NCBI GenBank assembly: GCA_025201365.1
Contig: JAIXMF010000048.1
Location: 1 to 55,463, forward strand
DNA: 55,463 nt
DNA from: Syncephalis plumigaleata
Taxonomy: Eukaryota; Zoopagomycota; Zoopagomycetes; Zoopagales; Piptocephalidaceae
Reading direction: 5' to 3'
Made by a program: the position numbers and the translations under genes. Positions within the stretch are counted from its first letter, which is position 1. Every line of letters starts with the position of its first letter. Positions 1 through 55,463 of this stretch are shown one piece after another. The notes under the pieces were generated by a model. That model searched no databases, was not told where the DNA came from, and saw only the letters and a program-made list of their open reading frames with translations.

Positions 1-14
1 TGACTATTACTTAC

Positions 15-996
15 TACCCGGTGTATTCATGTTATTGCTGTTTACATTCGTAGTATTCTCTTGGAATGGACTATTCGCATCACTTACTGGACCAGTGGTT
101 GCTGGTGTACCACTACCATTAGGATGAGCTGTAGCGGGAGTACCACGTTGTCGTAATCCCCCTTGACCTTGCAGACGTCCGGTTGTCATGGCACGCGAAC
201 CACCAAATGAAGCACCTGGCGGTAATGGTAATTGCTGTTTCTGATCAGGTGTCATACCAGCGCTACGTGTTGATGGATCATAACGCTCTAATAAATTACG
301 CGTAGCATAGTAGGCTGTTTTCTTTTTTAATTCCTCCACCTAATCAATAATGCTAGTTAATGGATATATGCATACATAATAGTCGATGTTTTCTCGAATT
401 ACCTTGAACTTTTGCTTTGATTTAAGATTCTCTAGATGTTCACCTATACATACATACATCATTATGTGTCATGTTAGTTATCGAAATAATATATGCAATG
501 CTATACGCTTACTTTCATTGACCTTCTTACGACGATACCATAGCGTGACAATATGGTTAACAGAGTAAATACTACAAGTCATTGTTATTAGTATTAGTAT
601 TTAATGACGCATATATATATATATATCAACATAATGACTTACATAACAGGCATGCCCAGTAAGGGTATTATTTTGAATAGCCAAACTCGTGCACTATCAT
701 GATGCTGTCGTAGGTATAGGAAATAGGCAACGCCATAAAGCAGGTAAAGTAGTATCGAATACACTAGGAATACGACGGTTGTACGCTTTTCGCGTAACTT
801 AATATCGGATAGACGAAGCTCGGCCGTACGAATCTGCTCGTCTAGATCGGATAAGATTCGTTCAAAATCACTATCATCTCCCTATTATTGTAAATTCATA
901 GTCAGTAAGCATAACTAAACTATCAAATCTTGTAGTCGCTTGTTGTATTTGCTCTCCACTTACTCGTCGGAAGATGTTAGAAAGTTGTTGTCCCAT
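15..996 (-). CDS. LNP1: Lunapark-family ER junction protein, 3' end outside window
   Basis: Lunapark stabilises three-way junctions of the tubular endoplasmic reticulum. The reading starts at the ATG at 996 (MGQQLSNIFRR) and then splices from a GTAAGT donor to an exon reading GDDSDFERILSDLDEQIRTA. That exon continues into a first hydrophobic hairpin (VVFLVYSILLYLLYGVAYFLYL). A short exon follows with the second membrane segment (IIYSVNHIVTLWYRRKK), then a tiny exon (EHLENLKSKQKFK). The next exon carries VEELKKKTAYYATRNLLERYDP, the family hallmark just after the membrane hairpin. A Pro/Gly/Asn-rich linker follows. A GTAAGT donor at 14 ends the last visible exon, so the C-terminal zinc-ribbon lies beyond the left edge. 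The glycine at position 2 fits the N-myristoylated start known in this family. Identification rests on membrane topology and the ERYDP block. Confidence 0.85.
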
Positions 997-1426
997 TGTA
1001 GTGCGGATAAGAAAGAGGAAGCAAACTATAGGTGATAATTGTTGATTAGTCACAGTACTAATAGACAACAAAACGTCTTTCCCTACATATAACACTCGAG
1101 ACTGCTGTGTTTAGAAGAAGACAGAGGAGACAAAAGGAAAAGAAATAAGGAAGAAGAGGAGGAGGAGGAGGAGGAAGCCAAGTCAGACGTTAAGAATCAC
1201 GCTTGAATGATATGTACGTGTGTTTGTACTTGTGCTTCCGTGTAATCTAAGCGAAGCCACGCCGACTGTAATGGTAACGGGGTAAGACTTGGCTCACGCG
1301 TGATAGGAGTAGAACCAAATAACGGAGATGGATATATGCATGTACAGGACAGCAACAATAACAATAAGAAAAAAAGGGAATAGGCAAAATCGGAACAATT
1401 ACACCTTCATCAGCATATTCGAAATA
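997..1426. other. Upstream region of Lunapark, no gene seen
   Basis: Purine-rich stretch on the plus strand near 1110-1180 (AG/GAGGA repeats), so pyrimidine-rich on the Lunapark sense strand, as expected for a leader or promoter. Short open frames here have no coding character. Confidence 0.5.
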
Positions 1427-1977
1427 CAGTGTTTTTCCATCCAATTTGCGCATTTATCATTTAACATTTGCAGTTTATTAATAAATAGATTTACACAATT
1501 GTTAACACCACTATCATCATAGAAATGCCAATTGATATAGCATGATAATAATAACAATTCAGTATTCAGTAATGGATCCTATATTGATAGTGATAACTAT
1601 CATCATCAACTCTATAAGGTAGATGATACAAGTGTACTAGTATAGTTGGATATTGCCATGTCATGTACTTACAAGTAGCTATTGATTATCGTGTATGGAA
1701 TCGGGATATGGCAGCATGTCTGAATTTTATTCAGATTATCCACAGTCATCGTGCTAAAGGCCGTATTCCAACACAATTTGAACGAAGTACCATTCCTTCT
1801 AAACGTTCAAGCAATGATGAGCAAGATCAAGAGGGAACCAAACAACAAAAAACAATTCATCCGTGATAGTTATCGCTATCTACACCCCAAAATACAGGGT
1901 AATTGTAAGTGTTATTATAACTATCATTTATTCATAAATCAGAAGGCTAACTGCGCAAATTGGATGGAAAAAGCCTG
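1427..1977. mobile_element. Tc1/mariner-type TIR element (copy A), carries a transposon-gene relic
   Basis: The left end reads CAGTGTTTTTCCATCCAATT and the right end is its inverted counterpart (AATTGGATGGAAAAAGCCTG). Both are flanked by TA, the target duplication of Tc1/mariner elements. Inner arms match the shorter copies at 26866-27102 and 48088-48315; copy A is inverted relative to the 48-kb copy. At 551 bp it is more than twice as long as they are. The extra internal sequence, about 1520-1900, contains the Fanzor/TnpB-like relic annotated separately. It lies between the Lunapark and MAT2B promoters. Confidence 0.75.
1630..1866 (+). pseudogene. Remnant of a Fanzor/TnpB-like nuclease C-terminus
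   Basis: The frame reads YRVWNRDMAACLNFIQII, then HSHRAKGRIPTQFER, then a basic tail and stop at 1866. The NRDMAACLNF block resembles the third RuvC motif (RDxNAAxN) of TnpB and of its eukaryotic relatives, the Fanzors. In those proteins it lies at the extreme C-terminus after a zinc finger, and here two cysteines (KCTSIVGYCH) precede it. A stop codon at 1624-1626 cuts the frame, and no other RuvC motifs or guide-binding region remain. Fanzor genes are known passengers of Tc/mariner elements, which fits the host element. The assignment is from motif reading only; an unrelated protein could give a similar block. Confidence 0.45.
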
Positions 1978-2068
1978 TATTTAAACGATAAGGCCATTCT
2001 AGATATACGCCATTTCCATCTTTTACTTGTTGCTTATTCGAAATTAGTACTTTCATTATTAGTTCATC

Positions 2069-3709
2069 ATGCGTGTATTGATTACTGGTGCTTCTGGTCT
2101 ACTAGGTCGTGCGGTATATGCTCGATTTAGACAGACATACGGTGAACAAGGTAAGCTAATACATACTGATATTCATTGATATCTAACATGAATATTGCTA
2201 TTTTGTTGAATATCACTAGTGGTTGGCGCTGCATTCTCTCGTGCAAATAATGGTTTGATCAAGGTATATCTGAATAATAATGATAATAATAAAGAATCAT
2301 ATACTAGTTGGATGATGTATTAATCTAATTGACTACATTAGTTGGATCTTACAGACAAGTCAGCGGTAGAACAAGCATTTAATCAATATCAACCGGAAGG
2401 TAAACTAAGCAACTATATCTGATATTATTAATCAACAATCTTACCTTGTCTTATTTGTCATTATAGCGGTCATTCATTGTGCTGCAGAGCGTAGACCTGA
2501 TGTAGCCGAAAGAGATCATGATGCCGTGTTAAAAGTAAGTGACATTTATTCCATCATTACTACTACTCCTGTTCCATTTACTAACAACAAATGGTATGGC
2601 AGTTGAACGTACAAGCCACTGAAGCATTGGCTCAATTATGCAAGGATTACAATACTCAATTGATATATATATCCTCGGATTATGTATTTGATGGTACAAA
2701 TCCACCGTATGACATTAATGATACGCCTAATCCATTGAACTTCTATGGTAAGCAAAATGACAATCTCACATAATATCGATTGAACTCACGTATAATGCTA
2801 TATACACGTAATAGGTAAAACTAAATTGGCCGGTGAAGAAGCTATTCGTAGGGTTAATCCCAAGGCTATTACACTTCGAGTTCCTGTCCTGTAAGTTGTA
2901 ATGGATTATTACGGTTACTACACTATTGGCTGATCAATAGATGACATCACTAGATATGGATTAGTCACTTACCCTAGTGAATCTAGTATTAATGTTTTAG
3001 AGGAAATAGTAAGGGTAAGTTACGATGTTTACATTCAAATTAACATAATAATGTAGAATTGATTAATATTATTATACCTCAATAGAATAATCAATCCTCA
3101 GTAACTATGGATCATGAAGCAACTCGTTATCCAACTAATGGTAACTAGTCATTATCATTATATTATACATTGTACCTGTGTGCTGATTGAGATATATGTT
3201 TAACATTCCTTAACTAGTGGATGATGTGGCACGTGTCTGTTTCGATATTATTGAATGTAAGTGTTTACAAGTTAATTAACTGATTGATTAACTAATATTG
3301 TATGCATTAGACTTGAAGCAGAATGGATCAACGAGTCAAATGCCAAATATTCTACATTTCAGTGCATCTGAACCCATGACAAAATACGATATTTGCGGTA
3401 TTTATCATCATGTTAATAGGATAATCATAGTATACATTCTTACTAATCATACAATTATAGTTATGTTAGGTGAACTTATGAACAAACCAATCACGCATAT
3501 CACTCCTGTCACTGATGTATCCTCAACTGCTACTAGTAAGTAGATTGACTAATGGTTGACACAAGTGCTTATTACTGATCTCTATTCGATTCATGATAGC
3601 GACACGACCAAAGGACTGTGCATTATCTACGCAACAATTACAGAAACTATCCATTAATGTGGATCATATCGCTTTTCGCGATTGGTGGCAGAAACATTTG
3701 ACTAGTTAA
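2069..3709 (+). CDS. MAT2B-like / RmlD-family NAD(P)-binding reductase
   Basis: This extended short-chain dehydrogenase is the homologue of the regulatory beta subunit of methionine adenosyltransferase and of bacterial dTDP-4-dehydrorhamnose reductase. The start [20 protein letters not shown] contains the nucleotide-binding GxxGxxG. Later exons give [47 protein letters not shown] and [11 protein letters not shown], whose YxxxK is the catalytic or structural dyad. [18 protein letters not shown] and [15 protein letters not shown] follow. About a dozen short exons are joined by introns of 50-90 nt. The CAAERRPDV and [13 protein letters not shown] blocks match MAT2B closely, so a role in S-adenosylmethionine synthesis is likely, though sugar-nucleotide reduction cannot be excluded. 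Its 3' end lies 46 bp from that of the convergent TRMT61B-like gene. Confidence 0.85.
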
Positions 3710-3755
3710 CTGCTGCCATTACACAGTTATAAATAAATGAGTGAATAATATCATT

Positions 3756-5072
3756 CTAATTGCTCGCACTCTCTCTAACTACTTCGCATTTACGTAAGGT
3801 GACCAAGAATCCCGTATGTCCTGTTGGCGTGTGTGATGGATGACATACCCATACATCCGATTTTGAATCACTACTAATATTCGTATCTTCTGTTTCTAGC
3901 GATGATGTAGACGTGTCGCCATTCTTCTTCAAACGACGTAGCCATGCTGGTTGAGCAGCACACACTTTCCATTCACGCCACACCACTTCTGTCACTTGCT
4001 CCACGGCTAGACCACCTCCTGGTAACTCGGTGGCTGCACGAGCAGTAGCAATCACTTGTGTCATATTTGGCAAATAGCACAGACAATACCCGTCATTACG
4101 TAATAGTCGTCGAACACTCTCGACAATCGATGGCGTTGCAGGATCCGGCATATCAAGTACAATGGCATCGAATGAGCCTGATCCCCATTGTGCGGTCAGT
4201 TCACCACCAGCTAGATCACCCGTATGAAATTCAATCCATGGCAATAAACTACCACGACGATACTGACTAATGAATGTTCTAGCACTTGATGCATGTGATT
4301 CACGCTTCTCAACGGTAATCACTCGTCCTTCATTAGTCGAGCCGGCAATAGCGCGTGCCAAATGCAAGGTGAGTGCTCCATTACCAGTACCGCATTCCAA
4401 TACTCTATCACCTGGATGTAAATCTAGCATGGATATCTAGTGAAATAGAAATAAGCAGAAATACCTAGATGGCACCACTACACTTACGATAGCTGATGCA
4501 TCCTTGGGATAAATAGGTGTACAATGTCGTGTTGCCATTAGAACATATCTAGAGAGGATGGAAGATGAAGATTAGCTATTCCATTCATTGATATTATTCT
4601 AATAGCCTCGTCTACTTACTCCTCCAATGTTGGATGATGTACGGTAAATTCTGCACCTCGATTGCTAATCACCTTACTACGTGGTACACGATCGATAATA
4701 GCTTCATGTTCGAATTTACCCAGATGTGACATATGGACACCTGTTCAATGATAGTTACGATACACATTAATGTCAAATCTATATCATTATAGTAGAGTAT
4801 AACATACCATCATGCTTTAATGGTCCTATTAATGAACGCTTGCCCTTTCTAGTCTCGCGTAATAATACCATATCACCCCATTGAAATGTATTACTATTAT
4901 TAAAAGCTGATGTTGTTGTTTCTATAGTGGTGGTTTGTACTTCAGGTATGACTGTAGATAATTGATGTTGTTCTCGACATTGAATTCTTGTATACACCGA
5001 AAGTAAAGATAAACTAGACTGGAAACGCTTAGTAAATAGTGTACGCTGACATGCACCAACAAATCTGGTCAT
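3756..5072 (-). CDS. tRNA (adenine-N1-)-methyltransferase, TRM61/TRMT61B type, probably mitochondrial
   Basis: This SAM-dependent enzyme makes m1A58 in the tRNA T-loop. Four exons are read. The first, from the ATG at 5072 (MTRFVGACQRTLFTKRFQ), is basic and Ser/Thr-rich with few acids, like a mitochondrial targeting sequence, followed by WGDMVLLRETRKGKRSLIGPLKHDG. The next exons read HMSHLGKFEHEAIIDRVPRSKV and then MATRHCTPIYPKDASAI. The last long exon has motif I, DRVLECGTGNGALTLHLARA, then ITVEKRE and FDAIVLDMPDP. The RxHLGKFxHxxIIG-like block and VLExGxGxGxLT are typical of TRM61 proteins. The targeting-like leader favours the TRMT61B branch over nuclear TRM61. It is divergent from the LCMT1 gene, about 100 bp away. 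Confidence 0.8.
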
Positions 5073-5169
5073 TGTCAATATTACTTCTTTATGGCTCGTG
5101 AAGAAGGAAAAAAGAGCAAAAAATAAGTAATAATACTCATCCAAATATAATTTATTAATTAATTTGTAA

Positions 5170-6674
5170 ATGGATCATCACGTTACTACGTCATTCTTTC
5201 CTTGTTTTTATATGACACTGACAACCATGAATTCTATTCGAGCTTCACAAGATGCCATCGTAAGGGACACGAATGACGATGCAACACTTAGTCGCTTGTA
5301 TGTCACTAGTCAAAGGAGTATATACGTTGTTATTCTAACGATATTGCAGATCTACAGTGGAAGCCGGCTATTTACAAGATCCCTATGCTGAACTATTCGC
5401 GAATCGACGACGTGCCAATAACTACAAACGGAATCCGGTTATTCATCGTGGTACTTATGTACGCACCACTATAATAGACAAACTAGTATTATCATTCTTG
5501 CGTTGTAGTCTACAAAAGACCACGAGTAATACGAATGGACATCAATGTCAAATTATATCTTTAGGCGCTGGATCGGATACACGATACTTTCGATTAAGAG
5601 AGGTAGATTGCTGGATGACTACTACGCCTATAGGATGATTAATGAGTTACTAACATTTGATTAGAATGATCTATTGAATGGAGTCAAGTATTTCGAGGTG
5701 GATTTCTCCGAGATAACTGCACGTAAAACACGCGTCATATGTCAATCCAAATTATTTACGGAATCTAAACTTGGTAATGATTATTATTATTATAGTAACA
5801 TCTTGAAATATAACATTTCTAATACATAAATACTTCTTAGGCAAAGGTGGTTGTGAGCTATATACTGACTCATATTGCTTGTTATCGGGTGATTTACGTC
5901 AATTCAAATCATCCATTGTACCTGAGTTGATTACACATGGCTTTGATACAAGGTAATTAGTTAAGATATGCTATTATGGCATTATTCTAATGAATACTGT
6001 AATAATACTCTATAGTCTGCCCACATTAATATTGGCTGAATGTGTACTCGTTTACATGCTACCACAAGATGCTGATGCCATTATTCGATGGACGGGTGAG
6101 CATTGCAATCAAGCTGGATTTGTCATCTATGAACCGTGCGAACCACATGATGCGTTTGGACAAATTATGATACAGAATCTACGGGTAATTACGGGCAGTA
6201 GTGATGATATTCGAATATCCTTGAGAGAATATTGCCATGAATATCGATTATTTACGAAATAGAAAGGTTAATAACTATTGATTGTGTCAATGCATGCATT
6301 ATAGAATCGACAAATAGAACTGCCGGGACTTGCCGTCTACCCGAGTGTCGCCTCTCAAGAAACGCGATTTCTGACTAATCAATGGAATGCGGCTCATGGT
6401 ATCACGATTGCCCACGCACATGATCATTGTATACCAGCGAGTGAACAACAACGGTAAGTGTGGTCGGAAGTACATCTCAATCGTTTACATGATGCTTAAC
6501 TATATTGATTGATATTCTGAAATGATGTATAGTATTGCACAATGTGAATGGTTAGACGAGATAGAAGAGTGGAATCTATTGGCACGACATTATGCTATTG
6601 TATGGGCCTGGCATACTACAAATAGTGAATTCAGTCAACTATTGAATACATGGCAGGTCATACAAGAGGAATAA
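5170..6674 (+). CDS. PPM1: Leucine carboxyl methyltransferase 1 (PP2A methyltransferase)
   Basis: LCMT1 (yeast Ppm1) methylates the C-terminal leucine of the PP2A catalytic subunit and so controls holoenzyme assembly. Exons give TVEAGYLQDPYAELFANRRR, RGTYVRTTIIDKLVLSFL, then SAM motif I SLGAGSDTRYFRL. KYFEVDFSEITARKTRVI, LLSGDLRQFK, LPTLILAECVLVYMLP and YEPCEPHDAFGQIMIQNLR follow. The last exons have GLAVYPSVASQETRFL and CEWLDEIEEWNLLARHYAIVWA. Order and spacing match the family throughout. I chose the first in-frame ATG (5170), but ATGs at 5212 and 5227 are possible because the N-terminus is not conserved. Splice phases are consistent across all exons. Confidence 0.9.
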
Positions 6675-6894
6675 ATCAAAATGTATTATCATTTCAAATC
6701 CATGTTTGTTTATTCACATGTTGTGTAATCCCAAGAGTAATTGATATGATATCATAGAATACGACAACCATCACTAAAGAAACAGGCGTGTAAGCATAAT
6801 GATGATTAGATGATAGTTGTCATAATATGAATGATATGTGTGTATATTACCAACTATTACTTATTGGATACATTACACTATTGGAACGTGAATC

Positions 6895-7087
6895 TCACTT
6901 GTCACGAGGACATTCGCATTGTTGTTCCTTGGGTACATTCTTCATTACTAGTAACAAGCAGTTAGAGTGATACATGTACTAGTGCTGTGCCATATAGTCT
7001 ATTCAACTAATTACCTTCTTCAACATGACGACCACAACCCCTCCAGGTAATCTTGCCGCATTTGCCACAGGTAGCTTGCATACACAT
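6895..7087 (-). CDS. Small Cys-rich conserved protein (about 40 aa, one intron)
   Basis: Exon 1 reads MCMQATCGKCGKITWRGCGR then HVEE. It splices at a GTAATT donor (7014) to a second exon reading VMKNVPKEQQCECPRDK and stop. The pattern CxxC...C...CxC with TWRGCGRH could bind one zinc ion. I recognise this type of tiny CGKCGKxTWxGCGxH protein as widespread in fungi but know no established function. The start may instead be the second methionine at 7081. It lies head-to-head with FEN1. Confidence 0.7.
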
Positions 7088-7346
7088 GATGAATAAGAGT
7101 GATAGTAAGTGTTTAACACAGTGATAATAGTAGTTTGCAATACTTTAGTAAAGTAAAAGTAAGAAGAAAGAGAAAGAGAAGTAACGAGATGAATATCAAT
7201 GTAGCATCATGGCAACATGCCTTCTATTTATATTCAATCAGTTAATTATTAATTACATGTACGGATAATGGAAAAACACTCGTATTTTATTCCTCTTTTT
7301 TACTACTCAGGATTATTCACCTCCTTACTATTCAAGACAATACACT

Positions 7347-9103
7347 ATGGGAATATCAGGTCTAACGAAGGTGATTGCGGATAACGCAACCACTGCCATG
7401 AAGAATAACGAGATCAAAAACTACTTTGGTCGGAAAGTGGCAATTGACGCGTCCATGTCTATTTATCAGTTTCTCATTGCAGTACGCTCTGATGGACAAA
7501 TGTTACAAAGTGAAACGGGCGAGACAACAAGGTATTTCGCATACTTGACTAGTAATAGTTACAAGTACATGTTTGCTAACAATATTGGATAGTCACTTGA
7601 TGGGATTCTTTTATCGTACTATTCGTATGATTGATAATGGTATCAAGCCTGTCTACGTATTTGATGGTAAACCACCAGTCTTGAAATCAGGAGAGGTGAG
7701 TCAATGAAAGGATGTGTGCCACATGTAGTTTATCACTATAACGATACTCATTCGAGTGACCATTTAGCTTGCTAAACGACTAGAACGACGTGAACAAGCG
7801 GAACAATCGATGAAGGATGCATTGGCTGCCGGTAAGATGGTTGCAAAACAAATGAACAAGATGGACATTTATATCTATGAATAGATGATAAGGAGTTGCA
7901 TGACAAGTTCAGTCGACGTACAGTCAAAGTGACTCGCGAGCATAATGATGAAGTGAAACGACTATTACACCTAATGGGCATTCCCTATGTTGAGGTAACT
8001 ACATATGAATATAGAATATTGCAATGTATTAATGAAGGCATTCTATGTACATCATTCATCATACATCTTCTTAGGCTCCATGTGAAGCAGAAGCACAGTG
8101 TGCAGCTCTAGCCAAAGCGGGCAAAGTAAGCAATCTATATTTACTTTTCATTTAGTTTGCTAAATAGTAATGATAATCGTTATCGTTGTTGTTGTTGTTC
8201 ACCTAGGTATACGCAGCGGCTACAGAGGATATGGATACGCTTACTTTTGGTGCACCAATCTTGTTGCGTCATTTAACATTCAGTGAAGCACGTAAGATGC
8301 CGATTAATGAGATTCATTTGGATAAAGTATTAGCTGGTCTAAATATGACTATGGATCAAGTAAGTAGGATTATTAAGGAATAGTTAATTAATAATGGATT
8401 AATTAATGGATTATGATCAATGATAGTTTGTTGATTTGTGTATACTATTGGGATGTGACTACTGCGAATCTGTTCGTGGTATTGGACCCTATCGTGCATT
8501 GTCGTTATTACGTGAGCATAAATCATTGGATGCTCTATTGAAACAGTTGGACAAGACGAAATACACAGTGCCAGAGAACTGGCCCATTAATGAAGTGCGT
8601 GAACTATTCTTGAATCCTGAAGTATCAGATCCAGAAACCATTGAGGTAAATACAAGAGTATACATTATTGATCACATCGAGTGTAATCATTGCTAATGCA
8701 TGTGACGATACAGCTAAAGTGGAATGATCCCGATACTGACGGTCTTATCGCATTCATGGTAACGGAGAAAGGATTCAGGTAGCGTAGATTGGAGATGTCA
8801 TTTATTTGTCAAGATTACAACCATTACCCTTCTAACCACGAACAATATAGTGAAAGTCGTATTCGTGCTGGTATTGAGAAACTACAAAAATCTCGTAGTA
8901 CTTCCACACAAGGTCGACTCGATAGTTTCTTTAAACCATCCGGTATTGTGTCGTCGTCATCAACAACCACGAAGCGAAAGGTAATTTCCATGTATTATTT
9001 GTCATTTGTAAATCGTACTAATATGTGATTGCATTAGACGGAGGAAAAATCCACTGTAAAGGCAAAGCGTGGTCGTGGCAATGGTGGAAAACCACGTCGA
9101 TAG
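7347..9103 (+). CDS. RAD27: Flap endonuclease 1 (FEN1/RAD27)
   Basis: This structure-specific 5' flap nuclease matures Okazaki fragments and acts in long-patch base excision repair. The N-terminal nuclease region reads [33 protein letters not shown] and [15 protein letters not shown]. The internal nuclease region has [14 protein letters not shown] and [15 protein letters not shown] helix-hairpin-helix region follows ([19 protein letters not shown]). The metal-binding Asp/Glu residues (IDAS, VFDG, CEAEAQ, TEDMDTL, GCDYC) are all visible. The C-terminus has the PCNA-interacting box QGRLDSFF and a basic tail ([14 protein letters not shown]). Eight or more short introns are present. Length and motif order match eukaryotic FEN1. 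Confidence 0.95.
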
Positions 9104-9251
9104 TCATATACTACTGATTTGTTATAAATATATATATACATTTGAGGTACGGGTTGGTTGACTCGTGTCATGGGGAGTGGAGTCTCTCCGGTCCCGGGTG
9201 TATTATTCTGGGTAGTGCTCGACATAGCTTCGCTCACGTATAGTATCTCGC
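9104..9251 (-). pseudogene. Possible start of a retrotransposon gag frame
   Basis: Just after the LTR-like segment, read on the minus strand, an ATG at 9225 opens MSSTTQNNTPGTGETPLPMT then RVNQPVPQ before running into a TA microsatellite. The Ser/Thr/Pro-rich composition is like the start of a Gag protein. There is no further coding sequence, so if real it is a truncated relic. Confidence 0.25.
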
Positions 9252-9430
9252 TGTTGAACTCTCAACAACCTCTTGCACTCGCAATAACACTAGACAATAA
9301 AACGATATGATAACTCGAACGATGATTCTTTTATTCATAATAATGTGTACTGGTATTTATACTAAAGCTTAAGTAGCGGAGCGCTACAAGCTTATCAACT
9401 TTTACCCAGGTATTTATCTATATTCCAACG
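9252..9430 (-). mobile_element. Possible copia-type LTR remnant
   Basis: On the minus strand this segment runs from CGTTGGAATATAG to GAGAGTTCAACA, close to the TGTTGGAATA...CAACA termini common in copia LTRs; the first base is changed. Inside are a short palindrome around TAGCGCTCCGCTA, a TATAAATA box and GAATAAAAG as a possible polyadenylation signal. This is the same order as in the intact LTRs at 27 and 34 kb, although the sequences differ. No target duplication was identified. The 177 bp up to 9607 are AT-rich and hold nothing I recognise. Confidence 0.35.
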
Positions 9431-9607
9431 GCGACCGGGTTATAGTCCCACACATTTATACGCGCAACGATATACACATAAGAATATACATCATATATAT
9501 AAATATAAATATTGGGTTTTTACATTACATTGCATATTCATTTGCTACATACAAACATAGTGTTCTATTTTATTGTACAAAAACTATTCATTCCACCTAT
9601 ACTGATA

Positions 9608-10225
9608 TCATGGCTGTTGCGATGATCGATTCAATTGCTGTTGCACTTGTTGTTCTATCATCATTGATTAGAATGCAATGGTAAATTATATCGAATGAAT
9701 GAGTATCATACCTAGCATTTGCGTGTAACTATCAAGTTGCTTGGCCATCTTGTCCAGTTGTTCCACCTGCCGGACAATTGCATTGATATGATCTACCTCG
9801 GGCCAATACGCTTGATCTAGTTCGCATTGTTATGACTATCTACTTTATATCGAGTTATTACGGTGAACCTACATGTATTCCGCATCGGTAGTCCTTGTTG
9901 ACTAATAGCACGAACATTTTCATTCATTGACTTGTATTCTGACAACATATTCTGGTTTATATCCTCCAGAAGTTGATAGTCATTGCTTGCCACTATAACA
10001 GTATATATATATATATATATTAGCGAGTGTTGACCTCATAGTAGTAGTAGTAGTGTAGTTATGCTTCTTACCAAGTAATTCACCTTGAAGCTGACGTGCC
10101 ATCTTGCCAAGTGCTGTATCGGCCAGTTTATTCAATCGCTCGTCGTTCAGAATAGGAAAGTCTGATATTGGTGCTTGATCACCAAATGATTCAGTAGAAT
10201 CCTGCTGCTTGGAACTATTCGACAT
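9608..10225 (-). CDS. BLOC1S2: BLOC-1 complex subunit 2 homologue
   Basis: A small coiled-coil subunit of BLOC-1 and BORC, which control endosome and lysosome biogenesis and positioning. Four exons. The first reads LNDERLNKLADTALGKMARQ then LQGELL. After an intron at GTAAGA the second gives ASNDYQLLEDINQNMLSEYK then SMNENVRAISQQ. The third reads PEVDHINAIVRQVEQLDKMA then KQLDSYTQML. A Gln-rich tail ends in QQP. The order KMAxxLxGEL, DYxLLExxN, I..Q...LE....LD.Y is that of BLOC1S2. Splice phases agree at every junction. Length, about 125-140 aa, is normal. The N-terminal part is short and acidic. Confidence 0.8.
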
Positions 10226-10484
10226 GATGTTATGGAAAAGTCAATGATGAACGAGTAAGAAAGGAAGAGGTGAAGGAAGTCGTTGTATGAAATGATAATG
10301 CACGCATTTCACCTCTTCTTATGATTTAAACAATTCGAATGAAAACATCAAGTGTATAATCCAGCTAATCCTAGTACTTATCAGAGTATAGTTTGGTTTG
10401 TAGAATATCTCCATGTACTAGTCATCACTCTGTTACTTATGGAATGAACGAAGGTTTATTGTTACTTCGAGGTATACTAGAAGA
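10226..10484. other. Intergenic, no gene seen
   Basis: AT-rich gap between the BLOC1S2 start and the 3' end of the first methyltransferase. It should hold the BLOC1S2 promoter. No repeat or RNA was recognised. Confidence 0.4.
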
Positions 10485-11390
10485 CTATTTACGCAATAAT
10501 ATCAACACATGTCGCCAAGTGATATCTATAAATTGATCGGCTTCACTGACATCTTTACCATTGGCAATGGCTGCATCATTGAGTGCACGCTTCACCACGT
10601 CTATCACTTCATCGACCGGATCAGTCTCCGTTTCAGCATTAAGACTACGTTTCCAAGTGGTATAGGGCGACCAGGTACGTAGATAATCGGCCAATTGCTC
10701 TATTGTCATTCTACGCAATGGCATAAATGGCGCTGTAGCAGCGGTGTCTTTACTTTCGCTGTCATCGCTTCGTAGGGCCTTCTCGATGTCGTGTGTCTGC
10801 CAATACTCGGTGAGTCGTTCATTATCCCATAAATATCGTTTCTCGTCTGACCAATTGTCAAGAATTTTCATACTACCGTACAAGTCATCGAGTAGCGTGC
10901 GTCCTTTCTCCCAGTATGGTCCCAATCTTACGTCGTTGTAATTATTCAATGCCTTGGTGATATCCGGGTATTTCAAGCTCATCGGCACGTTATATCCCCA
11001 GATGGCTAACGTGCCATGATCCGTAAGCACTCGCTGCACTTCAGTCTGAAACGCGACGATATCAAACCAATGAGCAGCCTCGGCCGTAACCACCAGATCA
11101 ACGCTCTTGTCTGGCAGATCCATACGTTCGGCCGGTTCCTGAATATACTTGATATTATCGCGAGGTATCGCTTGCGACAACATTGTTTCCGAAATGTCGG
11201 TCGCCCTTACATTAGTGAATAGCTTGGCCAATTCCACGGCCGCCTGACCCGTACCTGTGGCAACATCCATGGCGCAGTTCTTGCCACTCTGATGATACTC
11301 CATAATGGTATTGTACACGGGCTTCATATAGGATGGTCGATGACTACGATAATTCGCAGCATTATAGGTTGGATAGGAAAAGGTAGCCAT
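10485..11390 (-). CDS. SAM-dependent class I methyltransferase, trans-aconitate methyltransferase-like (paralogue 1)
   Basis: Intronless gene for a protein of about 300 aa. It begins MATFSYPTYNAANYRSHRPS, a Y...RPxY lead-in seen in the yeast TMT1/CRG1 small-molecule methyltransferase group. SAM motif I is CAMDVATGTGQAAVELAKLF. The acidic residue after strand 2 is in VRATDISETML, strand 4 is VDLVVTAEAAHWFD, and post-motif VLTDHGTLAIWGY follows. The C-terminal half (WSDEKRYLWDNERLTEYWQT, LADYLRTWSPYTTWKRS) is shared only with its neighbour. The ATG at 11390 is chosen because the paralogue starts at the equivalent methionine. The substrate is unknown; known relatives methylate trans-aconitate or, for Crg1, cantharidin. 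Confidence 0.85.
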   Translation of the reverse strand: MATFSYPTYNAANYRSHRPSYMKPVYNTIMEYHQSGKNCAMDVATGTGQAAVELAKLFTNVRATDISETMLSQAIPRDNIKYIQEPAERMDLPDKSVDLVVTAEAAHWFDIVAFQTEVQRVLTDHGTLAIWGYNVPMSLKYPDITKALNNYNDVRLGPYWEKGRTLLDDLYGSMKILDNWSDEKRYLWDNERLTEYWQTHDIEKALRSDDSESKDTAATAPFMPLRRMTIEQLADYLRTWSPYTTWKRSLNAETETDPVDEVIDVVKRALNDAAIANGKDVSEADQFIDITWRHVLILLRK

Positions 11391-11698
11391 AGGATCAAAT
11401 TTACTAGTGTCCAAATGAAAGAAAGTATGCTAAAGAAGAGCGATGCTAGGCCATAGCATCTAGCATGGATACCAGCCTTATTTATAGCTGTTTTAAAATG
11501 GTGAATGCCACTTGCGAATACGTCACCCGTTTAAACGCAGTCTCGGGCAGTTCTGACTCATCTTTCGGAATCGGGTTTTTGTTTGACCCGCCTATTTGTT
11601 AAGTTCAATGTTTGCTATTACGATATACTAAATCAAGTTACAATATTTGGTTTATCATCACCATCATCATCATAATAGTAGATAATTGCAATGATTTA

Positions 11699-12601
11699 TT
11701 ACTTGCGTGCCACTATCAAAACATGCGGATACACCATATCTATAGTATTGGCGACACTATCAACTTGTCCATTTCGTGTTTTCGCCTTGCATTCAAGTGC
11801 TGCCTTTGCAACATCGATAACTTCATCTACAGGATCAACTTCCGTTTGTGCATTGGGACTACGCTTCCAATTAGTATAGGATGACCAGGTACGTAGATAA
11901 CTTGCCAAATCATCTAATGTCATTTGGTACACTGACATGATAGGCGTGGTTGCTGCCGTTAATCCATCACGCTCCGTTGCCTGTAAGACATCGGACACTG
12001 TATGCGTTTGCCAGTAATCAACGATACGCTCCTTGTCCCAAATGAAACGTTTGTGATCGGACCAGCTGTCGTGTAATTCAAGATTGGTGTAGAATCCACG
12101 AATCTTGCCGTAGCCTTTATCCCAATAAGATGCCAATCGCACACTAGCGCAGTACAAGATTGCCTCCGTTATATCCCGATGCCATAGACTGACCGGTACA
12201 CCGTATCCCCAGATAGCGAGTGTTCCATTGTCGGTTAGTACACGTCGTGTCTCCATTTGGAATGCGTCTATGTCGAACCAATGGGCAGCTGTCGACGCGG
12301 TAATTACATTGATACTTTTATCGGGAAGTATCATTTGTTCGGCCGGTTCCTGAACATATTCGATATTGTCGCATGGTATGGCTTGCGATAACATGGCCCG
12401 CGATTTATCGGTAGCTCTTACACTCGTGAATAGTTTGGACAATCCTATGGCTGTTTGACCGGTGCCTGTGGCAACATCCATGGCACGATCCGTGCTGCCT
12501 CGATGATAGTCCATAATGGTGTTATATACAGACCCCATATAGGTTGGTCGATGATTGCGATAAGCAGCGGCATTGTAAGTTGAATTGGAGAAGGTAGCCA
12601 T
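11699..12601 (-). CDS. SAM-dependent class I methyltransferase (paralogue 2, tandem duplicate)
   Basis: Intronless and collinear with the gene at 10485-11390 along its full length. It begins MATFSNSTYNAAAYRNHRPT, motif I is RAMDVATGTGQTAIGLSKLF, then VRATDKSRAML, VITASTAAHWFDIDAF and LTDNGTLAIWGYGVPVSLW. The same family C-terminus follows (WSDHKRFIWDKERIVDYWQT, LASYLRTWSSYTNWKRS). The aspartate of TDISE is kept as TDKSR. The two copies are same-strand neighbours about 300 bp apart, so a local duplication is the simplest origin. Divergence is spread evenly with no stops, so both appear functional. Confidence 0.85.
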   Translation of the reverse strand: MATFSNSTYNAAAYRNHRPTYMGSVYNTIMDYHRGSTDRAMDVATGTGQTAIGLSKLFTSVRATDKSRAMLSQAIPCDNIEYVQEPAEQMILPDKSINVITASTAAHWFDIDAFQMETRRVLTDNGTLAIWGYGVPVSLWHRDITEAILYCASVRLASYWDKGYGKIRGFYTNLELHDSWSDHKRFIWDKERIVDYWQTHTVSDVLQATERDGLTAATTPIMSVYQMTLDDLASYLRTWSSYTNWKRSPNAQTEVDPVDEVIDVAKAALECKAKTRNGQVDSVANTIDMVYPHVLIVARK

Positions 12602-13206
12602 TGTGCGGGTAGATAGCAAACAATTTGTATTTGTATGTTATTATTATTACTAAAAATACTAACTAATGACAATAGTGGAAACGAATGAAAATATTATGGA
12701 TTGCAACTCGTAGCTGTCTTTATAGATATAGGCTCATGTGGTATACACGTACAACTAACGCACTACTGCCATACTGTGAAAGCAATGCAAGTTTAAGGCT
12801 AGGCACATATCTATGCGTTGCTCTATAGATGCATTCAATATCATATGACTTGCTCTGCAGCATTGTTGCAACGCCAGTAATAATAATAATAGAGGCAAAC
12901 CATAAAGAATAGCGTGATAATTATACTCTGTAATTACGACATCAACTTGATGATGCGATAGTTAGTTGTAGTATAGTCTAGACTAGATAATCGTATCACA
13001 AAGTGTGACATGGTTGCAAAATGAACCACAGCTTTGCCAAAATAAACGGCGCTCCAAAAAAACGAAATAACAATAAACAATCATTGTTTTCCCTGCTGCT
13101 CCTTATCTCTTCCTTCATCTCTCTCATTCTTTCTTTTCCCTCCTCATAACAACCGTTATAGCCAATAATTATATACGCTTTTTGTTGACATTACGCTCAT
13201 TACAAC
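12602..13206. other. Intergenic, divergent promoter region
   Basis: About 600 bp between the start of methyltransferase 2 and the start of the SRA1-domain gene. Pyrimidine-rich from 13085 to 13145, typical of a fungal leader upstream of 13207. No gene seen. Confidence 0.4.
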
Positions 13207-14066
13207 ATGGCAGGCGATCTAGCTACTATCAATAATAGTGCGAAACCCTCAATTGCACCTCCACTTCCCGTCAATAATAATAATAGTAATGTATCCACGA
13301 CAGGTAGACCTCCTCTACCACCTCCACCATCCGCTGATGGGGATCTAGCCAACCGACCTCCACCGCCACCACGACGTAGCACCGTACCCGAGACACCCTA
13401 TCAATATTCGCAAACGGGCAATTATCGCGATTTCCGTGATCAAGGCCATGCCGAAGATGGCCACTGGAATGATGTACCCACCACTGTGCTCGCATCAGCT
13501 CGCAAACGCTCAGGTACACTTCCCTTATCGGGTGATGATGAGAAGCAAAATGAACCTGGCGTGCTATCAGATACGGATTTGAATCCAGACCAGCTGGCTA
13601 CTGGTATCGAGAGCATATTGAACGAGTGCACGGCAGCATCGACTACACTTGCGGTAACGTGTAATTGATTAGAAATGACTATATGCTTTACTTATGATTA
13701 TACATACGTATATAGCCAACACTAAAGCGCATGCTAACGGATACCGAACGTCGTATGCAAGAAATGCTAACACGACTCAGGAATGATCAAATTGCGCCTC
13801 ATGTAATGGCTGCACTTTCACTTTTCGTACAAGGTAATTATTGAGTAGTTATATGATCTTATGCCAATACCGTGTACTAATCAAATACTGTATGGCATTG
13901 AAAATGCTTAGCTATTGGAAAGCAGGATTATACCGCGGCAAATAAGGTCCACCTAGATTTAATGCAAACTGATTTTGACTCGGAGGGACGCTGGCTAGTT
14001 GGTGCCAAACGACTAGTAGAGATTGTACAAGCAGCACGTAACAACAGCAATAATGATAGCAGCTAA
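13207..14066 (+). CDS. SRA1/Sec31-type C-terminal domain protein
   Basis: Three exons. The N-terminal half is low-complexity and Pro-rich (RPPLPPPPSADG, NRPPPPPRRST), followed by WNDVPTTVLASARKR. The C-terminal exons read TLKRMLTDTERRMQEMLTRL, APHVMAALSLFVQA, then KQDYTAANKVHLDLMQTDFD and RWLVGAKRLVEIV. That helical bundle matches the SRA1 domain, shared by the steroid receptor RNA activator protein and the C-terminus of COPII Sec31. Short length and the lack of WD repeats favour an SRA1-like stand-alone protein over Sec31. Its fungal role is unknown; a link to COPII or to RNA processing would be inference. Stop TAA at 14064-14066. Confidence 0.75.
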
Positions 14067-15427
14067 AGACGAAGCAACGCGTATTTAGGCATTGAACCTT
14101 TATTAAAACTACCATGGCTATATAGACTACAACAATATAATATCTATTGCACTATTATTACAGCGAATAATTTAATACTTTTATTGATTCAATGGTCAAC
14201 ATATTGTCTTCAATAAATAATATCCTCTTGTTCCCGTCTCATCTAATAACATGTACGGTTAGTCTTGCACAACTATTTTCCGTAAATATTTGTAATAGAG
14301 AAATGCTGTCAGAGAGAAGATTTATGATCCGGCACATAGCCAGAATGCCATACCCGAAAGTAAATAGCATCCTATCAGCTATACGGCAAAGTTTACGATA
14401 CAATAGTATTCATCATTCGCATATACTCGTATACTATATAGAACTGTTATTCTGACTTACCAGAATGAAGTAATAAATACAACAAAGTAGCAATAATACA
14501 TGATAAAAGCGAGAGGAGAGAAGCTAACTATGGATTTGAAAACATAAAATAAGAGAAAAGAGAAAGAGAAAGAAAAATCAATTGGAATTTACACAATGAT
14601 TCCAGTTTGCAAGGTTCAGCGTCGAATAAACATTACACTACTAATACCATCTTAATAGGACATTAAGCAGTATCGAGTAAATCATAATATATGTCAATCT
14701 ATCCATATCAACGATGTTCAATACAGTGGCAATAGCAAGTATATGATGGTTGTAACAGGTGAATGCGTCACCATTGATGGAGTATTCTGAAATAATAACA
14801 GTGTGTAGATTCAGACAATTGACAGATCATGCGGTTACACGACATGACAAACACTCATCACTAATTGTTATGATGATTAAACAAATGGATAGCTTTCCTT
14901 ACATTTCCACTTTAATCGACACTCTTATGCATCGTGTGCATCTAAAAGGGATTAAATGATAGTGGCTATCTTGACACTCACTCGATGCATGTCTAATTCA
15001 ATTGTAATAGCTCATACGATATACATTCATGTGGGGAGAGAAATGATACGTAATACATTGTAAGCATAGGTGACAATGCAATCATACGGTAATTGGCTCG
15101 GGTAACTCATGTCGACGTTTCACTTTCTCTATTTGGATTGCATTCGACAATTGACAGAAACAAGCTGGACATGTATTCCTCCATCTAATTGGTACTCATC
15201 TGCTCGGTGTGCTACTGCACCAATACTACTTGTCATTTGGCATTTGTCTGTCCATTGTATCCGTCAATCATCACTCGCATATTGACTACGTACGAATAAA
15301 CATACTATTCCACTCACTACTACTACTACTACTCATTCCATAATACACTAGTCATGTATACAATAATCAATACAATTATTGCAATAATATCATTGTATAA
15401 TCAATCAATACAAATTAGTCGATATGT
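14067..15427. other. Long intergenic stretch, no gene seen
   Basis: AT-rich, with scattered short frames on both strands that have no codon bias, no plausible splice phases and no recognisable motif. A purine tract (AGAGAAAAGAGAAAGAG) lies near 14550 and a CTA/CTACTA repeat near 15320. Probably 3' and 5' flanking DNA. Confidence 0.4.
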
Positions 15428-16150
15428 TTGGATGTACGATACAAACAAGCAATACCAGTTGATGCAATTGTACGCGTGCATCATTCACCGAATATATCGA
15501 TAGCTATCAATGATAATGGTGATACGATATATTCTGGCCATTTGATTGATGTCTACATAATTGCACTACTAGGAACAGGTATTTGTAACCTATCAAAGTG
15601 TTCGATATCACGAATAAACATACGTACAGCCAAGCCTCTTTTCATATGCACAGTCCCATATGCATGACTTCCCGTCTGGAGATGATCGATTGACAGTTCA
15701 ACGCCGGGCATTCACCAATAACAATGACATTGGTATGTGAATTCAACGGTCATTTGTTGTACGCCCATGTCGAAAGAAGAATACTACATGGATGCTGTTG
15801 ATTGATTCACAACAGGAATAGTGATATCATCATGCAAGGACAGCCATACTGGATCAACTTGACATTGCTTAACACCGAGCATTCAAACTACATTGCCAAC
15901 CAACAAATACGGGTTGGTACCCGTATTCTCGATGTACCCCCTACAAGTAATGGATTGGCAGCTTGCCTATACTAATATCCACTGCTGATTTGCATGATAC
16001 TGTTAGAACAGTATTGCGCCATCATTCAGATAGCAAATCTACTGGTCAATATCCACATGGATGGCATGGTAAACGTGTATTCTGATGGATGTTCCATCAT
16101 CCCGAGTACAATCCATGTACGGAGGAAAGTATCGTATGGAGATAGTCTGA
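15428..16150 (+). pseudogene. Unassigned coding-like exons, possibly a decayed secreted-protein gene
   Basis: Several short plus-strand frames look coding but do not join into a clean gene. These are SIAINDNGDTIYSGHLIDVY (15500-15560), SHMHDFPSGDDRLTVQRRAF then TNNNDI (about 15655-15732), DIIMQGQPYWINLTLLNTEH then IRVGTRILDVPP (about 15825-15940), and VRRKVSYGDSLTVVYGHR (about 16115-16170). The style (IxWxDNGD.., VGT..VP, SGDDY-like) recalls extracellular beta-sandwich domains such as the Kre9/Knh1-type Ser-Thr-rich domain. That is only an impression. No signal peptide or start methionine was identified, and stops fall in frame (for example after GLAACLY). It may be a broken copy, a gene with unusual splicing, or chance. 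Confidence 0.2.
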
Positions 16151-16212
16151 CTGTGGTCTATGGCCATCGTATTATGTTCACTAGGAATATCCGCCATCAT
16201 CATTATCTCGGC

Positions 16213-16219
16213 TATAAAT
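16213..16219 (+). promoter_or_regulatory. TATA box of the microexon gene
   Basis: TATAAAT about 155 bp upstream of the ATG at 16371, followed by a strongly pyrimidine-rich leader (CTCACTCTTCTACTC, CTGCTCTCACTCTCACTGC). This arrangement is common in strongly expressed fungal genes. Confidence 0.5.
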
Positions 16220-16370
16220 CAAGTACTTTTTGACACACTCGACTTGTCATCTTCATACTCACTCTTCTACTCTATTCTGCTCTCACTCTCACTGCTTTCC
16301 TCAATCATCACTTTCTACTCTCGTTCTATCCAGCTTGTCTGTCTATCCATTCCACTAGGCCAACCTCAAC

Positions 16371-18336
16371 ATGAAGTTCTCTGCCGTTATCGCTATTGCC
16401 GTCGCCGTTGTCGCTGTCGCCAGTCTGGTCACTGTTGAAGCTGGTCCCCTCCTGGATCGTCGTGGTATGTCTGGCCGTGACCCTATCAATTAATGTACTA
16501 ATCGTAGTCTATTGTTTCATTGTCCACCGATGATTACCGATAGCTCGTAAGTTCATGTATATTAAATGGTTGTTTTGACATGTTAATCACATCATAATGT
16601 TTATTCTTCCTATTACTTTGTTAATAATAGCTAGTAAGCTAGTTTATTGACCATAACAAGTGCTATGCTAATTGCATTACAAATCCAATCATATGCGATT
16701 ACCATTTCAAGCTGATGTAAGTTACTATTTGGACTTCAATGAATGAATGGGTACTAACTACAGTATGACATACAATCCACATATATTTGTTTGTGTATGA
16801 TAGGGCGTAAGTAATCATTCGATCGCAATGAATGAGGTACTAACTACGATACGGCATACAATCTACGTATGCTTGTATATATTAGAATGTAAGTTACTAT
16901 TCTGGCTGCAATGAATGAGGTACTGACTACGGTATTGCATACAATCTACGTATGCTTGTATAACAGGTTGTAAGTTACTATTCGGACTGCAATGAATGAA
17001 TGAAGTACTAACTACGGTATTGCATACAATCTACGTATGCTTGCATATCAGGTTGTAAGTTACTATTCGGACTTCAATGAATGAATGATGTACTAACTAC
17101 GATACGGCATACAATCTACGTATGCTTGCATATCAGTTTGTAAGTTACTATTCGGACTGCAATGAATGAATGATGTACTAACTACGGTATTGCATACAAT
17201 CCACATATGTTTGTATAACAGGTTGTAAGTTACTATTCGGACTGCAATGAATGAATGAAGTACTAACTACGGTATGACATACAATCCACATATATTATTG
17301 TATGCTAGGGCGTAAGTTACTATTTGGACTGCAATGAATGAATGATGTACTAACTACGGTATTGCATATAATCCACGTATGTTTGTATAACAGGAGGTAA
17401 GTTACTATTTGGACTTCAATGAATGAATGAATGATGTACTAACTACGGTATGACATACAATCCGCATATGTTTCTGTATGGTAGAGAGTAAGCTACCGTT
17501 TTGGTTGAAATGAATGAATGAGTACTAACTACGGTATGACATACAATCCACGTATGATCCCTATGCTAGGGCGTAAGTTACTATTCGGACTGCAATGAAT
17601 GAATGATGTACTAACTACGGTATTGCATATAATCCACGTGTGTTTGTATATCAGTTTGTAAGTTACTATTCGGACTGCAATGAATGAATGAAGTACTAAT
17701 TACGGTATTGCATACAATCCACATATGTTCCTGTATAACAGGATGTAAGCTACCATTTTGGCTGCAATGAATGAATGGGTACTAACTATGATACGACATA
17801 CAATCTACATATGCTTGTATATATTAGAATGTAAGTTACTATTCTGGCTGCAATGAATGAATGATGTACTAACTACGGTATTGCATATAATCCACGTATG
17901 CTTGTATAACAGGTTGTAAGTTACTATTCGGACTGCAATGAATGAATGAAGTACTAACTACGATACGGCATACAATCCACGTATGTTTGTATATCAGTTT
18001 GTAAGTTACTATTCGGACTGCAATGAATGAATGATGTACTAACTACGATACGGCATACAATCCACATATATTATTGTATGCTAGGGCGTAAGTTACCATT
18101 CTGGCTGCAATGAATGAATGAGTACTAACTACGATACGGCATACAATCTACGTATGTTTGTATAACAGGATGTAAGCTACCATTATGACCGTAATATATG
18201 AATGGTTACTAACTACAATATGTCACATAATCAATGCGTGCTCCTGAATGATAGAACGTAAGTTTTCATTCCAATCGTCCTCTACAATATTCTAATCACA
18301 GTATGGCATGCCCTATTTTTACAGAATCAGCCCTAA
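16371..18336 (+). CDS. Secreted peptide precursor built from one-codon microexons (22 introns)
   Basis: Exon 1 (16371-16464) encodes a signal peptide (MKFSAVIAIAVAVVAVASLV...) ending in GPLLDRR, a Kex2-type dibasic site. Microexons CTC (16544), CTA (16631) and CTGAT (16712) complete A-P-T-D and bring the phase to 0. Eighteen exons of exactly 3 nt follow, starting at 16804, 16886, 16967, 17052, 17137, 17222, 17309, 17394, 17485, 17570, 17655, 17742, 17828, 17913, 17998, 18085, 18169 and 18255. They spell GNVVFVGERGFDNVFGDN. The last exon (18325-18336) adds NQP and TAA. The product is 56 aa. Introns are 67-88 nt, mostly 82, starting GTAAGT/C (the first GTATGT), with TACTAAC-like branch sites and ending AG. 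Exon 1 uses GC-rich codons unlike its surroundings, suggesting high expression. Splicing is inferred from sequence. The alternative is one 1.86-kb intron holding an intron-derived satellite. Confidence 0.65.
16717..18257 (+). repeat. Tandem array of near-identical introns, period about 85 bp
   Basis: Eighteen head-to-tail units of 82-91 bp, each one intron plus one three-base exon. Shared blocks are GTAAGTTACTATTCGGACTG, CAATGAATGAATGA, GTACTAACTACGGTATTGCA, TACAATCCACATATG and a TTGTATAACAG-like acceptor. Almost no AG occurs between branch site and acceptor. Variant subtypes recur (acceptors ending ATAACAG, ATATCAG, ATGCTAG, ATATTAG), so blocks appear to have been duplicated more than once. 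The trinucleotide between AG and GTAAG varies: GGC, AAT, GTT, TTT, GAG, AGA, GAT, AAC. The outer introns (16465-16711 and 18258-18324) are diverged. Confidence 0.9.
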
Positions 18337-18841
18337 GCAGTAAGTAATAATCCAAATGATCATACTCATACTAATCCATTATGACTACAGAACAAGACAA
18401 GGACATCATCAAGTAGATATTATAGGTATTCAAGTCAAGAATGGATTGGTGCAAGACCCTCATTTAGTGTCCATGCTATTCAAGTCATTATTCCTTGGTA
18501 CAACAACAAATATATCTACAAGATCATTTAATCATTTATTGAATAAATATGTCGTATTGATCATTACACTCATAGATAGTAATATACTATTTGGTTATTA
18601 TTAGACGATAGTTGAAATTAATTGAATTGCTTGAATTGCAAACAAGAAAAAGGCGATGCATGTGGGCCATGTTAATCAGTAATGACCACTACAAAATTGA
18701 ATTGTATCGATGATTAATTTGTTTAATATTGATTTGAACCCATCATTATTATCAAGTTCAGTTCAGTTCTTTTCTTTTTGTTTACATTTCAAGTACGCGT
18801 TCTTAACATAATTCCTCACATTTACTAGTACCACCATAAAC
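18337..18841. other. 3' flank of microexon gene and kinesin promoter
   Basis: Contains GAATAAATA at about 18540, a possible polyadenylation signal for the microexon gene. The rest is AT-rich. A frame at 18356-18604 has no coding character. Confidence 0.4.
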
Positions 18842-21836
18842 ATGGCTACCAATGGAAAACAACGACAGAAATCTAGACGTAATCGTTTGTCGAATTCTTC
18901 AATTATCAGCAACGATAGTGTCAAGTCGAACACTTCCACCAGTACCAATCCTAGTAATTCTGATCGCGAGCATCAAATAAAGGTATTATGTCGTGTACGT
19001 CCATTTCTCGCGCATGAGAACGAGGACGAAACGGTAAAGGTGGATGGGACAGCCGTCGAGATATCCAATCTTCGTAGTCGCAGTGAGGTTTACCGATTCA
19101 AGTAAGGAGGCTAACACCCTCGGGTAAACACGCACACACACACACACCTACTAATACGCGATAATCAATATGGTGTCTTTTTAGTTTTGATGGCTGCTAT
19201 GACGCGCATGCTTCTCAGGGTCAAATATTCAAGCAACATATTCGTCCACTAGTCGAGAATGTGTTCAAGGGACTGGTAACTATATCAACGGAATGTGATG
19301 TAAACAACAATGCCATTTACGCTGTGTCAATTGTTTAGAGCACTACCGTGTTTTGCTACGGTGTTACAGGCGCGGGTAAAACCCATACCATCCAGGGAAG
19401 TGAGAAACAGCCTGGCATTATACCGCGTACACTTCGAATGATATTGGATGCGAAACAACGCGAACCGCAAATGACTGTACGGATATCGTATATGGAGATT
19501 TACAGGGAGATCGTGTACGATTTGTTAATTCCACGAGATGCTGTAAGTTGATTTGCAACTAGTGCTAGAGTCCCGCTCATTATCGTGTTAGAATCCGGCG
19601 TCTGGTTTGGCTATCCGCGAAGATGCACAGCGTAATATATTTGTCGCGCAACTGAGTGAGGTATTAAGTTGAGCATTGCATTTGGTTGTATCTAATCTGT
19701 ATTGGTTATCATTAGCATAATATTGATACGTACACTGATTTCGAACGACTTTTCCGGTAAGTGCAGGATAAACAAGCTATGATGAAGGCTAACATTCCCA
19801 ATTAGACATGCATGTAAAGGACGTTCGACAGCCAGTACAAAGTTAAATGGCAATTCAAGTCGATCTCACGCAATCCTTGTGGTGAATGTCGACGTCAAAG
19901 ACAAGACGACCGGCAAGAAATTGTGCGGTCGCGTGCATCTCATTGATTTGGCCGGGTCGGAAGACAATCGTCGTACTGAGAACGGACGAGATCGAATGGC
20001 CGAGAGCGGTGCAATCAATCGATCATTATTTGTACTCGGTCAGGTGGTTGAAGCATTGAATAACGGCTCGGTAAGGGGTGGCGTACTCTTGCCGTAAACT
20101 AGCGATTAACATTATGATTTGTCGTAAATTAGACGCGAATTCCATTCCGTGATTCCAAAATGACACGAATACTCCAAGTAATTATGCATGATCATATTAG
20201 AATGCATTAGCACGACTAACACTTCGTTGTAGGATTCATTGGGAGGGAAATCGCTGGGATTGATGATAGTAAATGTTGCACCAGGACATGTAAGTAATTA
20301 TATAATGCTATCTAGTATTACATGTGCTAATGTTGTAATACAGGAATTCTATCAAGATACTATCAAGTATGTTTGACTATACGAAATGGTAGACTAGACT
20401 ACTAGCTAATACATGTGTATTTAGTACATTGAACTTTGCCAAGAAATCCAAGACGATAGTCAATAAAGCATCTGTCAATGAAGTGGACGGTAAGACTATA
20501 AAGCGTAGACAAATGCCGCGATGTATTCTAATGGTTTAGCGTTAGAACGCCCTCAACCCGTTCGTTCTGGTGGTGGAGCAGGAGGAGTACGTGGACTAGG
20601 TAAACCAATACGGGCAACGGTCAATGGATCGGCCGAGAAGGGAAAGAACAAACGACCGCATACGAGTGGTAGTCCCGACATTAAGCCTGATATCAAACGA
20701 CCGACACCATCGTTTAGTGAGTTGCGTGCTCGCGAGAAGCAACGCAATCCGCACATGTCAAAGGAGGAACTCGAAGAGTGTGTTAGTCGTATGCTTGAAC
20801 AGAAATTGAAGGAAATGCAACAAACAACCAATATATTTGAGTACGTACATTGATGCCATAGAAAATGCAAAATACTGATGCATATAATATTACTGCTTAT
20901 TAGATCCATCGCTCAAGAAACGGAGGAACCAGCGAAGAAACGAATTCGAAAGAGAAAAAGCTCAATAGGCAAGGAACAGTAAGTGTTGGCATAATAAGCT
21001 AGCATTATCACTTTATTAACACCCAGTAGATCTGTGACGGAAACAGCCGAGGTTGCAACGTTCTTGTCGCCGGCAACAAAGACCAAAAATGCAAAGGCAT
21101 ATATTTTACGAGCTAAACAATTAGAGAAGAGTGGCGAGTTGAAGGCAGCACTTGGTTTGTACGAGCAGGGTAAGTGACCAATTTATATCTGTTTAAAGCA
21201 CTATCTGTTCTTATTTATTGATATGTATATAGCCCAAGTATTTGTACCAGAGAAGGATAGTCTGCAAAAACGTATTAATGGCATACGTGATGCCTTGTGT
21301 TCCTCGGATGAAAAGACGACGAAACCAGCAGCAATAACAAATAAGATCGTGCAGAGTAACAAGGAGAATAGGCAACCTCTTTGCTTTGGTGGTAATCTCA
21401 TCAATAATTTGAAGGGTGCACTTGCAAAACCACATACGAATGATTCGACATTGCTTTCTACTCCACCGTCACTTGTAAATGGCGCGCTTGCAAGTGATAT
21501 TTCACCACGCGCCACTACGGAGGAACGTTTACTGAATGCATTCAATAGTATGGATGTTCGAGTAATTAAAAAGTTCAAGAACATTGGTGCTAGGCGAGCA
21601 CAACAGGTAATACGCCTATCATGAATGATCGAATAACAAGTATCGCTAAGCATCCTATACATTAGATTGTTGACTACGTTGATGAGAATGGTTCATTGAA
21701 ATCGTTAAACGAGCTTTCCCGTGCGGGTATATCGTTTAATGTCCTAGAAAATATTATAAAGGTAAGCAGTCACTGTTTTTGAATGATTGGCTTAATAACT
21801 ATAATAATACTAACTGAACTATAGTTGAATTGCTAG
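18842..21836 (+). CDS. Kinesin-10 family motor (KIF22/Kid-like) with C-terminal HhH
   Basis: A microtubule motor of the chromokinesin type. After a basic Ser/Asn-rich leader the motor domain begins HQIKVLCRVRPFLAHENED. It has the P-loop FCYGVTGAGKTHTIQGSE, VRISYMEIYREIVYDLL, switch I LNGNSSRSHAILVVNV, switch II HLIDLAGSEDNRRTE, GAINRSLFVLGQVVEALN and TRIPFRDSKMTRILQDSLGG. Exon joints fall at normal kinesin positions. After the neck come a disordered basic region, a coiled segment (SKEELEECVSRMLEQKLKEM) and KAYILRAKQLEKSGELKAAL, which resembles a TPR-like helix pair. The C-terminal helix-hairpin-helix reads KKFKNIGARRAQQIVDYVDE then GSLKSLNELSRAGIS. Motor plus C-terminal HhH is the KIF22/Kid layout, implying chromosome-arm forces in mitosis. 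Confidence 0.9.
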
Positions 21837-22431
21837 ATTACGAATCTAATGTTTTGCATGTTGTTTGTGTGTATCCTAGAGTTTTATGTGAATATGATAT
21901 TAAATAGTAATACGTTGATACAAATATAACAATGAATGGTAGCGAGTTTATGATTGAAATGGAAACACTGCATGCAAAGTAGACTATGACAATATGATGT
22001 GTTGGATACATATCAGCTGAACATTCTATATGGATCCAAGTTCTAATTGGGATATACGGAGAAACAAGTTCAATGTGCATTAAGCTCCGTTCATGGCCAT
22101 TTAGAGAATAAGCTATGGATCTAAAATGGAAACAACAACATGGTCCTATAACCAAATGCAAAACTATTTAATAGTCCGCCATAGCAGATTAAACTACGCA
22201 TTAGTGCATCATTTCAAATGGAATAAATAGCGGATGGATCCACGTAGATTCCGCTGATGCATCATACATCCTCATCATCCTGCTTTTATTTACCAGATTA
22301 CATTCATTATTAGAGTAGCTGCTTGCGGTCATAGCTATTACGATAACTATTGCTTGATTGCTCAAAGCTTAGCGCGCTACCTACTCCTCCTCTTTTTACG
22401 TGAATTAATTGATCACTATCACGCTAAAACC
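21837..22431. other. Intergenic, no gene seen
   Basis: AT-rich gap between the kinesin stop and the secreted kinase start. A minus-strand frame at 21838-22161 has no coding signature. The last 100 bp form the leader of the kinase gene. Confidence 0.4.
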
Positions 22432-23865
22432 ATGAAGTTGCTTCTACCAAGTGTTTCGACGGTGTTTATGCTTATGCTTATGCATCATGCCCTTGCGACA
22501 CCTATCGATTTCCAGTCAGCTGCTCAAATACCCAAAGAAGGTATGCATCAATGATAGTTGCTGGATTCGTGCTAATGTCAAGCTTCTAGATATGAATTCC
22601 TTTCTCGAGTATATGAATTACAAAACTGTGAACGGAGCTACCTATGGTGTAAAAGATCTTATCATTAAAAAGATACTAGGTCGTGGTGCTCAATCCGTCA
22701 CGGGACTGGTGGAATTTAGAAAGAGGAACGCTATACTAAAGTGCGATTATCATATGAAGATTATGAATACAAATATCGTCAAGAATGAAGGGAAAGCTTA
22801 TCAGGTGAGATGATAGTATACAGTGTGTGTGTGTGTGATTGCCACTGGATTAACAATTGTATTAGAAAATATACGCAGCACAAAAGAACAAGGTACCAGG
22901 ATCTGAATACGTGGTCAATACTATCGCTTCATTTCCCGTGAAACTAAACATGGCATTTGTGAGGAAACAATACAGTCAGGAGGCCAAAGAGCTTCCTAAT
23001 TTCTTTGAAGATTTCTTTTCCGAAAAGGGCCACTGCTTTATAACTGAATACATTCAGAGTGAGACGCTAAGGAAATATAGCACGTCCCTAGATGGTGGTG
23101 ATAAGCGACAAAAGGCGATTAAGCTCTTACCGCTAATGCTTCAGGTGCTTGAGGGTAAGTATGCGCTATTCTACCCAATAATACGGTAAACTCATCCGAA
23201 TTGCGTAGGTGTCAAATTCTTGAACAGTCAAGGCATTGCACATAGAGATCTTCAGCCTGAAAGTAAGAAACAATAAAGCGTATTACATTGATGTAGACAT
23301 GATCAATCGACTGACATGCATCTACATTTACGTATAAACATAAACACATATTTATTCTTATTTATATATTTATTTAGATATTCTCATATCCAACGAGCAA
23401 TCTGGCAAGCGTAAAGCTACGATTATCGACTTTGATAGCTGCGAGAATTTCGACATTAGCAAGCCACCACTAGCTACCGGTTCTAGCAATGCGTTAATCC
23501 AGTATTTGCCATTCGAAGCGGTAGTCGGAATGCAGTACAATCTGCTTGGTGTGGATTCGTGGCAAGTGGGCGCTACCTTCTATGAGGCATTAGCGGGAGT
23601 ACCACCAACTACCGCTGTGATTAATGCTCACAACGTGCATCCTGGCACCGAAGTATCGTTCATCTTGTCCAACATTATAGGCAAGCCATTTGCACTACCA
23701 CCCGTGACCAATGATCCAATATTACGTAACGCGTGGAAACCGTTAACCGATCAACTTGCACCGCTTCTAACCATTGATCCTAACAAACGATCAACTGTAG
23801 CGGGATTTTTGAAGGACTACCGCCCAGCATCACAAGGACCACCACCACCATTGCCACCTCGTTAA
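22432..23865 (+). CDS. Secreted protein-kinase-fold protein, catalytic loop kept
   Basis: The start MKLLLPSVSTVFMLMLMHHA is a signal peptide with a likely cut near ALATP. A diverged kinase fold follows. The glycine-rich loop is IKKILGRGAQSVTGLVEF, the VAIK-like lysine is in NAILKCDYH, and helix C is probably in the QYSQEAKELPNFFEDFF exon. The catalytic loop is GIAHRDLQPEN and the DFG position reads ATIIDFDSCENF, keeping the metal-binding Asp. An APE-like region and the later lobe (VDSWQVGATFYEALAGVPPT, LLTIDPNKRSTVAGFLKDY) are present, and the tail is Pro-rich. Five introns or so, with consistent phases. Because H-R-D, K and N are present, activity is possible. No transmembrane segment is seen, so the protein should be secreted or sit in the secretory pathway. 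Targets are unknown. Confidence 0.75.
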
Positions 23866-23905
23866 GCTGTGACGTACATTAAAATAAAACGTATTAATAA
23901 AAATA

Positions 23906-24038
23906 CAGGGTTTTTCCAGCCGATTAGCACTGTTAGCCTTTAACTTTTGTTTTTATTAATAAATAGATTTGTACAATTGTTAAAACTATTATCGCATTGC
24001 TATTATTATTGAGTAGATGTCATTGCCCTAGCAGTTGA
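23906..24038. mobile_element. Tc1/mariner-type MITE, truncated copy B
   Basis: Begins after TA with CAGGGTTTTTCCAGCCGATT, then the same inner arm as the other copies, including TATTAATAAATAGATTTG and CATTGCCCTAGCAGTTGAG. No matching right terminus is present, so the copy is broken. It starts 40 bp after the kinase stop codon and may supply its 3' end. Confidence 0.65.
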
Positions 24039-25296
24039 GGAAGATGTTAAATAGGTAAGTTAGAGCAAGAAGAAAACAAAGAGATACATAAAAGACACAG
24101 AGATAGAATGGCAGAATAGCTGTTATTAGGAATGTGTATGTTAAAGTGAAGGAGGAAGTAAGTGGAATGGGAATGACACGAAGAAGACGCGTATTACTGA
24201 GAAAGTGAATAGGTAAATAAAAGGAAAAGGAATAACTAGCATATAGTTAAGAGGAAGTGGACGTGTGTTGTTTACTGACAAGTGGAATGTAGTTGGCACA
24301 AAGAAGGCACTTACTGTTTAATGGCAAGGGAAATAAGTAGAATGTAGTTGGCACAAATAAGACAGTATGTGAAAGAAGTCAACGACAAGTGGAAGGTAGT
24401 CAAGTCTAAGAATATGTGTATTGTTTAATGACAAGTAGAATGTAGTTGACAGAAAGAAGACAGCATTGGTAAAGAAATAAAGGGAAATAACAATGAAATG
24501 GATACCTAGAAATAGATTAGTAAAGCATTAATGACAATTAATAAAATGTTAACATGTTTATTAGAAATGAATCAAAATTGGATTTGCTCACACAATTGCC
24601 GGAATGCAGTCATGATATTTGAAGCGCAAAGTATAAACATAGTATCGATTAACATAGAATCAATTGTATAGCATTAGATAGAGCATAACGAGTGGCTTGA
24701 CTTGTACATGACGCGTAAGGTATTCGATATTCATGCTGGGCATATGAGGTACTTTTCAATGAGCATGGCGAGGGCGTAAAATGCTCTTATAGGGCACGTA
24801 AGGTACTGCTCACAACAGATATTGGACCGCTAGTTATGGATTGCTTATGTTGCACGCTGCATTTATTTATAGATGGTATCCATTTTTATTTTCCGAATGG
24901 TCCATGGAACATTCTTAATGAGTACTTTATCGGCAAATTTTAGCATGGCATCCAAAAGCAAATATTTACAATCATGGTTCAGTTCAAATATGGCGGATGA
25001 CATGCGTACTTTTATGGGCTGCATGTGTCACTGTAAGAAGCTTAGAATTTTATCGTTGCATCTACAGCTATAAGTAGGCTATCAAAAGTGTCAACCGTTA
25101 GCTATCAATAATAGTGTACGCCTTCTTCTTTTTCTTTTTATCATAGTCAAGTCTCCTCATAGAACTACGCGTTTGAGCCATTTCATTTAGTATACGCAAT
25201 ACACTGCACTAGCCGTCGATATAGGTCAGCACAAGTGTGGCTACAAGAATCTAGTTTATTGACGCCATATCACGAAGTTACTCGACCGGGATAACC
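24039..25296. other. Repeat-bearing intergenic stretch, no gene supported
   Basis: At about 24270-24460 a degenerate unit recurs four times: GACAAGTGGAATGTAGTTGGC followed by ACAAAGAAG-like sequence. Near 24715-24820 three short GGGC..(G/A)AGGTACT-like units occur. A 66-codon frame at 24873 lacks coding features. The last 150 bp are the promoter of the pseudokinase gene. Confidence 0.45.
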
Positions 25297-26739
25297 ATGA
25301 AATATAGCACGACTTCATTATCTGCCATCACACTGTGTGTGTGCATGATGCTATCTCACCACACAAATGGCATGTATATGCGGGGTGCATCATCATCATC
25401 TAGCAATAACAATCCGAATCAGACGCCAATAACAGGACAACCATGGAATCAACAGTCAAATACTAATATGCAACTTGGAGGCAATAACTGGAACACTGCA
25501 GCTATGCCAATGCATATAAACAACAATCAAGGACAACCATGGAATCAACAGTCAAGCGCTAATATGCAATCTGGAAGCAACAACTGGGATAATGCACTTA
25601 GACCAATGCATCCGGTACACCCAAGTAACCCTCAAGGACATCCTCAACCACCAGAGGAGATAACTATACGTACGACAGTAGATCCAGAGACTAAGGATTT
25701 ATATGTAGATTTTCCTAAGAAGTATAATGTTGAACCGGTGCGATGGCCAAGTAATTACAAATCTTCCCGATATCACAGGGGAATGAAGTGGGGCCATAAA
25801 GATGCCCTTGTAGCTTGTTACAAGGGAAACGATCGATATGCAAATGCAAAGAGATTCTATGATGTAAGTTACAGCTATAATACTTGATATCATTGACTTA
25901 CACCATCATTATTATTGCTATCTAGTATGTCGACAGAATAGACGATCCGTTTCACAAGGAAGGATTAGACGCTATTTTATTTAAGCGTATAGCTAATGGC
26001 CAAACGATAGACAAGAAAGTGGGATGCTTAATATTTGAGCTACCCCCCAAATATGGTGACTTGCAAATTTTCATTAGGCGAATGTCTACATTTGCCTCGA
26101 TTAAACAACTACCGAGCATAGTTGCTCGAATCATGGATGGTACGTATATCATTAGAAGCAACAATTTGAATGATAATGCTAATCATAACATTGCTTAGCT
26201 GTTTCAATCCTTAATGAAATAGGAGTCGTGTATGGCAGCATTGTAGCAAAATGTAAGTGAATGCTATTATTATATGAATGAATCTAACCACTGTCATAAC
26301 AAATATTTGGGTTGCTGAAGATGCTATGGGGAATGGGTATGACATCAAACTGCTCCACTTTGATCGCTCAACTGTCAACGAGGATTTCAGAGAATTGGAG
26401 GCCAATCCCGATTTATCTCCAACATCTAGATTAACAGCAATCTATAACTCTTTTATCAATGATGTTCGAAGTACTAGCAAATTTATCGGCTTACTATTTT
26501 CCAACTACGAAGCAAAGCTAGTCAAAGACTTTACTCCTAGTGCATCTATTACACCTGGTGAGCTTGAGAAACACAACAAGAAACGGAAAGCCCTGAAAGA
26601 TTTAGTAAAAGCAATGGATGAAGCTAAATCACCTCTGATGATGCTGAACTTCAAACTTACTTACCAATATAAATTAATAAGTGGAGAGCAAGACCAAAAG
26701 GATAGCATGCCTAATGCGCTTAGGATTCAATCGAAATGA
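25297..26739 (+). CDS. Secreted pseudokinase-like protein with N-terminal Asn/Gln repeats
   Basis: The start MKYSTTSLSAITLCVCMMLS followed by HHTNG is a signal peptide. A low-complexity segment contains a two-fold repeat: GQPWNQQSNTNMQLGGNNWN and GQPWNQQSSANMQSGSNNWD. The folded part spans four exons (KWGHKDALVACYKGNDRYAN, KKVGCLIFELPPKYGDLQIF, AVSILNEIGVVYGSIVAK). The last pairs with YDIKLLHFDRS after an intron whose acceptor is GCTGAAG. ILNEIGVVYGSIVAKY lines up with a kinase catalytic loop, but H-R-D is replaced by Y-G-S and the Asn by Tyr; LLHFDRS sits at the DFG position. It is therefore best read as an inactive relative of the gene at 22432. The family call is inference from these short blocks. 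Confidence 0.65.
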
Positions 26740-26865
26740 AATAAACCATTTGATTGACCGATTTTATATAGTAGAGAGTAAACAAATGCCTGTTGATTGT
26801 GTATAAATGTCAAACATAAACTCTAATGTCAATAGCAATCGATATAAAAGGATGATCGTGAAATA
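26740..26865. other. 3' flank of the pseudokinase gene
   Basis: AT-rich spacer between the stop codon and MITE copy C; nothing recognised. Confidence 0.3.
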
Positions 26866-27102
26866 CAGGACTTTTCCTTCTGATTAACGCAGTTAGCCAT
26901 TTGTTTCTACTAATTAATAATAGTTATGATAATAAACCTTACGTATTTAGATGTGGAAGCGATAACCCTCAATTGCTAGTGCCATAACAACTACTCAATA
27001 ATAATAGCAATGTGATAATGATGTTAACAATTGTGTTAATCTATTTATTAATAAAGAACAAAAGTTAATGACTGACAGCGCTAATCGGCTGGAAAAACAC
27101 TG
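26866..27102. mobile_element. Tc1/mariner-type MITE (copy C)
   Basis: 237 bp, flanked by TA on both sides. Left end CAGGACTTTTCCTTCTGATT, right end GCTAATCGGCTGGAAAAACACTG. Inner arms match copies A, B and D, including AGTTAGCCATTTGTT and TTAACAATTGTGTTAATCTA. No coding content. Its right end is only about 30 bp from the 5' LTR of the retrotransposon. Confidence 0.75.
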
Positions 27103-27133
27103 TAGATCCGCGTACATTATGTACACGACATAG

Positions 27134-27666
27134 TGTGACGCCTCTCACCCATTTCATCGAAGATCATGATGATACTACTAGCTAGTATCATCATCGGCAT
27201 CACCAGTCACATTATTATTATCTCTATCATTAACTTCAGTATTCTCATTATCAACACTATCATTAACACTACTAACGTTGCCATATTTATCTTACTCAAC
27301 ATCACCTCCCTCCTACCGATTAAGCGCTTCTTACTCGAGGAGAAGTCTCTTTTAATACAGAGAACGTAGCAGAGCTACGTTCATGGAGCGGTGTATGTTG
27401 CGTATATAAACTAACGACGTTACACATATCAATAAACATGAATTGACCTTTCCCTTGACACTTCTGACTATTCGTAACTTGCTTTATTGTTTGAGTTCGT
27501 GTAGTTTGTGTCATAAGGTTCTCTCGCACGATCTCGTTCTACGTAAGACCTCACTCGTCGCTTTGTCCCTTATTTCTATTCTACTTGCGTGAGCGTCTTA
27601 TACTAATAAGACCTCACCTATCGCTTTATACCTCCCTTTCCACCCTCCTAGTGTGAACGTCTTACA
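27134..27666 (+). repeat. 5' LTR
   Basis: 533 bp, TG...CA termini. It includes a short palindrome ACGTAGCAGAGCTACGT, a TATATAAAC box and CAATAAAC as a polyadenylation signal. It appears identical to the 3' LTR. The sequence just after it (TTTGGCGAGCACACCAGG) should hold the primer binding site, but I cannot assign a tRNA. Confidence 0.9.
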
Positions 27667-27909
27667 TTTGGCGAGCACACCAGGACGGGATACTCACCCT
27701 TCCCGTCCTGCACCGTACCCCTCCTGATCACGCAAACGACATCGTCGAGAGCAACCAGAATTTCCGCACTACTAACCGCCTCCCCCCTCGCCTCCCGATT
27801 TTTCGCTATCGCAAAAGTTTTTTGCTTTTTCATAATCAAGTTCTTCCTCGACAAACAAAATTAATTAATTTATCACTTACATATCGTCATAGCTCGATAA
27901 AATACCACC

Positions 27910-28852
27910 ATGTCGGACACAAGCTCGACGCTCTCTGACGACACGATGACGACAACGCGCGGGTTAGCTGCCGTTTTTGGTACTAACAACGAAGACGTCG
28001 AGCCACGTGCAAGATCGACTTCGCCAAACGATCGAACACGAGCTTTGCCCGAAATACCTCAAGAACTCATGCAATCGTTTATGCGGCAAATCCGAGAGTA
28101 CCTCTACAATCAAGATAACGAGACCCGAGTTGTGCCGATAGAAGCAGACCCCCAACACGTGCCACGAGCATGCTATAATCGGTACCGATCAGATTTCGAC
28201 AAGGCGATCATTCCATTTACGGGCTCATCATCGAAGGAAGACCCATTCAAGTGGCTGTTCGAGTACTTCCAAGCGGCCATTCGTCGTAACGGCTGGACGC
28301 AAGAACAGTGTCTGGATAATATCGATAGCTACCTTACCGATGCCGCACTCGCCTGGTGGGATTACATCCGGCCAACCATTACTCGTTGGACAGGTGGTAA
28401 TCGCCAGAATGGATTCGCCCCCGGCACGTTCACGCACGCGTTCGTCAAGCGTTTCATTACACCTGAGATGAAGGCCCACTGGAACGCGGAGCTACAAGTA
28501 TGCAAGCAAAGGCCCGGAGAAGACGTAGCCGGCTTTGCAAGCAGATTACGAGGCCTCAAGAAACGTGTGGAGCTATCCCGACAAGTAACGGACAACGAAC
28601 TTAGTAACCTTCTGCAGCAAGGTCTACCACTACAGATCCGGAACGCACTCAGCGCCATGGAAATCCAACAACGTACCTGGCATCCGGAGACGTACCTTCG
28701 TTTCGAGTTACGCGTCGAGCTAGCCCAGAATTTCGAATTCCAGCTGAGAGCCAATGGAGACGTGGACGCAGTCAAGATCCCTGGTGAAGTGGTTACGACG
28801 GAAACCGGAGACGAGGTCAAGGTCGTAGCGTCGCAGTTTATGCCGTCGCTTA
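27910..28852 (+). pseudogene. gag-pol frame, 5' portion (Gag), interrupted
   Basis: Starts MSDTSSTLSDDTMTTTRGLA after a leader of about 240 nt. The capsid-like core reads IIPFTGSSSKEDPFKWLFEY, NGWTQEQCLDNIDSYLTDAA, LAWWDYIRP and FVKRFITPEMKAHW, a retrotransposon Gag (UBN2/Retrotrans_gag-like) pattern. The frame is cut after 943 nt by the foldback element. It picks up in phase at 30484, since 943 plus 3299 nt is a multiple of three, so before the insertion gag and pol formed one uninterrupted frame. In this copy translation runs into the insert and stops at 28902. Confidence 0.85.
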
Positions 28853-30481
28853 CAGTGAGCGAAAGAATTGTTCACGTGTTTTGTACTTTCCCACTTTTCT
28901 AATCACCACATAATCAGTATGCAATGTATTTCTCTATTCTTTCACAAGTAAATAAAGGTATTTATTCTCTTTCTAACGATATAAATTAATCATATATTTA
29001 ATTATAAAATGCTTGAGATATTAGTGTTGAAAGTCACGTGGTGCACGTGAACAATTTTTTCCATTACTAATAAAATTAATATTCTTGAGCAATAATCAAT
29101 TTTTATTCAATTTAAATGTAATAAAATGTTTATATATGAGTAAATACGAGCTGTCGTGCATCGTACGAGCAATAAATAATTATAAAGCAAGTTGATGTAG
29201 TTGAGCAATATGGCTATAATTGCTCATTTTAATGTATAGTAAAAATGTTACTACAGTATGCTTTATTCACTTCCAATTGCCGTGCAAATGCTTATTAAAG
29301 CGCTTTTAAGCAATGGTAGCCTCCCTAGAACCACTGCGGGCAAGTTAGCTATGGTTAAAGATATGATTACATTGAACAATCACGCATGCAGTTGCTGGAA
29401 TAGCGTTCACGTTACTACAATTTCGCTTATTACTCAGTGTACATTCGACCGATCCTACTTAAATTGCAGGTTATGATAAAGCACGTCTTCGCGCAGATAA
29501 TGATATAAAATAATGCTATGTCGATGGGAAAAGTGTCTAGTTGCCATCCTACAAAGATGATGTCACATTAATGTCACTGAATAGCGTAAATTTTAATTTT
29601 AATTTTTTGTAATAAATTTATTAATTAATGCCAAAAATAATAGTAAAAAATAGCGCAGAGCACGTTAATAAAGCATAATAAACAATAACAATAGCAGTTA
29701 ATAAAGTGTTAAAGAATTTATTAAAAGATCTAATAAGAATTAATTTACGCTATTCAGTGACATTAATGTGACATCATCTTTGTAGGATGGCAACTAGACA
29801 CTTTTCCCATCGACATAGCATTATTTTATATCATTATCTGCGCGAAGACGTGCTTTATCATAACCTGCAATTTAAGTAGGATCGGTCGAATGTACACTGA
29901 GTAATAAGCGAAATTGTAGTAACGTGAACGCTATTCCAGCAACTGCATGCGTGATTGTTCAATGTAATCATATCTTTAACCATAGCTAACTTGCCCGCAG
30001 TGGTTCTAGGGAGGCTACCATTGCTTAAAAGCGCTTTAATAAGCATTTGCACGGCAATTGGAAGTGAATAAAGCATACTGTAGTAACATTTTTACTATAC
30101 ATTAAAATGAGCAATTATAGCCATATTGCTCAACTACATCAACTTGCTTTATAATTATTTATTGCTCGTACGATGCACGACAGCTCGTATTTACTCATAT
30201 ATAAACATTTTATTACATTTAAATTGAATAAAAATTGATTATTGCTCAAGAATATTAATTTTATTAGTAATGGAAAAAATTGTTCACGTGCACCACGTGA
30301 CTTTCAACACTAATATCTCAAGCATTTTATAATTAAATATATGATTAATTTATATCGTTAGAAAGAGAATAAATACCTTTATTTACTTGTGAAAGAATAG
30401 AGAAATACATTGCATACTGATTATGTGGTGATTAGAAAAGTGGGAAAGTACAAAACACGTGAACAATTCTTTCGCTCACTG
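28853..30481. mobile_element. 1,629-bp perfect foldback element nested in gag
   Basis: Inserted at a TA, which is duplicated at 28851-28852 and 30482-30483. The termini are CAGTGAGCGAAAGAATTGTT and its exact inverse. The two arms (28853-29592 and 29742-30481, 740 bp each) look identical and are perfectly symmetrical around 29667; a 149-bp AT-rich loop separates them. TA duplication and CAGTG ends point to a Tc1/mariner-type origin. Each arm has a 72-codon frame (29258-29476 plus, 29858-30076 minus) of unknown identity. Its segment HACSCWNSVHVTTIS faintly recalls a Tc1 helix-turn-helix. There is no complete transposase. Confidence 0.9.
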
Positions 30482-30483
30482 TA

Positions 30484-33400
30484 CGTCGGAGGTCCCTGAA
30501 GATAAGCAAGCCCACAAGGTCATCACGGAGAAGAAAACGTCCTCCTCGAAGAAGCCCGAGTCTGACAAGTCGATCGATGAACTGACGAAGCAAATGAGCC
30601 AACTCCGAATCCTCCTAGCCAAACAACAACGGTTAGCTGAGGTCAAGAAACCGAGAAGTTGCCCTCATTGCGACTCCACCGACCGTAATCACCGCTGGAA
30701 CACCTGTGAACGTCGACAAGTACAAGAAGGCTACTTCGGCAATACGTACCTGGACCGCGAAGCTTGGAGTTCGGCAATCGACCGTGAGAACGTAGATTAC
30801 TGGCACCGGAATCAACAATACGAGTTCGAGGAACCCGAGGAACCTTCCGACGACGATCTATCGACATTACAAGAGCCGGACGACGCCAGCGACGAAGATG
30901 ACGAGATCGAACAACAGAACGTAGACGAGATGTTCGACAAGATCGCCGAGATGCTCGCCGTCGAGAAGAGAAAGTTGTTAGACGAGGATGAAGACGACGA
31001 CGACGACGACGACAGCAACAAGAAGAGGAAAGAAGGACACGAACCTAACGTAGACACGATCGTACCACGACTGCTCGCTCGCCCTGTTACTCGTAAGCCA
31101 GTGGTAGAACCGAAGGTGAATGTAAAAAAGCCTACGACTCGAACACGAACGGCTAGGGGAAAGAAGGCAGAAGAAGAGGTAACGAGTGTCGAGAAGAAAC
31201 GTGTTACCCCAACGACCGATGGACCAAAAAGCAGATGGACCCCCGCTCAGGCTCGACAGTTGATGGCGTTATTGGCGCAAGCCCCCACTGCCAAAGGACA
31301 ACAAGTTCTCGCCCCAGCGGTAGAAATGGCAAATTCTCAAATCACCATCGCGCTCGGAGACTTGGCTCGACTAATTCAGGCTCAACAACCGAAGAACGAG
31401 ACGGTGGACAACAATGGCCGTACCAACAAGGCGAGAGTGGTCGAAGTATTAGTGGGTGATCGATTCGACACGCAAGCCTTACGTACCTACGCGTATTTTC
31501 GCAATCAACCAGTAGAGGTAATCATCGACACCGGCGCAGCGTGCTCTATGATCGGTGGTGCCTTCGCTGACAAATACAACATTGTCGAAGACGCGCCAGC
31601 ACTGTTCGCTATGACCGGCATTCATGGTAGCATCAAACGCCCGCGCGGTATGGTGCACGCACTACCCATACGGATCGCGAGTTTGGACACTACCGTGGAC
31701 GCTCATATCGTAGACGACGGGCCCTATTCTTTCATACTGGGCGTCGAATGGTTAACAGCGTACGCGGCAGAAATTGTATTGGCCAAGAACCATCTGTACT
31801 TACACTATTACGGCAAGAAGTATACAGCGCTTGTGTGGTCAACTAACCAGGAAGCGAATATCGCGCGTCAACAACTACACCTGGAATGTGAGGACGGTAT
31901 GGCCGAGGAGAAGAAGGAGCCCCAAGCTATCGAAGCGTTCCATACGGTCAAGAGTTACGACGAAGTAATCATTCCAGCTGGATCATACATCATGTGGAAA
32001 CCAAAGGAGCGTACACAGATGGAGGGACACGTCATACTCGAACCAGAACACGAACGCTTGATCGAATACGGTGTCGCAGCGATCCCTGGTTATGGTCCTG
32101 CCAACTCAGCAGCCGTGTGTCTTATCAACACCAAGAAGCAACCGCTGGTCTTACCTACAGGACTCGAACTTGCGAAACTCAGTCAATCGACGCACAAGGT
32201 ACTCCCCATCAAAACGTGGACCGACTTGACGCAGGTATCGTTAGAATGCAAGGAGTCGTTTACTACAGACACCGGGAAGGTACCGCCAATTACCAAGGTT
32301 AAACGAGAGGAATTGGACGTTATCGTGAACAAGGAACTGGAACCCGCTAAGCGAGAGCGTCTATTAGATCTGCTAGAGGAACGCGCTCACTTATTCGCCA
32401 GAGATTCATATGAATTCGGCCACTGCACGATCGCTCAACATAGGATCGACACAGGCGACGCTCAACCTGTCCAACTACGACCATACCGTTACCCGCCGAA
32501 AGACAACGAGTACATCGCGCAAGAAGTGGAGAAGATGCTGGTACAAGGAGTGATCGAAAAGGCAAACGGACCATGGGCGTTTCCGGTGGTGCTAGTGAAG
32601 AAGAAAGATGGTACTAGACGGTTTTGCATCGATTATCGCAAATTAAATACCCTCACGAGGAAGGACACTTACCCCCTCCCACGAATCGATGAAATCTTTG
32701 ACGCGCTTAACGGAGCCCAATGGTTTTCGTCACTGGATCTGGCGTCTGGTTATTGGCAACTGGAAGTAGCACCAGCCGACAGAGACAAAACGACCTTCGT
32801 CACACGTCAAGGCACTTACCGATTCAAGCGATTACCATACGGGTTAGTGGGTTCACCAGCGTTCTTCCAACGGGCCATGAATGATATCTACTCCGGGCTA
32901 CTATGGGTATCAGTATTCGTATATCTGGACGACATTCAAGTTTTCAGCCGCACCTTTGGAGATCATCTACAACATTTAGAGTTAGCCTTTGACCGATTGG
33001 ATAAAGCAGGACTCAAGTTGAAACTTCCCAAATGTGCGATCGGTCATCAAGAACTCGAATTCCTAGGGTTTAAGACAGGTAAAGATGGACTGGCTCCCGA
33101 TCCAAAGAAGATAGAGAAGATGCTCAAATGTCCCCCGCCCCGAGACATTGCCGAGTTGCGCTCGTTCCACGGTCTGACGTCGTACTATCGCCGGTTTATC
33201 AAGAACTTCGCCGCCATCACTGAACCCTTACGGCAACTGTTCAAGAAGGATACGACGTACGAATGGACGCCCAAACAGCAGGACGCGTTCGAATTGCTCA
33301 AGACGAAGTTAGCGACTGCACCTATACTGAAGTATCCAGAATTCAATCAACCTTTCGTAATAGAAACGGATGCTTCACTAGACGGGTTAGGCGCGGTACT

Positions 33401-33782
33401 CTCCCAGCATAATCTCAACAATCACTTACAACCAGTCGCCTACGCTAGCCGATCCACGTCTAAAGAAGAACGTAACCTGTCGGCCACGGAACTGGAAGCG
33501 ACCGCTGTTATATGGGCGCTCGAACAATTCCGACACTACATCCTCTACAACCCGATCACTGTTCGTACGGACCATCAAGCGCTCCCTTACATCATGAAGA
33601 ACAAGTCCCTCAACCGCAAGTTGGCACGATGGGCCCTAGAACTAAGCGCTTACGATCTTACACTCGAGTACAAGAAAGGAGCTCACAACACTGTCGCTGA
33701 CGCCCTATCACGACCCCCATTCGTTACCCCACACACTTCCGAAACGGAAACCGCCCAAGCTAGCACGAGTTACGCACCGTAA
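30484..33782 (+). pseudogene. gag-pol frame, 3' portion: zinc knuckle, protease, RT, RNase H
   Basis: Begins TSEVPEDKQAHKV in phase with the Gag part. A zinc-knuckle-like motif CPHCDSTDRNHRWNTC (C-x2-C-x7-H-x4-C) is followed by a long acidic linker. The aspartic protease motif is VIIDTGAACSMIGG. Reverse transcriptase blocks are FCIDYRKLNTLTRKDTYPLP, FSSLDLASGYWQLEV, RFKRLPYGLVGSPAFFQRAM and the active site FVYLDDIQVFS. RNase H reads FVIETDASLDGLGAVLSQ, LSATELEATAVIWALEQF and VRTDHQAL, then ADALSRPP. It ends at a stop with no integrase attached. All enzyme motifs are intact, so the body is young; it is called broken only because of the inserted foldback element and missing integrase. Confidence 0.9.
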
Positions 33783-34032
33783 CCGTAGGTAGTATTCGTG
33801 AAGTAATTAAGTACATAAGTAAATCAGTATCGTAGTAAATCAGTGCATAAGTAAATTAGTACCCTCGCGTTAGTATTATCAGTACCTCTCATAAGTAATT
33901 AGTTGAATAACTAATCCACAGTAACTCTCCTTAAGTATTCGTTAAGTATCTCCCTCTACACACGCCCACATTAGTGAAAACCCCACACTCTCCACACATC
34001 ATCGTTTCTATATTCTCCTCGCGATCGCTACA
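33783..34032 (+). other. Non-coding linker after RNase H
   Basis: AT-rich, with repeated AAGTAAATCAGTA/AGTAAATTAGTA motifs and many stops in all frames. It separates the RNase H stop from the integrase relic and probably marks an old internal deletion and rearrangement. Confidence 0.5.
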
Positions 34033-34290
34033 ATGGAAGCATTAACTTACAAGCGCTGTCTGCTCTTCTTAAAAGACGGTGAGGTTCCGTACCCCGACGA
34101 TGAAGAAAAACGACAGACTTTCGTACGTTGTGCTAGACGCTATCGACTATATCAAAACCGCCTATAAAATTAAACGAAAAGACGACGGGAAACATAGATA
34201 TGTCCGGGCGAACAAAGAGAGACTTGTACGGGCGTACCTCAAGGACGCTGAGCGAGTTGGAGGACCAGCTCGATCCTCAGGAGGGGGCTC
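34033..34290 (+). pseudogene. Integrase N-terminal relic, frameshifted and truncated
   Basis: The ATG at 34033 opens MEALTYKRCLLFLKDGEVPY, then PDDEEKRQTFVRCARRYRLY and a stop at 34165-34167. In the +1 frame the text continues YKIKRKDDGKHRYVRANKER then LVRAYLKDA up to the polypurine tract. The pattern (YLxxGxxP, RxxRxYxLxxxxLYK, RVVxxEER) resembles the segment of Ty3-type integrases just before the HHCC zinc finger. The zinc finger, DDE core and any chromodomain are absent. Confidence 0.5.
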
Positions 34291-34823
34291 TGTGACGCCT
34301 CTCACCCATTTCATCGAAGATCATGATGATACTACTAGCTAGTATCATCATCGGCATCACCAGTCACATTATTATTATCTCTATCATTAACTTCAGTATT
34401 CTCATTATCAACACTATCATTAACACTACTAACGTTGCCATATTTATCTTACTCAACATCACCTCCCTCCTACCGATTAAGCGCTTCTTACTCGAGGAGA
34501 AGTCTCTTTTAATACAGAGAACGTAGCAGAGCTACGTTCATGGAGCGGTGTATGTTGCGTATATAAACTAACGACGTTACACATATCAATAAACATGAAT
34601 TGACCTTTCCCTTGACACTTCTGACTATTCGTAACTTGCTTTATTGTTTGAGTTCGTGTAGTTTGTGTCATAAGGTTCTCTCGCACGATCTCGTTCTACG
34701 TAAGACCTCACTCGTCGCTTTGTCCCTTATTTCTATTCTACTTGCGTGAGCGTCTTATACTAATAAGACCTCACCTATCGCTTTATACCTCCCTTTCCAC
34801 CCTCCTAGTGTGAACGTCTTACA
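34291..34823 (+). repeat. 3' LTR
   Basis: 533 bp, apparently base-for-base identical to the 5' LTR. It is preceded by GGAGGGGGCTC (polypurine tract) and followed by the target duplication CATAG. Confidence 0.9.
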
Positions 34824-34868
34824 CATAGACATGCTGAACAATGAAATCATATCAAATGTCAAAATGAT

Positions 34869-34931
34869 AAAAAAAATTCTCCCGTAGGAGTAATCCACTC
34901 AAGATTTACGTGTCATCCTTATGCAGGGGCA

Positions 34932-34962
<31 letters not shown>

Positions 34963-34992
34963 TTCATATGTCACAGGATTCCGAAGAAAACC
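34869..34992 (-). ncRNA. U6 spliceosomal snRNA
   Basis: Read on the minus strand it contains the diagnostic core AATTGGAACGATACAGAGAA, then GATTAGCATTGCCCCTGC and ATAAGGATGACACG. The ACAGAGA box (pairs with the 5' splice site), the AGC triad and the internal stem-loop sequence are intact. The 5' end forms a short hairpin with a TTCG loop (TTC-TTCG-GAA). The 3' end has a second hairpin, CTCC-TACG-GGAG, before a run of eight T residues (34869-34876), the Pol III terminator. No intron is present. The exact 5' end is inferred from the hairpin and TATA distance. Confidence 0.93.
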
Positions 34993-35020
34993 TGGACAAT
35001 TTGTATTTCCTCTTTACTAC

Positions 35021-35028
35021 TATATAAA
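35021..35028 (-). promoter_or_regulatory. Pol III TATA box of U6
   Basis: TTTATATA on the minus strand, about 30 bp upstream of the inferred U6 start, the usual position for a TATA-driven U6 gene. Confidence 0.7.
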
Positions 35029-35212
35029 CCTTACTTTTTTACATAAATGGGATCATGCAATTGTGTAATGTTTCTGTTGACCAATCATTAATTGCAAATG
35101 GTTTTCTTTTGAATTTATCAATTAATCCTCCTTTCACCATTCATTTTATTGACCAGAATAAACATTATCACTCTCGTTTCACACCACGTTGTATTCAGAT
35201 TGTTTTTGCAAT

Positions 35213-36328
35213 ATGAACAGATTCAATAGCAACAACAACAACACCAATAACGGAGATGAGCAACATCTTCGTCAGCAATTACAGCAACTCCAGTTGCAAG
35301 TGCGTACACTGGAGGCACAGCTACAGAATTATGGTGAAAGTAAAGAAAAGACAAGACACGATCCTAGTCGTCACTACGCTCACCACCCCTCTTCGCAACG
35401 ACATTTACTCGATAAACCGCTGGAAGATAGTGAACTGTACGGGAATCCGCAAAGACAGCAGCCTTATTTGTCGGAATCAGAGTATAGACCGCCCTCGAAG
35501 CATCCATTCTTTGATATCAACATCTACTCGAATGGAAAGCAAGCAGCAACAATGGACAAGGATGATGAGGATGATGAGGAGGATGAGGAGGATGAGGTAG
35601 AAGGAGAATGGTGGCGTAGCGATATGGCCGACGTCCACTGGACACGACAATCCATGACACCGCTAATATCCGATGATGGAGAGGAGATATTGCCGACAAA
35701 GCATCAAGCGCAGCCATCGCGAATCATGAACAACAACAACAACAACGGCTATAACAATATGTACAGAAATCAAGATGCTTCCAGTACAATCGATGATAAT
35801 GCATCCTCTTACTCGTACGGGGTCGAGCGTGTACTAACATGGATGGACAATGCGTTAGACGTGTATCATCAACGGCAGAAGCAGCGAGATGTCAATTATA
35901 ATATGCTATCTGAATTTGAAGAAGAGACTAGACGTGTCGACCATCGTAATCCGTCAAATCGATACGCATTTACCGATACAACCTTAGCTTCTAACAGAAG
36001 GCATAGACAGCCAACAACCACATCAGCAACAGCAGTAGCAACTCGTCTACCAGAAGTACGTGTAGATCCATACGGTATAAATGGTACGAATCAGACACAT
36101 CGAGTGCATAAATCTCGCAAGTTGCAAACAAAGGAACGTGAATATGGCATGATGCCCATGGTTGATTCGCTACCGCATTCACAAACACTAAACTTGCGTA
36201 AATCTCTGCCAAATCCATATGAAATGCTAGGCTATCAGCCCTCGAATCAAATGCCGTATGATACAAGGAGGAATCAATATCAATATCAATATCGAGAGCA
36301 AGATCATTATAAACAGACACGGATATAA
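35213..36328 (+). CDS. Asn-rich, disordered protein of unknown function
   Basis: Single exon, about 371 aa, from the ATG at 35213 (MNRFNSNNNNTNNGD). A short predicted coiled coil (HLRQQLQQLQLQVRTLEAQL) lies near the N-terminus. An acidic stretch (KDDEDDEEDEEDEVEGEWW), an Asn run, the more structured phrase VERVLTWMDNALDVYHQRQK and a Tyr/Gln-rich tail (NQYQYQYREQDHYKQ) follow. Pro and Arg are scattered, with no membrane segment or signal peptide. I do not recognise the family. The coiled coil could mediate oligomerisation. The U6 gene is transcribed in the opposite direction, about 220 bp away. Confidence 0.65.
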   Translation: MNRFNSNNNNTNNGDEQHLRQQLQQLQLQVRTLEAQLQNYGESKEKTRHDPSRHYAHHPSSQRHLLDKPLEDSELYGNPQRQQPYLSESEYRPPSKHPFFDINIYSNGKQAATMDKDDEDDEEDEEDEVEGEWWRSDMADVHWTRQSMTPLISDDGEEILPTKHQAQPSRIMNNNNNNGYNNMYRNQDASSTIDDNASSYSYGVERVLTWMDNALDVYHQRQKQRDVNYNMLSEFEEETRRVDHRNPSNRYAFTDTTLASNRRHRQPTTTSATAVATRLPEVRVDPYGINGTNQTHRVHKSRKLQTKEREYGMMPMVDSLPHSQTLNLRKSLPNPYEMLGYQPSNQMPYDTRRNQYQYQYREQDHYKQTRI

Positions 36329-36461
36329 TAGATCAATATCCATACGTATATATCCCTTCTATAAGTACACTGTAATTATACTACTTTATTTAAGCATATT
36401 ATCAACTTGAAATAAACGTACGTCTCGTTGTTGTTGTTGTTGTTGATCAACCATCATTGTA

Positions 36462-37937
36462 TTACTGATATTTGACGATGTGTTCACTATGCTGCTCAAT
36501 TAGCTTCTTGATAATCTGCTCTTCAATCTCAACACCCTGCTCCAATTGCTCTTTAGATAGTCGAATCTCGTGCTTGTTATGCTGATCAACGAGAACGACC
36601 AGCCATTTACGCGAGTTCAACATATTACCGATAACTAGCTGGTGTCCGTAACGATTCAGTGCGTGACGAGCCTTAGGAATCAACATGTTAGGATCGGTCT
36701 CCAGCTAGCGGGTAAGCACTGTTAGTATTTGTCGTGCTTATTGATAACTAAACAGAATACGCTACCTTGAACGAGACGACAAATCCATCGGCTGCCCATT
36801 CTTTAACGAGAGGCTTTAGGAATTTCGGCACTTGGTCCATATGCAACGATAGACCTCCATCGCCCGATTGAATCTTATGTTCTGCCTGTGCAACCCATCA
36901 TACCATACAATGTTCAATTAAACTACACTCTATTGCTACTCGTCTCATCCATCTGTCTTACCATATTCTTGGCCGGAATAAAGAAATCGCTTACTGCTGC
37001 CGCCAAATAGAACAAAGCTTTCTCTTTGAGAACAGACATGATACGAGCGCATGATCGTAGTAGAAACAAATAATCGGTCACAGTAACAAAGTCGATCATG
37101 ATTAGCGTGCCCTCTTCTCTTGCCTACAGTCAACATATATATCATTATTATCTTTATCTTTGCTATTACAAATGTAGAATAAGCAGCATTAGTCATTACC
37201 TTTTGATATTTAGCCAGTACTGCGCTCATCATGTCACGAAATTCATCGCCCACTTTATATATACATAGGTAGATAGGTAGATAGGAAACATTCGATTAGT
37301 TGATGCTATTAGTTGATATTCCATAGAGCAATAATACACCAATATACTTGCCTTTTATATTATTATTTTCATCCAGCGTCATATGATCGAGGAAACAATT
37401 CGTCGTATGCGAATAGTGTCGACTGTAGGGCTGCAAGCTGAATTGACGATGCATGAATATTACCGCGTAGCCCTGCTCTAATAGATATGTATATACACGC
37501 ACATCAAGCATCGATTAGAGTTAAGCAATCGTAACTATATGATAAAATAACTCGTCATCATTACTACTGCTACTGCTTATGCTTATTCGTCTACACTAAA
37601 GGATATTCAGCTGAAGTGGCACCACGTGTACCGGCACTAAAGTTATCCATAAACCGTACGGTATTCACTTCCAATGGCACGGTGGTACCGCCACTCTATA
37701 AGTATCTCAATCGTCAATATATATAATCATATCATAGTTGTAATACAACTGGCCACTACTCACCGTTACAAGAGCCACCCGTCGACCTGTGCCCAAATGT
37801 TGTTGTACAAACGCTTCGACACTCGCTTCATGCGCGGCTAGGTTACGTGGTGCCGGATTCTCTTCAAAGTAAGTGGTTGGGTTTACCGGTTCTTCCGGCT
37901 TATAATCCCGAATGGCAACAGATTGCGGCAGTGACAT
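36462..37937 (-). CDS. CAB2: Phosphopantothenate-cysteine ligase (PPCS/CAB2)
   Basis: Second step of coenzyme A synthesis: joins cysteine to 4'-phosphopantothenate using a nucleotide triphosphate. Exons read [28 protein letters not shown] then [20 protein letters not shown] and [48 protein letters not shown] and [20 protein letters not shown] follow. Next come [20 protein letters not shown] and [20 protein letters not shown]. The C-terminus is [20 protein letters not shown] then [16 protein letters not shown]. VRFxDNFSxGxRGA and AAAVSDFxxP are family signatures. Eukaryote-type length without a fused decarboxylase. Confidence 0.92.
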
Positions 37938-38411
37938 GATAACCGTTATAATTATTAGCTACTAGTTATATCGGGCAAGATATTCCTGGTTGATGACGTA
38001 GGATATTGTATTGATATGCGAAGGAACGAAAGGAAAGGGCAGACGTCGTGTATACAAGAGCGTATACTTGCAAACAAAAGAGAAACAAGGGCCTCATCAT
38101 TTCTCTTCTGATTCATAAATTGACCTGCTCATATCGATCGTACGAGTCTCGTGGGATCATTCATTGGTCGTGAAGTAACACGAATATTGCCCTAGTTTAT
38201 TGATTATCCCTAGTGTTACCGCTATCATCGTCATTATCACCGATGATAGCAACAAATGAAACAAGTAGACAAACTAGCTGGTTTTATTAGAATAGATGCA
38301 GTTATGTATATTGTGAGAGTGAGGTAGCCTAAAATGGCACTATTGTTTACAAGTGTAATCACAATAAAAGTAATAGTATAACATTTTCATTAATAAGAAT
38401 TGATCATATGA
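37938..38411. other. Intergenic, no gene seen
   Basis: Gap between the PPCS start and the 3' end of the membrane protein gene. An imperfect inverted repeat (CTATCATCG...CGATGATAG) lies at about 38221-38250. Otherwise nothing was recognised. Confidence 0.35.
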
Positions 38412-40026
38412 TTAGCTAGACGATGCTGGAGCCGTTAATACTAGACTGTCATCGGCATGCCATCGTGTTACCGTATAAATAGTCGGTGGATAGCTGATAG
38501 TATGGTTGTTGGCATCATAATTACTACGTGATGCATCATCAATGAAAGACTTGTCATTTGACATGGCATCTCTCGATTGTATCGGCTTGCTAGTCGTGCT
38601 TTCACTTATATATAAACTATGCCATAACAAGCTACCATTGCTTATTGTGTCATCACCGTGCAAGTTGCTTTGAGTCTGTGTCGTTCGATTATTCGATCGA
38701 TTGGAACTGGTCGATGCAGCACGTAGCGCACTACTAAGCGTGAGTGTCTTTTGACATACTCGATCCCGTGAACTTTGAAAAGCTATCACGTAGACACCAA
38801 TCGATATACTTGGAAATATAACAATATGATGCACGATAATCACAATGTAATGAAGCCATGGAATAGTGGCAATTTGACGTAATAGCAAGTAACTGGGAAG
38901 CGTGATAAACGCGGTAAGTATGGAGTATATCAAAATGAGTAGAAATAAACTACGGAAATAGTAGGTGGCGTGTAATTCCTCCTTGGTCAATGGCGACTTG
39001 TGTCCCGATGGTTGTGCGTGATTCGATAGAATCTTATAAAAACCATGCGAGTAATAGCTCGTAATGACCACGATAATAGTGGCCATCGTAGTGACAAACA
39101 ATGAAATAGTAATAATGGCATTAGTCATGTTAACGGAATCGTAATGATCAACAGCGATACCGAGCCACAAGGCTAGCGATAGTAAAACGATCATAATGAA
39201 TAGATTGAACCATATCATAATGTGGTATAGTATTCGTGGCTTGGGTACACGAAGTAACAGCGAGTGCTGCAATCGAGAACACTTGACGAGTCCTTTGAGT
39301 GTTGTCCGCCACACGAATACGGATGGAATGTGGACAATTGAACTGGCTATAAACACGACCAAAGAAACGGTAATCGACATCATATCAATTGAGACTAGAA
39401 TGTTGCGCACCACTTGTAGATGCCACCAATCGAACACACTTGTTATATAGAGCAGAAGCTGAATCGACGGATGAGGCAGTAAACAAATGATGAGGCCATC
39501 CAATGGTCTTGGCATAGGATAGCCATCTACTCGATGCCATAATCCGTTGTATAGACGATGACGAATACGATAGCAGAGGGTGAAAACACCAAGTGCCACT
39601 CCTATACCATGTAGGACACAGCTGAAGGAAAAGATAATCAGTAGGTTGGCATCATAGATGCATGTCTCTTTATTGGCCACTTCATCATAGGTACACTCGT
39701 AGACGTGAAGTGCAAGATTGTAATTAACAATGGTCATAATGTTCGTACAGCGATAGTGATAGAATGAGCACAGATACTAGGTAATAAGAATAAAGGAAAC
39801 TAGGACAGTAGCTTAAAAGAGGGGACACGCACTTGTTTGGAAGGTATAATAGACGATAGACGGTAATCGTAACGGTAAATGACATATAATAAAAGGTACT
39901 CTCTTGACCATATATACGTATACATAATGAACAACCGGTTATATAAATAAAAGTCATAGTATTACAGAATAGGCGGTGTAATGTCGTGTTACCATTCGGA
40001 TTGCCTTGTGCAGTAATGAATAGCAT
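38412..40026 (-). CDS. Multi-pass membrane protein, GPCR-like, family unknown
   Basis: The 5' exon carries three hydrophobic segments (including CNTMTFIYITGCSLCIRIYG and YYMSFTVTITVYRLLYLP). It splices to a long exon with about six more (LLIIFSFSCVLHGIGVALGV, SITVSLVVFIASSIVHI, LFIMIVLLSLALWLGIAV, IITISLFVTTMATIIVVITS, FLLILIYSILTAFITLPSYL, IVIIVHHIVIFPSISIGVYV). A long Ser/Asn-rich C-terminal tail follows. The layout suits a receptor or transporter with a cytoplasmic regulatory tail. I do not recognise the family. The 5' end is uncertain: the frame is open upstream of the ATG at 40026 (VDDYECTWTFISI) up to the BCD1 stop, so an extra exon or different start may exist. The donor is either GTGTCC (phase-consistent) or GTGCGT (better consensus). 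Confidence 0.6.
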
Positions 40027-40106
40027 GATTGAAATAAATGTCCATGTGCATTCATAGTCGTCCACGTTGCGACAAATTACTACTAGAAACAGAACACTAG
40101 TCCCTT

Positions 40107-41503
40107 CTAGGATGTGATTACACTCGTTTTCTGTCGTTTACTCGGTGGCCATAGCGTAGTTTCATCAGATGATGTAGATTGCTCTGTTGTATTAGCTGCT
40201 TCCTCCTCCTCTTCCTCTTCTTGTTCTTCTTGTTCTTCTTCTTCGTCTGTATCCGAATAGGCCACAAGACTATGTAGGTTACCCAAGGAACAAGTAATTG
40301 CTGCATTTCCGTCGTGTAATTCTGGTTCCGGATCCTTCATTCCACTCGTGGTATTGCTGTCACCTTCATCATTTGAATCCGGTTCTTGTACCTCGAATGT
40401 TCTCACCAATTCTTTGTCATTCTCATCGCACGGATCACCATCATCATCGTTAGTAGTAGTAGTAGTAGTAGTAGTACTGTTGTCTAACAATGGCGTGCTA
40501 GTTTGACATTGTTCATTGTTCCCAGTATTAGTTTCGCAAGTTGTATTCATATGCTCATCTTGCTGTTTATCTATCGAGTAAGGGCATGCTACCAATTGCC
40601 AATGTTCAGGTATCACATGATCATTATAAGCAACAATAATGGTCGGATATTCTATGATGGTCTTGGCTTGTAACGCCATATACAATGGCATATCACGTAA
40701 TAAGTCATAATAAACAGGTGCATTTGCCGGTGAATCTATACGACGTAATAGAATATGCGCTATAGTCTGACTAGCTGATGATGATGATGATGATGATGTA
40801 GTATCGGTGGAATGGTTGCCTTTCAGCCTCTTACATGCATTCTGTATGATATCATCAAGCAATAATGTATCGGCCATTCTATTATTATTCATATAAGCAT
40901 TCATTCTAGTGCATCCTAGTAGTAATAGCATACCTGTGTAGTAATACAGTTTGAGCATCCTTATTTACACCAAATGCCACTTGAACTGTCCATAGCATAT
41001 GTTTCTGCTTGCCATCCCAACTTGTACGATTCTCTTGTTGACGCTGCATTCCAGTGGCTAGATTACGTACGGTAACTTGACATCGATTAAATGCCCATTT
41101 AGCAATACGTTCACCTCTACTCAAATGTGCTCGGTGATGATGCTGATGACGATGCTGATGTAAAGATCCATTACTATCATTGCCATTACGAGTGGTATTC
41201 ATTCTTTCCGCATTGATTTTCTTCTCTACTCCTTCTTCTAGAAATTGAATATCTATGATATTGATTTAGTGATACGAGCAATTTACAGTTTAACTAGATT
41301 AACTCACCACTTGTCAATTGATTAATGCCGAATTCCTTCATTGGCACATAGCTAGTGCGATCTCGTTTACCAGAACAGCCTGTTTGGCTTTTATGCGTTT
41401 GAACACATGAAAGTGAACAGGTACGCGTTTCACAACGAGGACATCGATACTTTGCGATAGCTGTATGACAACTAGCGCATAGATTCGTATGTTCATCAGC
41501 CAT
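40107..41503 (-). CDS. BCD1: Box C/D snoRNA assembly protein BCD1 (ZNHIT6)
   Basis: Essential for box C/D snoRNP biogenesis. The first exon is a zf-HIT finger: LCASCHTAIAKYRCPRCETR then TCSLSCVQTHKSQTGC, with the eight metal ligands visible. KRDRTSYVPMKEFGINQLTS follows. The second exon reads FLEEGVEKKINAER, then a His/Asn-rich insert, GERIAKWAFNRCQVTVRNLA and KQKHMLWTVQVAFG. The third exon starts NNRMADTLLLDDIIQNACKR and continues with LRDMPLYMALQAKTIIEYPT and IIVAYNDHV. The C-terminus is long and acidic with Thr and Glu runs (GTA and TTC triplet repeats in the DNA). The start at 41503 is the methionine directly before the finger. The finger plus the FLEEG and CRIxxYPT-like blocks identify BCD1. 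Confidence 0.85.
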
Positions 41504-41955
41504 TCTAATTACTAGCACAGGAATCTAGAAAATAAAATAAAAAAGAAGAAAAATAAAAAACCTCATGTTTGCAATAAATCTGACATCATTAATGTAATCA
41601 TTGTTTGTTCATACACACATCATATCATCTATTCTACCACCAAACTATTTTTTATTGTATATGTATATGTATATGTATATGTAGATATGTTGTATTGTAT
41701 GCGTAACTTATTTAACCGACGATGCTTCCCATGTATTGCACCTGCTACACAAGATGAATACGTAGGGGTAGATAAAATAAGCTGAATGAACTATCCAAGT
41801 AATCCAGCCCATTTATAAACCTAATAATAATAGTAATAATAGTAATAAACATGGACTGTCCTCTTTATAACTCGTATAGCAAGTGCAAATAGAGCAACGT
41901 TTAGCAAAAATGAAAGATAATAATAATAAAATAAGAATGAACGTGGTAGTCGATA
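41504..41955. other. Intergenic with small microsatellite
   Basis: Contains a GTATAT repeat at about 41656-41685 and AT-rich DNA. It holds the BCD1 promoter and the 3' flank of BCAS3. Confidence 0.4.
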
Positions 41956-44900
41956 TTAATCGTCAAACCAGCGTATACTACTCAAGAGACGACTGCCTGA
42001 TGTGCTCGGTGACTGACTCAACTGATTGTTCGACTTGCTCAAGATGTCCTGATGATTATTAGAACCATCATTAGGGTTATCCTCATCACTTAGGGATATC
42101 TCTCGTACATCATCCATGAGCATGTTGATAGAGACATCCGAGGTTGTAGGCTGACTATTGCTACTCATGAACGACGACGATGAGATGGCATCTCCACCGC
42201 CATTGACAATGACGTGTGGTGAACGTGTCGACTGTCGGAGACTATGAATAGAACCGCCTCGCGAGTTAACCGGTGGAATGCGTAGATGGCCTGCATCCTG
42301 CCAGTCGTCAGTAGGAGTGGCAACATCACCAGTCGCTACTAGTTCAGCGGATACTACGCCAGAACCATATGAATGATCTACAGTATTCTCATGATCATGA
42401 CGATAAGACTCGCGATCATGATTCATGACTTGTCCCGAGTAATCATGCTCGTATAGATCGAATTCATCCAGTGTATCGTGATCCAAATCCTCTGGTGTAA
42501 GTAATGGACTTCTATGACGATGTCGTAATAATGGACTCTGCTTACGTAGCATGTCCACGATTTCTTCGTCATTTTCATCGTGTTGTTGCATCAATGCCGA
42601 CGGGGAATGTCGTTGAGATCGTGCAAATGGATCGGATCCACGATTGTTATGTGTATCGAGTAGTTCCTTCGAAGCTGGCGACAAATCCATATCAGATTGC
42701 ATCGCTTTCCTAATACACTCTTCTAGATTGGTGCCAGATGCTTCTTGACCAGCATTCTCTGCTCGAGCCCTATTAATAACACGATATACGATTAGTATAA
42801 GATACACTACTAATAATGTTAATATAGACAATTACCATCCATAAGGTGTTGGTAGCGGATGATTAACATCGACCGGTTTAGTGGCAAGCAAGTCACCACC
42901 ATCACCGCGTGCACTAGGATCAAACACTTGGAATTGGAATCCTGGTTGATTCCAAAGTAAACGAGCATAATTGGGCGGGTAAGTGACTATCTCTGCGTGA
43001 GCAAGCCATCTAATTAATCAATTGTTAATATCCATATCAATATAATTAACTAATAAACGAGCTTACTTGTTCTCATTAATGAATGTCGATGAATCACTTT
43101 TAGTTGCTGGTGCACTAGATGCTACTTCCGTCTTTGTCTCCATCGTATTCATCGTTGTTGTCGTATCAACTGCGGCAGTAGTGTGCGATGCAGTTTGATT
43201 GGCCTTGGATCGACGTTTCGCTTTCTTTCCAGTTGTCTTGTTGTTCTTGTGCGTTGTCTTTGTGGGAGACATTGATTCAGCACTTGTAACATTATCAGTA
43301 ACAGTAGTAGCTGTAGTAGTTGTAGATTCACCACTAGATTGATCTATCTCTTGATTGTCGTTGTTGCTATTGCCGCTGTCATTGCTGCTTGGTGATGCTA
43401 CTCGATCTGTATGTTCATCGTCGTCATCTTCACTTGAACTACCTTTACCAGATTCAGACGATGCTATTGATTCAGTGAATTGAATAGGTTGCATCACAGT
43501 ATCCCAATCATCACCGCGTAGCAACTTCCATTCAGCCACATCATCTGCCTCCATTGCTAATTCCGTTGTCTTGACTCGCTTCAATCGATGCATAGTCAGT
43601 AGACCTGCTCCATTGATAATGAACACGGCTTGATCGCGTTCCGATCCGAAATGAGCAAATCTGGCCGCCAATGGTGGTGGTGGTGTATGAGTACTGCCAT
43701 CACCTTCTGTTACCATTTGTCCGCCTAATGCACTATTGGCCCACACGGATGTAACGTCGAACATTGGAATACCATTACCGCCCGTGTGCGGTGTTCGATG
43801 TCCACCATTGGGATAGCTTGTACTGGGAGTGACCGGTCCCGAGTAGAGTGCATCCGATAAATCGTCAGTCTCCATGTCTTCATCTAACTTCTGACGAATC
43901 CTCACTACCGGTGGCCATGCTCTATCGGTGAGTGCTGCACGCTTAGACCAGCTACCACCGCTGTGATACGAGACACCATGTCGACCAACGTTAGATTGTT
44001 GCGCTTCAACGGATGGTAAACGGAAGACATGCGTTGTGCCATGGCCCGTGCTTACTGCAAGCCAGCGTGACTCATAATCAAACACCAGATCATTGATAGT
44101 GGCATGTGTGTAGCCACGCGATAAAGTGAATAAAAGCGAGGCACGTCCCTGGGCCACCGAATGAACACGGAACGTGTCACCACGCGATGACACGGTAACT
44201 AAGCGGAATCCGGATGGATCGAATACGAGTGCTGAGCATGGATGTTCATGAGCACGGAAATGAACAATCGGCTTAATGGTGGATGCAATGCTGGAGGTGC
44301 CATCAACATCATCCGCATCATTGATCGCTTCCGCTAGTTTCTGTTCAAACTGATCGGTTAACGGCTCAGTATCGAGTACGGTTGGCGGGGTTGACGTGTC
44401 GGACTCGTTCACGAATACACTCTGCATGGCACGTAACTTCTCCGATACTAGATCACGCACCATAATCTACATTAATGTTATGATAGGCTAATTAGCATCA
44501 TTATAATGAGATATCCATTTCCTCATTATCCTATACGTACCACACCGCCTATTTCTCGAGCACTGGATGATCGTCTACTTCGTTGACGTGACGTTGCCGT
44601 TAAATGTCCCGGCGATGAGGGTTCATTAGTGTTGACGCGCGATGCCAAATAATCAGACATGGCTTTATAGCCTAGACTACCCAATGATTTGACTCCTTGC
44701 ACTACTTCTCGCGCCACCTTCTCCATTGTCGATGCATCTTCGGTGTCGGTAGCACGCGTTACACCAGCAAATGCCGGTGGTGGTGGTGTAGTGCACGCAT
44801 AAGCAATCCAGCGTGATCCCAATGAGAATACCGGTATCGGATGCTCCTCAGTGATTAACACGTCGCTAAATGTCGCAATAGTGGAGAGATCGTGATTTGA

Positions 44901-46456
44901 TACAACACGAATACGACCATCGCTTAATGACTAGAATGCACGTGATTGTATTAGGTAATCCGTTACATCAGCTATTAACCAGTTACACGCCACTTACCAT
45001 AACAATCGCTTGTCGATTACACGATACTGCCATGACATCGGCGCGTGAATCAGTTAGTTTACGTATTATCTGATGTGTTTTCAACGAGTAGATAATGAGC
45101 ACAGTTCGCTCCGATGTATCGCCACTTGACTTTTCGTGCGTCTCCTTAACAGGACTAGCTCCATCGGAAGCGAATACAGGCGGTGGCAATGGCTCTTGCC
45201 AATTAGACTCGATGGCCGGTGCCGATCTAATATAAACCGAAAATGCTAACATTAGCGCGTCATCTAGTTATTGCTTGCCATCCACACTTACACGATAGCC
45301 AGCAATGGACGCACTTGACTTTGTGTATCGGTAGCATTCGTATGATTGGGAAGATGATCTCCAGGTAAATCCGATGGTTCAGGAATAATCTAGTTCATTG
45401 ATTAGATAATCACTATTGTGGTTGTCATTCCACTGACTCACCTGTAGATCCGTCACTTGTCCAACACCATGACCACGAATCGAGGCCATTTCACGTATCT
45501 CGTTAATGTTCGACACGTCCCAAATGTGGAAACCATCGGCGTAGCCCAATAGTAATGCTGTACGTCTACATCATAGCATCAAGTAATCAAGTAACTAATT
45601 AGCCGATCTACCTTGTACAATTCAATTGTAATTATTTACCGTCTCCAATCAGTATTATCGGTAGATTTCGCGTCAGTTGTCGTGTCTACTTGTGGTATCG
45701 GTAGTGCTTGGTCAAGTGCTTGGAATCTTGCACGTAACACACGTCTACCATCATTGAACATGGCCGCACCTCGTAATGGCTCATCGTTATCCATCGAGAA
45801 TTGGCCATAAGGAACAGGCAGTTTTCCATGTACTGGACCCATATCATGCGCGTACATCGGACCTGGATATGTCGCCTTACCGTCTGCGGATAAAGTCTCG
45901 CGATGATAATCAGCATAGGATGACATCTGATGATGGTGATGGTGATGATGATGATTGAAACCGCTGAAACTGGCAGCTTCATTGGGCCAAGGACCACGAG
46001 TAACTCGTTGATTAGCAGCAATGGCTCGATGTCCGGAATGAGTAACGGTGTAATGATTATTAGCCGTTTGCGAACGCTGCCGATACTGCTGATGGGTCTG
46101 CGGATAGGAGCCCACTAGCAGTGACGGCGATGCTGACCTATTACCGACGGAAGCGTTGACATGTCGGCTCACAAAACTGGACAAATCATGAAACCGACTG
46201 GATACCGTATCTAAAACACTAGTTCCTCTATGATAGAGATGTTACATTAGTACAAGTGTATTTATGCTTAGTCTATCCTCTTATATCGTTGATTCTACTG
46301 TCAATTTAACACCGCTAACAAACAGCAAATAACTTACCGAGCTAAACGCGGCTCGACACGTATACCCATGCCTGAGGAGTCCGATCGTGCCAGCTGCTTG
46401 GGAGAGCCGGGCAACGACACTGAGGACGTGCTCTGATTCCGCCGATGGTCGCGCAT
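41956..46456 (-). CDS. BCAS3-like WD40 autophagy/cytoskeleton protein
   Basis: A large WD-repeat protein. In animals BCAS3 with PHAF1 binds PI3P at forming autophagosomes and also affects cell migration. The proposed start (46456) reads MRDHRRNQSTSSVSLPGSPK and splices in phase to GTSVLDTVSSRFHDLSSFVS. Blade-like blocks follow: TALLLGYADGFHIWDVSNIN, TVLIIYSLKTHQIIRKLTDS, VFSLGSRWIAYACTTPPPP. Then come CSALVFDPSGFRLVTVSSRG and INDLVFDYESRWLAVSTGHG then TTHVFRLPS, the BCAS3 hallmark. The BCAS3 domain follows with HAEIVTYPPNYARLLWNQPG then FQFQVFDPSARGDGGDLLA. The C-terminal exon is Ser/Asp-rich and ends SSIRWFDD. At least eight exons. Confidence is high for the family, moderate for the 5' exon. 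Confidence 0.82.
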
Positions 46457-46700
46457 CGCCGTTGAACGGCCAGAGGCTAATAGAGGCGCTGACCACTATA
46501 GAAAGAATATCCACCCGTCGGCAGTACTTCTCTCGACTAGCTAGGAAATAACCGGGTATTCGGCGATAAGTGCTGGGCTGGGCTGTGGCCAAGGTACAGA
46601 AACGTAGTCTACAAGGCGTAAATGGCCGCGAGTGGTGCCACTAGAATGTAAACTACAATGAATTACAGATAAATTGCTTAGCAACCACAATGATTCGCTA

Positions 46701-46732
46701 AGATAGATATAGATAGATAGATAGATAGATAT
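46701..46732. repeat. GATA-type tetranucleotide microsatellite
   Basis: AGATAGATATAGATAGATAG-type tract upstream of BCAS3. Similar ATAG/TATC tracts occur at about 53219-53236 and 55381-55398. Confidence 0.8.
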
Positions 46733-48087
46733 AAATAAACTGAATAGAAAGGGAGATAGCCTTTGAAATGCGCTCTTAGAGAACGGGTAAATACAACGGA
46801 GTAAATCCGATAGAGTGGATGACCTCTGATGACAAAGGATGATACTAAGGACTGTAGTAGTAATAGGAATGACGATATTGTTGTTGCTATTGATGATGAT
46901 GACGATGATGTTGTTGTTGTTGATGAGATGCGAATATCAATTAGATGAATGAATGTCAATTAACAGCGTGACCACAGAAACACAGTCACACCAACGTGGC
47001 AATTTCAAGGTGGAATGATCACGTGGATACGAGATCTACTAGGTTTGCGTAGATGATGAGCTGTGTACCGTATGTATTAATTGTCTAAGAACAAGTAGAA
47101 TAGGTGTAAATAGAGAGTGAAAGGGAAGTAGAATAGCTGAGAAGAACTACGATAAGCTAGATAAACAAACAAGTGTAGATGACAACTGCCTCAAATAAAG
47201 ATGAACAAGTAATCTATCGCGCTACGGAAATCAAGTCAATAGATTAGATTCAACTATTGGTCCAAGCGTTACGGTTAGCTTTGCCAGTAGCGGTACAGCA
47301 AGTTATACTAGATAATAAAATAGGCGTGTACTTGTCGTAGAGCACACTTACAATAGGGAACAGACACAATTAAGGGGAGTGACGCACACCGAGGTGGTTA
47401 TGAGTGGCTTAGAGAGTATGAGTCACTTCTTAGTCGAGCCAAGTATTACCACAGGTATTCAAGATGAGATTAGAAACGCAATAACAACGTAGAGATGACG
47501 AGAATATAACGAACGATGAAAGAGTAGTAATGAGATGTGGAATGGAAATAATAACAATAGCAATAACACGGCTGCATACTTCTACACCATGCTTACCTTA
47601 TGGTTGATAGAGAATAGAACGTGACGCTTAACACGCTGAATCCGGCTTTGCGTATGGAATTGCAGTGAGTTAACACGCAAGGATAGAAAAGATAATGAGT
47701 GAATGAGTAAATGAGTGAGTGAGTGTAAGGAAGAGAGGAATAAGAAGTGGTATCCCAAGCCAGCAATCCTATGATCACTAATATATATATATAGAAATAT
47801 ATAGAAATATAGAGATATATGTGCGTGTGTGTATTGCTGAAGGAAGTAGCTTGGCAGACGTACGTTTATTCCTGCTCACAATACTAAAAGTGCTAAATGG
47901 AGATAGAATGGCAGGATAAAAGTAAAGGATAGAAAGTAGAATCAAGGCAAATGAACAAACCGCTATAAGAGTGTAAAAGAATGACAGACAACAATAGAAG
48001 GTTTTAACAAATTAAAGAAGGGAGTAGCGAATATCAATGTCAAGGATATATTGAGAATGGATGCGATGATGTATGGAACGTCACTTA

Positions 48088-48315
48088 CAGACTTTTTCCA
48101 TCCAATTTGCGCAGTTAGCCATTTGTTGTTACGAATAAATAATAGTTATCACTCATTGTAATATGTGAGTAGCAATAATTCTCAACTACTAGGGCAATGA
48201 CTACTACTTAATGATAATAGTAATGCGATAATGGTGTTAACAATTGTGTTAATCTATCTATTAACAAACTACAAATGTTAAAGGATAAATGCGCAAATTG
48301 GATGGAAAACCCCTG
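48088..48315. mobile_element. Tc1/mariner-type MITE (copy D)
   Basis: 228 bp flanked by TA. Left end CAGACTTTTTCCATCCAATT, right end AATTGGATGGAAAACCCCTG, with about 25 bp of terminal inverted repeat shared with copy A. The inner arms are asymmetric (AGTTAGCCATTTGTTGTTAC on the left, TGTTAATCTATCTATTAAC on the right). Non-coding. Confidence 0.8.
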
Positions 48316-49705
48316 TACTAAGTGAAGTAGCGTGGATGAGACCATGACAATGACATATTCAATAGTAATATTTCCCATTTATTCACACACTGATCAATTA
48401 TTATTAATATACAAATTGTATTCTGTTTGAACCAAACGATACATGCTTTATTTCACTTTATCGCATTGTTTAAATGCAAAAAAGGAGTATGAACGTATAT
48501 TAACATGCTTCATATAAACAAATCAATAAACTAAACACCATAATATACAGACACGCTTAAGGAAGCACTACTTGTCATTGCATTGATACCAATTAATGAG
48601 ACGTTGGCTAGTGCTCAGTCTAATGTAATACGCATAAAATAGCAACAGTGACATAGTAATTCTCAATCGCATTACATTGTAGTCTACCAATAATACAATG
48701 AATCAAGGAAACTCCATTGGCATTTGAATCTATTCAATCGATTAGCATGTACACCATTATATTGGCAATGTAGATCGGATAGCCTACATACATACACACT
48801 TACATACAAATCTATAGATGCATGGTGGCTATGACGACAAGTAAATTACTTCAAAATGCAAGGAGCCAATTGCTCATCAACCAACCAAAATTAGATCTAA
48901 TAATCCTGTATGTGTGGCCTCCTCTCTATTCTCCAAGGCACTCTACTTGTTCTCTCTTCTTGCTCTCGTCTTCCTAAACCTCTTTCCCTAATATTGTCGT
49001 CATTTCCCATCGTTGACTTTGCCACTCTCTACATTCGATTTTCCATCTTGAATATTGCTTATTCATCACGCACATCTCAAATACTATCTCCAGATTACAG
49101 CGCTACTTTGAGCATCTATTATTTGCATATTGCATTGTCCAGCCATACGCGGTTTGCAATCAGCTTGTTTTTCCATCGCCTTCGTGACTGAAACTACAAA
49201 CGCAAAACGGTCACACTAGCGCAAAATACGAAAATACATAGCCACTGTGGTGGGTATATGCGAGATTCGTTCGCTACAACTATTACGCCGTGTATTGGAA
49301 GGGCTAGTGACTTCAATGCTACATTCCTCGACGTCCTCTTATTCCCGTTTCCTCTTTACTGTCCACCTCAATCAATCTCTCTCTTCTGCCATTTGATCTC
49401 TTTTTCTTTTTACTTGCTTACTTGCTTGCTTTCTTCCTATTGTTGCTAGGCTATCGTCAATAGTGCGTGCACCCTGGCCGGTAGAAGTATAGAGGCATCC
49501 TATATATACATATCTATATATATATATTAAACGATATTCACTCGTGATTGTACTGCGTATACACATACTTGCATCTCTACTACTATTACCACCACCAACT
49601 CTAGCCTCTCCTATTCATCACTGCCACTTTTACGCACGCACGCACTCACACTCATTCGCTCTCTCGCTCTCTTTCTCGCTCTATTGCACGTTGCGTGACC
49701 ACGAT

Positions 49706-52206
49706 ATGACCAGTTCGATGCGTGGTCCCTACGGCAACGGTTCTCCTCCTATTCGATCTGGATCACCAGCTTCTTCATCGCAATCGAGTCCTTACCATCC
49801 ACCAGTTTATCTTTCTCAAACTCAACGCTACAGCATGTCAATGAAAGCGACTAATTTTGGCATGGCTAGTGCTACAATGGTGACGGCACCGGCCAATTCC
49901 ATGGCACTGGGTGGCCTACCTAACACCGGCTACGGTATGCCCAACGGGTTGGTTAATATGACGCCTCAACGACAGCAGCAGCTCTCGTTGCAACAGCTCT
50001 CGCGTCAATCGTCGGCTCCTCACCATCATGCACGATTAGCCACGGCGGTAGCTCGACGAGATATTAATCTGCAAAACGCGGCTGCTCACGTCAACGGCAG
50101 CGATAACAGAACACCAACTGAAGAAATTTTAGCATTAAACCTAAATGGTCAACGTAACTATCCCAATGACGACACAGCCAATGGTAGTCAGACGATGACG
50201 AGTCAGGGCGATAATGGTGGTAGTGGTAGTGGTAATAGTGCTACTGGTGCTGGTGCTGGTGCTACCGCATCTAATGGCAATGGCACACAACGCTGGCACT
50301 CGCTTGATTTAGGCGGGATGGGACTACGCAACTTGTGTCCGGAATTATTCCGCTACAATTTTCTTACCTCGCTCTATGTTAATCACAATCAGTTAAACTA
50401 TCTGCCATCGTCCATAGCACAGTTGCGTACGCTTCGTTTACTAGATGCCAGTGGTAACAAGCTTACCTCCATCCCGTCAGAGCTTGGCTTACTGGTCGAA
50501 CTACGTGAACTATTATTGTTTGATAACTTGCTTACAGAATTGCCGCCTGAGCTTGGTACGCTCTTTCAATTGGAAACACTAGGTCTTGAGGGTAATCCAA
50601 TACAAGAACCAATTAAAAGCATGCTTGCTACGGAGAACACGCCAGCGATTACAGGCTATCTACGCGATAATTGTCCACGTAAGTTGACTCATGCCACATC
50701 TACGATGATCGCACGTGTTCATTCCTAATTAACGCATCCTGCTCATTTGTCGTAATAATTACTATGATTATTACTATTAGCCCCGGCCCCACCTCTTGAA
50801 CGAGAATGGAAACATTTCGAGCCTGACCCGTCAACCGGCGGTATGCAAACACATATGGCAGTATCGAGAGTTAGAACACTGACCGATGATGCTAGATCCA
50901 TTCACGATTATGAGCTACAATATCTTATGCGAAAAGTACGCTACCTCCTCCCAGTACAGCTACACGCCTTCATGGGCATTGGCATGGGACAGCCGACGCG
51001 AAGTGATTATCCAAGAGATTAAAGCCATTGACGCCGATCTGATCTGCCTACAAGAAGTGGAAGCCGGTCAATATGAAGAGTTCTTTACTCATCATTTGAA
51101 GTCAACGCACGAGTCCGTATTCTGGCAGAAATCACGCGCTAAGACCATGCCTAACAAGGAGAAACGAACGGTAGATGGTTGTGCCACATTCTACCGATCA
51201 TCAGTGTAAGCATCACCAATAATAGAGGAACTAATACGCGATGATAGTAATAATCATTTTACTCTTAACCAATATATGTGATATCTAGTTTCCAATTGAT
51301 CGATCACAAGATTATCGAATTCAGCGAGATTGCCATTCAACGATCGGATTTCCAGAAGACGGACGAGATATTCCAGCGATTTATGAGTAAGGATAATATT
51401 GCAGGCGTGGCGTTCTTCCGTCACATTGCCACGGGTCTGCCTATTATCGTAGCAAATACGCATATACACTGGAATCCAGAATATAAAGACGTGAAACTCG
51501 TTCAAATAGCTATGCTTATGCAGGAACTTGAGACAATGACCGCGCAATGGATCAAGGAGCATCCCGCCATTACCGCGGCTACTAACGGGCCCAAGTACAC
51601 TCAGGGCTCACAGGTGCCTACGCTGGTCGTCGGCGACATGAATTCCGAGCCAAATAGCGGCGTATTCGAGTTCCTTAGTAAGGGAGCACTCCAACCGGAT
51701 CATCCCGATTTCGCTCAACAGACATACGGTAGTTTCTGCGAGGATGGCGTTAAGCATCGTTTACAATTACGCAGTGCCTATATTGACTTGCCAGATATGC
51801 GCTACACGAATTATACGCCTAAATTCAAAGGAGTTATCGATTACATCTGGTACAATGGTAGTTCATTAACGTGTGGCGGTGCATTAGGCCCGGTCGATCC
51901 TGCCTATCTATCCCGTATAGTTGGCTGTCCCGATGCCAACTTCCCTTCAGAGTAAGTGATCCCTATTCTACCACCACTACTACTACTAGCTACGTCAATA
52001 TTAATCGATATTATTACTATTTGTTATGATTACGTGGCAATAGTCACTTTAGTCTACTCGCTGAACTAAGGTTTAAATCCACCATATCATCCATTCGCGG
52101 CACAGCTGCTCAAGGTGGTGCCAGTCACCATCATGGCAATAGCAATCATGGTACTGGTATTAATGGCAACAGCCGACGTGCCTTCACCTATCGAAAAACA
52201 TCGTAA
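49706..52206 (+). CDS. CCR4: CCR4 poly(A) deadenylase
   Basis: Catalytic mRNA deadenylase of the CCR4-NOT complex. The long N-terminal exon is Gln/Asn/Ser-rich and then has leucine-rich repeats ([60 protein letters not shown]) that in yeast bind CAF1. After an intron comes [17 protein letters not shown], then by a short GTATGC...CTAG intron [16 protein letters not shown]. The nuclease domain (exonuclease-endonuclease-phosphatase fold) shows [58 protein letters not shown] and [33 protein letters not shown] is formed across the last intron. The Glu of LQEVE, the Asp/Asn of GDMN and the final Asp-His are present. The ATG at 49706 is used because the frame upstream has no ATG start. Confidence 0.93.
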
Positions 52207-52931
52207 ACTCAATTTGCACTCAAGGCACTGTTGTATTTCACAATATTTTCTCTTACTTTCTTCTTCTTCTTCTTCTTTATTTCACTTGTTTTGATGTGGA
52301 TCTACACTCTTGTGTAGTTGATATGATCTACTTATATCAGCAGAGATCGATTATGATGTAGTATAGGATTCGTTGGGACGTGTAGATTCATGTTAGCCAA
52401 GAATCATTCATACTATACACGATAGTGATATTTCCCATCATTTCAGTACTTTTTTTGTTCGTTACAACAGCGTATGTTTGTCATTCTCCTCTTCATTCGA
52501 CCTGCTTCTAGCTCATTCAATGATATACATTTATGGCCATCATGTGGTACATTAATTTGTTGTTTACGATCTAGTATCGACATGCATTACCTAGTTTTAT
52601 TTATGTAATCATGTTGATACTATTACTCTACTCTCTCTCATTCTCGTTCTCCCTTTATCCTCTTTATCCTCATTATCCTTACAAATCATCCTCCTCTTAC
52701 GAGCATTCATATATCACCTCTCTTGTTTCTGTGCTGTATGTATACGCGTTAGAAGTAGGCGATGTGATCATCGCTGTTATATCTTACTGTTGCGGTTGTT
52801 GTTACTGTTTGGCATTCAATAAAAGGAAATCTTCAAAATACATGCTTTACTGGAAATGTCACCACAATTATATATAAAGAAAGAAAGAGATATAGTCAAA
52901 TAATTACTGTTCTAATGGTCTAATGATTAGA
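52207..52931. other. Intergenic between convergent CCR4 and VMA22
   Basis: 3' flanks of both genes. TTC-repeat tract at about 52260-52277 and CATTCAATAAAAGG (possible polyadenylation signal) at about 52812. A frame at 52611 is not supported. Confidence 0.45.
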
Positions 52932-54069
52932 CTACACACCACCGCTGTTACTGCCATTACTTAATGCAAACTCATTTGTTTCCCAGTCTGTTGATGATAC
53001 ACCAGATGTCAATAAGGAGGGTGATAATGCTAGACTATCCTCTTGACTACACGTTGTAGGTAATGATGAGGCAAGTTCCTCTTGTTGCCATTGTCGTTTT
53101 TGTGCTAACAATTGAGCAATACGCTTTTCATGAGCTAGAATATTGGCACGTAGACTGGCTAGATGTACCATGTCCGTGATTCCTAAATACATCAAATATT
53201 AATCATTATTATAATCTATTTATCTATCTATCTATCTACGCACCTTGTCGGAATTGTGTTTGTGCTGCACGTAATGCTCCTGGTACTAGAACGCCATACC
53301 ACGTCACAGGATCGCGTTTGCCTGCATTGGTCCATGTACGCATTCGTGTCATACGAAAGGCCTCCTTCTTGGGAGGTGCTCCCATCCCACTACCGTGATA
53401 CAAGTTGGATTCGTTCCTTTGTCCTGAGACTTCTGTTGCTGTTGTTCCTATGCCTGAATGTGACATATTATTAGAAGCAGCGGTAGTATGATAATTAAAG
53501 GATGATGACGACGATGCCGATGCCGTATTCATATCCATACGATGTCTAGAGGTGAGTGCGGTGGGACTGTGCACTTCAATCGCTGTTGCCGGTTCGCCCA
53601 TAGCATTTCTATAGCCATCCTCGTCTTCGTCTCCGTCGTTGTTATCGGCAGCTGGCATTTCAAAAGGTGTCACTTTAAGCTGGAAACTAGTGGCATCCAC
53701 ACTATTACTATCTTCCGTATTCTCCTCTGTCAATTGACTGGAATGACATATTAGTACATGGCATTGTTTTCTGCTCCTATTCCTAACTTACATGGTTAGA
53801 CTGGCTAACATACGACGATCGTATTGTGAGCTTGACAAGTGTCGTGAGCCCATAATGAATTTTGCTTGCGTCAGTTGCAGGAACCCCTATATTCTCGCGT
53901 AGCAGTTTAAGTAAGAAAGTAAGTGGAGGAGTTCGGCCCTATTGTAGAATATAACTATTCTTACCTGGTTCATATGAAGACTAATTCTTTCGCTTCGTGA
54001 CCGATAAGCCATAACTAGTTCTAGATGCTCCACTAGTAATGCGTCCAACTGCTCGCATAGATGCTCCAT
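52932..54069 (-). CDS. VMA22: V-ATPase assembly factor VMA22 (CCDC115)
   Basis: An ER factor that, with Vma12 and Vma21, assembles the V-ATPase Vo sector. The first exon, from the ATG at 54069, is helical (MEHLCEQLDALLVEHLELVM). The second reads GFLQLTQAKFIMGSRHLSSS then QYDRRMLASLTM, matching the GxxxLxxARYxMG block of the family. A long acidic, Ser-rich exon follows (FEMPAADNNDGDEDEDGYRN). It ends in RDPVTWYGVLVPGALRAAQT then QFRQG, the RDPxxWFGxLVPxxLRxAQxxF signature. The last exon reads VHLASLRANILAHEKRIAQL plus a variable tail. Introns are phase-consistent. Confidence 0.88.
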
Positions 54070-54710
54070 GATTGTTGAATACAATTAGTACTAGTTATGG
54101 TCAACGTAATGACAAAAGTAATAAGTGACCCATAAGCTGGAAGAAACTAACGAGGAGAAACGAGTATCACGCAGTATATACTCGACAAGCTTTACTGTGT
54201 CTAGAAGGCCTAATCGCGCAGCCAATATCAATAAAGAATAAATGTATAACGATAACTTGTATAGAGGCAACAGTCGGTTGAACGAACTAGAACGGGAAAT
54301 AAGGGAAAGTGAAAGTGGAAGTAAAAGTGGCGGCTAAAAATCGAAGCTGCAGCAGTGACTTTCGCTCTACGTTTTTGTCACCTCCCATATTAAGGAGCAA
54401 GCTACGGATAGCGGATAAACACACATACAACTTGCTACTTTTACTAGTCTAATTAGTATTGCACTCGTAGATAAGCTATACTAGAAGCGAATCTGTTATC
54501 GTTTAAGATTTGACTGAATTCTAACATGAACCAATATGCTAGGCCACGCAATCATGTCAATGTCCTTGGAGTTTAGAGATAAAAAGATGGGTTTATGTTA
54601 AAATTTTCTTTCACGCAAATTGAAAAAAGATGCCATCGACACGTAATAATAATGATCAACTTTATTATCATATTTGTTCGAAATAAACCACTTAACACAC
54701 ATTATTGATA
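54070..54710. other. Divergent promoter between VMA22 and MetAP
   Basis: AT-rich, about 640 bp. A purine-rich tract near 54290-54330 and AAATAAAC just upstream of the MetAP start. No gene seen. Confidence 0.4.
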
Positions 54711-55463
54711 ATGACAATAGCCAGCACTATGCGATATACGCGACCATTATTCAATTATAGGAATCAGCAATGGCATCATGGCATGTGTCGTCAGTTGAAC
54801 ACGGCTGGCAGTGGTGTTCGATTATCGCCGCGTACATCCTCCATCAATCCTTCATCGCTTAGTGTATTGGGAGCAGCGACAAAACGATTCGGTCAATATC
54901 GCTTAGTACGACCTGCATCGCTTCGAGTAGGTGTGGCTCATGTTGAACGACGACCCGTACCGGCATCCGTCACTTGTCGTCCACCCTATGCCGATGAAGA
55001 AGGATCAGACTATGCCTATGAAGAAGAGGAGGGAAACGATGGATCTATCGAGTTAATAACGCGATCAGATCAAGTTGAGGGCATGCGAGCTGCCGGTCAA
55101 TTGGCGGCTCAAGCACTTCAACTAGCAGGACAAATAATCAAGGTAAGGCTTCGTTGTTAGCTTGTTTGTATAAGGTCGACTCACTATTGTATTTGCTATG
55201 TCATTAGCCGGGAGTAACGACAAATCAGTTGGACGAAGCTTTACACGAGTTTATTTGCAAACATGATGCTTATCCATCACCACTCAATTATCGCGGATTT
55301 CCACGATCGATTTGCACCTCAGTATCCAATGTAATTGCCCATGGTATTCCAGATGAGTTGCGTGATTATTCTAGCGAAAATAGATAGATAGATAGAAGAT
55401 TGTTGCTTAATTGATGCATGTTACGTTAGACGACTTTGGAGGATGGCGATATCAATCAATGTG
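54711..55463 (+). CDS. Methionine aminopeptidase type 1, organellar-like, 3' end outside window
   Basis: Removes N-terminal methionine from new proteins. The ATG at 54711 opens MTIASTMRYTRPLFNYRNQQ, a basic, acid-poor leader consistent with mitochondrial import. VERRPVPASVTCRPPY follows, resembling the segment before the catalytic domain of type 1 enzymes. The domain begins ITRSDQVEGMRAAGQLAAQA. After an intron it continues PGVTTNQLDEALHEFICKHD, AYPSPLNYRGFPRSICTSVS and NVIAHGIPD, including the substrate-site His of VxxHGIP. The next exon should give the first metal ligand in LEDGDI. That text is visible at 55437-55451 but in a frame that does not join cleanly (see findings). The window ends before the other ligands. 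Confidence 0.8.

Follow-up and report, generated by a model that had tools for sequence, protein, structure and literature searches.

Introduction

The closest described systems to the gene analyzed here are the MEG genes of schistosomes and the bicycle genes of aphids. MEG genes are described with 10-20 short exons of 6-81 bp, mostly 15 bp, and introns of 0.1-5 kb (PMC10526429), and the abstract of the same paper gives the exon range as 3-81 bp. Bicycle genes have about 17 exons per gene, with internal exons nearly all in phase 2, and megacycle uses more than 100 microexons for about 2000 residues (PMC9168663). Furthermore, exons of three nucleotides or fewer are on record in animals and plants, such as a 3-bp exon in Drosophila homothorax (PMC7392893) and 1-nt exons in plants (PMC8831610); these are spliceosomal as well, but in those cases stand singly between longer exons. 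In fungi, a report on Trichoderma virens Xlr2 describes one regulated microexon and states that functional microexons were previously undescribed in filamentous fungi (PMC11121469).

Here, we analyze a 55,463-nt stretch of the genome of Syncephalis plumigaleata (hereafter the window; assembly GCA_025201365.1, contig JAIXMF010000048.1, positions 1 to 55,463 of the forward strand). Syncephalis species are mycoparasites (PMC6784888). Judged from its sequence and that of its relatives, one locus in the window is very probably an intact gene for a small secreted peptide, from which 22 short introns are removed and in which eighteen consecutive exons consist of a single codon. In the titles and abstract openings searched, a scope outside which bioRxiv and most subscription journals lay, we found no description of runs of one-codon exons. 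Queries on single-codon exons, on microexons in fungal secreted proteins and on exons of Zoopagales effectors returned none either, bioRxiv again being outside their scope, and the word exon is absent from two Syncephalis papers (PMC6784888, PMC10386755).

Like MEG genes, the Syncephalis genes would encode secreted products, with an N-terminal signal peptide (by reading) followed by a chain of tiny, mostly frame-neutral exons, and diversification by duplication and alternative splicing, a MEG feature, is taken as shared. Unlike in MEG genes, eighteen single-codon exons follow in a row in the window gene (38 in a public protein model, P0018), the introns are about 80 nt long and alike, the intron is itself the repeat unit, and the host is a fungus. 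A schistosome protein was absent among the 2 + 26 named protein matches, which come from searches that demand shared 5-residue words. With the aphid bicycle and megacycle genes, the family shares putative secreted effectors, many small exons of uniform phase, fast sequence change and conserved structure; unlike bicycle genes, the window gene runs in phase 1 and then phase 0, with 3-nt exons. Aphid bicycle proteins carry cysteine-tyrosine-cysteine motifs, whereas the window peptide contains no cysteine. As in Xlr2, the microexons lie in a fungus, but Xlr2 has a single regulated one. Unlike the isolated microexons of other organisms, those of the Syncephalis family come by the dozen in a row and would make up most of the mature peptide.

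Structure of the window gene

A mechanical splice walk through the window gene removes 22 introns of 67-88 nt and yields 171 coding nucleotides, stop included, for a product of 56 residues. All features described here lie on the forward strand. Exon 1 (16371-16464) has a coding part of 94 nt, ends in phase 1 and encodes a putative signal peptide, with an N-terminus that is hydrophobic by reading, as well as a dibasic, Kex2-like LDRR site. Intron 1 (16465-16543, 79 nt, GTATGT..AG), whose retention would read GMSGRDPIN-stop, leads to two 3-nt exons in phase 1, CTC (16544-16546) and CTA (16631-16633), and a 5-nt exon, CTGAT (16712-16716), shifts phase 1 to phase 0.

Eighteen consecutive phase-0 exons of 3 nt then extend from 16804 to 18257. 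More specifically, these are GGC (G, 16804-16806), AAT (N, 16886-16888), GTT (V, 16967-16969), GTT (V, 17052-17054), TTT (F, 17137-17139), GTT (V, 17222-17224), GGC (G, 17309-17311), GAG (E, 17394-17396), AGA (R, 17485-17487), GGC (G, 17570-17572), TTT (F, 17655-17657), GAT (D, 17742-17744), AAT (N, 17828-17830), GTT (V, 17913-17915), TTT (F, 17998-18000), GGC (G, 18085-18087), GAT (D, 18169-18171) and AAC (N, 18255-18257). The terminal coding exon (18325-18339) reads AATCAGCCC-TAA-GCA, giving NQP and a stop, with TAA at 18334-18336. A further, 23rd intron (about 18340-18390, GTAAGT..TACTAAT..ACAG, by reading) lies in the 3' UTR.

The first-pass annotation, made from the letters alone, had proposed 22 introns behind a signal-peptide exon, nearly all with GTAAGT/C, a TACTAAC-type branch point and AG; the splice walk reproduces them base for base. 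Its claims that two 3-nt exons and one 5-nt exon bring phase 1 to phase 0, and that eighteen 3-nt exons run without a stop into an NQP-stop exon to give 56 residues, hold at exactly the positions given above. All 22 introns are GT-AG, with the donor GTAAGT/C in 21 and GTATGT in one, and nearly all contain TACTAAC or a near variant.

TRF describes the array (16716-18216) as an 85-bp tandem repeat of 17.6 copies with 81% matches, the unit being one intron plus one codon. As a control, 270 other donor-like sites of the window served as starting points for the chain finder; 33 gave one intron and 237 none, against 23 introns joined at the window gene. The gene fits the layout of a Kex2-processed precursor, with signal peptide, dibasic LDRR and small mature peptide, the processing being predicted. 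A Pfam search with translated exon 1 and the start of intron 1 gave no match.

Related loci in the genome

The window locus is one member of a genome-wide family. A genome search with the exon-1 peptide gave 150 scored signal-exon matches among 181 candidates, none with an internal stop. Among the best 30 of these 150, 24 have at least two AG-NNN-GTAAGY units within at most 1.6 kb downstream, while the other six continue as contiguous coding sequence with zero 3-nt units in the stretch examined. For L012 and L030, that stretch covers about 450 nt downstream. Contiguous paralogues with a similar signal peptide are L037, L038, L030, L033, L034 and L016.

DRRAPQ is read directly in the contiguous paralogues L037/L038 and L030; in the array genes, AP or APQ appears only after splicing out intron 1 and linking the first tiny exons, and 13 of 22 coding-blind models of array genes have the AP start. 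R30 and R31 of the LDRR site are invariant in 12 aligned sequences, which were hand-chosen, and the TAAGCR ending recurs across the terminal exons of the family. The introns are alike both within and between family genes; array introns recur in many family loci, and similar signals occur in one other gene, L080. Two metagenome proteins (P0033, P0034) have a similar exon 1, followed by apparent read-through into intron 1.

Exon length

Across the genome, the pattern CTAAY-AG-NNN-GTAAGT occurs 1721 times (896+825), compared with 124 (71+53) for the reversed control. The same pattern with 4-nt spacing occurs 73 times (35+38) against 94 (56+38) in the control, that is, at background; by eye, four of these 73 are located in introns like those of the arrays, and a 6-nt exon would explain them equally well. 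The fuller pattern GTAAGT..CTAAY..AG-NNN-GTAAGT gives 733+710 matches, versus 3+5 when reversed. Family loci perhaps number a hundred or more, and the single-codon exons of the assembly roughly 2,700, an estimate that divides the pattern matches above control (1721-124) by a recall of 59% and counts both haplotypes.

Within 75 loci, we found 708 distinct GTAAGT/C contexts with a downstream branch point, 668 of them with an acceptor within 40 nt. Exon lengths among those 668 are 3 nt (549), 9 nt (45), 5 nt (28), 12 nt (9), 2 nt (7) and 7 nt (5), with all others below five each; many of the 75 loci were picked by a pattern demanding 3 nt, and the genome-wide counts are the fairer test. A splice-only dynamic programme applied to 31 exon-1 genes returned internal exons of 3 nt (296), 9 nt (26), 5 nt (19), 12 nt (8), 2 nt (6), 6 nt (2), 15 nt (2), 16 nt (1) and 44 nt (1), and zero of 1, 4, 7, 8, 10, 11, 13 or 14 nt, although a slight bias is possible to the lengths of 3, 5 and 9 nt, at which the next donor followed the introns used to train its splice matrices. 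The phase logic of the window gene was recovered in other family members by the coding-blind gene finder. Two models, C68_488354 and C328_1, contain a frame-shifting 2-nt exon in mid-array, which is either mis-modelling or real compensation.

Coding signal of the triplets

Among 579 distinct 3-nt exons, which include one or two phase-1 exons per gene that are not codons, there is no stop triplet. The five permutations of their letter order give 8, 34, 0, 8 and 34 stops, and their reverse complements 3. For the set of 549 triplets, zero stops compare with 8.6 expected from position composition, and 49 different triplets are present. Furthermore, AG-TRA-GTAAGT after a branch point occurs four times genome-wide against 51 in the control, and by eye none of the four is array-like. 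The GC content is 52% in 3-nt exons versus 38% in introns, and the share of third letters that are C or T is 76% for 3-nt exons, 81% for exon-1 codons and 76% for codons in contiguous paralogues, compared with 54% for six other ORFs. CAG is found zero times among the 3-nt exons versus 14 times for CAA, as would be expected if CAG acted as an acceptor. Codon-usage correlation was tried as proof of translation and failed, with r of -0.11 against other window ORFs; the correlation with exon 1 and contiguous paralogues is weak (0.17).

Translations were tabulated for 22 coding-blind models, leaving out 9 of the 31 genes (seven of a sub-class with only intron 1 found and two with fewer than four exons). 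Across their 476 codons, four in-frame stops occur ahead of the last residues, compared with 6 in the +1 and 43 in the +2 frame, of which only +2 is clearly separated. Two of the four are a TGA that directly precedes the usual TAA, in the terminal exons of the copy pair C329_724986 and C102, and the other two lie inside a doubtful 44-nt exon of C68_318219. Eleven of the 22 models reach a stop-bearing terminal exon, with mature peptides of 13-53 residues and stops that are mostly TAAGCR (one TGAGCG, one TAAACA); for several of the eleven models without a terminal stop, the examined stretch ends within the array.

The L080 locus and its contiguous paralogue

The second gene with similar signals, L080 (C1:1411800-1418600, -), mixes 3-nt exons with exons of about 18-27 nt and has a relative in an uninterrupted frame of 104 aa, present on C318 and C220. 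This frame (C318:1455923-1456234, also C220:4122-4433) reads ANQHLDLFGAAAF. The spliced path of L080 (C1:1413738-1412787, -) reads ANQH-L-D-L-F-G-T-I-A-F, in which the last nine residues are nine separate codons, 82-92 nt apart, and LDLFGTIAF is identical to the contiguous LDLFGAAAF of the paralogue at seven of nine residues. The likeness between the L080 chain and protein P0032 was spotted by eye before scoring; the spliced alignment scores 64, compared with a mean of 31.4 (sd 3.7, max 43) for 60 shuffled queries and 30 for the reversed query. With looser settings, the score is 72.7 versus 34.8 for 30 shuffles (max 44) and 30.4 for another microexon gene. The homology of these nine one-codon exons to a contiguous paralogue is the strongest in silico support for one-codon exons.

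The exon-1 peptide search gave no signal-peptide exon match within L080, and its first exon was not found. A coding-blind chain through the locus joins 52 introns and has stops in all three frames, and the reading is limited to the part aligned with the paralogue.

Public gene models

On the one-codon-exon reading, public annotation misses or garbles members of the family. The NCBI model of the window gene itself (P0025) leaves the array unspliced and reads into intron 1, where it stops. Every residue of another NCBI protein, BDF22DRAFT_685685 (P0018, 92 aa), could be placed on the L011 gene, in 42 exons, of which 39 are 3 nt long and 38 are consecutive in phase 0. The model skips six microexons, one of them (CCT) with consensus sites, and therefore misses the conserved TAAGCA stop of L011, which comes in frame if the last skipped microexon (2 nt) is included. 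P0018 may have been computed rather than built from RNA. Of the 81 residues of P0022, 76 were mapped, with 35 three-nt exons, and the examined locus ends there. P0020 maps with six 3-nt exons plus longer ones, and P0021 is a single exon.

Near-identical copies and haplotypes

For nine near-identical pairs, each representing alleles or recent paralogues, differences were counted in both directions of comparison. They amount to 795 of 17133 positions in intron bodies, 5 of 558 in the acceptor AG, 9 of 1395 in the donor GTAAG and 32 of 1395 in the branch point; for the three exon positions, they are 16, 13 and 13 out of 279. Of the 14 AG and donor differences, 13 were judged by eye to sit where the alignment leaves homologous sequence, and the one real difference is a change from GTAAGT to GTAAAT. 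These counts indicate that the splice sites are constrained, and that the triplets change about as fast as the intron bodies. Near-identical copies were also tried as evidence of purifying selection on the codons, an argument that was set aside: among 136 paired 3-nt exons, 127 are the same, none differs synonymously and nine differ nonsynonymously, with exon positions differing at 4-5%, like intron bodies. A dN/dS ratio is not claimed, because a shift of units in the C1/C189 pair produced three of the nine nonsynonymous differences as artefacts.

In this C1/C189 pair, a CTT unit is present in one copy only and a GGT unit in the other only, while the introns share 97-100% identity, which indicates that whole intron-plus-codon units are gained and lost. 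Within the window array, introns at the same codon are more alike (0.878) than those of other units (0.811), which fits joint copying of codon and intron. Of 14 further genes, five share this trend, with a difference of 0.03-0.09, and the remaining nine show a smaller one or none.

Contig C329 matches the kinesin region downstream of the window gene at 98% identity, and the window contig appears to be its alternative haplotype. Of window 14639 to about 18437, C329 contains no more than about 110 bases, which resemble the array. The window gene is on one haplotype only, or its other copy was lost in assembly; its absence from the C329 haplotype means that it may not be indispensable.

Splice signals and proposed mechanism

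Donors in the models (n = 361) are mainly GTAAGT (265) and GTAAGC (56), with GTAGGT (20) and GTGAGT (7) among the rest, and the U1 5' end is the usual one, ATACTTACCTG. The branch point of the window gene lies about 47-48 nt before the AG, with a range of roughly 45-50 nt across 19 array introns; for 16 heuristically found introns from other parts of the window, this distance is 15-34 nt in 12 and longer in four. AG dinucleotides are depleted between branch point and acceptor (108 versus 549 expected) as well as upstream of the branch point (220 versus 488 expected), and the stretch from branch point to acceptor is free of AG in 263 of 324 introns. A conserved RNA hairpin joining branch point to acceptor was considered and rejected, as RNAalifold gave no structure for 40 introns of 80 nt.

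Splicing probably proceeds by ordinary intron definition, in which each intron has a donor with a close match to U1 (GTAAGT/C) and a strong TACTAAC-type branch point. The acceptor would be chosen, as a rule, by scanning to the first AG past the branch point, and the spacing between the two may let U2 and the next U1, at a donor 3 nt past the AG, sit without collision. Kex2-type cleavage after LDRR would release a peptide of 25 residues (APTDGNVVFVGERGFDNVFGDNNQP). Recombination between near-identical introns would add or remove one unit and thereby one residue in frame, and the family could act as a peptide diversifier, unit gain and loss being seen in the one near-identical pair. The peptides would likely be used against the host fungus or in other recognition.

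Interpretation

The products of the family are most likely Kex2-processed secreted peptides assembled codon by codon; that they are secreted, cut by Kex2 and directed at the host is in each case inferred from sequence features. The run of single-codon exons for a secreted peptide put forward by the first-pass annotation gains support from the lack of stop triplets among 579 3-nt exons, the restoration of phase elsewhere in the family, the depletion of AG and the conserved splice sites, as well as from two public models with dozens of 3-nt exons and from the L080 homology. These data also bear on whether the array is instead a non-coding minisatellite within one long intron, with exon 1 joined to the last exon and the trinucleotides as mere gaps. 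The clean 85-bp tandem repeat and the likeness of neighboring units would suit such a minisatellite, but it would not account for 549 triplets of 49 kinds, for stop-free trinucleotides, for a phase-correcting 5- or 2-nt exon sitting where it is needed, for nine one-codon exons homologous to a contiguous paralogue, or for splice sites conserved despite diverging intron bodies, and we regard it as very unlikely. It is very unlikely, too, that the arrays are degenerate products of recent introner-like intron spreading with functionless peptides. Such spreading would agree with introns alike within and between genes and with a gene absent from one haplotype; against it stand the missing stop triplets, the in-frame terminal stops in 11 of 22 models, the splice sites conserved in the nine pairs compared, and third letters that resemble exon 1 and the contiguous paralogues in their C/T content, unlike other ORFs.

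In another reading, the codons are real exons but of irregular inclusion, each a cassette exon, by which one gene would give a large pool of peptides differing by the presence or absence of single residues. The frame is kept when any 3-nt exon is skipped. The six microexons skipped by P0018 in one gene, CCT with its consensus sites among them, and the weaker donors GTAGGT and GTGAGT point in this direction, but most splice sites are alike and are preserved from copy to copy, as for constitutive exons, and P0018 may be computed; irregular inclusion is an unlikely reading. A tentative and rather doubtful extension is a one-residue-per-exon peptide generator, in which intron recombination and possibly regulated skipping would recombine peptides residue by residue, within individuals and between alleles.

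For the preferred reading, in which the single-codon exons are joined into a secreted peptide, the data suggest a mode of protein evolution whose module is the single residue and in which unit gain or loss never breaks the frame. If transcripts confirm them, dozens of consecutive 3-nt exons would challenge the minimum exon length for coexistence of U1 and U2 and would offer a natural system to study the order in which tens of introns one codon apart are removed. Furthermore, the family supplies candidates, open to testing, for peptides that act between fungi.

Other features of the window

An Rfam search over the whole window gave a single match, a U6 spliceosomal RNA gene (34870-34991, -, 77.9 bits), far from the window gene. 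The ORF at 3756-4430 (-) shares 99% identity with a protein of Syncephalis plumigaleata and 60% with an S. fuscata protein. ORFs at 10485-11414 and 11699-12619 (-) form a tandem similar pair that is methyltransferase-like by reading, and the ORF at 25297-25887 (+) is secreted-looking, with a 96-bp internal tandem repeat. Finally, ORFs at 27910-28902 and 30459-33782 (+) are by reading gag- and pol-like, of a Ty3/gypsy-type retrotransposon.
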